A DNA stretch of 64,000 nt. Origin: Planctomycetota bacterium (GTDB lineage: Bacteria; Planctomycetota; Planctomycetia; Pirellulales; Lacipirellulaceae). A program made the translations under genes and the position numbers. The stretch spans positions 62,001 to 126,000 of the forward strand of contig JAJDEF010000012.1 in the NCBI GenBank assembly GCA_029259945.1, in the 5' to 3' direction. Below, in pieces: positions 1-64,000 of the stretch (positions are counted from its first letter, which is position 1; each line of letters begins with the position of its first letter). The notes under the pieces are model-generated. The model had not been told where the DNA came from, did no database searches, and saw only the letters and a program-made list of their open reading frames with translations.

Positions 1-385
1 GCGAAAATTGGCCATTCCCATTTCGATCGGCAGCATCAATGGTGCCACTATTATTGCTGTCGTAAACCTTGCTCCAAGTTTCAGCTAACGGAGCTTGCTC
101 TAGGTAATCGAGTATAGAAACAACCCAACTGCCACGGTTTTGATTTTCAGGAACATCACCGGGGATGCCCATCTTGTTAATGTATCCGGGGAAATTCTTC
201 AGCGAGCTTTCACGCACTGCCAGTGCGGTTTGTAACTGCTTAAGATTATTCTTGCAGGTATTAGCTCGAGCTGCTTCGCGGGCCGACTGCACCGCCGGCA
301 GAAGGAGCCCGACGAGGGTACCGATAATGGCGATTACCACCAAGAGTTCGACCAGTGTGAATGCACTTTTTGCTGCTTGCCTCAT
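1..385 (-). CDS. DUF1559 / type II pseudopilin-like protein (N-terminal part, truncated by window start)
   Basis: Reverse-strand translation from ATG at 385: [51 protein letters not shown], the prepilin-like N-terminus and DUF1559 signature common in planctomycetes. Confidence 0.9.
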
Positions 386-675
386 CTCATAGTTCTCCCA
401 GGCATTTTGGTGTGGAAGTTGCGCGAGTCATCTGTTCCTGCCGCGTGTGCCTACCACGCAGTATTCTAAGTCGCAACCAACGGGCCCCTCGTCGCCAAGC
501 ATGCGGGGGTCGGGAAAGGGAAAGTTTAGGATGATTACATCTGGCCCCAATCTCGCAAGCCTAGCCGCTTAATTGTCGCAAAACGGATCCCATTTGTCCA
601 GCAATGAGAGCCAAGCCAACCTGGATGGCCAATTGAGAAACGACCTCCTATCGGCTGATTTCCTAGGAGTTACCG

Positions 676-683
676 CAATTTTC
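676..683. repeat. Target-site duplication, left copy (CAATTTTC)
   Basis: Identical 8-mer abuts both IS ends (second copy 3144-3151). Confidence 0.9.
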
Positions 684-707
684 GGTAGTGGTTCACTTTG
701 AAAATAA

Positions 708-1577
708 CTATTTTCCAGCGGGCAAATAGCTGGTCAGCCGCCCACCAACTCGCTTTTCTTCCAGCTCAATCATCTTAACTAGATCGAGCACGGAAAACAC
801 CCTGTTGGCCAAGCCGGCAGCAACCGCAGGCGTGGTTTTCAGAGTTTGGTGCTTACGAATAAAGTTGTAATAGAAGTAGTGGAGGGCTATAGCGTGCTCG
901 TGGTTCTCTATTTTCTTGCTGAACCCGTTAGTTAGGCGAGTGAATCTCCTCATTGACATTCTCATGGTCAAGTTCTGCCTCTCCACATAGCTCGTGCTGA
1001 CGTGCTTGGGATCGGGGCTACCTGCCTTATCATTAGACTTGCAGCCTTGACAGACAGCAGGACTGTAGCGTTTCTCTTCTTTCTTCTCGGCCCCATATAC
1101 CTTGATCAGCATTGCGTAGTCCACGTTGCCCTGGAAAGCAGCTTCAACAGCTTCCAAATAGGGTTTGTGCCCATCGCTTGTCAATTGAATCCTCGTATCT
1201 ATTCTTTCCGCGACGTCCTTAACAAAGGCTGTTGCGTAATCAGTGTCACGTAGGCCGACCAAATAGCTAATGCACAGTTTGGAGTCGGCGTCGATGGCCG
1301 TCCAGGTCCATACGCTGCCGAACCCATCAGAGCCATTGTTCTTAGCTTTGTCCTTGCATCCACAAAAAGACCAGATTTCGTCTAGCTGGACTCGCTTAGA
1401 TTGCAGACCACGGACAAAGACATTGTGGTACTCGGCGCAAAAGGTGCCGACGTCTGCCAAAAGCCTCAATACCGTGATCTTAGAGGCACCGACCATACGA
1501 GCAGTGGAATTGATGGAATTCCCCTCAACTAGAGCACCCAGGATCGCAGCTCTTTTCTCTGTGCTTAGCTTTCTCAT
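708..1577 (-). CDS. IS1-family-like transposase (single ORF)
   Basis: 289 aa; N-terminal HTH (ALVEGNSINSTARMVGASKITVLRLLADVG), then QLDEIWSFCGCKDKAKN...SVWTWTAIDADSKLCISYLVG, typical of IS1-type DDE transposases. Confidence 0.85.
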   Translation of the reverse strand: MRKLSTEKRAAILGALVEGNSINSTARMVGASKITVLRLLADVGTFCAEYHNVFVRGLQSKRVQLDEIWSFCGCKDKAKNNGSDGFGSVWTWTAIDADSKLCISYLVGLRDTDYATAFVKDVAERIDTRIQLTSDGHKPYLEAVEAAFQGNVDYAMLIKVYGAEKKEEKRYSPAVCQGCKSNDKAGSPDPKHVSTSYVERQNLTMRMSMRRFTRLTNGFSKKIENHEHAIALHYFYYNFIRKHQTLKTTPAVAAGLANRVFSVLDLVKMIELEEKRVGGRLTSYLPAGK

Positions 1578-1677
1578 TTATATCCTTCCGTTGCTTGACA
1601 GCCAAGCATATCATATAGTATAATTCGCTGTCAAGCATACAGTATACGTCTTACCCTAAAAAGCAGGAGATTTTCCG

Positions 1678-2673
1678 ATGGCAGAATTTGGTTCGAGTGA
1701 AGCTGGAAAAAGGGGCGGAAAAGCCCGTGCGTTAAAGTTGACAGCAGATCAAAGAAGTGAAATCGCCAGGAAAGCTGCTCAAGAAAGGTGGGCGGATAAG
1801 CTGCCGCGTGCGACACATGGTTCGCCAGACCATCCTCTTTGTATTGGCGAAATCGAGATACCGTGCTATGTGCTTGATGATGGGCGGCGTGTTTTTGTTC
1901 AGGCGGGCATGTTAAAAGGGCTGGATATGAGCCAAGGAACAGCAGGTCGAGGTCAAGGTGATCGTCTTGGGCGTTTTATCGCCACAAAAGGTATCAAACC
2001 CTATGTAAACAAGGATTTGTCGGATGTGATCACCAACCCGATTAAATTCCGCAGCCGCGCTGGTGGCATTGCTTACGGCTACGAGGCAACAGTCTTGGCT
2101 GATCTATGCGATGCCGTTCTTGCGGCTAGGAAAAGCGGCAAATTGCACTACCAACAAGAGCACATAGCCACGCAGTGCGAAATCTTGGTACGTGGATTTG
2201 CTCGTGTCGGCATTATTGCCCTAGTCGACGAGGCAACAGGTTTTCAATACGACAGGTCTCGCCGAGCGCTGGAGGAAATACTTGAAGCGTTTATCAAAGA
2301 TGAGCTTGGAAGGTGGGCAAAGAGATTCCCGGACGAGTTTTACGTAGAGCTATTTCGTCTCAAGGGATTAAAGTGGCCATCGCAGAAGAACCCCCCACAA
2401 TACGTTGGTCACTGGACCAATAATCTCGTTTACAAGCGACTAGCACCCGGAGTTTTGGACGAATTGCGAGCCAAGACTCCCGTAACAAGACGCGGCCATA
2501 GAAAAAACCGCTTCCACCAATGGCTCACCAACGACGTAGGGCATCCTAAGCTTCAGGAACATATTTCAGCGTTGGTCGCACTGATGAAGTCATCGGATGA
2601 TTGGGATGACTTCGAGAAGAGGCTGAATAAAGCGTTACCTAAATTTAAGGCGCTGCCGTTGTTCGACGGTTAG
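1678..2673 (+). CDS. P63C-domain-containing protein (IS passenger gene)
   Basis: 331 aa; GYEATVLADLCDAVLAARKSGKL..QEHIATQCEILVRGFARVGIIALVDEATGFQYDRSRRALEEILEAFI..ELGRWAKRFPDEFYVELFRLKG matches the P63C domain pattern; basic N-terminus GKRGGKARALKL. Confidence 0.8.
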   Translation: MAEFGSSEAGKRGGKARALKLTADQRSEIARKAAQERWADKLPRATHGSPDHPLCIGEIEIPCYVLDDGRRVFVQAGMLKGLDMSQGTAGRGQGDRLGRFIATKGIKPYVNKDLSDVITNPIKFRSRAGGIAYGYEATVLADLCDAVLAARKSGKLHYQQEHIATQCEILVRGFARVGIIALVDEATGFQYDRSRRALEEILEAFIKDELGRWAKRFPDEFYVELFRLKGLKWPSQKNPPQYVGHWTNNLVYKRLAPGVLDELRAKTPVTRRGHRKNRFHQWLTNDVGHPKLQEHISALVALMKSSDDWDDFEKRLNKALPKFKALPLFDG

Positions 2674-2881
2674 GAGGATTTTGAGAGCCCGATTCATGCC
2701 CAGCCTCAAAAGCAGCCCGAAGAAGCGTCATGCCACGTTCGTCGACATTCTGAATGCTGGCGGACCATTGCGCCCACGCCGTCTCAAGACCACATGGCAG
2801 GCTCCCTGCGGCTGTAGATTTCCCAACCATACGGGCTGCATTTTCGTTTGGGTCTGGGTTATGCTCATTGTCTCGTGCCAT
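2645..2881 (-). CDS. Small hypothetical protein inside the IS
   Basis: MARDNEHNPDPNENAARMVGKSTAAG...VDERGMTLLRAAFEAG; reads as a plausible folded small protein; 3' end overlaps the P63C gene by 29 bp. Confidence 0.5.
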   Translation of the reverse strand: MARDNEHNPDPNENAARMVGKSTAAGSLPCGLETAWAQWSASIQNVDERGMTLLRAAFEAGHESGSQNPPNRRTTAAP

Positions 2882-2924
2882 GAAGGTATTATAGCAAATA
2901 GTGTGAGCAGTAGGAGTTGAAATC

Positions 2925-3134
2925 ATGTCGAAGGGTCTTAAGTGTCCATTGTGCGGTTCGTGGTATTCGGACGACAGGAATCAGGAAATATGGTTTTCCG
3001 CAGGCGACGTATGCAACAATCAAAGCAAGAGCGGACTGAACCCTGAAAAGTGTTCGACAGACCATCCTTGCCCAGGTATTCTTGCCCCCGTGGATGATTT
3101 GAAAAACGGCGGTCAAAAAGTAGATTCAAAGTGA
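2925..3134 (+). CDS. Small Cys-containing (zinc-ribbon-like) protein inside the IS
   Basis: MSKGLKCPLCGSWYSDDRNQE...; CxxC motif; RBS-like AGGAG upstream of ATG; stop codon lies within the right TIR. Confidence 0.55.
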   Translation: MSKGLKCPLCGSWYSDDRNQEIWFSAGDVCNNQSKSGLNPEKCSTDHPCPGILAPVDDLKNGGQKVDSK

Positions 3135-3143
3135 ACCACTACC

Positions 3144-3151
3144 CAATTTTC
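3144..3151. repeat. Target-site duplication, right copy (CAATTTTC)
   Basis: Matches 676-683. Confidence 0.9.
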
Positions 3152-3248
3152 GGGTAGTTGAACCCTCGACACAGGCGCTGGTATGTTAGCGGACTATCAG
3201 CCAATCGACTGGAATGTCCCCACGAGTTTTATTCAGGAGAACCAACCG

Positions 3249-3746
3249 ATGTCGATGTTCATCGGAGAAGCACTAGCCGGCGATGGCAACGAGATTGCTC
3301 ATATCGACCTGCTGATCGGCAGCAAGGACGGCCCGGTGGGCGTGGCGTTTGCCAACGCCTTGGCCCGTCAGAGCGAAGGTCATTCGAATTTATTGGCCGT
3401 GTTGACCCCCAATCTGGCGGTCAAGCCGGCGACGGTGATGATTACCAAAGTCACGATCAAAGGCATGCGCCAAGCTGTGCAAATGTTTGGCCCTGCCCAG
3501 GCGGCAGTAGCCAAAGCAATCGCCGACTCGGTGGGCGAGGGCGTAATTCCCAGCAGCGAGGCCGAAAACTTAGTCTGCGTCTGCGGCGTGTTCATTCACC
3601 CCGAAGCTGCCGACGACAAAAAGATTTATGATTACAACTACGAAGCCACCAAAATGGCGGTGAAAAGCGCAATGGAAGGCCAGCCAACCGTCGACGAAAT
3701 GCTCGCCGGCAAAGACGAAGCATTACATCCGTTCCGTGGTTTCTGA
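3249..3746 (+). CDS. fae: Formaldehyde-activating enzyme (H4MPT-dependent C1 pathway)
   Basis: MSMFIGEALAGDGNEIAHIDLLIGSKDGPVGVAFANALARQSEGHSNLLAVLTPNLAVKPATVMITKVTIKG, a classic Fae sequence. ORF extends upstream to 3183 but 3249 is the likely start. Confidence 0.93.
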   Translation: MSMFIGEALAGDGNEIAHIDLLIGSKDGPVGVAFANALARQSEGHSNLLAVLTPNLAVKPATVMITKVTIKGMRQAVQMFGPAQAAVAKAIADSVGEGVIPSSEAENLVCVCGVFIHPEAADDKKIYDYNYEATKMAVKSAMEGQPTVDEMLAGKDEALHPFRGF

Positions 3747-3773
3747 TTGCAGATTTCGGTCGAGATCGCTGCT

Positions 3774-4646
3774 ATGAAAAATATCCTCCTTTGTCTCGAC
3801 AGCGACCCCCAGCCAAGTGTGTTCGATAGCATCGCTGCGATCGATGCCGGCGTCGATCATTTGCTTCGCTACGGCGGAGTCCAACCAGACGACGTTCGTG
3901 ATTTGATCCATGGTGCGATGTTTACCCGTGTCGACCAAATGCTGAAGCATACAGCGGTGTTTGTAGGCGGATCCGACGTACATGCGGGAGAGCAGTTGCT
4001 CGCTGCGGCGCAAAAGGCCTTTTTCGATCACCTGCGAGTCTCTCTGATGCTTGATAGCAACGGCGCAAATACCACTGCGGCCGCAGCCGTGATTGCGGCA
4101 CGACGGCATGTGCCATTGGCACAGGAAACGACTGCCGTGGTGCTCGGTGCCACAGGGCCCGTCGGACAGCGTGTCGTTCGAATGTTAGCCAAAGAAGGCG
4201 TAGAAGTACGGGTGGTCTCGCGCCGGCTGCCTCGAGCCGAAGGGGTCTGCCATCGGATTTCGCGGGCGGTGGCTGGCGCTCGAGTAACCCCACACGCGGC
4301 TGAGGGCACGGAGGTCGCTGAATTGACCCAGGTGGCCCAGCTAGTGATTTCGGCAGGTGCCGCTGGAGTAGAACTATTAAGCAATAAAGCCAGGCAGGCG
4401 GCCTCGTCGGCAGCCGTGGTCATCGACCTAAATGCGGTGCCCCCAGCAGGAATTGGCGGCATTGAAACGACTGATCATGGAACCAAGCGTGACGGTCAGA
4501 TTTGCTACGGGGCAGTCGGCGTAGGCGGCCTAAAGATGAAAATCCATAAGGCAGCCATCCACCGATTGTTCCAAGCCAATGACTTGGTGCTCGATGCGGA
4601 CGAAATCTACGACCTAGGAAAGAGAATCGACCATGACACTCCTTAG
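3774..4646 (+). CDS. mtdC: NAD(P)-dependent methylene-H4MPT dehydrogenase (MtdB/MtdC type)
   Basis: MKNILLCLDSDPQPSVFDSIAAIDAGVDHLLRYGGV...TTAVVLGATGPVGQRVVRMLAKEGVEVRVVSR; immediately downstream of fae. B versus C subtype not resolved by eye. Confidence 0.85.
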   Translation: MKNILLCLDSDPQPSVFDSIAAIDAGVDHLLRYGGVQPDDVRDLIHGAMFTRVDQMLKHTAVFVGGSDVHAGEQLLAAAQKAFFDHLRVSLMLDSNGANTTAAAAVIAARRHVPLAQETTAVVLGATGPVGQRVVRMLAKEGVEVRVVSRRLPRAEGVCHRISRAVAGARVTPHAAEGTEVAELTQVAQLVISAGAAGVELLSNKARQAASSAAVVIDLNAVPPAGIGGIETTDHGTKRDGQICYGAVGVGGLKMKIHKAAIHRLFQANDLVLDADEIYDLGKRIDHDTP

Positions 4647-4660
4647 AGCAACCCTGATCT

Positions 4661-5218
4661 GTGGCTAAACGATCGACCCGCCGTTCTACAAATTCTAATT
4701 CGCTGTCGGTCGCCCGTGCGCAGAGTGGCCAAGGGTGGGTGCTTGTCGCGCCGCGTGCGGTTCGAGAATGCGCAGAGGACTTAGAAGAAGTCCGCCTGAT
4801 GATCGACGCAGGCGAACATGAAATTGCGATCGACGAACTACATTGGCTATTGGGCAACGAGCATGACTTGATCGAAGCGCATTTTCTGCTTGGCAAATTG
4901 GCCGTCGAAGCAAAGAATGACATCCCCCTGGCACGAGGGCATTTTGGCGTGGGATACCAATTGGGAATGAAAGCCCTACGACGTGCCAAAATGCCAAAGC
5001 CTGTTCCGGCGCTCCATCCAGCGAACCATTTGTTCTTCGATGCCGGCCGAGGACTCATCTGGTGCCTGCATAGTCTTGGCAAGTCGGAAATGGCCATCGA
5101 GATTGTGCAGCAACTCCTAGCGATTGACCCTGATGACCCTTTGAGATTGGGGGCTTGGCTCGATGAAATCCGCACCGACGGCAAGCAAGTGGTGGATCTC
5201 GGTTCGCTGTTAGGCTAA
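4661..5218 (+). CDS. TPR-like hypothetical protein, co-directional with fae-mtdC
   Basis: 185 aa; helical repeats with ..EIAIDELHWLLGNEHDLIEAHFLLGKLAVE...; starts 14 bp after mtdC stop. Confidence 0.65.
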   Translation: MAKRSTRRSTNSNSLSVARAQSGQGWVLVAPRAVRECAEDLEEVRLMIDAGEHEIAIDELHWLLGNEHDLIEAHFLLGKLAVEAKNDIPLARGHFGVGYQLGMKALRRAKMPKPVPALHPANHLFFDAGRGLIWCLHSLGKSEMAIEIVQQLLAIDPDDPLRLGAWLDEIRTDGKQVVDLGSLLG

Positions 5219-6534
5219 GGCAGTGGAATATCAGTCAGCTCATAGTCGATAGGCACCCGGACGATCGATGCGGGCGTTTGGTAAACCCATGTGTAGCTAT
5301 CGATATCGTCGTCGGGAAGCTCGAAGAAATACGCCAAGCCGACTTCTTGTTCTGACTGCATGGTGGTCTCGAAACCGGCGTGATCGATAATCTCGTTATT
5401 CTTGTCGAGCAGGTACGTCGTATTCTGAAAGACCCAGCCACGATGCGACTCGAGCGCCGCTTCCTCGCTGTTGACCTGCAGCCGCATGTGGATTTCCCAA
5501 AGCTCACGGTTCTTACGAACGCGGTCGACGATCACCGTCACTCCGCCGCGTTGCTGCTTTGCGGTTTTGAGTTTCTGTAAATCGGTAAAGCGAAACTCGG
5601 CCATTCGGCCAGGGACGAGGGCTGAAAATTGGCCCCTGATGCTAGTGAGCTTGGTCACGCTGCGTGGAGGGAGTTCAATTGGAATGGTCAGCTCGGTGGC
5701 GTGATTGCCAGGCTGCACCTCTACCTCAAGCACGGCTTGCGAATTGGCAAGAGGAATCTTGGTGCCGTCGTCGCCAGTAATCTCGATCTGGTCAACGGCT
5801 TGCGACAGCGCGATGGGCCGAAGGCGAGGTTCCCAGGCAATTTCTAGTTCGAGTCGCAACCCTTGCTGCGACGGAGTGCGTAGTCCGCGTTGGGCGAGAA
5901 CGCTGGTCGCCTCGACTCGAAAAGGCCCTGCGTAGCTCGCTTTTCCCACGCGTGATGTCACACCCTCGTCTTCCTCGACCACGGCGAGAGACTCTTCTCC
6001 TGAAAAAGGATAAAGGCTTAGCCGAGCTTGGTCCAAAATTTTGTCCAGGGCAGGCCAAAACTCCTCGTCCTCGATTTCAAGGGCCACACTTCGAGGCTCG
6101 GCATCTTGGCCGAATTGATCGCGATAGTCGACCAACCGATTCCCTGTCTGTTCGTAGATTTTATCGAACAAATCTGCTAGGTCGGCTTCATGTTCACTCA
6201 GCGTTAGTCTGCTAGCCGTCGAGGTGCTTTTAGCTTGCCGGTTTTCGAGTTGTTGTCGCACTCGTGTGAGGCGAAGGCGGACTTCTTCGGGCATGCCTTC
6301 GATGGGTTCAGGTAGGAGCAACAAGAACGCATCGAGGGCTGTCGGATCGTCACCCGGAGCTAGCTTCATCAGTTCCTGCTCGGCTTGATCGCGGCGCACG
6401 GCTCGGTCGTCGTTGAGTTGGCGAACCAGCGGCTCGACGCGGTTGATGAGCCGCGGGTCGAGTTCCTCAGTCCATGAGATGACACCCCCTCCCAGGAAGA
6501 AAGTGACGCTTAGAAAGACAATCAAACTACGCAT
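5215..6534 (-). CDS. Hypothetical secreted protein
   Basis: 439 aa with signal-peptide-like N-terminus MRSLIVFLSVTFFLGGGVISW; no recognised domain. Confidence 0.75.
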   Translation of the reverse strand: MRSLIVFLSVTFFLGGGVISWTEELDPRLINRVEPLVRQLNDDRAVRRDQAEQELMKLAPGDDPTALDAFLLLLPEPIEGMPEEVRLRLTRVRQQLENRQAKSTSTASRLTLSEHEADLADLFDKIYEQTGNRLVDYRDQFGQDAEPRSVALEIEDEEFWPALDKILDQARLSLYPFSGEESLAVVEEDEGVTSRVGKASYAGPFRVEATSVLAQRGLRTPSQQGLRLELEIAWEPRLRPIALSQAVDQIEITGDDGTKIPLANSQAVLEVEVQPGNHATELTIPIELPPRSVTKLTSIRGQFSALVPGRMAEFRFTDLQKLKTAKQQRGGVTVIVDRVRKNRELWEIHMRLQVNSEEAALESHRGWVFQNTTYLLDKNNEIIDHAGFETTMQSEQEVGLAYFFELPDDDIDSYTWVYQTPASIVRVPIDYELTDIPLP

Positions 6535-6642
6535 GATGGTTTCCTCGCTCCCAAGGGGCGAATACAGGCGGAGAACCTATTGTAACGGGCATACAGATTC
6601 TGACGAATGCTTATGTCGTGCGTAAGCTAAGATTTATTTAGT

Positions 6643-7731
6643 ATGACTATTTCACTCACCCTACGAAATTTTCTGATCGCGGCAATGGTCGCGGCTTTCC
6701 CTGGAATTGTAGCCGGGGGCGGCCCTGCCGAATTTATGATGACCGCGTCGGTCAATGGGCGCGTGCTCGAAGGCCAGCCGTTGGCTTGGACCAAGCAGCA
6801 AATGCTTCTACTCGGACGCGATGGCGAATTGTATGAGTTTGCCCCAGATGCCGCGAAGAACTCGCGTAAGACAGGCGTCGGCTTTCGCGGCTACTCGATT
6901 GCTGAGATGCAGAATCGCCTTCGAGATGAGTTCCAAGGCCAAATGGAAGTGAGCACGACCAACCATTTTGTGGTGGCCCATCCTCGTGGAAAATGGGATG
7001 CGTGGCCAGCGCGGCTCGAATCGCTATACCGATCATTTACACATTACATGCAGGTGCGCGGTTTTTCGGTACGCCGAGCACAGGTGCCGTTGGTGGCAGT
7101 GGTTTTTCGCAATGGCACAGACTACTACCGCTATGCGGCCGCAAGTGGCTCGCCGGTGCCGGCAGGAACACTGGGGCACTACTCCCCAAAGTCGAATCGA
7201 GTATTTCTCTTTGATGCCGGTGGAGCAAGCAACGACAGCGACTGGTCAGCCAACGCAGAAACCATCATCCACGAAGCAACCCATCAGACGGCGTTCAACG
7301 TGGGAGTCCACCGACGGTTTGCCGAACAGCCACGATGGCTGGTCGAGGGGCTCGCGATGATGTTCGAGGCGCGCGGGGTATGGGATGCGCGTTCAACCTA
7401 CACGCGCAGCGATCGAATCAATCGAGGGAGGCTACGCGATTTTCGAGCTTCGCTAGAAACGCGACCAGAAAACGTGCTTGTAAATCTATTGGCTACCGAC
7501 CAATTGTTCCGCACCCAACCAGCCTTCGCCTACGCCGAAGCTTGGGCCCTTACTTTTTTCTTAGCCGAAACGAGACCTCAGCAGTACAGCCGGTACTTGG
7601 CGCGTGTCGGTTCGCGGAAGGCGTTTACCGACTATCCGGCCCGAGATCGCTTAGCCGATTTCATGGCCGTGTTTGGCAAAGACCTGGAACTGCTAGACTC
7701 GCAGCTTCGCCGCTTTGTCGAACAGTTGTAA
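6643..7731 (+). CDS. DUF1570 (peptidase-MA-like) secreted protein
   Basis: Signal peptide; IIHEATHQTAFNVGVHRRFAEQPRWLVEGLAMMFEARGVWD (HExxH metallopeptidase-like). Confidence 0.85.
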   Translation: MTISLTLRNFLIAAMVAAFPGIVAGGGPAEFMMTASVNGRVLEGQPLAWTKQQMLLLGRDGELYEFAPDAAKNSRKTGVGFRGYSIAEMQNRLRDEFQGQMEVSTTNHFVVAHPRGKWDAWPARLESLYRSFTHYMQVRGFSVRRAQVPLVAVVFRNGTDYYRYAAASGSPVPAGTLGHYSPKSNRVFLFDAGGASNDSDWSANAETIIHEATHQTAFNVGVHRRFAEQPRWLVEGLAMMFEARGVWDARSTYTRSDRINRGRLRDFRASLETRPENVLVNLLATDQLFRTQPAFAYAEAWALTFFLAETRPQQYSRYLARVGSRKAFTDYPARDRLADFMAVFGKDLELLDSQLRRFVEQL

Positions 7732-7743
7732 GCAATCCGATTG

Positions 7744-9066
7744 CTACCGTTGATCAATAGGGACGAGGTCGCGCTCGTTTTCTCCGGTATAAATCTGTCG
7801 CGGCCGACAAATTCGCTTGGTGGGGCTCTCGTGCATTTCTCGCCAATGGGCAATCCAGCCGGGCAAACGGCCAATGGCAAACAGGACGGTAAACATCTGC
7901 ACGGGAATGCCAATGGCGCGGTAAATGATGCCCGAATAAAAATCGACGTTGGGATAGAGCTTGCGCTCGATGAAGTACTCGTCGTTCAGGGCCACTTCGG
8001 CAAGCTCCTGAGCAATGCCAAAAATCGGGTCGTTAATGTGTTGCTTCTTCAAGAGCTTGTCGCAAGAAGCCTTGATAATAGTCGCCCGAGGATCGAAATT
8101 CTTATACACACGATGCCCGAAGCCCATCAAGCGGAAACTATCCGACTTATCTTTCGCCATGTCGACATATTTTTTGACATTGCCACCGTCTTGGCGGATT
8201 TGTTCGAGCATCGCAACACAAGCCTCGTTAGCACCGCCATGCAACGGTCCCCACAGAGCATTGATGCCAGCCGAAATCGACGCAAACAAGTTGGCATTCG
8301 ACGAGCCCACCATGCGAACGGTCGAGGTACTACAATTTTGCTCGTGATCGGCGTGAACGATAAGCAATAAGTTAAGCGCTTCAACAAAATCAGGATCGAA
8401 TTCGTATTCTTCGGTTGGTACCGAAAACATCATGCGAAGGAAATTTTCGCAGTAAGTCAGGTCGTTACGCGGATAGACGAACGGCTGACCAACCGATTTT
8501 TTATAGGCAAAGGCGGCGATCGTTGGGAGCTTGGCCAGCAAGCGGAACACCGATTCGTCAATCTGGTCGCTGTCGTCTGGATCGAGAGAATCTTGGTAGA
8601 ACGTCGAGAGTGCGCCGGCTACCGAGCTAAGAATGGCCATGGGATGGGCATCACGCGGGAAGCCATCGTAGAAAAGCCGCATATCTTCGTGCAGCATGGT
8701 ATGCCGACGGAGCTTTGTACGAAAAGCTAACAGTTGGTCAGCAGTCGGAAGTTCGCCATAAACCAAAAGGTAAGCGACTTCGACAAAATCACATTGGGCA
8801 GCGAGTTTCTCAATGGGGTAACCCCGATAGCGAAGAATGCCCTTTTCGCCGTTGAGAAAAGTAATGCCGCTGGTCGTCGATCCGGTGTTGACGTAACCCT
8901 CGTCAATCGTAATCAGCCCCGTGGTGCCTCGCAGCTTGCCGATATCAAGTGCCCGTTCATCCTCGGTGCCTTTGATGACGGGAAGGTCAATTTCCTGATC
9001 GCCTACCGTAAGTTTTCCGACCTCGTTCACCGAGTCCTTCCTTTCCAGCGTACCACTCATGCTCAT
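7744..9066 (-). CDS. gltA: Citrate synthase
   Basis: 440 aa; GLITIDEGYVNTGSTTSGITFLNGEKGILRYRGYPIEKLA, VHADHEQNCSTSTVRMVGSSNANLFASISAGINALWGPLHGGANEA, MGFGHRVYKNFDPRA. Confidence 0.97.
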   Translation of the reverse strand: MSMSGTLERKDSVNEVGKLTVGDQEIDLPVIKGTEDERALDIGKLRGTTGLITIDEGYVNTGSTTSGITFLNGEKGILRYRGYPIEKLAAQCDFVEVAYLLVYGELPTADQLLAFRTKLRRHTMLHEDMRLFYDGFPRDAHPMAILSSVAGALSTFYQDSLDPDDSDQIDESVFRLLAKLPTIAAFAYKKSVGQPFVYPRNDLTYCENFLRMMFSVPTEEYEFDPDFVEALNLLLIVHADHEQNCSTSTVRMVGSSNANLFASISAGINALWGPLHGGANEACVAMLEQIRQDGGNVKKYVDMAKDKSDSFRLMGFGHRVYKNFDPRATIIKASCDKLLKKQHINDPIFGIAQELAEVALNDEYFIERKLYPNVDFYSGIIYRAIGIPVQMFTVLFAIGRLPGWIAHWREMHESPTKRICRPRQIYTGENERDLVPIDQR

Positions 9067-9232
9067 TGTCCTCTAAAGACATCCTCGAAAAAGCCGCGAT
9101 TCGCGCGGATGCGGTCTGTGAAAACCAGACGCAAGATAAGAGCAGTCTAGCGGCGCATCGTCTGTTCGACAATCGGGCAGAAGCCAGAGTGGCCTCACAA
9201 ATTGGGAATAATAGGCGGGAATAGCCCTATTG

Positions 9233-10537
9233 CTAGCGCCGTCGCCGATCCATCAATTCGGCCAGTTTGGGGCCGCTCAGGTCACCATCGAAAACGGTCC
9301 AGACGCGGCTCTGTTTGCGGAGTTTTTTCAACTCGCGCTGCACCAATTTTTGCGTACGACCGCCTTCAAGCTGCTTGCGAATTTCTGCCTGAGCCACGGT
9401 GAACGGAGTACGGCCCGCTGTTTTGCGTTCGAGAACTCGCAAAATATGAAACCCAATGTCCGATTCGAGAATATTGCTTAGTTGCCCCACGTCTAATACG
9501 AAGAGCGCTTCGTTAATCGCTTCGCTACGAAGAGCCCCCTTGGTAGTCCAATCGTGTTGCCCGCCCTTGTCGGCCGTAAAGCCGTGAGATTTTTGCTTCG
9601 CAATCTCCGTAAAAACAGGACCTCGAAGTCCGGGATGTTTGGCGACCTGCTGCCAAATCGTATTTCCGTGCCCAGCGATTTCACGCCAAGCCGCAGCCCG
9701 ATCGTTGTCGAAACGGCTAAAGCGAACCATGATCTCTTCCCACTTTACTTGAGCCGGAAAATCGTAGTCGGTGAGATGGGCTTGGTAATACTCCAACATC
9801 TGGTCGTGAGTGGCTTGTTTGGGCTTGGGAGCCTTTTGGCGCAGCCACTCGCCGGCAATAGTACGCTCGTTGAATTGGCGCTGGACGTCGGCAAGCGAGG
9901 AACCAAAGCTTTCCAGCCGCTCAGCGAGTTCTAATCGATTTTTTAGCTCAAGTACTTTGATGAGACGTGGGATTTCATTTTCATCGAATGGCTCAGCAAG
10001 GTTTTCCGCGATCTTGGGGATATTCTCTGGAGGAATATTCCGCCGGAAATCTGCGTAGAGTAGCTTCGTATCGATCAGCCCCATCACTTGTTGCCGTAAC
10101 AGGGCACGACGGGCCTTGTCGATTTCTTTCGGCGGAATGCGATCAAGATTGGCTTGAATAATCTGGTTGACCTGCCAAAGAACATCGCTTGCCAAAACAA
10201 TCTGCCCATCCACACGAGCAACGATTTCGCCCCCCGCAATGGGCTTTGCATCCGTATTTTTTGTAGGCGTGATAGGCGTTGTTTCTACAACGTCATTCGA
10301 GGCAGACGCAGCGGGTGGCGGTGTGACAAGAGCGGGCGAACTGTTTGTCTGAGCTGGGTCGTAAATACCCCGCACCGGCGAGGGTGACGGAGGTGGCGCA
10401 AACGAGGTTTGCCCAACAGCACGAGGGCAACCTACGCCCAAGACATGGCCGACGAGTGCAACGGTTGTCGCAGCGACTAGACAAGTCGTTGACTTCCAAC
10501 GATTTGGTTGATCGCGATTACTTTTAGAGATGCTCAT
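9233..10537 (-). CDS. Peptidylprolyl isomerase, PpiC/SurA-type (parvulin)
   Basis: VARVDGQIVLASDVLWQVNQII (SurA N) and ALRSEAINEALFVLDVGQLSNILESDIGFHILRVLER (parvulin). Confidence 0.88.
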   Translation of the reverse strand: MSISKSNRDQPNRWKSTTCLVAATTVALVGHVLGVGCPRAVGQTSFAPPPSPSPVRGIYDPAQTNSSPALVTPPPAASASNDVVETTPITPTKNTDAKPIAGGEIVARVDGQIVLASDVLWQVNQIIQANLDRIPPKEIDKARRALLRQQVMGLIDTKLLYADFRRNIPPENIPKIAENLAEPFDENEIPRLIKVLELKNRLELAERLESFGSSLADVQRQFNERTIAGEWLRQKAPKPKQATHDQMLEYYQAHLTDYDFPAQVKWEEIMVRFSRFDNDRAAAWREIAGHGNTIWQQVAKHPGLRGPVFTEIAKQKSHGFTADKGGQHDWTTKGALRSEAINEALFVLDVGQLSNILESDIGFHILRVLERKTAGRTPFTVAQAEIRKQLEGGRTQKLVQRELKKLRKQSRVWTVFDGDLSGPKLAELMDRRRR

Positions 10538-10584
10538 CGACGCAAGTTAGCTCAGAAATGGGGGAAGAGAAAAGCGGCGGGATT

Positions 10585-13500
10585 CTAGTGGCTCGATCCG
10601 TTTGGCCGCAAGAGCGATTTCAGCTCACCAAGAACCTGCTCGACTTCGCTAACTTCTTTGCCTAACGGCAGATAAGCACTTCGCGTGTCGGCAACTCGCA
10701 GTCGGCCATCACTACGATCTACCAATTCGCCGATCAGGCTTCGATCGGCATACCCCAGCACGGCATAACCATCTTCGCGATAGATCGCATTGATCTGCCA
10801 CGCATGGGCCCAGATTCTGAGCCTAGCCTGTTCCAGCAATTGTTCTACAGGTGCTGGCACCGACCCAAACCGGTCTGCTAGCTCTTCGCCGAAATCGTCC
10901 AATTCGGCCTCATCCGTGATACGAGTCAATCGGCGGTAAAGATCGATCTTCATTCGCATGTCAGGCACATATTGGCGTGGGAAGTAAGCGCCAATTGGCA
11001 AATCGATCGTGACATCAACCGACTCTACGGGGGGAAGGTGTTTCAGCTGGCGGACGGCCCGCTCGAGCAAAGCGCAATAGAGTTCGTAGCCGACGGTCGC
11101 GATATGACCACTCTGTTGTGTGCCCAAGAGGTTGCCTGCCCCGCGTAGTTCGAGATCTCGCATGGCCAGCGCAAAACCCGCCCCCATCTGGTTAAACTCT
11201 TCGATCGCTCGCAACCGACGGGCCGCTTCGGGGGGCAGATGACGGTCTTCGTCGATTAACAGATAGCAATAAGCACGATGTTTGTGCCGCCCGACGCGGC
11301 CGCGAAGCTGGTGCAAATCAGACAAACCATAGCGGTCGGCATCGTCGATGAACATCGTGTTGGCGTTGGGTATGTCGAGTCCGCTCTCGACAATGGTGGT
11401 AGCCAGCAGAATGTCGAAGTCGTGGTGCACAAAGCCGAGCATCACCTCTTCGAGTTCCGACTCGGCCATTTGTCCGTGCCCGATTCGAACCGACGCCTCG
11501 GGCACAATGCGTTGCAGCCGCGAAGCCACGGCGTGGATATCGTGAATGCGGTTGTGAACAAAGAATACCTGGCCATCGCGGTTTAATTCTCGCAAGACGG
11601 CGTGGCGAATCATGCTATCGTCGAAGCGCGCAATGCGAGTTTCGACGGCAAGACGGTCTTCGGGCGGCGTTTCCAAATTCGAGATGCTTCGCACGCCCAG
11701 CAGCGACATGTGCAGAGTACGCGGAATGGGCGTGGCAGTCATCGTCAGCACGTCGACACTTGCACGCAAGGCTTTTAGGCGTTCTTTCACAGCAACGCCA
11801 AATCGTTGCTCTTCGTCGATGATGACAAGTCCCAAGTTTTGAAATTGAACATCCGGCGAGACCAACCGATGGGTGCCTATCAGCAAGTCAATCTGACCTT
11901 CGCTGGCTCGCTCGATAATTTGCCGTTGCTCTTTTTTGGTGCAGAAACGCGAGAGCGCCGCAATCTCGAAGGGAAACTCTGCCATCCGTTGCGAAAAGGT
12001 TCGCCCATGCTGTTCGGCAAGTACCGTGGTCGGCACAAGAACCGCAACCTGATAACCCGCATCGATTGCCTTAAACGCGGCACGCATCGCCATTTCGGTT
12101 TTGCCGAAACCCACGTCTCCGCAGAGCAGGCGATCCATCGGCTTGGCTTGTTGCATGTCTTCTTTGATCGCAACGATCGCATCTAACTGATCGGGAGTTT
12201 CTTGGTAAGGAAAAGCCGCATCGAATTCTTGCTGCCAATGGCTATCCACCGGGAACACTATCCCGGGGCGAGCGCTGCGAGCCGCCTGAAGCTGGAGCAT
12301 GTCGGCTGCCAGATCGGTGACCGCTTTTTCCGCCGCTTGCTTGTGCCGTATCCAAGCTTTGCCACCGATTCTTGCGAGCGTTGGCTTCGTTTTACGGCCA
12401 CCGACATACTTCTGTACGAGATCGATCTTACTGGTCGGCACATAAATCCGCGTGCCGCCGTGGAATTCGACATCCAGATGTTCTTCGGCTCCCCCTTCTT
12501 TTTCAAGCAGTTTCAGACCTCGGTAACGTCCGATACCGTGGGCCAGGTGAACCACCAAATCGCCTTCTCGCAGCTGTAGAAAGCTGTCGATGGCGCGACC
12601 CATACGTCGCAACGACGGTCGCGAGACCTCCTGTCGATGAAAAAGTTCGGCGGCACTGAGGAGAATAACTTGCTCGCTTACCAAACGGAAACCACTGGCC
12701 AAACGGCCCTGCACAAACTGCAATCGCCCTTCAGCAACGAGGCGGGTTTCGCCAAACAGTTCGCCCAGACGCTCACCTTCGGCTTTGGTTTCTGCGACAA
12801 GAAAAACACGATTCCCGGCAGCAACGTGATCAATTTCCTCGCGTACACGATGCACATCGCCGCTAAAGCGCTCAATCGATTCAAATTGCAAATGGGCGGT
12901 CGTTTCGAACGAGCCTGCGGGGATCCCTGAAGCAGTAACGGATGGGAATTTGTAAACTTCTTTTAGTGTGGTCGAAGTCGCAAAGAAATCCTCAGGCGTT
13001 TCTAAACGCTGATGGTAGTAGCGCCCTTCCTCTTCGAGTTGATTCGGTTCGACCAACAAAAACCAACTCTGGGGCGGCAAATAGCTGGTGAAATGCGTTC
13101 GATCGGTATGCGTAGGCTGCAGGACGGTGATGTCAACCGACTGCAGTGCCGTGATACTGCGCTGCGTGGCAACATCGAAAGAGCGGATCGATTCGACTTC
13201 GTCGCCGAAAAGTTCAATGCGCACGGGATGCTCGGCGTCCGGCGAAAAGACGTCGAGGATGCCGCCGCGCAACGAGAACTCGCCTGGCAATTCGATGGCG
13301 GTCGTACTTTCGCAACCTTGGGCAACAAGCCAACGAGTGAATTCTTGCGGATCGAATGTTTCGCCTACCGAAATGGTTTGCGTGGCAGCGTTCATGTCGT
13401 CGTGGCTCGGCACTGGCTGCATCAGGCTTTGGATTGCCGTGACGATGACTCCCGCTTGACCAGCACTTGCTTGATGATTGGCGAGGCCTTTGAGAACACG

Positions 13501-13875
13501 CAGACGCCCGGCATAGATTTCGTCTTGAAGCACGCGTTCGCCCGTGTCACTTTCCCAGGCGGGAAGCTGCTGGACGGGGACGTGGGTGAACAATGCAAGG
13601 TCGCTGCAAAAAGCATCGAGATCGCGAGCGTGGGGCAACACGACTACGAGCGTCGTGGGCGAAGATCGCACGAGTGCTGCAGCAGTCAGCGCGCAAGAAG
13701 AGCCCCAGACTCCACCAAGCGTCCCGCCATGACCTGCTTTGAGGCTGGTGAGAACGTCGGAGAAGCCGCTGTGCCGTTCAAGTTGGGCAGCCAGCTCGCT
13801 CAGCTGTTGAGCAGCCGCCGATCTGGCCGCGACGACGGTTTCCATAAGACTGAGCGTCAGTATATCTGCTGGCAA
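10585..13875 (-). CDS. mfd: Transcription-repair coupling factor
   Basis: 1096 aa; DRLLCGDVGFGKTEMAMRAAFKA, IIDEEQRFGV, LTMTATPIPRTLHMSLLGVRSISNLETPPEDR, TRF domain. Confidence 0.97.
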   Translation of the reverse strand: MPADILTLSLMETVVAARSAAAQQLSELAAQLERHSGFSDVLTSLKAGHGGTLGGVWGSSCALTAAALVRSSPTTLVVVLPHARDLDAFCSDLALFTHVPVQQLPAWESDTGERVLQDEIYAGRLRVLKGLANHQASAGQAGVIVTAIQSLMQPVPSHDDMNAATQTISVGETFDPQEFTRWLVAQGCESTTAIELPGEFSLRGGILDVFSPDAEHPVRIELFGDEVESIRSFDVATQRSITALQSVDITVLQPTHTDRTHFTSYLPPQSWFLLVEPNQLEEEGRYYHQRLETPEDFFATSTTLKEVYKFPSVTASGIPAGSFETTAHLQFESIERFSGDVHRVREEIDHVAAGNRVFLVAETKAEGERLGELFGETRLVAEGRLQFVQGRLASGFRLVSEQVILLSAAELFHRQEVSRPSLRRMGRAIDSFLQLREGDLVVHLAHGIGRYRGLKLLEKEGGAEEHLDVEFHGGTRIYVPTSKIDLVQKYVGGRKTKPTLARIGGKAWIRHKQAAEKAVTDLAADMLQLQAARSARPGIVFPVDSHWQQEFDAAFPYQETPDQLDAIVAIKEDMQQAKPMDRLLCGDVGFGKTEMAMRAAFKAIDAGYQVAVLVPTTVLAEQHGRTFSQRMAEFPFEIAALSRFCTKKEQRQIIERASEGQIDLLIGTHRLVSPDVQFQNLGLVIIDEEQRFGVAVKERLKALRASVDVLTMTATPIPRTLHMSLLGVRSISNLETPPEDRLAVETRIARFDDSMIRHAVLRELNRDGQVFFVHNRIHDIHAVASRLQRIVPEASVRIGHGQMAESELEEVMLGFVHHDFDILLATTIVESGLDIPNANTMFIDDADRYGLSDLHQLRGRVGRHKHRAYCYLLIDEDRHLPPEAARRLRAIEEFNQMGAGFALAMRDLELRGAGNLLGTQQSGHIATVGYELYCALLERAVRQLKHLPPVESVDVTIDLPIGAYFPRQYVPDMRMKIDLYRRLTRITDEAELDDFGEELADRFGSVPAPVEQLLEQARLRIWAHAWQINAIYREDGYAVLGYADRSLIGELVDRSDGRLRVADTRSAYLPLGKEVSEVEQVLGELKSLLRPNGSSH

Positions 13876-13936
13876 GAGGCGGTGGTAGAGCGGTGGGGCT
13901 TCGCGCAGGACGACGGCAAAGTCGATATCCGACGAT

Positions 13937-14008
13937 TGTGGGAGGCGTCTCCGACGCCGAAAATGCTCGATTTAGATTCTCAAGCGGCGTCAGGAGACAC
14001 CTCCCACA
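13937..14008. repeat. MITE/REP-like inverted-repeat element
   Basis: Arms TGTGGGAGGCGTCTCCGACGCC (13937-13958) and GGCGTCAGGAGACACCTCCCACA (13986-14008) are near-perfect inverted copies; 27-nt AT-richer loop; lies in the mfd / Gfo-Idh intergenic region. Confidence 0.8.
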
Positions 14009-14107
14009 GCGACTTTGCAATCGACTTGCGGACGCCGGTGGGAAAACAGGGTGGTTTTTGATAGCATCAGCCAAGGTTTCTATTTCCCGAGCGCTGGCAA
14101 GAATCCC

Positions 14108-15259
14108 ATGAGCATCATCAAAACTGGAATCATTGGCACCGGATTTATCGGCCCAGCGCATGTCGAGGCGCTTCGCCGACTTGGCAACGTGGACGTAGTA
14201 GCGGTCGCCGAGCGCGACGAAGAGCTAGCCCAAGCCAAAGCCAAAGAACTCAATATCTCCAAGGCCTACGGAGATTATCGCCAGCTACTGGCCGACCCCG
14301 AAATCCAGGTCGTCCACAATTGCACGCCCAACCATCTTCATTTTGGAGTGAATAAAGATATTCTTGCTGCCGGCAAACACATCATCTCCGAAAAACCTTT
14401 AGCGATGACTTCTGTCGAGTCACGCGAGTTGGTCGAGTTGGCCGAGAAGGCCGGTGTCGTGCATGCCATCAACTTCAACTACCGATACATGCCGCTCGTT
14501 CAGCAAGCCCGGCTCATGTGTCAAGCCAGCGACGACGTGGGCCGTGTGTTGGCCGTCCACGGCTCGTATCTGCAAGACTGGTTGCATCAAGAAACCGATT
14601 GGAACTGGCGGCTAGTGCCCGAACTCAGCGGCGACTCTCGCGCAATCGCAGATATCGGTTCGCACTGGTGCGACCTCATCCAATTCATCACCGGGTTAAA
14701 AATCGTTCGCGTGATGGCCGATTTGGTCACGATCCACCCCATCCGCAAACGTCCGAAGGTGGAAGTCGCCACCTACGCAGGCAAAGAACTTGCGCCCACG
14801 GATTACGAAGATGTCGAGATTCATACCGAAGATTACGGCTCGGTCTTGCTCGAATTCGATTCCGGCATGCATGGGGTAATGACCGTCAACCAATGTGCGG
14901 CCGGACGCAAAAACCGCCTGGCGTTTGAAATCGACGGGGCAAATTGTGCGCTGGGCTGGAGTCAAGAGGAACCCAACGAGCTTTGGGTGGGCCGACGCGA
15001 CGCCCCCAATCAGACCATTCTCAAAGACCCCAGCCTGCTGTACGAAGAAGCGAAGGAGTACGCCCACTATCCGGGCGGGCACAACGAAGCCTATCCCGAC
15101 GCCCCCAAAAACCTATTCCGCAACGTCTACGGTTTTATTGCCGGCGACCGCCCCGGGGGCGACTTTGCAACCTTTGTCGACGGCCACAACGAAAACGCCA
15201 TCTGCGATGCCATCCTAAAAAGCAACCAAGCAAAACAGTGGATCGACGTTGTGTATTGA
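14108..15259 (+). CDS. Gfo/Idh/MocA family oxidoreductase
   Basis: MSIIKTGIIGTGFIGPAHVEALRRLGNVDVVAVAERDEELAQAKAKELNI...EKPLAMTSVESRELVELAEKAGV. Confidence 0.95.
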   Translation: MSIIKTGIIGTGFIGPAHVEALRRLGNVDVVAVAERDEELAQAKAKELNISKAYGDYRQLLADPEIQVVHNCTPNHLHFGVNKDILAAGKHIISEKPLAMTSVESRELVELAEKAGVVHAINFNYRYMPLVQQARLMCQASDDVGRVLAVHGSYLQDWLHQETDWNWRLVPELSGDSRAIADIGSHWCDLIQFITGLKIVRVMADLVTIHPIRKRPKVEVATYAGKELAPTDYEDVEIHTEDYGSVLLEFDSGMHGVMTVNQCAAGRKNRLAFEIDGANCALGWSQEEPNELWVGRRDAPNQTILKDPSLLYEEAKEYAHYPGGHNEAYPDAPKNLFRNVYGFIAGDRPGGDFATFVDGHNENAICDAILKSNQAKQWIDVVY

Positions 15260-15269
15260 AAGCAATGCC

Positions 15270-15692
15270 CTACACAACCAATTCTGCGCTCACCGGCACC
15301 TTTGACAGCATCAAATCGAAAGCCGCCGCCCAGGCTTCTTCCAATTCGTTGTCCCAAGCAGAGCCAATAAACCGGGGTAAGGTTTTTAGGAATGTTGCCC
15401 GCCATGCCTCGTGCTGATCAGGGTCGAAACCGATTTCTGCGCCCGCAACGCCAGTAATTTCGATGGTTGATTCGGGCCCCTCAGGTCGACGAAGATTTTT
15501 TACGCCAAGAACAAGTAGTCCCAGCAGCTTTTTCTGCCGAAGGTGCTGCTCAAGTTCAGTCACGATCGCTTTGGTGTCGTTCGTTAGCCGCATATAAAAA
15601 CTCGCGACTAGTGCTGCACCCTTTGGTGCGATCGTCTCAAAACTCTTTTCGACACCTTGAATTTGCTTCTCGGTAAGTTCCCTATTGCCCAT
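15270..15692 (-). CDS. Globin-like protein, apparently without the proximal His
   Basis: MGNRELTEKQIQGVEKSFETIAPKGAALVASFYMRLTND...LPRFIGSAWDNELEEAWAAAFDLML matches single-domain bacterial globins at N- and C-termini. Confidence 0.7.
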   Translation of the reverse strand: MGNRELTEKQIQGVEKSFETIAPKGAALVASFYMRLTNDTKAIVTELEQHLRQKKLLGLLVLGVKNLRRPEGPESTIEITGVAGAEIGFDPDQHEAWRATFLKTLPRFIGSAWDNELEEAWAAAFDLMLSKVPVSAELVV

Positions 15693-15735
15693 CTGCGTGT
15701 TCCCCCGCCATTTTCTGAAAAGATCTCCCCCTGAA

Positions 15736-15760
15736 ATCAGATCACGTGATGACGTCTGAT
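15736..15760. promoter_or_regulatory. Inverted-repeat/palindrome cluster upstream of the globin-like gene
   Basis: ATCAGATCACGTGATGACGTCTGAT: outer arms ATCAGA/TCTGAT, inner palindrome TCACGTGA and GACGTC. Confidence 0.35.
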
Positions 15761-15876
15761 CTCCCTGCTTAAATGTAGGTCTCAGAGTGGAAGCGGGATC
15801 GCAAGAGTGACCGGATTTTGTCGCCATAAATGGCACAAAACCTACACGCGGCCCAACGGTTAGCGGTTTCACGCGG

Positions 15877-16980
15877 TCAGGGCACGAGTCGGGCGATCTT
15901 TCGGCCGGTCGTGCTCAACGGCACATCGACCAGCGCGTTCGTGGCACACCAGCGCACAGGCTTCGCCTTGGTCGACTTCACTCGCCCCGACGCCCAACGG
16001 GCGTCGTAACAATCAAGCGTGATTCGATACTTGGTCACGCCATGTTTGATGGTGGTCAACAGCGCAGCCGGTTCGATTTCTACGCCGGTCTGCTGATGGA
16101 CTTTTTCGATCAATTCGTCACGCACAAACAGGGGCCCTTCGCCTTGCAACTCGAATCGCGGGAAATCCCACAGCCCTGCCCACCGTTCGCCTTCGGCACA
16201 CTGTCGCAACAGCACCTGCCCTCGCTTACGCACAACCACCGCTGCTTCAACAACATCAATCAACTTCATCTTTCGCGAAGCGAAGGGAATCGAATCTTGC
16301 AGCCCCGCTTCTTTAGCTAAGCAAACCGTAGCGGCAGGGCACTCCTCGCAGTTCGGATCGTTCGGCTTACAAACCAACGACCCCAACTCCATCAGCGCTT
16401 GATTAAATTGCGAGATGTCTTTGCGAGGCAACACTTCTTCGGCCGTCTGCCAAAGTAGCTTTTGTCCCACTGATTTTGTCGGATCTTCGCGATAAGCCAC
16501 CAGCCGCGAAAACAGCCGGATGGTGTTGGCTTCTAAAATCGGAACCCGCGAGTCAAAAGCGATCGAAGCAATGGCCCCAGCCGTATAACGCCCGATGCCC
16601 GGCAAGGTTTGCAACGCGGGAACATCACGGGGGAACCGCCCGCTGTGAATTTCAACAATTTGTTGAGCGGCTGCGTGCAATTGCCGCGCCCGACGGTAAT
16701 ATCCCAGCCCTTCCCAAAGCCGAAGTACCTCTTGCTCATCCGCAGCCGCCAACTTTTTAACGGTCGGAAACGCCTTCATAAACCGCTTGAAGTAGGCTTT
16801 GACCGTTTCCACCTGCGTCTGCTGGAGCATCACCTCGCTTACCCAGACACGATACGGATCGCTCGATTTCCGCCAAGGCAAATTCCGCTGGTGCTTGGCA
16901 TACCAAGCTAACAGCCGCCGCCGAAAAGTCCGTTTCCAATTCGTATCTAAAGCCATTTCTGACAAGGAATCTGTTGTCAT
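15877..16980 (-). CDS. mutY: A/G-specific adenine glycosylase
   Basis: LPWRKSSDPYRVWVSEVMLQQTQVETVKAYFKRFMKAFPTVKKLAAADEQEVLRLWEGLGYYRRARQLH; LPGIGRYTAGAIASIAF; C-terminal FeS cysteines. Confidence 0.96.
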   Translation of the reverse strand: MTTDSLSEMALDTNWKRTFRRRLLAWYAKHQRNLPWRKSSDPYRVWVSEVMLQQTQVETVKAYFKRFMKAFPTVKKLAAADEQEVLRLWEGLGYYRRARQLHAAAQQIVEIHSGRFPRDVPALQTLPGIGRYTAGAIASIAFDSRVPILEANTIRLFSRLVAYREDPTKSVGQKLLWQTAEEVLPRKDISQFNQALMELGSLVCKPNDPNCEECPAATVCLAKEAGLQDSIPFASRKMKLIDVVEAAVVVRKRGQVLLRQCAEGERWAGLWDFPRFELQGEGPLFVRDELIEKVHQQTGVEIEPAALLTTIKHGVTKYRITLDCYDARWASGRVKSTKAKPVRWCATNALVDVPLSTTGRKIARLVP

Positions 16981-16994
16981 GGTTTCAGTTAAAT

Positions 16995-17194
16995 TCTCTC
17001 GCAGAGACGCAAAGGCGCAGAGAAAATGGCTCTTTAGGAAAGTTGAAGGTCAAAGGAATGGTCGCCAGAAACAATATCCTTTACAGGAGAAAAAATAGTA
17101 GCTTTCTCAACAAAAAAGGCCCCTCAACTGTGAGTAGTTTTTTACTCCAGAGAACATAACACGCACTCTGTTGTCTCTGCGCCTCTGCGAGACA
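16995..17194. repeat. MITE-like element with imperfect terminal inverted repeats
   Basis: TCTCTCGCAGAGACGCAAAGGCGCAGAGA (16995-17023) and the inverted related arm TGTCTCTGCGCCTCTGCGAGACA (17172-17194). Confidence 0.6.
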
Positions 17195-17199
17195 CTTTT

Positions 17200-18696
17200 T
17201 TAATTTTCCTTAAGCGCCGCCACCAGATCGACGAGCACCTGTTTTCCATCGCCAAACAACATGAGGCAGTTATCGGCGGCGAACAGCGGGTTGGGGATGC
17301 CTGCAAAACCTGGGCTTAAGCTCCGCTTGATGACCACCACGGTTTGCGCTTCGCTCACATTCAAAATCGGCATTCCTGCGATGGGGCTCGACGGGTCGGT
17401 ATCGGCTACCGGGTTCACCACGTCGTTGGCTCCAATGACAATCGCCACGTCGCATTGTGCGAACGTCGGGTTAATGACGTCCATCTCTTTTAGTTGATCG
17501 TAAGGAACATCGGCCTCGGCCAACAAAACATTCATGTGCCCCGGCATACGCCCTGCGACCGGATGAATGCCATATTCGACGGTCACCCCATTCGCTTCTA
17601 GTAAATTCGCCAGCTCTCGCACCGCATGCTGCGCCTGCGCCACAGCCAGCCCGTAACCCGGCACGATCACCACGCGTTGCACTCCGTCGAGCATCATAGC
17701 GACTTCGTCTGCCGAGGTGCTCTTTACCTTGCCGGCATAAACCTCGTCGGCGTCGGCAATCACGCCCCCTGCTTCCATCTTGCCAAACAGCACGTTGGCG
17801 ATCGAACGGTTCATTGCTTTGCACATGATGTTGGTCAAAATCAACCCCGACGCACCGACTAATGAACCGGCAATGATCAGCACATTGTTGTTAATCACAA
17901 ACCCTGCCGCCGCAGCCGCCAGACCCGAATAGCTGTTTAATAGCGCGATCACCACCGGCATGTCCGCACCGCCTATCGGTGTGACTAAAAAGACGCCAAG
18001 CGCCAAAGACAACAGCACCAAGGGGAAAAACTCCCAGCCGCTGCCATCGGTCATTTCAAACGCCAGATAGACACTTAAAACCACTAACCCGGCATTGGCG
18101 ATCTGCTGCCCGCCAAAGTTCCAAGGCTTTTTGAATTGCGGTAGCTCCTGCAATTTGCCGGCGGCGATCAGCGAGCCAGAAAAAGTCACCGACCCAATGA
18201 GCCCCGTCAATCCGGCCGCCAACCCAGCGGCCCCGTGGTTCGAAGTTCTCAGTACCTCGGCCGCTGCAACTAACACCGAGGCGATGCCGCCAAAACCGTT
18301 AAACAGCGCCACCAACTGAGGCATCTGTGTCATCTGCACCACGCGGGACAGCCAAACCCCGCCAGCACCCCCAACAATCATGCCGAGAATAGCCACAGGC
18401 CAACTCACGACCTGCCCACTGACCAACACCACAAACACCGCCAATAACATGCCAATGGCGCCCAGCTGATTACCTCGCACTGCCGTGCGTGGGTGGGTCA
18501 TACCCTTGATACCAAGAATAAAAAGTACGGCGGCTACCAAGTAACCCAGATTGGCCTTGGCCGTTGAGCCGGTGATTTCGGTAAGCTGACCGGCCGTCTG
18601 CTCGACGACCTCGCTCAGCCCGTCTGCCGAAACCAGCTCAGGGCCCGCTTGGGCCAACAATAAAAAGTCGATTACGTTGTCAAACACTCCGTTCAA
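17200..18696 (-). CDS. pntB: NAD(P) transhydrogenase subunit beta
   Basis: MTHPRTAVRGNQLGAIGMLLAV..., VIVPGYGLAVAQAQHAVRELANLLEANGVTVEYGIHPVAGRMPGHMNVLLAEADVPYDQL. Confidence 0.96.
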   Translation of the reverse strand: MNGVFDNVIDFLLLAQAGPELVSADGLSEVVEQTAGQLTEITGSTAKANLGYLVAAVLFILGIKGMTHPRTAVRGNQLGAIGMLLAVFVVLVSGQVVSWPVAILGMIVGGAGGVWLSRVVQMTQMPQLVALFNGFGGIASVLVAAAEVLRTSNHGAAGLAAGLTGLIGSVTFSGSLIAAGKLQELPQFKKPWNFGGQQIANAGLVVLSVYLAFEMTDGSGWEFFPLVLLSLALGVFLVTPIGGADMPVVIALLNSYSGLAAAAAGFVINNNVLIIAGSLVGASGLILTNIMCKAMNRSIANVLFGKMEAGGVIADADEVYAGKVKSTSADEVAMMLDGVQRVVIVPGYGLAVAQAQHAVRELANLLEANGVTVEYGIHPVAGRMPGHMNVLLAEADVPYDQLKEMDVINPTFAQCDVAIVIGANDVVNPVADTDPSSPIAGMPILNVSEAQTVVVIKRSLSPGFAGIPNPLFAADNCLMLFGDGKQVLVDLVAALKEN

Positions 18697-18962
18697 CCCT
18701 TCTTCTTAAACATTGCCAACATGCGATGGGTCACTAAGAACCCGCCCACCACATTCAACGTGGCAAAGATAATCGCTAGAAAACCAAACAGTCCGCCCCA
18801 AAATCCACCGCCACACAGCAGCGCCCCGACCAACGTAATCCCGCTAATCGCGTTCGACCCACTCATCAACGGGGTGTGCAACGTCGGCGGCACCTTGGTG
18901 ATGATCTCAAAGCCGATGAACACGGCGAGTACAAAAATCGTGAGAGCAGTGATGATATCCAT
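18693..18962 (-). CDS. pntAB: NAD(P) transhydrogenase subunit alpha part 2 (membrane)
   Basis: 89 aa; VFIGFEIITKVPPTLHTPLMSGSNAISGITLVGAL. Confidence 0.94.
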   Translation of the reverse strand: MDIITALTIFVLAVFIGFEIITKVPPTLHTPLMSGSNAISGITLVGALLCGGGFWGGLFGFLAIIFATLNVVGGFLVTHRMLAMFKKKG

Positions 18963-19016
18963 GGCAATTACTTAGCTAGTTAAATGCGAAATGAAATTGA
19001 GAAAATAGCCGCGACT

Positions 19017-20228
19017 CTATGAGTCGCCGGAGGCCAAATGATCGATCGGTGGAGTGGTCGCAGGCAACGTCAACGGCCCTAGCTCTAGGATGTCTCGCAA
19101 CCGTTGATTCTGTACTTGCCCATCCTTCGCAGCCAACGTGTCGCGAATAATCTCGTCTTTGAAATCGATATCCAGCTTGCCCTCGTTGGTCAAATGCAGC
19201 AGAAACGTCACCAGATTTTTCGCGACCATCTGGCTGGCATGTTGGGGCACTTCGCTGGGCAAATTCGTAGGGCCGAGAATCGTCACGCCATGTTCCACTA
19301 CGATTTGATCTGCCTGAGTCAGCTCGCAGTTGCCACCTCGCTCGGCTGCCAGATCGACAATCACCGAACCCGACCGCATGCGGCGTACCGCATCGGCGGT
19401 GACCAACAACGGCGAAGGTCGCCCGGGAATTGCCGCCGTGGCGATACAAACATCGCATTCCGCAACAATGTCGGCTAACTGTTCTTGTTGTCGCTTGACT
19501 TGTTCGTCGCTCAACTGTTTGGCATAGCCACCTTTGTCTTCGGAGTCTCCCGTGTCGAGATCCAATTCGACAAACTTGGCCCCTAAGCTTTCGATTTGTT
19601 CCTTCACCACCGCTCGCACATCGTAAGCCTGTACGACCGCTCCCAAACGGCGCGACGACGCAATCGCCTGCAGCCCAGCCACGCCCGCGCCGATCACCAA
19701 CACCTTCGCTGCAACCAATGTGCCTGCGGCCGTCATCAACATCGGAAATAACTTGGGCAGACGGTCTGCCGATTGCAGCACCGCTTTATAGCCAGCAATC
19801 GTCGCCATCGAGGAAAGAATATCCATGCTCTGGGCACGGGTAATTCGCGGGATCATTTCCATCGCGAACAAAGTCGCTTGCTTGTCGGCCAACTCGCGAA
19901 CTGCTTCAGGGCTGCCCAACGGATCGCACATGCCAATCAGCACCTGACCCGGGCGAACCAGATCGAGATCTTCACGACCCGCCTCTAGGTTTGCCCCCAG
20001 GCACCGTACTTGTAAAACGACATCGGCTTGTTCGAATGCGGCATGCCGGTTGCCAACTATCTCTGCTCCCGCTGATTGAAAATCTTCGTCAGAAAAATTC
20101 GCCGCCTCGCCGGCACCCGTTTCGACAAGCACTTGCCAGCCCGCTTTGGTGAGCGGAACAATGGCGGCGGGAACGAGCGAAACTCGTCGCTCACCGGGAA
20201 AGGTCTCTCGTACGACGGCGACTTTCAT
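19017..20228 (-). CDS. pntA: NAD(P) transhydrogenase subunit alpha part 1
   Basis: MKVAVVRETFPGERRVSLVPAAIVPLTKAGWQVLVETGAGEAANFSDEDF; KVLVIGAGVAGLQAIASSRRLGAVVQAYDVR. Confidence 0.95.
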   Translation of the reverse strand: MKVAVVRETFPGERRVSLVPAAIVPLTKAGWQVLVETGAGEAANFSDEDFQSAGAEIVGNRHAAFEQADVVLQVRCLGANLEAGREDLDLVRPGQVLIGMCDPLGSPEAVRELADKQATLFAMEMIPRITRAQSMDILSSMATIAGYKAVLQSADRLPKLFPMLMTAAGTLVAAKVLVIGAGVAGLQAIASSRRLGAVVQAYDVRAVVKEQIESLGAKFVELDLDTGDSEDKGGYAKQLSDEQVKRQQEQLADIVAECDVCIATAAIPGRPSPLLVTADAVRRMRSGSVIVDLAAERGGNCELTQADQIVVEHGVTILGPTNLPSEVPQHASQMVAKNLVTFLLHLTNEGKLDIDFKDEIIRDTLAAKDGQVQNQRLRDILELGPLTLPATTPPIDHLASGDS

Positions 20229-20417
20229 GGCGATCCTGGCAGGTCGGTCGGGGTGTCTGAACGCTTACGGTTGCCGTGGCAGATCCAGCCAAATCGGCTC
20301 GAAAACCACAGCAACAATTACAAAGATTGTGGCAGATTTTCGCCCCGCTCACCATAGGCGATGGAACAATATAGCCCGACCATCCTGGTCGGTAGTGCCC
20401 GATACCCCGAGGCAGTA

Positions 20418-21779
20418 CTACGGCAATTCATAACTATGCTGAGACACCACCACCTGCGGCAAATCGATGCCAAGGCTCATTAACTCATCATCCCCAGCCA
20501 CGGCGATCTGGCCCACCACACCAATCCGACGACCAATCGTAACGGTCGACCGCTGGACGAGAACGGGAATGGCGTCCGACGCTGCTTGGCCGTCCAGCAT
20601 CACAAAGCATAAGGTTCGGTTGCCCACAGGCTGAGCGCTCTCGACATGACCGGCAAAAACGATGCCCTGGTTCAACCGACCAGAGTGACCCCACCACCGA
20701 GAAGCAATCGTCGTCAAATCATCCTTTGTCTCTGCATTAGCCAACACCCGGCCAAACACAACCTTGGCATCTTGCATCTCGGCACTTGGTTGGTGCGAAA
20801 GAAAGAATTGCTCCGCCAATTGGCAAAGTGCCATGTAGGCCTGCCCTTTTCGAGAAATCGATTCTCGCGTACTCAAGTCCCCTTCTGCAAATCGCGGCAA
20901 CGCGTTTCTCGCTGCGATCACCAGTCCGCCCAACTGATCCACCGACAACTCCGATGCCGCAGGCAGGGTGGAAATCGGTTGCTCAGCCGCAGTGGTTTGT
21001 ACCGATTCATCTCGAAGAACCAACGGAGGAAGCGGGGGAACCACTTCTGGCAAGGCGTCGTCGATCGGTTGCGCACTGGCGAGCTGTTCTTGCTCTTCGA
21101 GCATCATCCGCGGTTCTTCAGTCATGGGAGCAGTAGTGGGCAGTAAAGACGCGGGCAGATAGTTCGCCAACCCCACGAAGTCCGCACTTGGCCCACGCAT
21201 CCACAACAGGGCAAAAAGTCCGAGGAAGGTTCCCAGTAGGCCTGGCCCTGCGATCACCGCCGCCATCTTGACCCAGGGACGCCGTGGCGATCGGCGCTGC
21301 GAAGCAACTTGCAGCGCCACGCTAAGTTCCTCGTGATTGGTAGGCGAAACCAGATCAGGCGCAAATGTCTCGGCCTGCGCTGGCGGATCGAGGTGAAATT
21401 CAAACTCAGGCTGTTCGATCGGCTGAGATTCTACCTCAGCACTCGCCTCAGACTCGATGGAGTCTGTTTCGATCGCCCGCTTCAATCGTGCTTCCCAGCT
21501 TGGTAGCGAACTGATGTCGGTAACTTCACCGGCGGTCTCTGGAGTCAACTCGCCTGGCGTCACGAAAGTTTCAGCCGCTGCAGTCTCCACCACAGGCACT
21601 TCGGGCGATTCCACCTGGCAAACAATCCGCGCTGCCGGCAAATCTTGCTGCCGAGCGTTCGCTAATAAAAAAGTCGCGCCGCATAGGGGGCATTCGGCAG
21701 GATCGTCCGAAGAAGCGGTTTCTGGAACCGCCAACTGTCTTGCACATTGTGGGCACGTGGCGATCGATACCATGGCCAT
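20418..21779 (-). CDS. Hypothetical membrane protein with N-terminal zinc ribbon
   Basis: CPQCARQLAVPE...CPLCGATF, then an acidic linker and one TM segment (MAAVIAGPGLLGTFLGLFALLWM). Confidence 0.75.
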   Translation of the reverse strand: MAMVSIATCPQCARQLAVPETASSDDPAECPLCGATFLLANARQQDLPAARIVCQVESPEVPVVETAAAETFVTPGELTPETAGEVTDISSLPSWEARLKRAIETDSIESEASAEVESQPIEQPEFEFHLDPPAQAETFAPDLVSPTNHEELSVALQVASQRRSPRRPWVKMAAVIAGPGLLGTFLGLFALLWMRGPSADFVGLANYLPASLLPTTAPMTEEPRMMLEEQEQLASAQPIDDALPEVVPPLPPLVLRDESVQTTAAEQPISTLPAASELSVDQLGGLVIAARNALPRFAEGDLSTRESISRKGQAYMALCQLAEQFFLSHQPSAEMQDAKVVFGRVLANAETKDDLTTIASRWWGHSGRLNQGIVFAGHVESAQPVGNRTLCFVMLDGQAASDAIPVLVQRSTVTIGRRIGVVGQIAVAGDDELMSLGIDLPQVVVSQHSYELP

Positions 21780-21914
21780 GTCCTTATGTAGACTTCAGAA
21801 AAAATCCTCGAGCTTTACTCACCCCCCGACAAGTGCTCACTGGACGTCCAGTGTAACACGAGAGCCCAAACTTGTGGGGACGCAAATACCCGGGTTATGA
21901 GCCAGAACAGTCCG

Positions 21915-23429
21915 CTACAGGCCATAAACTTTACCAAATTTTTCCTGCAACTGTTCCATCAACGGCTCGTGAGATAGCGGCGCGCCGCTGATGCGCTCGA
22001 CCAACTGCGCCGGCGAATAGCGACGACCATGCTGATGGATTTTTGTTCGCAACCATTCTCGCAACTCACCAAACTTGCCCTGTCGGAAGCTGGCGTCAAA
22101 ATCGCCCAAATCTTTCTGGGCTTGTGCAAAGAATTGGGCCGCGTATAAGTTGCCCATCGCGTAGGTCGGAAAATAACCAAACAAACCGGCACTCCAATGC
22201 ACGTCCTGCAACACACCATCGGCATCGCTTGGCGGCACGATGCCCAGATAGTGTTCGTATTTTTCGTTCCAAGCGGCGGGCAAGTCGGCAACCTGCAGAT
22301 CATCTTCGATCATCGCTTTCTCTAGCTCAAAACGAATGAGAATATGCAGATTATAGGTCACCTCGTCCGCCTCAACACGTATCAACGAGGGCTGCACTTC
22401 GTTAATCGCATCATAGAAAGTCGAGAGTTCAACACCGTTCAAAGCCGCAGGGAAGGCCTTTTGTGCTAACGGGAAAAAATATTCCCAGAACGAACGACTT
22501 CGGCCTACTTGATTCTCCCACATCCGCGATTGTGATTCGTGAATCGCCATCGAAACAAATTCTGCCAGCGGAATTCCAAACTGGTCGTCTGGCAACCCCT
22601 GCTCGTAGATGCCATGCCCCGCTTCGTGCAAAATGCTAAATAAGCCGTCGTTGAACGATCGGGGGTCGTAACGCGTGGTCAACCGAACATCGCGCGGGCC
22701 GAGCGTCACGCAGAAGGGATGATGGGTGACATCGAGTCGACCAGCATCAAAATCAAAACCGATTTCTGCCGCGGCCTGTTTGCCAAATGTTTCTTGGGCG
22801 ACAACCGGATACTCGCGGGCCAACACGCTGGCGTCGGGCCGGGTTGAGCTGTCGGAAATCGCTTGCACTAACGGCACCAGCGCGTCGCGGAGCCCCATGA
22901 GCACTCGTCCCACATTCGCTGCCGTCTCGCCCGGCTCATATTGGTCGAGCAACGCATCGTAGGGCGTCGTTTCGTAACCTAGGGCGGCTGCCTCTTGCCG
23001 TTTTAGATCGACCGTCTTTTCTAACAGCGGTCGAAACTTAGCAAAATCGTCGGCTTCGCGTGCCTCGGCCCACGCTTGTTGCCCTCGGACGGCGGTTCGC
23101 GTTAGCTCTTCGACCAACGATTGCGGCAGTCGCACTTTTTTGTCGTAGTCTCGCCGTAGTAGGCGAATCACCGCGGCGGTTTGGCTATCGGGTTTGGCTG
23201 CCAAGGAGCTCTCCGCCAGTTCATCCAGCCACCCGCCGATTTTGGCATCGGTCTGCTTTTGATGCGTCAGGCCCGACAAATAGGCGGCTTGGTCTGCCCG
23301 ATAGGCCCCGCCGGTGCTCGGCATTTTCGTGCGCTCATCCCATTCTAGCAATTGCTGAATCGAGTCGATCAAAGCCGCCTCCTTGGCTTGATCGCATAGC
23401 AGTTGATACGTTTCGTCATGACTGGCCAT
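21915..23429 (-). CDS. M32 family carboxypeptidase
   Basis: HHPFCVTLGPRDVRLTTRYDPRSFNDGLFSILHEAGHGIYEQGLP (HExxH), IHESQSRMWENQVGRS. ORF continues upstream to 23573 but MASHDETYQLL is the likely start. Confidence 0.94.
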   Translation of the reverse strand: MASHDETYQLLCDQAKEAALIDSIQQLLEWDERTKMPSTGGAYRADQAAYLSGLTHQKQTDAKIGGWLDELAESSLAAKPDSQTAAVIRLLRRDYDKKVRLPQSLVEELTRTAVRGQQAWAEAREADDFAKFRPLLEKTVDLKRQEAAALGYETTPYDALLDQYEPGETAANVGRVLMGLRDALVPLVQAISDSSTRPDASVLAREYPVVAQETFGKQAAAEIGFDFDAGRLDVTHHPFCVTLGPRDVRLTTRYDPRSFNDGLFSILHEAGHGIYEQGLPDDQFGIPLAEFVSMAIHESQSRMWENQVGRSRSFWEYFFPLAQKAFPAALNGVELSTFYDAINEVQPSLIRVEADEVTYNLHILIRFELEKAMIEDDLQVADLPAAWNEKYEHYLGIVPPSDADGVLQDVHWSAGLFGYFPTYAMGNLYAAQFFAQAQKDLGDFDASFRQGKFGELREWLRTKIHQHGRRYSPAQLVERISGAPLSHEPLMEQLQEKFGKVYGL

Positions 23430-23553
23430 CGAGATTCCACTCCTTTGATTGCAAGCACCGCCATCGGTTATGATGACTGAAAGGTAAATTGGAACCAATC
23501 GCCCCGACGGCGAACAGTGCCTTTTGTGCAGACAAATAATTCGAGGCCCCACC

Positions 23554-24243
23554 ATGCTCGACATTCTCGTCATCGCCCCTCATCCCGACGACGCCGAACT
23601 TGGTATGGGCGGAGCCATTCTCAAGTTCAAAAGCGAAGGCCTGCGGGTGGGTGTGCTGGATCTTACCAACGGCGAACCCACCCCCCACGGCTCGCTAGAA
23701 ATCCGCGCTCAAGAAACGGCCGCCGCCACAAAAATTCTTGACCTCGACTGGCGGGACAACCTCGGCCTGCCGAACCGCAGCCTGGAACCTACCCTCGAAG
23801 CACGCGCCCAACTTGCAGGCGTTATTCGTTTGCAACGTCCCCGTTGGCTCTTCGCCCCCTACTGGACCGACGCCCACCCCGACCACGTCGCCGCGACCCA
23901 GTTGGTCGAAGCCGCCCGCTTTTGGGCGAAGCTTTCGAAAACCGACATGCCCGGCGAGCCGCACCACCCCGAGCGAATTTACAATTACTACTGCGTCCAT
24001 CTCAAGCTCGTGCCGCAGCCGGCGTTTGTGCTCGACATCAGCGAGCACTGGCAACAAAAGCGAGCCGCCATCGAGTGCTATCAAAGCCAGTTCATCACCG
24101 GTCGACCCACCGAGCCACCCACCTTCGTCGATTCCCTCCGCGACGAGGCCGCCTACTGGGGAAAAACAATCGGCACCAAATATGCCGAACCCTTCACCTC
24201 CCGCGAACCGTTAGGGCTAACGACCCTGGCAGGCCTGATTTAG
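23554..24243 (+). CDS. bshB1: PIG-L family deacetylase, BshB1-type (bacillithiol biosynthesis)
   Basis: MLDILVIAPHPDDAELGMGGAILKFKSEGLRVGVLDLTNGEPTPHGSLEIRAQE...DNLGLPNR...YWTDAHPDHVAATQLVEAARFWAKL. Confidence 0.88.
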   Translation: MLDILVIAPHPDDAELGMGGAILKFKSEGLRVGVLDLTNGEPTPHGSLEIRAQETAAATKILDLDWRDNLGLPNRSLEPTLEARAQLAGVIRLQRPRWLFAPYWTDAHPDHVAATQLVEAARFWAKLSKTDMPGEPHHPERIYNYYCVHLKLVPQPAFVLDISEHWQQKRAAIECYQSQFITGRPTEPPTFVDSLRDEAAYWGKTIGTKYAEPFTSREPLGLTTLAGLI

Positions 24244-24436
24244 AAATGCTTAGCTTCGATTTTTTTACCAAGGGTTTCTCAGGCCAAAATGTCCTGGCCA
24301 TGGAAAGTGCTAGCAGCAGATTTGGCCTGGGCTGGATTTGGGCGGTTTGATAAAAGCGGGCTGCTTTTCTGCGAATTTCTTTTACTAGCTTCATTTCTCC
24401 CGGGCTATTCAGCCGAGCGGGCGAGGATTTTCTACT

Positions 24437-25801
24437 ATGGCTACTCGTCAAGTGATGGATCACGTAACGATATGGGTGGTGAGCTTTGTTTTGCTCGCCT
24501 TTGGAACATTAGAGGGTAAGGCGGCCGATCACCCGAATCGTTCAACATCGTCCGACCTGACAGCTGGTCGAATGGTGGACTCGTTATTCGACCTCGAAAT
24601 GCCGACCGCTCAGCAGCCTTCCGATAGTCGTCACTCAGCCCGACGCCGTTTTGATTCAAGCCATACTACGATTCAGGGCCGATTGGTTCGAAATCCTGAT
24701 CGAGGGGATGGGACTCCATCGTTCGCGCTCATCGACTCCTATGGCGGAGTATTGCGCTATGTCGAGCCGGTCAACCGCATTGATCTTGGGCCGTATATGG
24801 GGCAAACCATTGGCGTGCGCCACGATACGGGAGACACCCTTCTGGCATCGCAACTGGCGCTGCCTAGTGCGAGAGCAGGGCGAAGATTCAGTGGCGTGCA
24901 GCTGGCGGGCTATGAACAAACCCTATCGCCGGGAGGAAGCGTCTCAGCACCAATCACTCTGCTCCAAGGGCAGGAACCGATTTATCTCGACGAGGGCTTT
25001 AATTTTGGTGGCTACCCAGATCAAGGTGGCCCCATTGGCGTTCGTAGAGGTCGTCGCGGACTGCGTTCACAGGGGTTGGGTTTTTATGTCGGTTACGAAC
25101 TAACCGCCCTTCGACCCTATCTGTCCAATGCGGGCAGTACCGGCGGGTTCGCTTTCCCGGGCCCTGTAGGTTTTGATGACGACTATGGTTTCGGACATCG
25201 ATTTGTCGTTGGCTACGATGGTGGTTCTGGTTTGGGCGCAAGATTTCGTTACTGGTTCTACAATCATGGCCATGACTTCGTAGCCTCGCCGCCTGCGGCT
25301 GCAGCCGTCGCTGGATCGGTCGGCATCGACCTGGACGTGCTTGACCTTGAACTCACTCTGGACGAGCAACTACGCAATTGGAACCTCATGCTCTCGGGTG
25401 GTTTCCGTTACGGCCGCGCCGGTCTTAGCGGGTTGAACCCGGGGGGTTCAGAGCTGTTCTTCGAGGGTGTTGGCCCGACGGTAGCTATCGAGGCGCGTCG
25501 TAAATTTGGTGACCGAGGTTTGCACCTCATCGGAAATTTTCGAGTCGCTTTGCTCTACGGTGACTGGAACAACTACCTGAACGGTGCGACGCCCGCAAAA
25601 GTCGAGGATGAGATCACCACGGTGTTCGAAAACCAGTTGGGAGTCGGCTTTACCCGTGACCTTGGCTTCGCGACAGTCACTCTCCGAACGGTCTGGGAAA
25701 CGCAGTTTTGGCTCAATGATACGCTAGCAGATGAGTCGAACGGAATCGGCTCGAATCTAACCTTCGCCGGTCCAACCTCCTCGGTCGAGCTGCGATTCTA
25801 A
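24437..25801 (+). CDS. BBP7-like outer-membrane beta-barrel protein
   Basis: 454 aa; N-terminal SSDLTAGRMVDSLFDLE...LRYVEPVNRIDLGPYMGQTIGVRHDTGDTLLASQLALP shared with the next gene; barrel-like C-terminus ending in VELRF. Confidence 0.7.
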   Translation: MATRQVMDHVTIWVVSFVLLAFGTLEGKAADHPNRSTSSDLTAGRMVDSLFDLEMPTAQQPSDSRHSARRRFDSSHTTIQGRLVRNPDRGDGTPSFALIDSYGGVLRYVEPVNRIDLGPYMGQTIGVRHDTGDTLLASQLALPSARAGRRFSGVQLAGYEQTLSPGGSVSAPITLLQGQEPIYLDEGFNFGGYPDQGGPIGVRRGRRGLRSQGLGFYVGYELTALRPYLSNAGSTGGFAFPGPVGFDDDYGFGHRFVVGYDGGSGLGARFRYWFYNHGHDFVASPPAAAAVAGSVGIDLDVLDLELTLDEQLRNWNLMLSGGFRYGRAGLSGLNPGGSELFFEGVGPTVAIEARRKFGDRGLHLIGNFRVALLYGDWNNYLNGATPAKVEDEITTVFENQLGVGFTRDLGFATVTLRTVWETQFWLNDTLADESNGIGSNLTFAGPTSSVELRF

Positions 25802-25914
25802 GAAAAACCTTGAAAATTGGCCTTGCGTGGTTTTTCGTGTGTTTGCTACAAGTCCGCCGCTTATCAAGATGTAGGTTCTTCTCTTCTACCAATTTAGAGC
25901 CACTTCGCTGACGC

Positions 25915-27906
25915 ATGTCGGTTGGGGTGCGCAATCAAGGACAAAGCTCGATGGTTATTCAACTATTGCGTTTCGCTGGTGCGCTTTGCGCTGCCAATCT
26001 CATTCTGCTTTCACTGATAATCGCTGTTGGCGATGCGGCCGACGGGCCGAATCAAGTGACGCACTCCGACTTTGCCGCAGGGCAACTTGTCGATTCAGTC
26101 TTCGAACCTGAGGTGTCTGCCCCATCGTCTCGTCAGGCGAGCCCCAAAAAATCACGCCGTGCGGCACTTCAAGGGCAACTCGTTGACAACCCGAACACCA
26201 GCGAAGGCTTGCCGCCATTTGCTTTAGTCAATCGTCAGGGGCAAGTTCTGCGTTATGTCGAACCGGTAAAAGAAATCAACCTGGAAGCCTACCTTGGCGA
26301 AACGGTCGCGGTGCGCCAAGATACGGGCAGAGTGCTGTTAGCTTCGCAGCTTGCTTTGCCGAAAAGATCGCCACAGAGTGAGGTCGAGTATAACAAAGTT
26401 GAATTATCGGCATTTCAAGAGCCGACACCTGCTGATGAACCCGAGCCGATTCTGGCCGGTGAGGTGACTGAAGAAGCTGTCGACGAAGAAGTTGACGAAG
26501 AATCGGTGGTGACACCCGAGACCGACCAAGGCCCTACCTTCTACGACGAAGGTTACGAAGAAGGCTACGGCGGCGAAGTTGATTTTGGCGGATGCCCCCA
26601 ATGCGGAAACGGCACCTGCCAAGGTCGTGGCGGATGTGCCCCAGGTGCGCGAGGAGTAATCTACGCTCACGGCGAGTACTTGTCGTGGTGGCTGGAAGGA
26701 ATGGATACGCCACCGCTCGTTATTCAGAGCCCCAATGCCAACTTCAACCCCTCGGAGATTATTTACGGCGGTGCTCCGATACTCGAAGACCAACGAGATG
26801 GCGGGAGAATTACCTTCGGGCTTTGGCTCGACGATTGCGGACAGTGGGCCATCGAAGGCGACTACCTTGCTTTGGGCGATCTGGACGAAGCTTTTCGAGC
26901 GGGTGGAAACGATGGTCAACCTGGCCCTACCGGACAGTTCATTGGCCGGCCGTTTTTCAATACCGTCCCATTTACGAATACCCAAGGCGTGGTGGTGCCG
27001 CGAGGCCCTGCACGCGAGGACGTTGATACCCAAGGGCTCGATGGTTTTGTGACCGTCCGATCGCGAAGCGAATTTCAATCGGCCGGCATACGCCTAAGGC
27101 ATAGCCTTTGTTGTGCCGAAGGCTGCGATACGGGTTGTGGCTCGGTGGTCACTTGCGGTAGTGGTTGTGGTGCTGGAGTTGCTTGGCCGTATGGAGGCCC
27201 GATGGGACGTCTATTCCGATTGATGAAATACGGGACGAAACGGACGGATGTCATCTATGGAATTCGCTGGGCTAGTTTGGACGAAAGCCTTGGTATCCGA
27301 GAAGACTTAGTCGTCGTCCAAGGCCCTCCGACGGTTGGAACCACTTTTGTGGTGAACGACCTGTTCGAGACGAGTAATGATTTCGTCGGCGGCGATATTG
27401 GTTTTATGATGGAATGGGAACGACGCCGCTGGTCGCTAGAATTTCTCTCAAAAATTGCCATCGGCAATACGCGTCAGCGGGTTGATATCAATGGCAACAC
27501 CACCACCGGTGGAACTGCCACGCCGGGTGTCGCCGAGGGGGGACTTCTTACTCAGCGTTTTGTGCATCCTGGTGCGGACGGCATCCCGGGGAATGCTGAC
27601 GATTTTGTCGTGGGGAATATCGGCAGATATGAGCGCGACGAGTTTAGCATGATTCCTGAAATCGGAGCCACCCTGGGCTACCGGGTCACCCCTCGGCTTA
27701 AACTGACGCTCGGTTACACGCTGTTGTACTGGAGCAATGTCGTACGGCCAGGCGACCAGATCGATCTCGATGTGAACGGCAATCTTATTCCCAGTACGGC
27801 GGTTGATCCCGCAACGGTCGTGATTGGCGATCATCCGCGATTTGAATTCCGCCAAACCGATATCTGGGCTCAGGGAATAAATTTCGGCGGCGAATATCGC
27901 TGGTAA
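25915..27906 (+). CDS. BBP7-like outer-membrane beta-barrel protein (paralogue)
   Basis: 663 aa; shared N-terminal module; Cys-rich segment (CPQCGNGTCQGRGGC); C-terminal RLKLTLGYTLLYWSNVVRPGDQID, typical of BBP7/Lpg1974-like barrels. Confidence 0.8.
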   Translation: MSVGVRNQGQSSMVIQLLRFAGALCAANLILLSLIIAVGDAADGPNQVTHSDFAAGQLVDSVFEPEVSAPSSRQASPKKSRRAALQGQLVDNPNTSEGLPPFALVNRQGQVLRYVEPVKEINLEAYLGETVAVRQDTGRVLLASQLALPKRSPQSEVEYNKVELSAFQEPTPADEPEPILAGEVTEEAVDEEVDEESVVTPETDQGPTFYDEGYEEGYGGEVDFGGCPQCGNGTCQGRGGCAPGARGVIYAHGEYLSWWLEGMDTPPLVIQSPNANFNPSEIIYGGAPILEDQRDGGRITFGLWLDDCGQWAIEGDYLALGDLDEAFRAGGNDGQPGPTGQFIGRPFFNTVPFTNTQGVVVPRGPAREDVDTQGLDGFVTVRSRSEFQSAGIRLRHSLCCAEGCDTGCGSVVTCGSGCGAGVAWPYGGPMGRLFRLMKYGTKRTDVIYGIRWASLDESLGIREDLVVVQGPPTVGTTFVVNDLFETSNDFVGGDIGFMMEWERRRWSLEFLSKIAIGNTRQRVDINGNTTTGGTATPGVAEGGLLTQRFVHPGADGIPGNADDFVVGNIGRYERDEFSMIPEIGATLGYRVTPRLKLTLGYTLLYWSNVVRPGDQIDLDVNGNLIPSTAVDPATVVIGDHPRFEFRQTDIWAQGINFGGEYRW

Positions 27907-27981
27907 TCTGAAGGCCCCTCACTAGCCGATACAACCCTTTGTAGGGTTGCGCGGCAATCTTCTGTTTTCTCCACGCTAGCA

Positions 27982-30690
27982 ATGCATGCGCGAGGTGCTG
28001 TTATGGTCCCTTTTGGTTCCCACCGGTCTAGAAATACGCCTAAATTCAATCGAGAGCGAACGCGGCTGTCGTTCGAAACTTTGGAACAACGCGCAATGCT
28101 AGCGGCCGACATGGCTGAGATTCTCGGCACAGTGACCGCCGATCCACAAGGCGATGGCAATGCTAGCAACGATATCGTTGTCTCGGGTGCCCTTGCCACC
28201 CTTTACCGCGATGGGGGCAATGGGACGTTTGATGGGGGTGCCGGCGATGACACGGTGGTCGGCGCTTCGACGACGACCGACGCCCTGGGCAAATACCGGT
28301 TCGATCAAGTGGGTGCCGGAAAATATTTTGTGAAAATTTCGCTGCCCTCGGAGTTTCAGCTTCGCGCTGGTCAAGATGTGAAAGAAATCGTCATCTCGGC
28401 AGACGAAGGGGACGGTGTCGTAGGCCCAACCATTGATGGTTTTACAACCACCCAGGTGGTTCAAGCCTCACCGCCCCTGCCTTCGAGTCAGGTATCGCAA
28501 TTAGCCGATGCGGACGTCATGGGTGGCGAGCGAGACATCTGGGTGGAACTCACCCAAAGCACCAATCCCGTCTCCTCGGTGGCTTTGGCCAGCAGCGGTG
28601 GAAATCTATATTTGGCGAGTGGCCCTGGAACGACGGGCACCGCGAAAGTTGTTTGGGATGGGGTCGACTCGGGCGCTCAAATTGTCGATCCCACCGGCTT
28701 GGGCGGCATCGACCTGACCCAGTCGAACGGCAATACTATGACCGGCATCGCTCTCACTTCGGGCGCCGATCATCCCAATGCCAAGATCACCATGCGAATT
28801 TACACCGACGGCAACAATTGGTCGGAATTTACGACCACCGTTCCTGAATCGCCTGGCGGGTTGGCCACCGGGCAAGCGATTTTTAACTTCGCCGATGCAC
28901 CAACTGCAAGCCTGGGACAAGGGGCCGACTTTACCAACGTCGGCGCCTTGGAACTTACCTTCGAAGGGGTTTCTGCAGTCGACGGGCAGGTTGCCTTAGT
29001 TGGCCTAGTAGGCCGGGCCACCAAGCGAGCCGATTTTATTGCCTCTCCCCGTTTGAGCCTTGGCGACCGCGTTTGGGCAGACCTTGATGACGATGGAATT
29101 CATCAAGCCGGCGAAGCGGGGATCGCAAACGTTGCGCTCAATCTGTACGAAGATACCAATGGTGATAACCAATTCACCAACGCCGTCGATCAGTTTCTTG
29201 GTGCAACGACGACCAATGCGAATGGCGACTACTTGTTTGCTGATCTGTTCCCCGGCAAGTACATCGTACAGGTCAATCCGACCAATTTCCTACCGTTAGG
29301 AGCGTTGGCGGGGCTCAGTTCTAGCACTGGCAACGACCCGGCTTCTGACCCCGATGACAACGTGAATGGCGACGACAACGGCACATCTTTGGCGGGTGCG
29401 GGCGTGGTGAGTCAGGCGATCTCGCTCTCTGGTGGCGAAGAGCCAACCAACGGGGGCAATTCGAACCTCACCGTCGATTTTGGATTCTTTGGGTTTGATT
29501 TAGTTCTTGATAAGGCAGTAGAGCAAACAACAGTCGCTCCTACCGAAGTGATCGACTACACCATCAAGATCGACAACACAGGCCCGTCAGAGGCGGCGAA
29601 CACCACCTTTAAGGATACGTTACCTGCAGGAGTAACATTTATTTCTGCATCGGCCACGCTAAACGGGGCAGGCTTCAATACCAATCTCGCACACACTAGC
29701 GGCGTGGTGACCGCAGACCTAGGCACTGTGCGTAGTGGTGATGTGGTGATTATTACCATTTTTGCAAAGGTGAACGACGATGCCACCGGAACGCTAGTCA
29801 ACACGGCAACGGTCATCGCACCGAAGGAAATCGATTTGTCGAATAACACCGACACGGTTTCTAACCCCATCACTCCACGTATCGACTTGGCGATTCTAAA
29901 GACCGATAGCCGCGACCCGGTGGAGCCTGGAAGCACATTCAGCTATACGCTCGACATTGTGAACAATGGCCCGTCGAACGCGACCGGGGTGATTGTGACT
30001 GATCACTTGCCCGCGACCGGCGTCTCGTTCGTTGGTGCCTCGATCACTCCAGATTCGGTGGTGGGCGATCGGTTGACGTTCAATCTTGGCAATTTGGCCA
30101 AAGGCGAATCGGCAGACATCACCATTAATGTACGTGTTGATGACGACTTTGAGGGTGAATTGCTGAACGTTGCGGACGTACGCGGCAACGAGACGGAGAT
30201 CACTCTGACCAACAATCAAGACGATGAGCCGACGATTGTGAAGGCAATCCCCGCAAGTATCGCCGGGACCGTCTTTGTCGATCGAAATGACAATGGCGTG
30301 TTTGAATCAGGCGAAGCGACCTTGGCCAATGTGCTTGTTTCGCTTAAGGGAACCGACACCTTCGGAAACACAGTGACTCGTACTACCAACTCGGCCAGTG
30401 ACGGATCGTACCTGTTTGAGAACCTACCCGCGGGAACGTACCGCCTCGTCGAAACGCAGCCCAATGCCTTTAAGGATGGTCAGGATCACATTGGCACCAA
30501 TGGCGGAGCCCACGGCGAAACTCCTGGGCCGCTGTTGATCCCCAATGATGTAGACCCCGCAAAAATCCAGGACTTATTCCTAGAGATTCAGCTTTCCAGT
30601 GGCGATACGGCAGTGAGTTACGACTTCGGCGAATTGGCCGTCGGTGCCACCAAGATGGACTTCATCGGCCCCGCCAACTGGTGGCGTTAA
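27982..30690 (+). CDS. SdrD B-like / DUF11 repeat surface protein with LEPR-XLL-like N-terminus
   Basis: RLSFETLEQRAMLAAD; SdrD_B units SLGDRVWADLDDDGIHQAGEAGIANVALNLYEDTNGD and SIAGTVFVDRNDNGVFESGEATLANVLVSLKGTD; two DUF11 domains. Confidence 0.9.
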   Translation: MHARGAVMVPFGSHRSRNTPKFNRERTRLSFETLEQRAMLAADMAEILGTVTADPQGDGNASNDIVVSGALATLYRDGGNGTFDGGAGDDTVVGASTTTDALGKYRFDQVGAGKYFVKISLPSEFQLRAGQDVKEIVISADEGDGVVGPTIDGFTTTQVVQASPPLPSSQVSQLADADVMGGERDIWVELTQSTNPVSSVALASSGGNLYLASGPGTTGTAKVVWDGVDSGAQIVDPTGLGGIDLTQSNGNTMTGIALTSGADHPNAKITMRIYTDGNNWSEFTTTVPESPGGLATGQAIFNFADAPTASLGQGADFTNVGALELTFEGVSAVDGQVALVGLVGRATKRADFIASPRLSLGDRVWADLDDDGIHQAGEAGIANVALNLYEDTNGDNQFTNAVDQFLGATTTNANGDYLFADLFPGKYIVQVNPTNFLPLGALAGLSSSTGNDPASDPDDNVNGDDNGTSLAGAGVVSQAISLSGGEEPTNGGNSNLTVDFGFFGFDLVLDKAVEQTTVAPTEVIDYTIKIDNTGPSEAANTTFKDTLPAGVTFISASATLNGAGFNTNLAHTSGVVTADLGTVRSGDVVIITIFAKVNDDATGTLVNTATVIAPKEIDLSNNTDTVSNPITPRIDLAILKTDSRDPVEPGSTFSYTLDIVNNGPSNATGVIVTDHLPATGVSFVGASITPDSVVGDRLTFNLGNLAKGESADITINVRVDDDFEGELLNVADVRGNETEITLTNNQDDEPTIVKAIPASIAGTVFVDRNDNGVFESGEATLANVLVSLKGTDTFGNTVTRTTNSASDGSYLFENLPAGTYRLVETQPNAFKDGQDHIGTNGGAHGETPGPLLIPNDVDPAKIQDLFLEIQLSSGDTAVSYDFGELAVGATKMDFIGPANWWR

Positions 30691-31013
30691 GCGACCACAA
30701 ACAATGGTGTTGGTTTACTAGCAAGAAGCTTTTGCTTGCTAGATGCGCGAGTAAGAACAGCTTGTTTTAGGCTTGTTTCTAGGTGAATGCGCCTCTTCTT
30801 TCCATTTTCTATTGGACACACTTCAAAACGTGACCTAGTCTTCCTTTTGGGCCGAACGAATCTTCTCTTGCTAAGAGGCCCATCGCTGAAGGATCCCGCG
30901 ACGCCAAAATTTCTTCACCCTGCTTCGGTCGGGTGAATCCCGCCTTTTCTATTTTCCAGTCGCTTAGCGGCTCCAGTGTCTTCAGCGCATGCGCTGAAAG
31001 GAGATTCTACCCA

Positions 31014-31670
31014 ATGATGTTCTACCTAATCCAACAAAAGTCCCAACGATCTAAACATCTACTGGCTGGACTGTGTTGCTGTGTGCTCCTGGGGTCAACT
31101 CCTTGCCTAGCGTTAGATGTCCTGCGAATCGAAGAACATTGGAAACTGCAGGTGGGTGGGCCCGACGAAGGCCGTAGTGCTCCTCAAGTCTCGATGGTCA
31201 TGGCGCCAACTGGTGATCTGAGCAGCCATTATTTCATCTTCAACCTCAATCACTGGAGCTATCCCGAGTTTGCAGCAGGTGGATTAGAACTGCAAAGGTG
31301 GGACGGCGACCATTGGATCTCGTCTCACCACAGTTCGAACCGCAGTTCTTTGTGTAACGAAGGCGAAATGATCACCTGGGTCCAACGAATCGAGCTATCA
31401 GAATCACAACTTCACTTCACTATCACAAACGGACAATCGCAAACCTGGAGTCAATTTGGTGGACAGGGTCTGCTGCAGACTTCTATTGCAACTGAGCTAA
31501 CTCGTCTCAACGATTACCGACCGGAAATCTCTCTCTCTGAATCAGGCATTGGTTACGCAGGCAATCGTGTTTCCTCGTTAACGCTTAAAAAATTGGTTTG
31601 GTGGACATCCGATGGCGAGGAACATGAGATGATTGCTCCTATTGATATCGACACAGACATCGACCCCTAG
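31014..31670 (+). CDS. Hypothetical secreted protein upstream of the tad-like cluster
   Basis: Signal peptide HLLAGLCCCVLLGSTPCLA; no recognised domain. Confidence 0.65.
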   Translation: MMFYLIQQKSQRSKHLLAGLCCCVLLGSTPCLALDVLRIEEHWKLQVGGPDEGRSAPQVSMVMAPTGDLSSHYFIFNLNHWSYPEFAAGGLELQRWDGDHWISSHHSSNRSSLCNEGEMITWVQRIELSESQLHFTITNGQSQTWSQFGGQGLLQTSIATELTRLNDYRPEISLSESGIGYAGNRVSSLTLKKLVWWTSDGEEHEMIAPIDIDTDIDP

Positions 31671-31756
31671 ATGTTCAACCGCTCACCATCCTATCGCCAG
31701 AGATCTAACCACGTTCGCTACTGATTAAACCTGCGTCTGACAAAAGAGGCCCTTCG

Positions 31757-32926
31757 ATGACATTCACACGACCACTCAGATTACGCGGCAATATCGTTTC
31801 ACAGCGGCACGGGGCAATCACTGTCTTTGCCGCCATTCTGTCCGTGGTACTTCTCGGGATGGTCGCGTTTGCGGTGGACATCGGGTACATCCTCTCGAGT
31901 AAGGAAGAATTGCAACGGACTGCAGACTCCGCTGCATTGGCTGCGGTTTGGGAATACGGTAAGCAACTCGCTGCTGGACAAGATGCTGCAGCAGCAGAAT
32001 ATATGGGGCGAGTCACAGCCGCTTCGTTTGTTAGCGCAAATCCCGTTGGAAATGCATCTCTAGCGATTGACTTAAATCAGTCAAACAACGCGGAGAGCGA
32101 CATTGTTTATGGTTACATCAGTGATTTCAGCGACACAAACACAATCAGCACCACCGCTGGATCGCAATTCAATTCGGTCACTGTTCGGGTTCATCGCAAT
32201 GGCACACTCAACAGCAACTTGCCATTATTTTTCGCGCCAATTTTTGGTCTCTCTGGGACGGGCATTCAAACGGAGGCTACCGCGGCATTTGTCCGCGATG
32301 TCAAAGGCTTCGAAGTGCCCAACGGGGGCGGCAACCTAGACATCCTTCCCTATGCTCTCGATCTAGAAACATGGAACCTCTGGATGGCCGGAAACGCCGA
32401 TGACGACTGGACCTACAACGCCGATGGCTCGATTACCTCTGGCCCCGATGGATATCTAGAAGTCAATTTGTTTCCACAAGGCACCGGTTCTCCGGGAAAC
32501 CGCGGCACTGTCGACATTGGCAGTAGCAACAATAGCACCAACGATATCGCTCGGCAAATTCTCAACGGCATCTCGGCAGCAGATTTGGCTTACCACGGTG
32601 GCAAGCTGGAATTCAATGCGTCTGGGTACCTGATTCTCAATGGCGATACGGGCATCAGTGCTGGTGTCAAAGACGAGCTCACCGACATCAAGGGAGAGCC
32701 GCGAATTATTCCCGTCTTCGGTTCTGTGAGCGGCCCAGGAAATAATGCCGACTATACGATCGTCAAGTGGTTTGGCATTCGGATCGTCGATGTCAAATTG
32801 ACGGGCCCGATGAACAATAAGCACGTCACCATTCAAGCAGCGCCTATTGCCTCGAAAGGCGTCATTCCATCACCAACTCCTGGTACGAGTTCCTACGTCT
32901 ACTCATCCGTCGTGTTGGTAAAATAA
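31757..32926 (+). CDS. TadG-like (Flp pilus-assembly / DUF2134-like) protein
   Basis: RHGAITVFAAILSVVLLGMVAFAVDIGYILSSKEELQRTADSAALAAVWEYGKQLAAG. Confidence 0.88.
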   Translation: MTFTRPLRLRGNIVSQRHGAITVFAAILSVVLLGMVAFAVDIGYILSSKEELQRTADSAALAAVWEYGKQLAAGQDAAAAEYMGRVTAASFVSANPVGNASLAIDLNQSNNAESDIVYGYISDFSDTNTISTTAGSQFNSVTVRVHRNGTLNSNLPLFFAPIFGLSGTGIQTEATAAFVRDVKGFEVPNGGGNLDILPYALDLETWNLWMAGNADDDWTYNADGSITSGPDGYLEVNLFPQGTGSPGNRGTVDIGSSNNSTNDIARQILNGISAADLAYHGGKLEFNASGYLILNGDTGISAGVKDELTDIKGEPRIIPVFGSVSGPGNNADYTIVKWFGIRIVDVKLTGPMNNKHVTIQAAPIASKGVIPSPTPGTSSYVYSSVVLVK

Positions 32927-33003
32927 AACCCACTTAAAATCCCCCCCCAAGAACATAACAAGTCTAATCAACGAAAATGCTGCGTTCGAGGAGTAGCTAC
33001 CCA

Positions 33004-33456
33004 ATGATTCAAACTCGTAACCAAAATGATATAGGTTCACTAGTCTCGAAAAACCGTCGTCGGATTTCGAAACGCAACGGGGTTGCCGCTGTTGAATTTG
33101 CTATTATTGCGCCAGTATTTTTTCTGCTGGTTATTGGTTCCGTCGAACTGGGACGTGCAATGATGGTACAACAAATCCTTACCAATGCCTCACGTGTTGG
33201 AGCTCGCAATGCCACCATGCTCAACGCAACCGAGCAGGGAGTTATTGACAGCGTGAATAACTATGCCTCTAGTGTTTCGGTGCCATCGACCACGGTAGTG
33301 GTTTCTCCTGAGCCAACCACGGCGTCTGCCGGCGACCAAATGACCGTGACCGTTTCAGTACCGTTTCAATATGTGAGCTGGCTATCCTCTCCTTGGTTCC
33401 TCGGGAACGCTACACTCACGGCATCATCTGTCATGAGCAAAGAGGGATTTGAGTAG
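33004..33456 (+). CDS. TadE-like pseudopilin
   Basis: NGVAAVEFAIIAPVFFLLVIGSVELGRAMMVQQILTNASRVGARNATML. Confidence 0.9.
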   Translation: MIQTRNQNDIGSLVSKNRRRISKRNGVAAVEFAIIAPVFFLLVIGSVELGRAMMVQQILTNASRVGARNATMLNATEQGVIDSVNNYASSVSVPSTTVVVSPEPTTASAGDQMTVTVSVPFQYVSWLSSPWFLGNATLTASSVMSKEGFE

Positions 33457-33899
33457 GAAGAGTATGACTTTGCCAAGATCGTACAGCACCTTCTGCTCTA
33501 CTTGGTGAGACCGCTCAAATGACTCACCGACGGCACCGCCCAATCGAATGCCTCATTCGGAGATTTCTCAATGGGGGCTTCTTGCTTTAGCAAGCAAACG
33601 TGATGCCTCTATGCATCAGTGTTGACCACATGCAACGTATGATCTCATTGCCGGTCACATTCTTGTGTAAATAGCAATGATCCGAAAAATTCTCGCGCCT
33701 GCTTAACAAACCTGAGCTAGGTTTTACATGGTGAGAATCTGCTGGCACTTTGTTTGTCGGTAACTTGGTTTCCCGCCACAAGAGTTTGTGACGTTTCACT
33801 GCGAATTCCCCACCACTTTTCATCGCTCATTCGAGTGGATCGGCCTTCGCCGGTTATTGATTTTGTGCTGATTGCTAATCGGCACGGAGGTTAAACATC

Positions 33900-34370
33900 A
33901 TGCGACGTCGCCAGTCTGCACGACTCCGTCTTGGCACGACTACCGTAGAAACTGCGGTGGTGCTCCCGGTCTTTTTTCTCGTCGTTTTCGGGATTTTTGA
34001 AATCGCCCATGTCCAGTTGGTCAACAACATGATCAATAGTGCGTGCCGAAAAGGGGCACGCGTTGGGTCGGTAGAAGGAACGACAACCAGTCAGGTGTTG
34101 AGCAGTGTTGACGGAGCTTTGGGTTCTGTCATTTCAACCGCAACGGTATCTGTTTCGGTGAAAAATGCGGACGTTTATGATTCGGGGGTTACGCCACCCA
34201 CCGATGGCCCAAGCCTTGAGGCCTTGCCTGATATTGAATTGTCTGACGCCGAACCTCGACAAATGTTCTTGGTGCGGGCTTCAGTCCCTTATAACGACGT
34301 CGCGATATTTCCGATGTCCTTCATGCAAAATGTGGTGCTAGAAGGCCTATCGTTTATGCGTCACGAGTAA
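33900..34370 (+). CDS. TadE-like pseudopilin
   Basis: GTTTVETAVVLPVFFLVVFGIFEIAHVQLVNNMINSACRKGARVGSVEG. Confidence 0.9.
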   Translation: MRRRQSARLRLGTTTVETAVVLPVFFLVVFGIFEIAHVQLVNNMINSACRKGARVGSVEGTTTSQVLSSVDGALGSVISTATVSVSVKNADVYDSGVTPPTDGPSLEALPDIELSDAEPRQMFLVRASVPYNDVAIFPMSFMQNVVLEGLSFMRHE

Positions 34371-34404
34371 ATCCACTCCTCCTCTGCCTACTGGAGATGA
34401 ATCT

Positions 34405-34887
34405 ATGAGAAACCGTCCACTAAAAGACCGAACCCACCAACGTCTCGGGGCAGTTGCCGTCGAGTTTGCTATCGTTTTGCCCATCCTCGTAACCACGGTC
34501 TTGGGGCTCATCGAAATAACCCGCGCCTACGATGTACAAAACCTGCTAGAAACCGGCGCTCGCGAAGGGGCCCGTTTCGCGGCGATGGATCGCAGCGGCA
34601 TTCTCCAGGAGGGAGAGACTGCCAATAGCAAACTCATCTCCGACGTCACGAACTTCATGGCGTCTTCGGGCATTCCGGCAGAAAATGTATCGGTGGTGAT
34701 CCGGGATGCCACCGACCCTAACCAGGGCTTCGACTTGGACGACCCTGCCAACGATCTCTTGCTATTTGAGGTCGAGGTCAGTGTTCCTTTCTCAGCGGTT
34801 AGCTACACGCCGGTGAGTGAAGCAAACGATTATGGATTGTCTGCATCCATTACCTTCCGCAACGGACGCGCGACCCTATCTCAGTAA
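34405..34887 (+). CDS. TadE-like pseudopilin
   Basis: LGAVAVEFAIVLPILVTTVLGLIEITRAYDVQNLLETGAREGARFAAMDR. Confidence 0.9.
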   Translation: MRNRPLKDRTHQRLGAVAVEFAIVLPILVTTVLGLIEITRAYDVQNLLETGAREGARFAAMDRSGILQEGETANSKLISDVTNFMASSGIPAENVSVVIRDATDPNQGFDLDDPANDLLLFEVEVSVPFSAVSYTPVSEANDYGLSASITFRNGRATLSQ

Positions 34888-34937
34888 GACTGAGAAACTC
34901 AGGACTTGAATCATTCTTTTCTTTCGGAGCGCATGTC

Positions 34938-36707
34938 ATGACTCACCAATCTTCTAAGAATGCACGTCGCAATCCAGCAATTCAACGCCGTCAGGGCGTG
35001 ATTGTCGTTCTCACGGGTTTTACGTTAATCGCTATTTTCGCCTTTGTCGCGCTTTCGGTCGACACAGGCCGCATTGTGCTTACTGAAACGAAAATGCAAA
35101 ACGCGGTCGACGCTGCTTCGTTGGCTGCCGCCCAGGAAATTACCGCTGCCGTCTACGCGGCAGGACAAGGGCAGGGCTCGGCGAGCGTCGACGCCAATTC
35201 GATTGCGGTAGAAGCCGCTCGCTTGATGGCCGCTCAAGTGGCCGAAGCCAATGGAGTTTTTATCGATCCCCAGGCGGATGTTCAATTTGGCAAGCGCGGG
35301 TTTGACGATGCCACCGGCACATGGCCCATTGAATGGGGCGGTACGCCGGTCAATGTGGTGCAAGTGGTTGCACGTCGTACAGAACTAGATGCTAGTTTAC
35401 CAGATGGCCAGTTGCCCCTAGCATTCGGCTGGGCGGTCGGAAGGTCGCAAGTTCCGCTTCAAACCTCGGCCACAGCTTTTGTCGAAGCACGTGACTTGGT
35501 GGTTGTGCTTGACTTCTCGGCTTCGATGAACGACGACAGCTCGCTTCGTTCGAGCTTAGGTCAGACACAAGCTGAAAATTCATTGGACGACATGTGGGAC
35601 TCGTTAATTGCTGCTGACCCGAAGTGGCCTGGGACGACGGAGTCAAAATTTCCAACCACCGGTTTTGGAGACGTAGATTCCTATGCTGGTACCTACATTT
35701 CTAGCAGTACGACGAGCGACATACGCAGCCTGCTTGGGCTGAACGAAAACAATCCCGATGGTTCTCGGATGTATCCCTTTCCACAAGCAGGCCGGTACAG
35801 CAGCGGAGAACTCAAAAACAAGCCAAGCGATTCCACAAGCGACGCACTCTGGAATGGATATATCAAATTTGTCAAAAAGAAAAGCGGCTCCTATAAGAAG
35901 AAATATGGCTATCGCACACTAATGGACTATCTTCAAGAAAGTCGATATTCGGCAAGTAGTTCGGAAGATCTTTGGCGTACGCCCCATTATCCTTTCCACG
36001 CGGTAAAGGAAGGCGCCTCGTTGTTCCTCGGGTTCCTTACTGACCTCGACTTCGGCGACGAAGTGGGCTTAGTGAGCTACGGAAAATGGGCCGTCAAAGA
36101 ATGGACGCATTATGATGGCGAAGTCGACATCGACATCACCGCCAATCCAATTACTAGCGACTATGCGACGATCGACGCCATCCAGCGGCGTCATCAAGCG
36201 GGTCACTACAGCGGATGGACTGGCATGGGCGATGGCATTCTCAACGCCCGCGAACTATTAGTAGGCGATGCCAATGACCCGAACGATGACGGCTACAGCC
36301 GCTATGGGGCTCGGCCGACGATGATCATCATGACCGATGGTCAGACCAACCAGGGGCCGTCCGGTTGGAGTTTGCCCGGCGATTTTGACTGGGCCGAATG
36401 GACCGACTACGATGGCGACGGAATTGCCGACTACTCGACCTCGAACTGGAAGAAACAGTATTCGTTCTGGGAAGCGACCGAAGCCATCAAACGCGGGATT
36501 ACGCTTCACACGATGGCTGTCGGTGCCGGCGCAGACCGTGATTTGATGGAGGCCATTGCCTTTGCAGGCAGTGGAATCTTTATCAGTGTCCCCGGCGGTA
36601 GCACCGTGGCCGAGATGGAGTCGCAGCTACTCGACGCTTTCCGCAATATCGCCTCGCAGGTGCCGCCTGCGAAGCTTGTCTTTGAGTTAACCGCTCCGGC
36701 GAACTGA
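34938..36707 (+). CDS. TadG-like protein with von Willebrand factor A domain
   Basis: QGVIVVLTGFTLIAIFAFVALSVDTGRIVLTETKMQNAVDAASLAAAQEI; VVVLDFSASMNDDS (MIDAS-like); RPTMIIMTDGQTNQGP. Confidence 0.88.
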   Translation: MTHQSSKNARRNPAIQRRQGVIVVLTGFTLIAIFAFVALSVDTGRIVLTETKMQNAVDAASLAAAQEITAAVYAAGQGQGSASVDANSIAVEAARLMAAQVAEANGVFIDPQADVQFGKRGFDDATGTWPIEWGGTPVNVVQVVARRTELDASLPDGQLPLAFGWAVGRSQVPLQTSATAFVEARDLVVVLDFSASMNDDSSLRSSLGQTQAENSLDDMWDSLIAADPKWPGTTESKFPTTGFGDVDSYAGTYISSSTTSDIRSLLGLNENNPDGSRMYPFPQAGRYSSGELKNKPSDSTSDALWNGYIKFVKKKSGSYKKKYGYRTLMDYLQESRYSASSSEDLWRTPHYPFHAVKEGASLFLGFLTDLDFGDEVGLVSYGKWAVKEWTHYDGEVDIDITANPITSDYATIDAIQRRHQAGHYSGWTGMGDGILNARELLVGDANDPNDDGYSRYGARPTMIIMTDGQTNQGPSGWSLPGDFDWAEWTDYDGDGIADYSTSNWKKQYSFWEATEAIKRGITLHTMAVGAGADRDLMEAIAFAGSGIFISVPGGSTVAEMESQLLDAFRNIASQVPPAKLVFELTAPAN

Positions 36708-36810
36708 TCTTCGCAAGTCTGCACCACCCCTGTCCCCAGGCGGCCGGTGGCGTGGGCGTGCGGTGCTGGTGTCCTGAACTGCATTGTCTACCTGCCGGCT
36801 GCCACGGACG

Positions 36811-36844
36811 CGCGCCGTCGCCTTGTGCGACGGCGCGTTTTTTT
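36811..36844 (+). terminator. Rho-independent terminator downstream of the tad-like cluster
   Basis: CGCGCCGTCG-CCTTGTG-CGACGGCGCG followed by TTTTTTT: perfect 10-bp stem. Confidence 0.9.
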
Positions 36845-36970
36845 GTTGGGAACGCCTCATAGCGACCTGATCAAAGGTTCTATCACTGAGGACATCAGAG
36901 GCACATAGTGTTACACTGGCGGCTTCTGAACTGGTGCGGTTCAGGGTCATCCCCAAAAAGGACATGCCGG

Positions 36971-38854
36971 ATGGATATGCTTCGCCGATTTCTTTTGACT
37001 CGTTTCTCGTTTCGTCGTTTGCCTAGGGTAGCTCTGGCGATCATCCTGGGGTTAGCTTCCCAGATAGTAACAGCACAATCCTTGATCGGCTTGGTTGAAC
37101 TAGGCAGCGAGGATGCAGAAGCTACGGCGCCCATCGTTTCGCCAGAGAAGAAGGTGGAACCACGCCTGGTACAGATGCTCGAGTCGCCGAATACGACGAT
37201 GTCGGGGTTTCTTGGCGCGATGAACGATGGCGAGTTTGATCTGGCTGCAAACTGCCTCGATCTTTCCAAACTAGGCGAAGCGGTCTCGGGCGATAAACGA
37301 AAAACGTATGTGTTTCAGCTCAAGGAAGTGCTTGACCGCATGCTATGGGTCGACACGAGCGGCTTTGCCATACAGGCCGACTTGAATCGTTCGTATTCGC
37401 TTGCCGAGGAAGCCCTCGAACTCACTGGCGCCGATCGAGAGGATGCCCGATTGATCATCATTGCGCAAAGCGCCGATGGTCTTTGGCGTTTCAGCCCCGA
37501 GACACTCGACGCACTGGATAGCGGCTTGTGGCTCCGCTGGCACAATCGCAAGGTGGTTGTACCCAAAAGAGAGGGCGAAGAGAAACGACAGGAACGCGCT
37601 CGGCAGGAAATGCCCTTTTCGTTGTGGTTGCCCACCCTCTTTCCCGAAATTCTCATGAAACAACATCTGCTGGTTCCCGACTACCAGTGGACTTGTTTGT
37701 TAGTGCTGATTGTCTTTGGCTTTTTGGCAGACATGGTCACGCGTTTTCTTTTACTTCGCATCACCCATGTCTGGTTTCATTTCCGGCAGTCTGGAAGCGA
37801 GCTGAAAAAACTGGGCAATCCATGGAAGCCAGTGGGCCTGCTTGTTCAAGCGAACGTTTGGTATTTCGGGACGCGTGCGATTGGGTTCCCTGCCTCAGTG
37901 ATGATGATTTTGCTGGTGGGGCTTAAGTTATTTTCCATCGTGGCAGCGGCATGGACGACGTTTTTGTTCATTAACCTACTGACCGGCTACTTGAAAGAGA
38001 AGTCGGAGCTGACGGATACGAAATTCGACGACCTGCTGGTTCCACTCATATCGCGGTCGCTCAAAGCGTTGGTCGTTTGCATGGCGGTGGTCACGGGGGC
38101 CAAGGCATTCAACCTACCCATTTCCGGGCTAGTAGGGGGACTTGGCCTGGGAGGAGCGGCATTTGCGTTAGCGTCGAAGGATACGATTTCTAATCTGTTC
38201 GGCTCGCTGACGGTGCTGACCGACCGGCCATTTGAGGTGGGCGATTGGGTGATTACCGATCAGGCAGAAGGATGTGTCGAGTCGGTCGGTTTTCGCAGCA
38301 CGCGAATCCGCACATTTTACAATTCCGAAATTACGGTGCCCAACAGTCTGCTCACAACCGCAACCGTCGACAACATGGGTCGGCGAAGCTATCGTCGGAT
38401 CAAAACGCAGTTGGGCGTTCAGTACGACACTACCCCTGAACAGGTCGACGCCTTTTGCGAGGGAATCCGCGAACTGATCCGACGGCATCCTTTCACACGA
38501 AAGGATTACTACCACGTTTACTTCAATCAGTTCAGCAGTAGCTCGCTCGATATTCTGCTCTACTGTTTTCTCGATTGTCCCGATTGGGCGGTCGAACTAC
38601 GCGAACGGCATCGACTTTTTCTCGACATTTTGCGTCTAGCCCAATCGCTAAAGGTGCAATTTGCCTTCCCCACGAGCACGCTGCACATGTTTACTGAGGA
38701 AGCAAACAACACCAACCCACCGATCCGCAACCCGATGACCGATGGCCGTCGCGCAGCAGCCACGATTGCAGACTTACCACTGCCCACAGACCAAAAGCCA
38801 GGAAAAGTCGAGTTTCCCGGCCCGTTTGAGTTCGGAGAAGATTCTGAAAGCTGA
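36971..38854 (+). CDS. MscS-family mechanosensitive ion channel
   Basis: GLVGGLGLGGAAFALASKDTISNLFGSLTVLTDRPFEVGDWVITDQAEGCVESVGFRSTRIRTFYNSEITVPNSLL. Confidence 0.93.
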   Translation: MDMLRRFLLTRFSFRRLPRVALAIILGLASQIVTAQSLIGLVELGSEDAEATAPIVSPEKKVEPRLVQMLESPNTTMSGFLGAMNDGEFDLAANCLDLSKLGEAVSGDKRKTYVFQLKEVLDRMLWVDTSGFAIQADLNRSYSLAEEALELTGADREDARLIIIAQSADGLWRFSPETLDALDSGLWLRWHNRKVVVPKREGEEKRQERARQEMPFSLWLPTLFPEILMKQHLLVPDYQWTCLLVLIVFGFLADMVTRFLLLRITHVWFHFRQSGSELKKLGNPWKPVGLLVQANVWYFGTRAIGFPASVMMILLVGLKLFSIVAAAWTTFLFINLLTGYLKEKSELTDTKFDDLLVPLISRSLKALVVCMAVVTGAKAFNLPISGLVGGLGLGGAAFALASKDTISNLFGSLTVLTDRPFEVGDWVITDQAEGCVESVGFRSTRIRTFYNSEITVPNSLLTTATVDNMGRRSYRRIKTQLGVQYDTTPEQVDAFCEGIRELIRRHPFTRKDYYHVYFNQFSSSSLDILLYCFLDCPDWAVELRERHRLFLDILRLAQSLKVQFAFPTSTLHMFTEEANNTNPPIRNPMTDGRRAAATIADLPLPTDQKPGKVEFPGPFEFGEDSES

Positions 38855-38861
38855 TTTGGGG

Positions 38862-40088
38862 CTAGCAGCCAGAGTCAGCGAAATGCGACCGGGCTTTGTG
38901 GTTCCGATCCCGACGACTGCTTCTCCCCACACACAGCACAGCCGCGAATAGCGAGGCTAGACTCGAGGGTTCGGGGACGGCGGCAGGGATGACCGATAGG
39001 TCTTGGCTCTGGTTGATCAGCGAACCAGGAACTGGGCCTAGACCCAGTAGACCGAGTGCCAGATTGCCTGTGTCCCCGTTGCGAATAGGTTGATTGGCAT
39101 CGGTATAGGTCGGTCGGCCAGTGCCCGGGTTAAGACGACTGGTCGGATTCAAAGAGTAAAGATCGATACCAGATGCGACACCGGGGCCCCATATAAGAAC
39201 AGGGACGGTGTAATGCTCTGGCGCGCTGGCCGGCGTGCTATGCCCAAAATTAAGGCCGCCATGATCGGAGGTAACGATGATCACTGTGTCATTCAGCAGG
39301 CCTGCGTCTGTTTCAACAAGGTCGAAAATTTCGCCCAGATATCCGTCAACTTGTTGCACCGCTGTATCCCAGAACGTTGACCCCCAGCCAGCGCCATGCC
39401 CAAAAGAGTCGGGATCGCGATAATGAAGGAATGTATAATTGTATTCGCTAGTTGGCATGTCGGCGAGATAATCGGCCTGAAGATTTGATGCGACTGAGGC
39501 GGTTGACTTTTGCACATAGGTATCAATTTTGTCACGACCGTTGTCGACACCTGTCGTGTCCAGCGCACCGGCGGTCGCGTTGTAGCTTTGCTCGTAGATG
39601 ATAAACTTGCTTTTGCTCGCGTAAAGAGCCGTCGATAAGCCGTTGTCGTGGGCAACACCGAACACGCTGTCGACGTAAGAAAGATTGGGATTGCCAGCGT
39701 TGTGAAGCGTGGCTGTCGAACTAGGATTGCTGTTCAGGGTATAACCATGATGGGTCGTATCAGGCAGCCCGGCAGGTTGCGAGACGGGCCGTCCGGTTAA
39801 CATCGAGGTGTGGTTGGGGATCGTGTTGGTATGGGTGTAGTCAGTTCGCGCGTTGTAGGTAGTCGCTCCTTCGTCCACAAACCGCTTGAAGTTTGGGTAG
39901 AGCAGGGGCGAATTGTTCACCCTCGTTTCCAGGAAATCACCACGCAGCCCGTCAACGCTGATATGGATTACATGGTTGACCACCGCCATCGAGACAAGCG
40001 GTGTGGCCAATGTCAAAACAAGAAAAAGGCCTAGCAAAACAGCTTGACGTCGTTGCCAAATACAGAATGCAGTTAAGTAAAAGTACAA
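38862..40088 (-). CDS. Alkaline phosphatase / nucleotide pyrophosphatase family protein with PEP-CTERM-like C-terminus
   Basis: HISVDGLRGDFLETRVNNSPLLYPNFKRFVDEGATTYNARTDYTHTNTIPNHTSMLTGRPV...TSDHGG; C-terminus AVPEPSSLASLFAAVLCVGRSSRRDRN. Confidence 0.85.
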   Translation of the reverse strand: MYFYLTAFCIWQRRQAVLLGLFLVLTLATPLVSMAVVNHVIHISVDGLRGDFLETRVNNSPLLYPNFKRFVDEGATTYNARTDYTHTNTIPNHTSMLTGRPVSQPAGLPDTTHHGYTLNSNPSSTATLHNAGNPNLSYVDSVFGVAHDNGLSTALYASKSKFIIYEQSYNATAGALDTTGVDNGRDKIDTYVQKSTASVASNLQADYLADMPTSEYNYTFLHYRDPDSFGHGAGWGSTFWDTAVQQVDGYLGEIFDLVETDAGLLNDTVIIVTSDHGGLNFGHSTPASAPEHYTVPVLIWGPGVASGIDLYSLNPTSRLNPGTGRPTYTDANQPIRNGDTGNLALGLLGLGPVPGSLINQSQDLSVIPAAVPEPSSLASLFAAVLCVGRSSRRDRNHKARSHFADSGC

Positions 40089-40166
40089 GATTAGATTCCT
40101 CAGTGAGACTCGCAGCTACTTTTTACAGACGCGCGAGTAGGACGTTATTTGGGCAGAATTTAGACG

Positions 40167-40219
40167 AAAAAAAGGCGCAGAGTCTCCGTGCCGAGACACG
40201 AAAACTTTGCACCTTTTTT
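40167..40219 (-). terminator. Terminator-like hairpin with A/T tracts on both sides
   Basis: Minus strand AAAAAAGGTGCAAAGT...CGTGTCTCGGCACG...ACTCTGCGCCTTTTTTT; arms pair (G-U plus one mismatch). Confidence 0.5.
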
Positions 40220-40362
40220 AACGATCAGATTAGATCTTACCTGCCGAGGATGAACAGAACACTCCATGCACTCTACCAAGGTTCGCCAGAAAAGACAAGC
40301 AAAATGCGACAAATGTCCTGGATTGCGATCTATGTACAATTGAATACTGCGAAAAAGATATG

Positions 40363-40393
40363 AAAAAAGGCCGCAACCCGTAGGCCACGACCT
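40363..40393 (-). terminator. Rho-independent terminator-like hairpin on minus strand
   Basis: Minus strand AGGTCGTGGCC-TAC-GGGTTGCGGCCTTTTTT: pairs fully with G-U wobbles only when transcribed from the minus strand. Confidence 0.6.
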
Positions 40394-40864
40394 CTTTTCT
40401 CTTCAAACAAACTTTCGGTCGAATTGCGACGGTGTGGAGTCGCTGGAAGAAAGACGCGTGTCGGACAGCGCTGCGCGCTGCCATAGTTATGACTCGGGTC
40501 TATCCAAAATTTGGTCCTCCCGGCGGAATTATGACCGTAAAGTTTGATTTCTTATGCTGCTACAAAAAAGTAGCAGATTTGATGTCGGCGAAATATCTCA
40601 TCGGCTTTCTCGCCCGCTTGCTCCAGTCGAACTAAACGGACGAAGGCGAGACGTTACACGGTAATTATACTTCACGGAATAGGGGTCGTGGACAGATTTT
40701 TTCGCGAGCAAACCCTGTGCCAGTTACCAAATTCTGCGATCGGCAATTTCTGCCGATCGGCCCTTCAAAGGCCTAAGTGATCTTGGCGTACCGGTTTCCA
40801 GCAGCTACAAACGCCCCTCCGGTAAAGTTTGTCTTTTACACGTCCTGGTTCATCGCAGGTTGCC

Positions 40865-41248
40865 ATGGTTCTGCAAACTGGATTTATTAGCCGAAAGCGG
40901 CGTGCCTTGTGTTGGGCGTTAGTCGGGGCCATGTTCCTAGGGTTCACAGGACTGCCTTCGGTCGCCCAACAGTCGACCAGTTCCACGAATAATCAGGGCA
41001 GAACGATTTCATTGAGTGATCAGCTTCGTACAGGACTTAAGGCCTTCACGAAGTCTGATTTCGATTTTATCAATAAAGTGACGGATCAGGTAAACCAGGG
41101 GAAATTGCCTCGACGACTGGTCGATGGCACCTTCCTTTGGGCTCGCGACCGTGCTGCTAGAAGGTCACGATTGCGTGAGCTACGGCCCATGGTCTACTTT
41201 CGCCCTGCTCTCGTGCAGCGTGCTAAGCGAATCGGGGTAAAGCTGTAG
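40865..41248 (+). CDS. Hypothetical exported protein
   Basis: Signal-peptide-like RKRRALCWALVGAMFLGFTGLPSVAQQ; no recognised domain. Confidence 0.6.
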   Translation: MVLQTGFISRKRRALCWALVGAMFLGFTGLPSVAQQSTSSTNNQGRTISLSDQLRTGLKAFTKSDFDFINKVTDQVNQGKLPRRLVDGTFLWARDRAARRSRLRELRPMVYFRPALVQRAKRIGVKL

Positions 41249-41366
41249 GTCACGTCCGGCGAGAGTGGTGCTAGCCAGCGTCAGCGAGATCGGGTATGAT
41301 CTGGGCTCACCGTTAGCCCCCACCCCCCCTCTCTAGCTGGGCCCTTGCACCCAACCTTATTCATTC

Positions 41367-41690
41367 ATGGCTAAAAAGACCGCTAAAAAGAAGGCTCCTG
41401 CAAAAAAAGCAGCCCCCGCCAAGAAAAAAGCGGCCACTGCCAAAAAGGCGGCTCCGGCCAAGAAAAAAGCAGAGCCCAAGAAAAAGAAGGCGGCTGCCAA
41501 GAAGAAATCCCGCGCTCGGGCGGTCAAAGAAATTCGCCTCAAGGCCTACTGGGGCGTCTTTAGCCAATCGCTTAAGCGAGTGGCACTCTTCGAGTTCAAC
41601 GAGAAGAAACAGGCTGAGAAAAAGGCCCAAGACCTCAGTAAAAAAGCCCCCCACTTTGTCCAGCCGGTCAAAGAAGTCATCGAAGAATAG
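41367..41690 (+). CDS. Histone H1-like Lys/Ala/Pro-rich protein
   Basis: MAKKTAKKKAPAKKAAPAKKKAATAKKAAPAKKKAEPKKKKAAAKKKSRA followed by a conserved-looking 55-aa C-terminal segment. Confidence 0.8.
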   Translation: MAKKTAKKKAPAKKAAPAKKKAATAKKAAPAKKKAEPKKKKAAAKKKSRARAVKEIRLKAYWGVFSQSLKRVALFEFNEKKQAEKKAQDLSKKAPHFVQPVKEVIEE

Positions 41691-41707
41691 TTTTGGGGAT
41701 GTTTGCA

Positions 41708-42076
41708 CTATCCGAGTAGCGGTGCCAACCGCTCGGCCGTGTTTTTGTCGAGTTCTAGCTTTCCGAACCCACGTTCTGCGCCGATGGCCATTGCGGCCTC
41801 TTGGTGCTCAGGCATGTTGGTCACCAACATTACCGGGACGCTATTCAGCTGGGCATCAGCTTTTATGGCTTTGATGATTTCGACACCATCGGAGTAGTCC
41901 CGGTCGAGTTTGCGATTTACCGTGACAAGTGCGAAGTCGTTTTTGCGTAACTCCTCCAAGGCATCTTCGACGCCATCTGCCTGAACCATCTCGCAGTCGA
42001 AGTGGTTGGTCAGAAAACTGCTGATCATAGAAAAATCAGGACCACAGTTACCCACATCTAAAACACGTTTCGTCAT
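41708..42076 (-). CDS. Receiver-like (CheY-fold) protein, degenerate
   Basis: DFALVTVNRKLDRDYSDGVEIIKAIKADAQLNSVPVMLVTNMPEHQEAAMAIGAERGFGKLEL resembles receiver beta3-beta5 topology. Confidence 0.7.
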   Translation of the reverse strand: MTKRVLDVGNCGPDFSMISSFLTNHFDCEMVQADGVEDALEELRKNDFALVTVNRKLDRDYSDGVEIIKAIKADAQLNSVPVMLVTNMPEHQEAAMAIGAERGFGKLELDKNTAERLAPLLG

Positions 42077-42126
42077 TCCTTATTCCCTCAATGGTTTCTA
42101 ACCATCATCGCCTTTCGCACGGAGCG

Positions 42127-43839
42127 TTACTTCCCGTCTTTGGAAATGGCGAACAGGTGGGTTCGGTTACTGATGTAAAGTACGTTGTTTGCAACAATGG
42201 GTGTGCTGTACACACTGTTGCCCATGTCGCGGGTGCCGTAGTGTGGCTCCCATTCGCCTTCCACCTCGCGCATGGCAACCTCTCGATTTTTGGAATGCCG
42301 GAAGATGGCCACTTCGCCATCTTCGTCGCCAATATAGACTTTATCTTCGACGATTAGCGGCGAACCCCAAGCTGCGGCAAGCAGGTCGTAGGTCCAGTGG
42401 ACTTCGCCTGTTTTGGCATCAAGGCAGTGGAACAGCCCACTAAAATCTGCGATATAGAGAACCTGATCACGAATCGCCACGGTGCCGCAGCTTCGATGCA
42501 TTTGTTCCTCGAAGTCGATTTCACCATCGTGGTTTTGATCGAACTCGCTGTAGTGCCAAATCGCGGCAGAGTTTGGGTTCGGACGGGTGAGGTCGCCGTT
42601 TTCGGGCACCACCGCTTGAAGTCGTTGATGAGCAATTGGAATGTTGGGGTCTGAGGCGTTGAAAGCCAGATCAGGGCTAACATCTCCACGTCTTGTTGGA
42701 TCGATACACCAAAGATGCCCAACCCCCTCGCCATGCTCAGGGTCTTGCCCCACGGCAACGTAAACGCGCCCCTCGTGAATCACGGGGGTTGCGATGATAT
42801 TGTTTCTCGTGCCCCGACCTCCCAACTCCCAGACAGACCTTTTGGGGTTGGCGTCAAATTTCCAGAGCAGCTTTGATTTTCGCTCAGGAGTGCCGTCGGG
42901 ATCGAAACTATAGACCCAACCATCGCCCCCAGCAAAAATCACCTGGGGCTGGCCGCCCAAGACTCCATAAGAAGGCGACGACCACTGACCATGTAGAATG
43001 TTCACGCCAGGCGAGCTATCGCTCCACAGCAACTCGCCAGTCTTTTTATTCATGGCAAAAAAGCTTGGGGCTTCAGGAGCCGGGATGTAGTTATGTTCGA
43101 CATCTACGCCGTTCGAAGTATTCACAAACAAGATGTCACCGGCTGAGGTTACCGAGCAACTGCACATATTATGTTGCGAGATGCCCAGTTCTTTCATCAT
43201 GTCGAACACCCAAACCACATCGGCTTCGTCTTGGGCGTCGGACACTTCGTCTTGATAGGGCCCGTCATTTTCTTTGTCTGCAAAGCCAGAAGTGTCGAGA
43301 CAACGGACTTCGCCTCGGCTAGTGACAAACCACAGCCGAGTGCCCTCGACCAGCGGAGCACAACAAATTCCCTGAAGAGGCCAATCGTGAACTCGACCTG
43401 AAGGTAGTTTTTCGCTGCTGTGTTGCCATAAGAATTTCCCCGAATCTAAATCAAAACAGAGCAAGCAGCCAAGATCGACCTTAGCGGGATAACGCTCTAG
43501 CCATCCGCCGCTGTTATTGGTGCCGACGTAGATTTTCTCCCTCGCCACGACTGCGTTGCCGTAAGTTTGCGAGCCGAGCCGAGCAACCCATTTGATATTT
43601 TCGGCTTCGCTCGGATCCCATTTGCCTGTGCGATAGTCGAAGCTGCCGATGTTCCACTGCGTAGGGATCTGAAATCCCACCGGTGCGTTATTGCGATTTG
43701 AGTCGCCTCCCCATTGCGGCCAATCGAGAGTGGACTCTGCTTGCGAAACTTCGCCAGCCACGTAATCGAACCCCGCACCAGTCCACCAGCCAAGGGCGGC
43801 GGCACACAATAGCCAGAAGTATCGCCATTTTTTTTTCAT
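42127..43839 (-). CDS. PQQ-like beta-propeller repeat protein
   Basis: Signal peptide MKKKWRYFWLLCAAALGWW; repeated ...CLDAKTGEVHWTYDLLAAAWGSPLIVEDKVYIGDEDGEVAIF motifs. Confidence 0.9.
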   Translation of the reverse strand: MKKKWRYFWLLCAAALGWWTGAGFDYVAGEVSQAESTLDWPQWGGDSNRNNAPVGFQIPTQWNIGSFDYRTGKWDPSEAENIKWVARLGSQTYGNAVVAREKIYVGTNNSGGWLERYPAKVDLGCLLCFDLDSGKFLWQHSSEKLPSGRVHDWPLQGICCAPLVEGTRLWFVTSRGEVRCLDTSGFADKENDGPYQDEVSDAQDEADVVWVFDMMKELGISQHNMCSCSVTSAGDILFVNTSNGVDVEHNYIPAPEAPSFFAMNKKTGELLWSDSSPGVNILHGQWSSPSYGVLGGQPQVIFAGGDGWVYSFDPDGTPERKSKLLWKFDANPKRSVWELGGRGTRNNIIATPVIHEGRVYVAVGQDPEHGEGVGHLWCIDPTRRGDVSPDLAFNASDPNIPIAHQRLQAVVPENGDLTRPNPNSAAIWHYSEFDQNHDGEIDFEEQMHRSCGTVAIRDQVLYIADFSGLFHCLDAKTGEVHWTYDLLAAAWGSPLIVEDKVYIGDEDGEVAIFRHSKNREVAMREVEGEWEPHYGTRDMGNSVYSTPIVANNVLYISNRTHLFAISKDGK

Positions 43840-43900
43840 CGTGTTTCCTTGATCAACCGGTCGGGCTCTGTACCGAGGGGGTGCATCCGCACGGTTTGCG

Positions 43901-46177
43901 TTATTTGTTGCCGTAAACCGTGATGTTATCGAGATATATTTCTGCTTCTTGAGCGTTGCCATACATGCCGGGACTTCCCGTTCGATTCGGCGAATCATCC
44001 GTCATTTCGACGGTCCACTTCTTTGGTTCTGCTTGCCCTCGTTTCCAGAGTTTGCCACGGACTAACGCTTTTTCGCCGTCAGGCTCCACGCGGAGTTTCA
44101 TCGTGTACCATTCGCCTGGTTTCGGATCGAAGTTAACTACCGCAAACGCGCGATAATCGTGAGGGCTCCAACTATAAATACGCAGCTGCTTGTTCGAGGA
44201 ACGCACGGTCATCGTATACCGGCTGTTGATCAAACCGAAGTCAGGAGTTCTGCCGCTTTCTTCTGATTGGGTCAGAGAAAAATCGGCTTGGATCGTGTAA
44301 TTGGCCAGGTCAGTGGGTCCCATCCACAGCCGGCTACGTGTGCCAAGCTTATTTTCGGGATTGCGCGGAATTGGTAGCACACTCCTTTTAACCACCACCC
44401 TTTCACCATTTAGATCGCGAATGACGTAACGTACCCGCCCTCCTACCCAAGTGAGTGGCACCTTCTCAGCCGTATCGAAATCAAAACTCCAAGGCAACGG
44501 AGGTACAACCCGAATCCGTGCCGTGCCGTGCAGCTCGCCAACTTTCGCAACCACTAAGGCCGTCTGATGTTCGTTCGTATTTGGAGCGAGATAGACACCC
44601 TCGCTTTGCGAAATCTGCCCGCCTCCCTGCACCTCAAACGTTACATCTTCGAAGGGTACTTCGCGAAGGAATTGTCCGCGACTGTTGTAAAGTCGGACAC
44701 GATAGGCTTGGCTATCGCCCGGTACTAAAATTGCATCGTAGGGCACAATTTGGACTAGCGAGGGAGTAGGATCTTCGTTTGCTGAGGTTTCTGCCGGTGG
44801 AATAGGCAAAATATCGCCAGCAGATTTTTGGTCTGGATCACCTATGCAGTACAGCGCCGCAGAGGTCGGCAGATAAATGCGGCCGTGCGAGACAATCGGT
44901 GATCCATCGCTTGCTTCGCCCGCTAGGCGCAGTTTGTGCAAGACTTTGACGCCCGAGTCGGTGGGCTGCAGCACATACCAACGGCCATTGTTCGTACACA
45001 GGTAAACTTTGCCGTCGGCATAGAGCGGCGTACTGCGCATCGCTGTGCCAAGTGCCTTGCGAGCAATCCGCTGGCCCGTCTGCGGGTCGTAGATTGAAAG
45101 TTTTGCCCGATCATCAACAACCCATAGCCTGCCGTCGACCATGATGGGCGAGCTTTTGCCAGCCATCACCTCAAACTGAACCCAATTTTCTTTGTCGGTG
45201 AGATCGCCTGAGAGCGTTCCATCCAACGACACAAGCGAACCCATCGTAGTGCCAACCACATTTTCTTCGCTGTGCGAAGCATAGACGGTGTCACCCACCA
45301 CGAGTGGTGAGATATTCACCCCGCGACGAGAGATCGGGTAATGCCATATTCGTTCGCCGGTGCGTGGCTGTAGTGCCCAAATAGCCCCGTCGCCAGAGCC
45401 AAAGACCATCGCCGCTTGGCCGTCGAGCATCGTGATGGTGGGCGTACTGTAAGTGGTGTCGTAGGGAGCAATTTTCGTCCCCTTGAGCCAGCGCAGGCCG
45501 CCGGTTGCTTTATCAAAGGTTAAGAAACGATGGGCGGGCTTGGCAAGGGAGCCCCACTGCGGGGAATCGCCCCAGCCGATTACCACTGCACTGACGAGTA
45601 CCATGTCTTCAAACACCAAGGGGCTGTGTGTTCGGCCGCCGAATGTACTAAGCAGACCGAACTCTTCGTGCAGGCTGCGCTGCCAGACCACTTTGCCTGT
45701 ATCGCCCTCCAAGCAACAGAAATAGCCCGAGACGCTCAACGCATAGACGCGGCCTGTTTCTGGATCGCCCACGCAAGAAGACCATCCCACACGAGTGTCT
45801 GGAACGTCGGTTAAGTAAACATTAAAACGATGTTCCCAATGCTTTTTGCCCGTTGCTGCGTCAACACAAACGATTTTCGCCCCTTCGTGGGAAGTACCGC
45901 GTTGATCTCTAACAATCGTGTAGAGTCGACCCTGCATGACAATCGGTGTCGATCGACCGCCCAACGCCTCGTTCTTCCAGATCAGGTTGCTGCCTGGCCC
46001 ACCCTGGGGATCCCAGCGGTCAACGAGCCCTTGTTCGGTGGAAACTCGATTTTGTTGCGGACCCCGCCAGTTTGGCCAATCGGCCCCACCCTCGACGGCA
46101 AACACCAGACCGTTTCCACTCATCGACAATGCCCAACAAACTGCTAAGGCAGAGCATTGAACCAAAACGCGACTCAT
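43901..46177 (-). CDS. PQQ-like beta-propeller repeat protein with C-terminal LamG-like region
   Basis: WPNWRGPQQNRVSTEQGLVDRWDPQGGPGSNLIWK...; repeated propeller motifs (VVWQRSLHEEFGLLSTFGGRTHSPLVFEDMVLVSA). Confidence 0.88.
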   Translation of the reverse strand: MSRVLVQCSALAVCWALSMSGNGLVFAVEGGADWPNWRGPQQNRVSTEQGLVDRWDPQGGPGSNLIWKNEALGGRSTPIVMQGRLYTIVRDQRGTSHEGAKIVCVDAATGKKHWEHRFNVYLTDVPDTRVGWSSCVGDPETGRVYALSVSGYFCCLEGDTGKVVWQRSLHEEFGLLSTFGGRTHSPLVFEDMVLVSAVVIGWGDSPQWGSLAKPAHRFLTFDKATGGLRWLKGTKIAPYDTTYSTPTITMLDGQAAMVFGSGDGAIWALQPRTGERIWHYPISRRGVNISPLVVGDTVYASHSEENVVGTTMGSLVSLDGTLSGDLTDKENWVQFEVMAGKSSPIMVDGRLWVVDDRAKLSIYDPQTGQRIARKALGTAMRSTPLYADGKVYLCTNNGRWYVLQPTDSGVKVLHKLRLAGEASDGSPIVSHGRIYLPTSAALYCIGDPDQKSAGDILPIPPAETSANEDPTPSLVQIVPYDAILVPGDSQAYRVRLYNSRGQFLREVPFEDVTFEVQGGGQISQSEGVYLAPNTNEHQTALVVAKVGELHGTARIRVVPPLPWSFDFDTAEKVPLTWVGGRVRYVIRDLNGERVVVKRSVLPIPRNPENKLGTRSRLWMGPTDLANYTIQADFSLTQSEESGRTPDFGLINSRYTMTVRSSNKQLRIYSWSPHDYRAFAVVNFDPKPGEWYTMKLRVEPDGEKALVRGKLWKRGQAEPKKWTVEMTDDSPNRTGSPGMYGNAQEAEIYLDNITVYGNK

Positions 46178-46744
46178 GAGATGACAACCTCCAAGTGAGA
46201 GGACTCTCTACCGATGGGTTAGAAACGGATCAAGGCTTGGTCGACTAAAAAGCGAAGGTGAGGGCGGTAGTGGCAGGATCGCGAGTGAGTGGTGCGATGC
46301 AACCGGTCGTGTGAAAGTTTGACGGTTAAACAAAGATTACCGAAACAGGGGTGATTACCGGTTGTCTCTTGTCGACTACGTCCTGCTAGCCGCACCAATC
46401 GCAATTTGCCTAGAATAGCAGACTCTAGGGAGTTACGCCACGATCAGAGTAACTGATTTTTGGGGCTATAACCGACGCGAGTGTACTATCCTTCGTGGAC
46501 CGCAAATCTTGCCTAATGATAGTCCTAAGCCACTTGTCGAAAATTGCTTCTGGATGCTCAAGGGGCCGTGCGCAGGGGGCCGATAGGTTCTCATGTCGCA
46601 AGAAGGCTGAAAAGTTTTTTTGCGGCAAACCACTGTATGATGCGTCGATAAAACCGGCCTGTTTAATTTCGAGTCAAGGATTGGCTCGACTGGTATTGAC
46701 GCCTGACTGTGGGGACACACGGAAGAAACGAACCCCATGACCCT

Positions 46745-46760
46745 CGACCCATATGGGTCG
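46745..46760. promoter_or_regulatory. Perfect 16-bp palindrome upstream of the Cys-rich gene
   Basis: CGACCCATATGGGTCG. Confidence 0.35.
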
Positions 46761-46900
46761 CCCCCGCCAACCTATCCCATCGGGCGCAACGCCCACACAA
46801 GTCATCTCGACCAACCCAGGGAGGGTGCGGTGATTCGTTAAACCGAACACCATTGGTCCGTTCGTACTGTCGTCCCCAAAGGAATAGGAGACGTTATTCG

Positions 46901-47446
46901 ATGAAGTGGAATATGTTGGGAGCGCTCATCGTAGGCGTTTGTCTCACAGGCCAGAGTTATGGTTTTGGTTTGTTGGATACAATGCTTGGATGTGGCTGCG
47001 ATTGTTGTGAAGCCTCTTGTGGCTGTTCTGATGATTGTTGTGCCGATGGTTGCTGCGGTGACAACTGCTGTGACGATGGATGCTGTGGCGACAACTGCTG
47101 CGAACCAAGCTGTGGTTGTGCAGACAACTGCTGTGGAAACGATTGCTGCTGTAAGAAACGTAGCTGCGTCTTGAGCAAGCTGTTCAAGCGTAAGAATCGC
47201 TGCTGCTGCGAGCCAAGCTGTGGTTGCGACGATGGTTGCTGTGGCGACAACTGCTGCGAAGCCAGTTGTGGGTGTGCAGACGACTGCTGCAACGACGGCT
47301 GCTGCGGTGACAGCTGCTGTGGTGGTGGCTCAGCCGCTGCTGAGTCCAGCGAAGAAGCTGCACCGATTCCACCCGCGCCTGCTGCCGATCCAAACGCTCG
47401 GATCGCTCAGCCTCGCAAGGTAGTCAGCGCAAGTTTCGTTCGCTAA
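46901..47446 (+). CDS. Exported Cys/Asp/Gly-rich repeat protein
   Basis: MKWNMLGALIVGVCLTGQSYGFGLLDTMLGCGCDCCEASCGCSDDCCADGCCGDNCCDDGCCGDNCCEPSCGCADNCC...; signal peptide and repeated CCE[AP]SCGC / CCGD[NS]CC units. Confidence 0.85.
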   Translation: MKWNMLGALIVGVCLTGQSYGFGLLDTMLGCGCDCCEASCGCSDDCCADGCCGDNCCDDGCCGDNCCEPSCGCADNCCGNDCCCKKRSCVLSKLFKRKNRCCCEPSCGCDDGCCGDNCCEASCGCADDCCNDGCCGDSCCGGGSAAAESSEEAAPIPPAPAADPNARIAQPRKVVSASFVR

Positions 47447-47472
47447 CGCGGACAAAGATGGATCCCCCTCTG

Positions 47473-47515
47473 AGGACCTGTCTCGGGCTTTCGGGCTCGG
47501 GGCGGGTTCTTTTTT
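47473..47515 (+). terminator. Rho-independent terminator of the Cys-rich gene
   Basis: AGGACCTGTCTCGGGC-TTTC-GGGCTCGGGGCGGGTTCTTTTTT: about 16-bp stem with G-U pairs plus T-run. Confidence 0.85.
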
Positions 47516-47562
47516 ATGCCTACTCTAGGTGGGTTTCGATCAGCACGAAAAACCCTCAGACG

Positions 47563-48444
47563 CTATCCCGCACTCTTTCGATTTACCTTCATGAAATGCT
47601 CGTGCGGCATTTGCATCGCACTGACTCGGAAACCAAACTTGTCGCCAATTTTGACGGCTTCGCCCTCGGCCACTTCTTGGTCGCCCACATAAAGCTGCAG
47701 CAACTCATCGCATGCTTTGTCGAATTTTATGATCGATCCCATCGCGAGTTCGACCACCTCCTGGACCGATTCTTTTCTCGAAGCAAGCACCACGCGCACA
47801 GGAACCTTAATTTTTAGCAAACTGCGTGAATAGTCTGGCAATTCGGAAAAATTCTGAGGACTGCCCGCAGGCGTGTTAGCTTTTTCTGGTTGGCTGTTTT
47901 CCGGCTCGCTTGGCGACTCTTCTTCGCTGTCTGCTTCAGCGGTTGGTAACAATGCATCGGGGGATGCTAGCGGCCAAATCACACTCATCTGCGAGGTGGT
48001 GTCGCCACTACTTATTTGCAGCGGTACCAGGGCAGCGTCGTCCGCAATGCCTGCCGCCTTGAGGGCTTCGCCGATGACCGGAACTTGAGCTGCTTCAAAC
48101 ACGTCTGCCATTAACGTCTCGGGCACCAGCAGCATGCTCAGTTCCTGAGCCAGTGTGCTGAGCTTGCTCACCCCGGTAGGATCGGGGTTCGCGTACCAAT
48201 CTGGCAAGAGGCCGCTTGATTCGGGCAGAATGGCAACCACGCCGACGTCGCCAAACTTCATGAGGATTGCCAGCCCAGCCTTGTCAAAGCCATCGGGTGT
48301 CTCGGCTTCGTAGGTGGTTGGTTCACCCACCTGGAGCGTAAATTCACCGTCCAAAGATCGACTCAACGCACCAGAGGCTTCTTCGGCCCCGGCCTGGCAG
48401 GCAGAAACAACATCGGCGGCAAGGTCTGGAATTATTTCGCTCAT
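47563..48444 (-). CDS. FliN/FliY-like (SpoA domain) protein
   Basis: LLKIKVPVRVVLASRKESVQEVVELAMGSIIKFDKACDELLQLYVGDQEVAEGEAVKIGDKFGFRV is a SpoA domain; N-terminal CheC/FliY-like region. Confidence 0.8.
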   Translation of the reverse strand: MSEIIPDLAADVVSACQAGAEEASGALSRSLDGEFTLQVGEPTTYEAETPDGFDKAGLAILMKFGDVGVVAILPESSGLLPDWYANPDPTGVSKLSTLAQELSMLLVPETLMADVFEAAQVPVIGEALKAAGIADDAALVPLQISSGDTTSQMSVIWPLASPDALLPTAEADSEEESPSEPENSQPEKANTPAGSPQNFSELPDYSRSLLKIKVPVRVVLASRKESVQEVVELAMGSIIKFDKACDELLQLYVGDQEVAEGEAVKIGDKFGFRVSAMQMPHEHFMKVNRKSAG

Positions 48445-48728
48445 CGATCCATTCAACATCGGCAGGGACAAAAGCTTACGCCGTCGGCGCAGCCCTAGGT
48501 GGAGGGCTGCTCTAAGTATCGGACGAATTGATCGGCAAACTTTGCCCAGATCGTCTACATTGCAAGTGCTAGCTGCTGGGGCAGGAGCACTTTGCAAGCA
48601 TGTCAATCGGTTTCTAACCAGCCGAGAACCCTCTTTGGAAGGCAGCTACCCATCCTGTTTTTCGAAGCGTAGCAGGCTTATAATGGCTGAGAAGCCTGTA
48701 GTTTTTCCCACCAGAACCTGGATCCACG

Positions 48729-49865
48729 ATGAGCACGACTACCCTCACTCCCCAAACTGAGCTCCAGCCCTACAAATCGCTGGAAAACGATGAGTTAGTC
48801 GCTCGGATACAGGCGGTGCGGCTGCAGCTAGGATCGCAGCTGTTGATTTTGGGCCACCACTATCAGCAGAATGAGGTCATTGGTCAGTCCGATTTTCGCG
48901 GTGATAGCTACTTGCTTAGCGAGACGGCTGCCGAGAACGAAGAGTGTCGATCGATCGTTTTCTGTGGTGTCCATTTCATGGCCGAAACGGCCGACATCTT
49001 GGCGAATCGACCAGCAAAGCTAGCTGAGCGCGCTGGCCAACGTGTGCGCGTGATTCTTCCAGACATGGCCGCTGGCTGTTCGATGGCCGACATGGCTGCG
49101 ATCGAACAGATTCAAGACGCGTGGGATCAGCTTGGCGAGATCATCGATACGAACGACATCACGCCGGTGACCTACATCAATTCGGCAGCTTCGCTCAAAG
49201 CATTCGTCGGACGTCATGGAGGGATTGTCTGCACGTCGAGCAATGCCCGTGCGGCGTTGGAGTGGGCATTCGCGAGAACGGGCCGAGTAATGTTCTTTCC
49301 TGATCAACATTTGGGGAGAAATACGGCTTTGGGAATTGGCATCACCGAAGAACAAATGCCCGTCTGGGATCCGTATGCAAACGACCTAGGTGGTCACTCT
49401 GAAGAGATGCTACAAAGCAGCAAAGTCATCCTCTGGCAGGGGCATTGCAGCGTCCACCAAGTGTTTAAGGCAGAGCACGTGGCCATGTTTCGCGAGAAAC
49501 ACCCCGGCATCAAAATCTTGGTGCATCCAGAATGTCCACGCGAAGTCTTTGAGCTGGCCGACGAATCGGGTTCTACGGGTAAGATTATCAAAGTCGTCGA
49601 AGCAGCCCCGGCTGGCAGTAAATGGGCGATCGGCACCGAGTTGCACCTAGTCAACCGATTGAAAGAAGAACATCCCGAGCAAGAAATTCACTTCCTTTCG
49701 CCGGTGGTTTGCATGTGTGCGACCATGTATCGGATCGACTTAGCGCACCTCTGCTGGAGCTTAGAAAACCTCGCTGCGGGAACCCCGGTCAACACAATCG
49801 AAGTCGACGAAGAAACCGCCAAATGGTCGCTGGTGGCACTAGAGCGGATGCTTGAAGTGCGGTAG
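48729..49865 (+). CDS. nadA: Quinolinate synthase
   Basis: LLILGHHYQQNEVIGQSDFRGDSYLLSE, VTYINSAASLKAFVGRHGGIVCTSSNARAALEWAF, VHPECPREVFELADESGSTGKIIKVV. Confidence 0.96.
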   Translation: MSTTTLTPQTELQPYKSLENDELVARIQAVRLQLGSQLLILGHHYQQNEVIGQSDFRGDSYLLSETAAENEECRSIVFCGVHFMAETADILANRPAKLAERAGQRVRVILPDMAAGCSMADMAAIEQIQDAWDQLGEIIDTNDITPVTYINSAASLKAFVGRHGGIVCTSSNARAALEWAFARTGRVMFFPDQHLGRNTALGIGITEEQMPVWDPYANDLGGHSEEMLQSSKVILWQGHCSVHQVFKAEHVAMFREKHPGIKILVHPECPREVFELADESGSTGKIIKVVEAAPAGSKWAIGTELHLVNRLKEEHPEQEIHFLSPVVCMCATMYRIDLAHLCWSLENLAAGTPVNTIEVDEETAKWSLVALERMLEVR

Positions 49866-49882
49866 CGGAGCAACGAAGTTTG

Positions 49883-50434
49883 TTACTCAGCATCTTTCTC
49901 GCGACAGTAAACAACCATCGCGTCGACACTCATCGAAGTTCTGTCGACTTTTCCTGCTGGAGCATCGGCTACTGGAGAAGCTTCGGCAACAGGTTCTGGT
50001 TCGCTTTTGGCGGCAGGAGCGCTACCGCCACGTGCGGCTGCTAGGATGTCAGCGGTCGAGGTTTTTTTCTCGGAAGCAGCTTTTCCGGCTCCACCTTGCA
50101 TCCTCGCCATTTCAAGAGGAGAGAGCTTTTTCTCATCGCCACCCGCTGCAGGCTTCTTGGCTGTTGATTTTGCAGCCGCTTTCTTAGCCGCTGGTTTCTT
50201 GTCTTCCGTCGGAGCTGGCTTGTCGACAACCTTGAGGTAGTCGAGATCGATATCAAACCAGCCGATGTTCAGATGGTAGTCCATGAACTCGACAAGCGCA
50301 CGACCACTCATATTGACGGTTTTTACCCGCCCCACCAAATCGCTAAACCGAGCCAGCTCGGGGCGCTGGCCGTCGACGACGACGTATTTGTCGGTGTATT
50401 CCTGTTTGATCTTCTCGATCGGTTGAAAGACCAT
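49883..50434 (-). CDS. Hypothetical protein with AK-rich linker
   Basis: MVFQPIEKIKQEYTDKYVVVDGQRPELARFSDLVGRVKTVNMSGRALVEFMDYHLNIGWFDIDLDYLKVVDKP + KKPAAKKAAAKSTAKKPAAGG linker. Confidence 0.75.
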   Translation of the reverse strand: MVFQPIEKIKQEYTDKYVVVDGQRPELARFSDLVGRVKTVNMSGRALVEFMDYHLNIGWFDIDLDYLKVVDKPAPTEDKKPAAKKAAAKSTAKKPAAGGDEKKLSPLEMARMQGGAGKAASEKKTSTADILAAARGGSAPAAKSEPEPVAEASPVADAPAGKVDRTSMSVDAMVVYCREKDAE

Positions 50435-50634
50435 CGCCGCTGATAACTCCCTCGGTAGGTATCCCTTGAGCCAAGCGTTCGATTGTCGCCCAAATGGAGA
50501 GCCAGGGCAATGACTGCTTTCGGGAGTTCCGAATCGCTTGCAGCGCCGACTCCCATGGTCGATAATCAGGCACACGAAGCGCCCGGGTAATCAGGGCGGG
50601 CACCCACATTCTTGATTGCAGGAGATCGACGGGG

Positions 50635-51456
50635 ATGACACTGACAACACAGGTGAACTGGGCGGGGAAGATTGGTTTTCGAACGATATTAAGTGGCTTG
50701 CTGGCGATTTTGGTGGGGTGGGCCCATGCCCAAGAGTATCTGTCTGGCATCGAATGGCCAGAGCCTGTGGTGGTGACTCCAGGGGCAGAAGACCGACAGC
50801 CACCATCCGACGCTGTGGTGTTGTTTGACGGTAAGGATTTGTCCGCCTGGGAGAATGGGGAAAACTGGTCGGTTGAAGATGGCGAAGCGGTGACCGGTCG
50901 CGGCTTTATTACCAGCAAAGCCAAGTTCGGCGATTGCCAAGTTCACCTAGAGTGGTCGGCCCCCATCGCCGCCCAAAGCGAAGGGCAAAGTCGGAGTAAT
51001 AGCGGGCTGTTTCTGATGGGTATCTACGAGATTCAGATTCTCGATTCGTACAAAAACAAAACCTACTTCGATGGTCAGGCGGGGGCGATTTATAAGCAGA
51101 CGCCGCCATTAGTCAATGCGATGCGACCTCCTGGCGAGTGGAATACCTACGACGTGATGTGGACCCGACCACATTTCGCTGCGGATGGTTCGCTGGAGTC
51201 ACCCGCGGTGATGACCGCAATCCACAACGGCGTGTTGGTTCTCAATCACTTCGAGCTACTGGGCGACACACCTTATCATCGTCCAGCAGCTTATACCAAG
51301 CATGAAGATCGGTTGCCGATCTCGCTGCAAGATCATGGCAACCCCGTGCGGTTTCGCAATATTTGGGTCCGCGAGCTTGAGCCGATGATCGGCAAGCAAG
51401 TGCGACCTGCGTTTCTCCGCGACCACGCAACGGGCTTGGAAACTGCGGTTGAGTAG
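50635..51456 (+). CDS. DUF1080 (3-keto-disaccharide hydrolase-like) protein
   Basis: VVLFDGKDLSAWENGENWSVEDGEAVTGRGFITSKAKFGDCQVHLEWSAP...SRSNSGLFLMGIYEIQILDSYKN. Confidence 0.93.
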   Translation: MTLTTQVNWAGKIGFRTILSGLLAILVGWAHAQEYLSGIEWPEPVVVTPGAEDRQPPSDAVVLFDGKDLSAWENGENWSVEDGEAVTGRGFITSKAKFGDCQVHLEWSAPIAAQSEGQSRSNSGLFLMGIYEIQILDSYKNKTYFDGQAGAIYKQTPPLVNAMRPPGEWNTYDVMWTRPHFAADGSLESPAVMTAIHNGVLVLNHFELLGDTPYHRPAAYTKHEDRLPISLQDHGNPVRFRNIWVRELEPMIGKQVRPAFLRDHATGLETAVE

Positions 51457-51464
51457 TGACGCAT

Positions 51465-51499
51465 AAAAAACGGGACAGGTGACAAGCACCCGCCCCGTT
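51465..51499 (-). terminator. Rho-independent terminator of the minus-strand Cys-rich gene
   Basis: Minus strand AACGGGGCGGGTG-CTTGT-CACCTGTCCCGTTTTTTT: 13-bp stem with two G-U pairs plus T-run. Confidence 0.85.
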
Positions 51500-51526
51500 C
51501 GTTCATTTCAACTGGTCTTTTTGGCG

Positions 51527-51841
51527 TTAGCCACGCACCTTGACGTCACCCTTACGATTGACAACAACCTTCACAGTGTGATCACAGCAGGCCCAGGTGT
51601 AGGTTGCAATCTGGCGACCAAACAACCCGCTACGCCAGCAGACGGTTGGCGCTTCGGTGCAACAACCTGGCACGCAGACAGTGACATTTTCTGAACAGCA
51701 GCTGCAAGGCGCCTGAACGCAAAGTGTCGTCTGAATGGGTGCAGGTGGGCAACAGCAGCGGGCATTGCCTGCAAAACTGTTGTTGGCCATGCCGGCCAAG
51801 GCGATCGCGGCAACAGCCGCAATAGTACGAATACGAAACAT
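51527..51841 (-). CDS. Exported Cys-rich small protein
   Basis: MFRIRTIAAVAAIALAGMANNSFAGNARCCCPPAPIQTTLCVQAPCSCCSENVTVCVPGCCTEAPTVCW...; signal peptide and 13 Cys in the mature part. Confidence 0.8.
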   Translation of the reverse strand: MFRIRTIAAVAAIALAGMANNSFAGNARCCCPPAPIQTTLCVQAPCSCCSENVTVCVPGCCTEAPTVCWRSGLFGRQIATYTWACCDHTVKVVVNRKGDVKVRG

Positions 51842-52014
51842 GTCTTTATTCCCCTCTGTGAGACAAAAAATGGTTTAGCGGCAACAAACCTTCCAGCGTT
51901 GCCATTCCCCCTATTCTTAACTTTAACTCACTAGATGAACAGTGCAAATTCCACCTAAAAGTCGGGGGGTTTTTCCTCAAAAAACGTGGTCTATTCGCAT
52001 CATTTTAACCCGCG

Positions 52015-52617
52015 TCAAGTGGACACGGCTGATTCGAGAGTAGCTTGCTTGGCATAGTGCCGGTTAATCAGATCGTTCTGCAACCAAAGCAGCTTATTGA
52101 ATGCCCGCAAGGTTCGCTCCTGAACCTCAGGCTCGAGCCCCAAACCTAGAATCGTTGCTACTAACGCATCAGCTACAAATCCCATGAGGGCGTTCATCTG
52201 CACCAAAGGCACATCGATTTTCTGACTTCCCGTTCCTGGCGTGTGCATCGCACCCACAAAATCTAAATAGCCGACCATCTTCGCATCATACGGTTTAGAA
52301 ACCAATGTGGTGAGATACCGACCCAAGTGCTGTTTGCGGAACTGGATCACCTCGTCGCTCATCTGCAACGATTCGACATCTTCAACCACACTGCCCTCGT
52401 AGCCATGCTGACGCGGAACGAAATGGCGCCAAGTAGCATCGTATTGAAATAGCTTGTCGTAGACCGCGTCTACCAAGCTTGGAACCACAGGAGCTAGGTA
52501 TGCGGCCGAATCGTGGATTGCCGCGATATCAGCCTCAGAGAAGCCCATAAACCCTGCCAAGTACTCAAATCGGTAGGCTAGGTCATTTTCCAGCCGTGTT
52601 TCATCGATAGTTTGCAT
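52015..52617 (-). CDS. Protoglobin-domain protein
   Basis: RFEYLAGFMGFSEADIAAIHDSAAYLAPVVPSLVDAVYDKLFQYDATWRHFVPR...RKQHLGRYLTTLVSKPYDAKMVGYLDFVGAMHT. Confidence 0.88.
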   Translation of the reverse strand: MQTIDETRLENDLAYRFEYLAGFMGFSEADIAAIHDSAAYLAPVVPSLVDAVYDKLFQYDATWRHFVPRQHGYEGSVVEDVESLQMSDEVIQFRKQHLGRYLTTLVSKPYDAKMVGYLDFVGAMHTPGTGSQKIDVPLVQMNALMGFVADALVATILGLGLEPEVQERTLRAFNKLLWLQNDLINRHYAKQATLESAVST

Positions 52618-52761
52618 CAAAATCTCCTCTACTTCCATTATCTGAGAATCACACTACCCCTCGCCGGATAGCTGCAGCGCTGCTAAAATACAGCTCAAGC
52701 ATCATTCTGAGCAAGATACCGATTAAATAGTGGATGTCAATGTCCAATTTAGGGCGGGTCA

Positions 52762-53205
52762 ATGATTACTAAGACCGTTGAGTATGCCTTGCGAGCAGTG
52801 GTGCATTTGGCTGCCCAAGCACCCTCGAGTTGCACCACAGGGCAACTTGCAGAAGTGACCCAGGTGCCTTCGGCCTATCTTTCGAAAGTACTGCAAGGGC
52901 TGTCGAAAGCGGGGATCGTGCGTTCGCAACGCGGCATTGGCGGAGGAATTACGCTCGTCGCAAAGCCCAACGAAGTAACGATTTTCGATGTCGTTAGTGC
53001 TGTCGATCCACTACAACGGATTAAGACTTGCCCACTTCAATTAGAATCGCATGGCACGACACTCTGCCCGCTCCACCGCCGCATCGACAACGCCATGGCC
53101 GAGGTAGAAGTGGCCTTTCGCGGCACAACGCTAGCCGATCTCCTGGGAGAGAAGGGTTCTCTCACGCCGTTGTGTGAAGTGAAAAAAGTGCATCAACTCT
53201 GCTGA
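52762..53205 (+). CDS. Rrf2-family transcriptional regulator
   Basis: MITKTVEYALRAVVHLAAQAPSSCTTGQLAEVTQVPSAYLSKVLQGLSKAGIVRSQRGIGGGITLVAKPNEVTIFDVVSAVD...TCPLQLESHGTTLCPLH. Confidence 0.95.
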   Translation: MITKTVEYALRAVVHLAAQAPSSCTTGQLAEVTQVPSAYLSKVLQGLSKAGIVRSQRGIGGGITLVAKPNEVTIFDVVSAVDPLQRIKTCPLQLESHGTTLCPLHRRIDNAMAEVEVAFRGTTLADLLGEKGSLTPLCEVKKVHQLC

Positions 53206-53227
53206 ATGCCGAAGTGATTCAAAGGAT

Positions 53228-53956
53228 TCATCGTCTGCTGCGCCAAACACCCGCAGCAACGAGCTGTTTAGTCACTGCTTCGGCCCAACCTCGATTGGCA
53301 GCAGGACTGGCAGGGCTGGGATGCAGGATGCGTGTAATCTTGGTCGAGTCATTGGCGACTCGCTGCAAGCATTTTTCGGCATAGACCCCCACTCCAACCG
53401 CCCACGTGGGCTGGGTTGCCGCGAGCAGCGCGCGTAGATGAGTATCGCAAATTGAGTCGAGCGATTGGCGTTCGTCGGCAGACAGTTTGTCAGGGGTGTG
53501 ATTTTTGCCGCTGGCTTCCATAAACACCAATGGGCAGTAGTTGGCAACGAAGTGCCGCTGGAAAAACTTAGCCGGCGACTTAAACCGCTTGCGAAACAGG
53601 CCCCAAAGCCGTTCCCCCGAGACTTCGCTGCGCGTGCAAGCCAAACCTTCAATAATTCGCTTGGGGTGTTGCTGCGAGGGGGAACCTATGGTCGCGTCGA
53701 TTGCAAGCCAATCGCGAACTGCTTCGACCTGCCCAAAAGGGACTCCCGTCTGCGCCATTCCCCAAGGGCCTGGATTCATTCCTAAAAACAGTACCCGCGT
53801 GCCAGCGGGATTCATTTTTTGCAGATATTGTTCGTGTGCTGTCCAAGCGTAGGTCAGCGGATTGTAGACGTGCGTCACCGGCGGACTGAACTGAAGCTTA
53901 TCGACGGCCTTCGAGAGTTTACGAGCAGCGGTGATAGCAGACTGGATCGCGGGCAT
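53228..53956 (-). CDS. SMUG-type uracil-DNA glycosylase
   Basis: RVLFLGMNPGPWGMAQTGVPFGQVEAVRDWL...VANYCPLVFMEASGKNHTPDKL...ILHPSPASPAANRGW. Confidence 0.9.
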   Translation of the reverse strand: MPAIQSAITAARKLSKAVDKLQFSPPVTHVYNPLTYAWTAHEQYLQKMNPAGTRVLFLGMNPGPWGMAQTGVPFGQVEAVRDWLAIDATIGSPSQQHPKRIIEGLACTRSEVSGERLWGLFRKRFKSPAKFFQRHFVANYCPLVFMEASGKNHTPDKLSADERQSLDSICDTHLRALLAATQPTWAVGVGVYAEKCLQRVANDSTKITRILHPSPASPAANRGWAEAVTKQLVAAGVWRSRR

Positions 53957-54041
53957 AGTTCTTTTCAAAAAATCGGGCGATGTGGTGGTTCTAATCGCAC
54001 CTAGCTTGTGCTGCATCAAAGCATGTGAAAACGCGCGATCA

Positions 54042-54824
54042 TTATGCGGCTTCTTCGCTGCCTGGAGAATCGTCTTCCTGATGCAGTGCTGGAGATTGTT
54101 GTTCAGAAGCTGTTTCGGCGACGATCCATATTTCGCCAAAGAGTTCTTCTTGGCAGACCTTCACTTGGCCATGCCGAATGAGCTCTAAGATGGCTAGAAA
54201 GATACCTACCATTTGCGAACGGATCATGTCGGTCTGGAAAAGACTGGTGAACGCAAGACGTGGCTGGTGGGCAAGACGATCACGAATCCGGTCCATGTAG
54301 ACTTCAATTGACGTCTCGTCGTAAAGAATCGCTGAGGGATGGGCCGCTGCGTTGTCGCGAACAACCCGTGCGAAGGCGCTGACCAAGTCCCAGAGTTCGA
54401 CTTCTTGAATCGGTTGCTCAGTGGGGTCGACGCCACCTTTGGGCAGATCGTTGACGCGACGCGAAAAACGTTGTTGCCATTGCCGCCCGCGTTCTTCCAG
54501 CATACTGGCGGCATCTTTATATTTTTTATATTCCAAGAGCCGCTCGACAATGTCGTGGCGAGGATCCTCGACCTGCTGTTCTTCTTCCTCCTCGTGTCGA
54601 GGCAGCATGAGCCGCGATTTGGCTTCCATGAGCCGGGTGGCTAGTTCCAGAAAGTCACCGACTGCGTTGACATCGATCTGCTCCAGGACGCTGATCAATT
54701 CAAGATATTGGTCGGTAACCAGCGCGATGGGGATGTCGAGGATGTCTAACTCATGCTTGCGCACGAGATACCACAATAAATCGAGTGGCCCCGAAAACAT
54801 GTCAAGTTGAACACGGAATCGCAT
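54042..54824 (-). CDS. scpA: Segregation and condensation protein A
   Basis: MFSGPLDLLWYLVRKHELDILDIPIALVTDQYLELISVLEQIDVNAVGDFLELATRLMEAKSRLMLP. Confidence 0.93.
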   Translation of the reverse strand: MRFRVQLDMFSGPLDLLWYLVRKHELDILDIPIALVTDQYLELISVLEQIDVNAVGDFLELATRLMEAKSRLMLPRHEEEEEQQVEDPRHDIVERLLEYKKYKDAASMLEERGRQWQQRFSRRVNDLPKGGVDPTEQPIQEVELWDLVSAFARVVRDNAAAHPSAILYDETSIEVYMDRIRDRLAHQPRLAFTSLFQTDMIRSQMVGIFLAILELIRHGQVKVCQEELFGEIWIVAETASEQQSPALHQEDDSPGSEEAA

Positions 54825-54984
54825 AGCGGTGATCGTGGAAGTGAAGTGTTGGGGGCGAAATTATGTCGATTAGAGCTGCCTAGCACCAGAGCAGGTGCTA
54901 ATGAGTGATAGCGGTCTTGTTGGCTCCGAGATCGAGGCCTAGACTCCCAGAATGGGGTGGCCAAGCAATGAAGTGAACAAGAGC

Positions 54985-55539
54985 ATGGACAACGAGCGAA
55001 TTTGGGCGCCGTGGCGTATTGGCTACATTGCAGGAGACGAACTTCCCACCACACCATCGGTACCGACCTGCTGGCACGAGGGGGCAGACCGGCAATGCTT
55101 TCTATGCCGTGCGGCGGCAACCTACGAGGTGCCTGAAGAAGCTCAGCGAGAGAGTTTGGTTGTTGCTGTCGGTGAACATACACTCGCGTTGCTCAATCGA
55201 TATCCCTACACGAATGGACACTTACTTGTGACGCCCAAACGGCATGTGGCCAGTTTAAGTGAGTTAACCGACGCCGAGCACTTGGAATCGATGCAAACCC
55301 TGACTCGGTTTACCAAATTATTGGGCAAGCTGATTTCTGCTGAAGGGTTTAACGTGGGGTTGAATCTGGGACGGGTTGCGGGCGCCGGTGTGCCTGGACA
55401 CCTGCATTGGCACTTAGTTCCTCGGTGGGCAGGAGACAATAACTTTATGCCCACCTTAGCAGGGACGCGAATAATCTCTCAGTCGCTTGAGGCCGTTTGG
55501 GAAGCGTTGGCTGAAGCTGGAGCTACTGAAAGCAATTAA
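54985..55539 (+). CDS. HIT-family hydrolase (AP4A phosphorylase-like)
   Basis: MDNERIWAPWRIGYIAGDE...LLNRYPYTNGHLLVTPKRHVASLSELT...GHLHWHLVPRWAGDNNFMP. Confidence 0.93.
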   Translation: MDNERIWAPWRIGYIAGDELPTTPSVPTCWHEGADRQCFLCRAAATYEVPEEAQRESLVVAVGEHTLALLNRYPYTNGHLLVTPKRHVASLSELTDAEHLESMQTLTRFTKLLGKLISAEGFNVGLNLGRVAGAGVPGHLHWHLVPRWAGDNNFMPTLAGTRIISQSLEAVWEALAEAGATESN

Positions 55540-55557
55540 TTTTGTTGGGCCTTTCTT

Positions 55558-56682
55558 ATGAATGTCACAGTCTCAAACCTAACCGATCACGAAGCCCATT
55601 GGTTGGCACCCTATGCAATGCATAGCGCCGAAACGGCAGGGCGCGAGCATGACGAGCCGCTGCATCCCTATCGCGGACCGTATCAGCGTGATCGCGATCG
55701 CATCGTACACAGCAGTGCGTATCGCCGATTAGCCCATAAGACACAAGTGTTTACCGGGGTGAAGGGTGATTACCATCGCACACGATTAACGCATACGTTA
55801 GAAGTTGCTTCGATTGCACGGACGATTGGTCGTGTGCTTCGGTTGAACGAAGATCTGATCGAAGCGCTAGCCCTGATGCACGACATTGGCCACCCGCCGT
55901 TCGGACATGCAGGCGAATCGATACTCGACGAATTTACCCACGACTGGGGTGGATTTAATCACAATCAGCATGCAATACGAATCGTGACGGAGTTGGAATA
56001 TCGCTATCCAGAATTCCCCGGCTTAAATCTGTCGAAAGAAATCTTAGCAGGACAGCAAATTCGCTATAAACGCAGAAACGATCGCGTGCAGTGCCCACCC
56101 TTGCTAGAAGTTCAAGTCGTCGATGCTGCCGACAGCATTGCGTATGACGCGCACGATGCCGACGATGCATTGGAGTTAGGGCTTTTGGAGCTGGACAACT
56201 TGCTGGCTGTGCCTTTATGGGAGAAAGCAGTCCGACAGGTGGAGAGTCGATACACGGCGCTCGATACAAAACCGTTTCGTCGTGCGGTGATCCATCAGCT
56301 TATCGAAATGCTAGTGAGCGACTTGGTGGAATCGTCCTGTCATCGCCTCGAAAAGTCTGGCGTCGACAGTCCGAGGGCAGTGACCCAGTCTGCGACGCGA
56401 ATTATTGCGCCCTCTGAAGCGGTATTCAATCAGAAAACGGAGCTGGAAAAGTTCTTATTTGCGCAAGTTTACCGGCATCCCACGGTTTTGGCTGAGCGAA
56501 CGATTGCCGGTGAGGCGTTGCGAGAGATGTTTCAGCATTTCACACAATGCCCAGAAAAATTGCCCGAGAGCGCTCGGAAACGACTAGAAATCGATGGCGT
56601 GGCTCGAGTCGTCTGCGACTTCTTGGCAGGCATGACTGACCGTTTTGCCTTGGAAGAACACCGTCGGCAAAAAGAGCCTTAA
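55558..56682 (+). CDS. dgt: dGTPase (deoxyguanosinetriphosphate triphosphohydrolase-like)
   Basis: PYRGPYQRDRDRIVHSSAYRRLAHKTQVFTGVKGDYHRTRLTHTLEVASIARTIGRVLRLNEDLIEALALMHDIGHPPFGHAGE. Confidence 0.94.
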   Translation: MNVTVSNLTDHEAHWLAPYAMHSAETAGREHDEPLHPYRGPYQRDRDRIVHSSAYRRLAHKTQVFTGVKGDYHRTRLTHTLEVASIARTIGRVLRLNEDLIEALALMHDIGHPPFGHAGESILDEFTHDWGGFNHNQHAIRIVTELEYRYPEFPGLNLSKEILAGQQIRYKRRNDRVQCPPLLEVQVVDAADSIAYDAHDADDALELGLLELDNLLAVPLWEKAVRQVESRYTALDTKPFRRAVIHQLIEMLVSDLVESSCHRLEKSGVDSPRAVTQSATRIIAPSEAVFNQKTELEKFLFAQVYRHPTVLAERTIAGEALREMFQHFTQCPEKLPESARKRLEIDGVARVVCDFLAGMTDRFALEEHRRQKEP

Positions 56683-56848
56683 TGTCTGCCCTGACTGGCG
56701 ATGCCCAAACCGTGCGGCCTACAAGTTCTAGGGCTGACTTGGCATGAAAGCCTTGCTAGAATGAATGTTCCGGGAATGATTATCTAATAGCTGACATTGC
56801 CATTCACGGCATGACTGTCTCTTTTCTCTTATAGATGGTGCTAAAACC

Positions 56849-57871
56849 ATGGCTCTAGCCATCCTGCGCTGTGTGTTTGTACTCGTTGCCGCCGGTATCG
56901 GTGTGCAAATGATCCAGTCTGATACCTTTCCTCGCGAGCCTGCCTACTTGCCCTGGCTTGCCGTGGGCGGCATGCTGTTGTTGTCGGGTATTGTGATCGG
57001 CGTCGACGCCTTTTTTGGCAAAAAACGACTGGATACAATCACGGCCGTCTATTTTGGTCTTCTGATTGGACTACTGCTGACCTACGTACTGACATTGGCG
57101 TTGAGTCCCGTTTTACAGAAATCGGGAACCTCGCTGGTGAGTGGGGCTCCGCTCATTCTAGGCATGATTCTCTGCTATATCTGCATCAGTATTTTAATGC
57201 AGACGAAAGATGATTTCCGGTTCATCATTCCTTACGTCGAGTTTGCGAAAGAGATTAAGGGGTTGAAGCCTTATGTACTCGACACCAGTGTGGTGATTGA
57301 TGGCCGCATTGCGGATGTCGTCGAGACACGAGTAATCGACAATCAATTGATCATGCCACAATTTGTGGTAGCCGAATTGCAAGCAATTGCCGATTCGAGC
57401 GATCGACTGCGCCGCGGCCGTGGCCGACGCGGGCTAGATATCCTTAATCGCCTACGATCAGACCCCAAGGTCGATTTTCATATTTTCGAGCGAGAGCTGC
57501 CGCAATTTGCCGGGCAGCCGGTTGACCAAAAACTCGTGCTGCTGGCCAAGCATCTCGAAGGCAAGGTGGTAACCAACGACTACAACCTCAACAAAGTTGC
57601 CAAACTACACGAGGTGGAGGTCATCAATCTCAATGACTTGTCAAACTCGCTAAAACCGGTTTTCCTACCTGGCGAAACGCTTGAAGTGCGAATTATTAAA
57701 ACCGGCGAAGAACCAGGGCAAGGCGTTGGCTACCTGGAAGATGGCACGATGGTGGTCATCGAAGGGGGACGAGACTTTGTCAACCAAAACATCGTCGCCG
57801 ATGTCACCAGTGTACTACAAACGAGCGCCGGTCGAATGGTGTTTGGTAAGTACGAAGGCCCGACGGGGTAG
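56849..57871 (+). CDS. PIN/TRAM-domain integral membrane protein (YacL-like)
   Basis: N-terminal TM segments; VLDTSVVIDGRIADVVETRVIDNQLIMPQFVVAELQAIADSSDRLRRGRGRRGLDILNRL; C-terminal TRAM. Confidence 0.93.
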   Translation: MALAILRCVFVLVAAGIGVQMIQSDTFPREPAYLPWLAVGGMLLLSGIVIGVDAFFGKKRLDTITAVYFGLLIGLLLTYVLTLALSPVLQKSGTSLVSGAPLILGMILCYICISILMQTKDDFRFIIPYVEFAKEIKGLKPYVLDTSVVIDGRIADVVETRVIDNQLIMPQFVVAELQAIADSSDRLRRGRGRRGLDILNRLRSDPKVDFHIFERELPQFAGQPVDQKLVLLAKHLEGKVVTNDYNLNKVAKLHEVEVINLNDLSNSLKPVFLPGETLEVRIIKTGEEPGQGVGYLEDGTMVVIEGGRDFVNQNIVADVTSVLQTSAGRMVFGKYEGPTG

Positions 57872-58040
57872 GGTGCCGCCGTACAGCGAAACGGAACCCG
57901 TTGCAGTAATTTCAACGAAGTCGCATTCCCAAAACACTTGGGGTCGGTTCAAGTATTTATCCAGATAGCTTGTGTATAAACAGGGCTTACACTTTTTTTG
58001 TGTTGAACACCAAGTTGGCCACGAAGGCAAGAAAAAATAC

Positions 58041-58376
58041 ATGGGTATCCTCAGCAGATTGTTCAAAACCAAAGAAGACCCCTTGCAGAATCAGGCTGCC
58101 GCTCTAGTCCCGGCGGCCGGGATCAACGCAACGAGCATGTTCGTGCCACACCTCGACAAGTTCCCGTTCTTGCGAGAAGTCGATGTTGAGCATTGGGATT
58201 TCATCCTGACGGTTGCCGGTGTCTTCATGGCAGCATCGCGCCTGAACAGTCTTCGGCTGGGCGATATCCGACAGGAGAGCTTGATGGAGACAGTTGCGGA
58301 GTCACTGGTGGAATGGAATCCGGATGGCATACGCGGATTCGAGGACTGCATGGACCTGTTCGTGCTACCCGCTTAG
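58041..58376 (+). CDS. Hypothetical protein
   Basis: MGILSRLFKTKEDPLQNQAAALV...; 111 aa, upstream of the VapBC pair. Confidence 0.5.
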   Translation: MGILSRLFKTKEDPLQNQAAALVPAAGINATSMFVPHLDKFPFLREVDVEHWDFILTVAGVFMAASRLNSLRLGDIRQESLMETVAESLVEWNPDGIRGFEDCMDLFVLPA

Positions 58377-58505
58377 GGCCAGATCAACGGTTTATCCGCT
58401 TAGTTTGTGTCGAATTACAAGTTCCGCGGGCACCCGAAATCCACGGCAAATGGTGATTCTTGATCGGAATTTCCGCCACAACGCCTTTTGTGTAGAATGG
58501 AGTGC

Positions 58506-58748
58506 ATGAGTACCGACATTCCATCACCGACCGATATTCCGGCACAAATAGGCACGGAACTCCATGAATTGGCGCCCGATGCCCAGCGGCGTGTTCTCGA
58601 ATTCGTGCGCTCGCTCAAACCCCTTGGTTCGGGCATGTCAATCGACGCGCTCAAGAAACATATTGGTAGCATTAGTTCTGACGAAGGACGGGCTATGCGC
58701 GACGCCATCGAAGCTGGATGCGAACAGGTAAACATGGATGAATGGTAA
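58506..58748 (+). CDS. Antitoxin (VapB-like)
   Basis: 80 aa; MSTDIPSPTDIPAQIGTELHELAPDAQRRVLEFVRSLK...; overlaps the PIN toxin start by 11 bp. Confidence 0.75.
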   Translation: MSTDIPSPTDIPAQIGTELHELAPDAQRRVLEFVRSLKPLGSGMSIDALKKHIGSISSDEGRAMRDAIEAGCEQVNMDEW

Positions 58749-59124
58749 GTTTCTCCTCGACACAAACGTTGTCATTGCTTTCCTCACCGATGACAAATCT
58801 GTCCATCGCCCAAACCCGACGGACCAACTCTACGTCTCTTCCACGGTCATTGGAGAGATGTTTTACGGCGTATTCAACTCCAATCAGGTCGAAGAGAATA
58901 CCAACCGGCTTGTTGAATTCGTTCGCGATACGGTTTCGGTCCCGTGTGACAATGGCACCGCCCGCGTTTACGGAGAAGTAAAGTCAGCACTCCGAAAAAG
59001 GGGACGACCAATTCCCGACAATGACATTTGGATTGCCGCCGTAGCGATACAACATTCATTGTCGCTAGTGTCACGTGACGAACACTTCACCAATATCGAC
59101 CAACTGAACCTTGTTCGCTGGTAG
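58738..59124 (+). CDS. PIN-domain toxin (VapC-like)
   Basis: MNGKFLLDTNVVIAFLTDDKSV...GEMFYGVFNS...RPIPDNDIWIAAVAIQHSLSLVSRDEHFTNI. Confidence 0.93.
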   Translation: MNGKFLLDTNVVIAFLTDDKSVHRPNPTDQLYVSSTVIGEMFYGVFNSNQVEENTNRLVEFVRDTVSVPCDNGTARVYGEVKSALRKRGRPIPDNDIWIAAVAIQHSLSLVSRDEHFTNIDQLNLVRW

Positions 59125-59205
59125 GTCCAGCAGTGGCGCCCTGCCGACTCACCCATGCTGAACCCGTTCGCCTTTCTCAGACCTCAGAACAGCCAGCCTC
59201 TGGGC

Positions 59206-61182
59206 CTACATCCGCTGGACGACTTCAATACCCAGAAGGTTGAGCCCGCGAGCAATGGTTCGGGCAGTAAGATCACAGAGTAGCAGCCGACTGCTGCGGA
59301 GTTGGCTGTTTTCGGCTTTGAGCACTGGGCAGTTCTCGAAAAAGCTCGAATAGGTGCTGGCCAAATCAAACAGGTAAGCGGTCAGGTGATTGGGACGATA
59401 ATCGGCAACGACCCGCTGTAAAGCTTCGCTGAATCGCGTCAAGGCAACAGCCAAAGCTCGCTCGCTTGGTTCGTTCAAAGTGATGGTTGCGTTGCTGGCT
59501 CGCAAGGCTTCGACATCGACCTCCCCACGGTCAAAGATGCTTCGCACCCGTGCATAGCTATATTGCATGTAAGCGGCCGTGTTGCCGTTCATGGCCAACA
59601 TTTTGTCGTAGCTGAAGACGTAGTCGCTCGTGCGATTGTGAGCAAGGTCGGCATATTTGATGGCACCGAGCCCAACACGTTCGGCAACTTGTTGCCGTTC
59701 TTCCGACGACAACAGGGGCGTCTCGCGTGAGTCATCGTTTTCAGAAACAATTTTTTTAGCACGCTGGACGGCCTCGTCCAACAGTCCACTTAAACCAACC
59801 GCAGATCCTGAACGCGTTTTGTAAGGCCGGCCATCCTCGCCCAGCACGGTGCCGAAACTAACGTGTTCGAGCTGAACATCTTCGACCCCCCATAGACGCA
59901 AGGTGGCAAAAAGCTGCTCGAAGTGTAACGACTGACGATGGTCGACCACATAGACAATGGTGTCCGGCTGCCATTCTTCAAGACGATATTGGACGGTAGC
60001 AAGATCGGTGGTCGCGTATAAAAATGCGCCGTCCTTTTTTTGGATGATAAACGGTGCTTTGTGATCTTTGAGAAAGACGCACTTCGCCCCGTCGCTTTCG
60101 CGGGCCAGTCCTCGTTTCGTAAGATCTTCGACGACTCCCGCCAAACGAGATTGATAGAAACTCTCGCCCAAAGCATGGTCGAATGTTACGCCCAGACGAC
60201 GGTAGACTTCCTCGATGCTCTGCAAGCAAGCCGGCAGAAAACGATCCCAAAGCGCCTGATTGGTTTTATCGCCCGAATGTAATGCGGCAGTCTCCGCCAA
60301 AACAGCGGCTCCAATTTCGCGATGTGCGGCTGCCAACGCTGCTAACTTGGGGTCATCGTCAACTACAGCAACCTTGCTGCGGAGGCTATCGAGGGTTGTT
60401 CGCAAACCGGCTAGTTGCCCCTCGGCTTGTCGTAAACGTTTAGCCGCTTTTTTGCGTTCTTTCACCACTTCAAGCTCGGTGGCATCGTGCATTTGTTCGA
60501 TGCGGGCAACCAGTTCGATGACTTCTTGCTCGATTTTAGGAATCTTCTGCTCGAGGGTGTTGTGGTACTCCACGAGCTGATTCACCAGTTTGTAAAGTCG
60601 GGTGAGTTCGGCAACGGTATCTTCGCCGATCAACGACTCGTCGACGAAGTGTTTATAGCCGTAGATAATCATGCCGAACTGGGTACCCCAATCGCCGATA
60701 TGATTATCGCTAATCACTCGATGACCGAGTTGCCTAAGGATTCGGCAGAGGGCGTCGCCAATTACCGTCGAACGAATGTGCCCCACATGCATCGGCTTGG
60801 CCACATTCGGCGACGAATAATCGAGAACATAGGTTCTTGGCTCAGAAGTCACGGCAATCCCCAACTGCTGCGGGTCGTTAACCGTTTGCTGCAATTGGTC
60901 GACTAGCCACTGTTCTTTGAGCCGCAAATTGATGAACCCTGGGCCGGCAATTTCGGGCGTCTCACAGAGATCAGCAACGTCGAGCTTTTCGACCAGTTGT
61001 CCAGCAATGTCGCGAGGTGGTTTGCCGAGCCGTTTGCCCAAGGGCATGGCGCAATTGGCTTGGTAGTCACCAAACTTGGCATCCTGGCTGGGCAACACCA
61101 TGTCGGCATATTCGCCGGCAGCCGTATCGAGTGACTCTAAAGCGGTATGAAACCGCGAACGAAGTTCTGCAAGTACGTTCAT
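59206..61182 (-). CDS. argS: Arginyl-tRNA synthetase
   Basis: YVLDYSSPNVAKPMHVGHIRSTVIGDALCRILRQLGHRVISDNHIGDWGTQFGMIIYGYKHF. Confidence 0.97.
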   Translation of the reverse strand: MNVLAELRSRFHTALESLDTAAGEYADMVLPSQDAKFGDYQANCAMPLGKRLGKPPRDIAGQLVEKLDVADLCETPEIAGPGFINLRLKEQWLVDQLQQTVNDPQQLGIAVTSEPRTYVLDYSSPNVAKPMHVGHIRSTVIGDALCRILRQLGHRVISDNHIGDWGTQFGMIIYGYKHFVDESLIGEDTVAELTRLYKLVNQLVEYHNTLEQKIPKIEQEVIELVARIEQMHDATELEVVKERKKAAKRLRQAEGQLAGLRTTLDSLRSKVAVVDDDPKLAALAAAHREIGAAVLAETAALHSGDKTNQALWDRFLPACLQSIEEVYRRLGVTFDHALGESFYQSRLAGVVEDLTKRGLARESDGAKCVFLKDHKAPFIIQKKDGAFLYATTDLATVQYRLEEWQPDTIVYVVDHRQSLHFEQLFATLRLWGVEDVQLEHVSFGTVLGEDGRPYKTRSGSAVGLSGLLDEAVQRAKKIVSENDDSRETPLLSSEERQQVAERVGLGAIKYADLAHNRTSDYVFSYDKMLAMNGNTAAYMQYSYARVRSIFDRGEVDVEALRASNATITLNEPSERALAVALTRFSEALQRVVADYRPNHLTAYLFDLASTYSSFFENCPVLKAENSQLRSSRLLLCDLTARTIARGLNLLGIEVVQRM

Positions 61183-61231
61183 GAATTTTGGCGAACGGCG
61201 TAAAAGATTGCCCGCAAATTACGCGAAAAAC

Positions 61232-61699
61232 CTATTCGGTGGGAGATTCTTTCCTGTCGTCCCAAGGTAGCGCGACTTGCTTGGCCTCGCCCCAGAAATC
61301 TTCGAGAGCATAGTAATCGCGGGTCTCTTGGTCGAACACGTGAATAACGACCGTGCCGTAGTCTAATAGGATCCAGCGACTTTCGTTGTAGCCTTCGATT
61401 CCCATTCGCTGATCGTTTAGTTCATCTTCCAAACAGTGGTCGATCTCTTCGCTGATGGCATGCAATTGTCGACGGCTGTTACCCGAAATGACGACAAAGT
61501 AGTCAAACACCGGCGTGATTTCGCGCATGTCGAGCACGACGATATTTTCGCCCCGATTGTCGTGGGCGGTGCGTGCCGCAGCCAGCGCAAGCTGCAAACT
61601 ACGATCTGAGGTCTGTTCGGCAGTGGGTGAGGTTTCGGTAATGGTCGCGTTCACAGTCGGTAACAAAGGGTCAAAACTTGTCGCAGGAAAACGGCCCAT
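61232..61699 (-). CDS. rsfS: Ribosome silencing factor
   Basis: ENIVVLDMREITPVFDYFVVISGNSRRQLHAISEEIDHCLE...RWILLDYGTVVIHVFDQETRDYYALEDFWGEAKQV. Start uncertain (ORF open to 61810). Confidence 0.9.
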   Translation of the reverse strand: MGRFPATSFDPLLPTVNATITETSPTAEQTSDRSLQLALAAARTAHDNRGENIVVLDMREITPVFDYFVVISGNSRRQLHAISEEIDHCLEDELNDQRMGIEGYNESRWILLDYGTVVIHVFDQETRDYYALEDFWGEAKQVALPWDDRKESPTE

Positions 61700-61840
61700 T
61701 CTACCCAGGGCAAGCCACGAACCGCTAGTGGCCGAGCACGATGATTTCGGCGGCAAACAGACCCTGCCACCCTGGTCAGGCTCGATGGCTAAGTTAAAAT
61801 GCCCCCTCAACTCCCCAATAATACACGAGGCAAGACAACA

Positions 61841-62314
61841 ATGAGTGACTGGATCGAACCGGGTAAGAAGGCCCCAGCATTTACTCTCAACGCAGACGAT
61901 GGGAGCAAAATGCGCCTTTCCGAGTTACTAGGCAGCCCGGTCGTCCTGTACTTCTACCCCAAAGACGACACCCCCGGCTGCACGCGCGAAGCCTGTGCTT
62001 TCCGAGATCGGCAAACCGAGATCAAAAAGCTGGGGGCCTTGGTCTTTGGCCTAAGCCCTGACGGGGTCGAAAGCCATGTGAAATTTCGTGACAAGTACCA
62101 GCTGAATTTTCCGCTATTGGCTGACCTCGACCACAAGGTGGCCGAAAAATATGGCGCTTGGCGCGAAAAAAACATGTACGGAAAGAAATCGATGGGCATC
62201 CAGCGGAGTACTTATCTGATCAATGCAGACGGTAAAGTTGCCAAACTCTGGAAACGGGTGAAAGTGGATGGCCACGATCAAAAGGTCATCGATGCCGTGA
62301 AGGAACTGGAGTAG
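61841..62314 (+). CDS. bcp: Thioredoxin-dependent thiol peroxidase (peroxiredoxin Q)
   Basis: MSDWIEPGKKAPAFTLNADDGSKMRLSELLGSPVVLYFYPKDDTPGCTREACAFRD. Confidence 0.96.
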   Translation: MSDWIEPGKKAPAFTLNADDGSKMRLSELLGSPVVLYFYPKDDTPGCTREACAFRDRQTEIKKLGALVFGLSPDGVESHVKFRDKYQLNFPLLADLDHKVAEKYGAWREKNMYGKKSMGIQRSTYLINADGKVAKLWKRVKVDGHDQKVIDAVKELE

Positions 62315-62535
62315 TTCTAGGCACCGAAATCCACACAGAGCGCGGAGCTACGTAATCGGCATGGTCGTTTAGCGAACCGCGATCGGAACAGTGGCTGTGA
62401 AACCCTTCCGCCCTTGCCGGTTCTTTAGTCAAACTTCAATAGAAATCACCGATTTTTTCTAGTTATGGGCCGGCTTCTCTGCCGTAAGCGTGTAGAGTTG
62501 CGTTGAACACGGCAGACGCACACAGCTGTCGGAAG

Positions 62536-62579
62536 GGTTGGGCGAGCCCGTGATTGGCTCCCCACTGGCTCACCCAACC
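62536..62579. other. Long hairpin in intergenic region
   Basis: GGTTGGGCGAGCC (62536-62548) and GGCTCACCCAACC (62567-62579) pair with one mismatch. Confidence 0.6.
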
Positions 62580-62766
62580 TTGTTCACTTATCGCATTCGT
62601 GCCGTCATTGCTTCTGATTGACTAGCTTCTTTGATCCGACGGTCGAGGCACCTGGAATGAACCCTGCCTGCAAGCAACGTGTCTTGTTGGCAGAAGAAAC
62701 CAAGGTCACCCAGTGATCGCCTTTCTTTTGGCGTCACTCACCTCGAAACGAAGGAGGATCGCCGTC

Positions 62767-63165
62767 ATGACGCATGCAAAGCTTAATCGAGTTTTCGCAA
62801 CGACGATGCCTAGGCCCCTCGATCAAAACATCGCGCTACGCCGACAAATGTCGGCGGCAGTTGCCAAGTTACGAGTTTCTAGTGATTCTGCTCCAGAGCG
62901 TTTCGTTCAAGCACGCCTCACGCCGATCGACGAACGAGGTAACTGGAAGTCGTCGTTGGTCGTCGACATCAAAGACTTTAATGAACGTGGCATCACGTTT
63001 CACCACCAACTGCCGTTGAGCGCTCGACGCGCAATGCTAGTGATCGAGAGTCCTCAAGCCACGCGTTTCACCGCAGAAGTCGACCTCACGTGGTGCCGCT
63101 TTAATCGTACAGGCCGATATACCAGTGGCGGACGATTCGTCCAACTGGTCGGCAAAACCGCATAG
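62767..63165 (+). CDS. PilZ-like hypothetical protein
   Basis: SSLVVDIKDFNERGITFHHQLPLSARRAMLVIESPQATRFTAEVDLTWCRFNRTGRYTSGGRFVQLV resembles the PilZ-like beta-barrel layout. Confidence 0.55.
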   Translation: MTHAKLNRVFATTMPRPLDQNIALRRQMSAAVAKLRVSSDSAPERFVQARLTPIDERGNWKSSLVVDIKDFNERGITFHHQLPLSARRAMLVIESPQATRFTAEVDLTWCRFNRTGRYTSGGRFVQLVGKTA

Positions 63166-63227
63166 CAAGTGAACGGCCCGCTGGAGTGCGTCGCTCCATC
63201 GGGTCGGGGTTTCTCCTCCCTCCCCCT

Positions 63228-63255
63228 GATACGGCCGCCCCCGGGCGGCCGTATC
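63228..63255. terminator. 13-bp perfect hairpin downstream of the PilZ-like gene
   Basis: GATACGGCCGCCC-CC-GGGCGGCCGTATC; no T-run, so terminator role is provisional. Confidence 0.5.
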
Positions 63256-63263
63256 TCGTTGGT
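63245..63263 (+). repeat. 19-bp direct repeat, left copy
   Basis: GCGGCCGTATCTCGTTGGT; second copy at 63948-63966. Confidence 0.9.
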
Positions 63264-63333
63264 AGCATTCACTCTGCATTTTGTTCCTGGAAATTATCTT
63301 CTTGAGAAAAGAAGCCCCTCCGATGAATTGTCT

Positions 63334-63363
63334 TTGACTTGGATCCAAATTGGGTGATAAGAT
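63334..63363 (+). promoter_or_regulatory. Sigma70-like promoter for the TA operon
   Basis: TTGACT - 18 bp - TAAGAT, upstream of GGAG RBS and ATG 63392. Confidence 0.45.
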
Positions 63364-63391
63364 GACCGATACGCAAACATCGGAGCAAACC

Positions 63392-63661
63392 ATGGATACG
63401 AATCAGACCCCGCAACAGATTATTACTTCTGCATTGCAATTGCCTCCTGAACAGCGAGCAGCAATCGCAGATGCTCTGCTGGTCAGCATTCCCATCGAGG
63501 ACTCCGAATATGGCGTTCTCGATTCGGCAACCGAAGTCGACGCTGCTTGGAGCGACGAAATCGAGCGTCGTCTCAATGACATCGACCGTGGTCGAGTGAA
63601 GACCATTCCAGCCGAGGAAGCCGAAAGGATGATCCGCGGCAATGAACGACCCGAAGTTTGA
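63392..63661 (+). CDS. Addiction module antitoxin component
   Basis: ITSALQLPPEQRAAIADALLVSI...DAAWSDEIERRLNDIDRGRVKTIPAEEAERMI; RBS GGAG before ATG 63392; ORF opens at 63350. Confidence 0.88.
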   Translation: MDTNQTPQQIITSALQLPPEQRAAIADALLVSIPIEDSEYGVLDSATEVDAAWSDEIERRLNDIDRGRVKTIPAEEAERMIRGNERPEV

Positions 63662-63947
63662 GTATCATCCAGAAGCAATCTCCGAAGCGGCTGAAGCGTA
63701 CCGCTGGTATTTTGAACGTAGCGAAAAAGCAGCAGAAGGCTTTTGGCAGGAATTGCATCGGGCTCGTCAACTCGTAACCGGCCAACCTGAATCTTGGAAC
63801 CCTTATTTTCACGGCACAAGGTGTTTTCGATTGCATCGCTATCCTTTCGGCCTCGTTTACGTTCAACGAAGCAATTTGATCTTCGGTCTGGCCGTTGCCC
63901 ATCTCAAACGTCGCCCAGGTTATTGGCGCGATCGAATGACCCCATAG
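63642..63947 (+). CDS. RelE/ParE-family toxin
   Basis: FEYHPEAISEAAEAYRWYFERSEKAAEGFWQELHRARQLVTGQPESWNPYFHGTRCFRLHRYPFGLVYVQRSNLIFGLAVAHLKRRPGYW; overlaps the antitoxin. Confidence 0.93.
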   Translation: MNDPKFEYHPEAISEAAEAYRWYFERSEKAAEGFWQELHRARQLVTGQPESWNPYFHGTRCFRLHRYPFGLVYVQRSNLIFGLAVAHLKRRPGYWRDRMTP

Positions 63948-63966
63948 CGGCCGTATCTCGTTGGTT
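63948..63966 (+). repeat. 19-bp direct repeat, right copy
   Basis: GCGGCCGTATCTCGTTGGT, identical to 63245-63263. Confidence 0.9.
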
Positions 63967-64000
63967 TGCAGTTTTTCTCGAAAACTGCGAGGGAATTTGC

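Follow-up and report, generated by a model that had tools for sequence, protein, structure and literature searches.

A Cys-rich exported protein encoded in the 64,000-nucleotide stretch of Planctomycetota DNA analyzed here (the window) is preceded by a promoter of the sigma-28/FliA type and by a leader of about 310 nt, in which a conserved, covarying hairpin displays A-N-GGA in its apical loop. Because the comparative evidence is strong, we consider it probable that the gene is under the control of FliA together with CsrA and FliW. The window is part of a 3.48-Mb draft genome, with Bythopirellula polymerisocia among the genus-mates and Adhaeretor mobilis in the same family of genomes. The features discussed below are, in window coordinates:

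46557–46585, plus strand: promoter CTCAAG-N16-GCCGATA, sigma-28/FliA-like, with N16 in 38 of 39 orthologues
46594–46627, plus strand: predicted leader hairpin I (TGTCGC...GCGGCA), from minimum free energy (MFE) folding of the leader; mean z of the 5′ domain −1.8
46642–46703, plus strand: conserved covarying RNA hairpin, model R1 (match 46631–46710)
46676–46682, plus strand: apical loop AAGGATT of this hairpin, with the A-N-GGA CsrA-type motif at 46676–46680
46709–46878, plus strand: domain closed by a predicted long-range helix (46709–46716 with 46872–46878), ending 7 nt before the Shine-Dalgarno (SD) sequence
46886–46891, plus strand: SD sequence AGGAGA, in the conserved translation start region
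46901–47446, plus strand: coding sequence of the Cys-rich exported protein, ATG to TAA, 181 aa
46901–46963, plus strand: signal peptide region MKWNMLGALIVGVCLTGQSYG, conserved in the orthologue alignment, cleavage site presumed
46964–47320, plus strand: Cys-rich modular region, from repeats and composition
47147–47206, plus strand: basic module CCKKRSCVLSKLFKRKNRCC, from orthologue comparison
47321–47443, plus strand: conserved Cys-free tail EEAAPIPPAPAADPNARIAQPRKVVSASFVR, from orthologue comparison
47472–47511, plus strand: intrinsic terminator, 18 pairs
48517–48544, minus strand: CAAAG-N16-TCCGATA, same promoter type, preceding the convergent fliN-like gene 47563–48447

Beyond its first 21 residues, the protein has 41 Cys among 160 residues (25.6%), together with 26 Asp/Glu and 12 Lys/Arg. 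In the mature protein, CC-acidic modules are combined with a single basic module and the Cys-free tail. The sequence-only reading had described an exported, modular, Cys-rich protein with a basic insert and a Cys-free tail, and the open reading frame, signal peptide, composition and repeats bear this out. The same reading had taken the terminator as a sign of high expression; the terminator is real, but it is a weak argument for high expression. Pfam, NCBIfam, and PDB searches returned no match for the window protein, and Pfam gave no metallothionein match for this protein or for the six orthologues scanned. Likewise, the window protein has no Pfam match to keratin high-sulfur B2. Among the six orthologues scanned, only one (L031, with CCEPVCCEPACC repeats) passed, with 97 bits for Keratin_B2_2 against a cut-off of 27, and this likeness is most likely a convergence in composition. 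AlphaFold with six orthologues gave no confident fold (pLDDT 43.5), and structure prediction therefore gives no reason to prefer a network to a metal-binding coil. The window contains another small exported Cys-rich open reading frame, of 104 aa (CCCPPAPIQTTLC...CCSENVTVC), at 51527–51841 on the minus strand; Pfam and NCBIfam searches with it gave no match.

Judged by sequence comparison, the Cys-rich protein is a member of a family that belongs to the order of Bythopirellula and Adhaeretor, where a genome normally has one orthologue. The protein is matched in 50 of 60 related genomes (E ≤ 0.001), and several of the seeming absences are search misses, as promoter or RNA matches point to diverged Cys-rich genes (L064, L185, and others). 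In one case, the proteins of two loci (L020/G003 and L036) are identical. The orthologues range from 181 to about 400 aa and share the N-terminus MKxxxxGALxxSxxLxxQSxGxxLLDxML. Their Cys content is 17 to 32%; CC pairs are frequent and aromatic residues few. CC-acidic modules, which vary in number, alternate with basic amphipathic modules (CCKKKRSCFLSKLFxRKxxCC), and most orthologues end in a Pro-rich tail, e.g., EAAPIPPAPAADPNARIAQPRKVVSASFVR. Outside the order, the N-terminal profile found nothing: a scan of 294 genomes of the phylum gave 15 matches, every one within the order. No genome has more than one confident match to the tail, and these matches lie solely on the Cys-rich protein; the idea that the tail is a general sorting signal was rejected on these grounds. 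The DNA itself carries the repeats of the protein, and poor conservation of the reading frame in spite of conserved DNA repeats had been named as an outcome that would refute the sequence-only reading. This outcome did not occur. The pairwise dN/dS between orthologues is 0.08 to 0.31, and therefore the protein is conserved and not the DNA repeat alone. A search for paralogues had also been suggested, and a second Cys-rich paralogue is present (MRNHLLLSTLGVAIALG...CCEPSCGCADDCC; G000:C15:163517–164008, minus strand; L055), as well as in two relatives (L024 and L028). This paralogue is without the tail. Its leader has TCAAG-N16-GTCGATA and its predicted structure differs; the same applies to the two relatives.

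In the window, the Cys-rich gene is convergent with a gene for a FliN-like C-ring protein (47563–48447, minus strand), and a fliN-like gene is also near the Cys-rich gene in L034, L038, L056, L057, and L058. Divergent from the Cys-rich gene are two PQQ/quinoprotein-like genes (43901–46177 and 42127–43998, both minus strand). The former adjoins the Cys-rich gene in relatives from several families of the order, and this arrangement is therefore old.

The conserved promoter and the structured leader, just 5′ of the open reading frame, had gone unmentioned in the sequence-only reading. In the upstream DNA alignment of the orthologues, CTCAAG-N16-GCCGATA is positioned approximately 345 bases 5′ of the ATG (about 225 in two). 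The spacing between the boxes is exactly 16 in the 38 orthologues noted above, counting L032 with GTCGATA, and 15 in the remaining one (L056); 20 further loci all have N16. In four f15 loci, the −35 box, judged by eye, is ATCAAG or TAAAG. The exact motif occurs 74 times in 61 genomes compared to 16 times for the reversed control, and it also precedes fliG (L071) and a fliN-like gene (L072). With relaxed boxes, the motif was found before the fliN-like gene of the window, before fliN of L034 (CAAAGTTT...GCCGATA) and, in three of three loci, before the second Cys-rich paralogue. Most of the flagellin upstream regions examined have no clear copy of it.

Sigma-28 promoters have TAAA or TCAA(G) at −35 and GCCGATA(A) at −10. 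The boxes found here, with TCAAG, TAAAG, or CAAAG at −35 and GCCGATA at −10, agree with these. The textbook sigma-28 spacer is about 14 to 15 bases after TAAAG, and the 16-base spacer found here is thus one or two bases longer. This spacing may be a local form, since 16 bases also separate the boxes of the fliN promoters in these organisms. A generic sigma-70 promoter was considered and rejected, as none was found upstream of the Cys-rich gene. Collectively, a sigma-28 promoter appears to be the best identification for CTCAAG-N16-GCCGATA, and FliA would be the factor using it. Our literature search on sigma-28 in planctomycetes had no planctomycete work among the papers listed.

The transcript presumably starts a few bases after 46585. 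Folded alone, the window leader forms three domains: hairpin I, the covarying hairpin and the domain of the long-range helix. For the first domain, the alignment yielded no consensus fold. The covarying hairpin, GCGTCGAY..ACCGG..TCGAGTC-ANGGANN-GGCTCGA..CTGGT..GTTGACGC, lies about 250 bases 5′ of the ATG. In 33 sequences, 93% of the cells are paired and both sides have changed in 9 of 18 pairs, with 42 double-change cells compared to 12.7 in shuffles (0 of 500); sliding the pairing partners abolishes the covariation signal. Moreover, 28 sequences outside model building are 96.5% paired, with 13 such pairs and 42 such cells versus 8.7, in an alignment that was fitted to the hairpin model and is hence biased towards it. 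Many pairs change via G-U, a pattern that favors an RNA structure over a palindrome in the DNA. Of 148 genomes of the order, 111 have a match to the model. Each has a single copy, except that in G074 two contigs hold the same copy. In a wider sample of the class, the sole match outside the order has E = 0.005. The Cys-rich gene is downstream of the hairpin in 20 of 20 additional loci checked. The leader has no match to any Rfam family above the gathering score and, on this comparative basis, we consider that the hairpin is a previously uncatalogued RNA element.

The apical loop contains A-N-GGA in all 33 sequences and in 26 of the 28 (59 of 61 together), where the variable N is A, T, or C. ANGGAN is the loop of CsrA/RsmE sites (PMC7652899). 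The loop of these sites has six bases, whereas that of the leader hairpin has seven, and typical SELEX CsrA hairpins have a shorter stem. Nevertheless, the leader hairpin looks like a CsrA docking site, to which CsrA is predicted to bind.

Bases 3′ of the hairpin pair with bases adjoining the SD sequence. Across 62 leaders, the mean pairing energy is −23.4 kcal/mol with the leader's own partner and −17.8 kcal/mol with the partners of other species. The own partner is better in 56 of the 62, in a control that leaves species relatedness in. The SD sequence AGGAGA contains GGA, as any SD sequence does. The part of the leader inside the long-range helix (46717–46871) is more stable than shuffled versions of itself, with a mean z of −2.5 in 41 leaders.

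The flagellar regulators are encoded in these genomes. FliA passes the curated cut-off in 10 of 11 genomes. The C15 cluster of the window's own genome comprises flagellin, CsrA, FliW, a flagellin-family protein in the FlgL position, FlgK, and FlgN. The CsrA (PF02599, 90 bits) and FliW (PF02623, 105 bits) genes are located between flagellin genes. Loss of the Cys-rich gene along with flagella was not seen: two genomes (G041 and G048) have no Pfam flagellin match, yet the Cys-rich gene, FliA, and FlhA are present. In Bacillus, CsrA represses hag via two leader sites, one of which covers the SD sequence, and FliW relieves this repression (PMC7652899, PMC6529632).

These results suggest a model in which the product is an exported, repeat-built, thiol-rich structural protein that would belong to the flagellar programme of the motile daughter cell. 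FliA (sigma-28) would transcribe the gene from CTCAAG-N16-GCCGATA. The leader hairpin would present A-N-GGA to CsrA, with the long-range helix stopping just before the SD sequence. CsrA bound to the hairpin, and perhaps also to the GGA of the SD sequence, would hold off translation until, as in Bacillus hag, flagellin export allows FliW to titrate CsrA and translation is released. Once exported, the protein would form a charge-complementary network within the envelope or on the cell surface, as its CC-acidic and basic modules become oxidized and disulfide-linked. Within this model, we infer the use of the promoter by FliA, the binding of CsrA and its direction, the swarmer-stage timing, the disulfides and the location. 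The disulfide-crosslinked structural role is plausible, given the export, the composition, the alternation of acidic with basic modules and the timing by the flagellar programme; one orthologue (L031, above) even passes the Pfam cut-off for keratin high-sulfur B2 proteins. Taken alone, we give even chances to the protein being disulfide-linked envelope or surface material. The chances of the full model, with structural protein, FliA transcription, CsrA/FliW gating and disulfide network all combined, fall slightly short of even.

Alternatively, the leader could act as a riboswitch or sense some other ligand or protein, with the ANGGA loop not being a CsrA site and the role of the protein unchanged. 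Its length, the structure beyond the hairpin (the stability of its downstream part, see above) and the helix adjoining the SD sequence would suit such a sensor. However, the conserved bases of the loop are precisely those of A-N-GGA, N being variable, the remainder of the hairpin covaries instead of preserving a ligand pocket, and the genome has CsrA and FliW; we therefore regard a sensor as rather unlikely. That the hairpin is an independent small RNA merely 5′ of the gene, for instance one that acts in trans or as a CsrA sponge, appears improbable. The hairpin has its own promoter and a strong structure, and UTR-derived, sigma-28-dependent sRNAs that regulate flagella have been reported as a precedent (PMC10578931). 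Yet the Cys-rich gene follows the hairpin in the loci checked, sequence 3′ of the hairpin pairs with the region adjoining the SD sequence, and a sponge would need more than one GGA loop.

With respect to the protein, the CC and CxC clusters might capture extracytoplasmic Zn, Cu, or Cd, making it an exported metal sink or thiol buffer similar to a secreted metallothionein. The high Cys content, the many CC pairs and the few aromatics of the orthologues fit this function, to which we assign a low probability, slightly below that of a ligand sensor in the leader. We noticed no regulatory site of a metal type, flagellar genes have the same promoter motif, Pfam gives no metallothionein match and the oxidizing exterior favors disulfides. 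Moreover, a metal sink leaves the conserved Cys-free tail and the amphipathic basic modules unexplained. The low complexity and the variable number of tandem repeats could also be those of an ordinary repeat without a function of its own, an interpretation already refuted by the dN/dS values and by the order-wide conservation of the ends, the promoter and the leader. The thiol-rich structural protein of the flagellar programme hence remains our preferred interpretation. Its broadest form is an order-wide developmental switch, in which a new RNA element and FliA plus CsrA/FliW gating would govern a disulfide-forming envelope or surface protein found only in the motile daughter cell. We advance this form tentatively, as a possibility that is more doubtful than the model itself. 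If true, flagellar assembly would time envelope hardening, and synthesis of a surface protein would be tied to the swarmer stage of budding bacteria. CsrA regulation appears to have been hardly studied in the planctomycete phylum, and the leader offers a direct test of whether CsrA/FliW control anything besides flagellin in planctomycetes. Most of the genes behind the cystine-rich planctomycete walls of early chemical reports are missing. The present family, with one gene per genome, is open to tagging and deletion in cultured members of the order.

The chlamydial OmcA and OmcB are exported Cys-rich proteins of the PVC group that are tied to a developmental stage; their architecture differs from that of the Cys-rich protein, which has no Pfam match. 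Short CCxPx-type Cys repeats are shared with the keratin-associated high-sulfur proteins (Keratin_B2_2 and Keratin_B2), whereas the present family is bacterial and has a signal peptide. The sulfur-rich planctomycete wall proteins described so far carry YTV domains (PMC8567305, PMC10632474). Like the Cys-rich family, these proteins are exported, Cys-rich and planctomycete-specific, and a role in the wall has been proposed for them. The YTV tripeptide is absent from the translation of the window protein, and it is by this tripeptide that the two are set apart here; in contrast to the YTV-domain proteins, the family described here is confined to one order in the genomes sampled.

With regard to regulation, the promoter of Bacillus hag is a sigma-D promoter. 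The B. subtilis hag leader (PMC7652899, PMC6529632) and the present leader both have a sigma-28-type promoter. Both also have one or more CsrA-type GGA sites in a long leader with the SD sequence as the likely target, although CsrA binding is a prediction in the present case, and in both csrA and fliW are part of a flagellar cluster. The product of hag is flagellin, whereas here it is a Sec-type exported Cys-rich protein. Moreover, the hag leader is far shorter, and the leader described here adds the covarying hairpin and the long-range helix.
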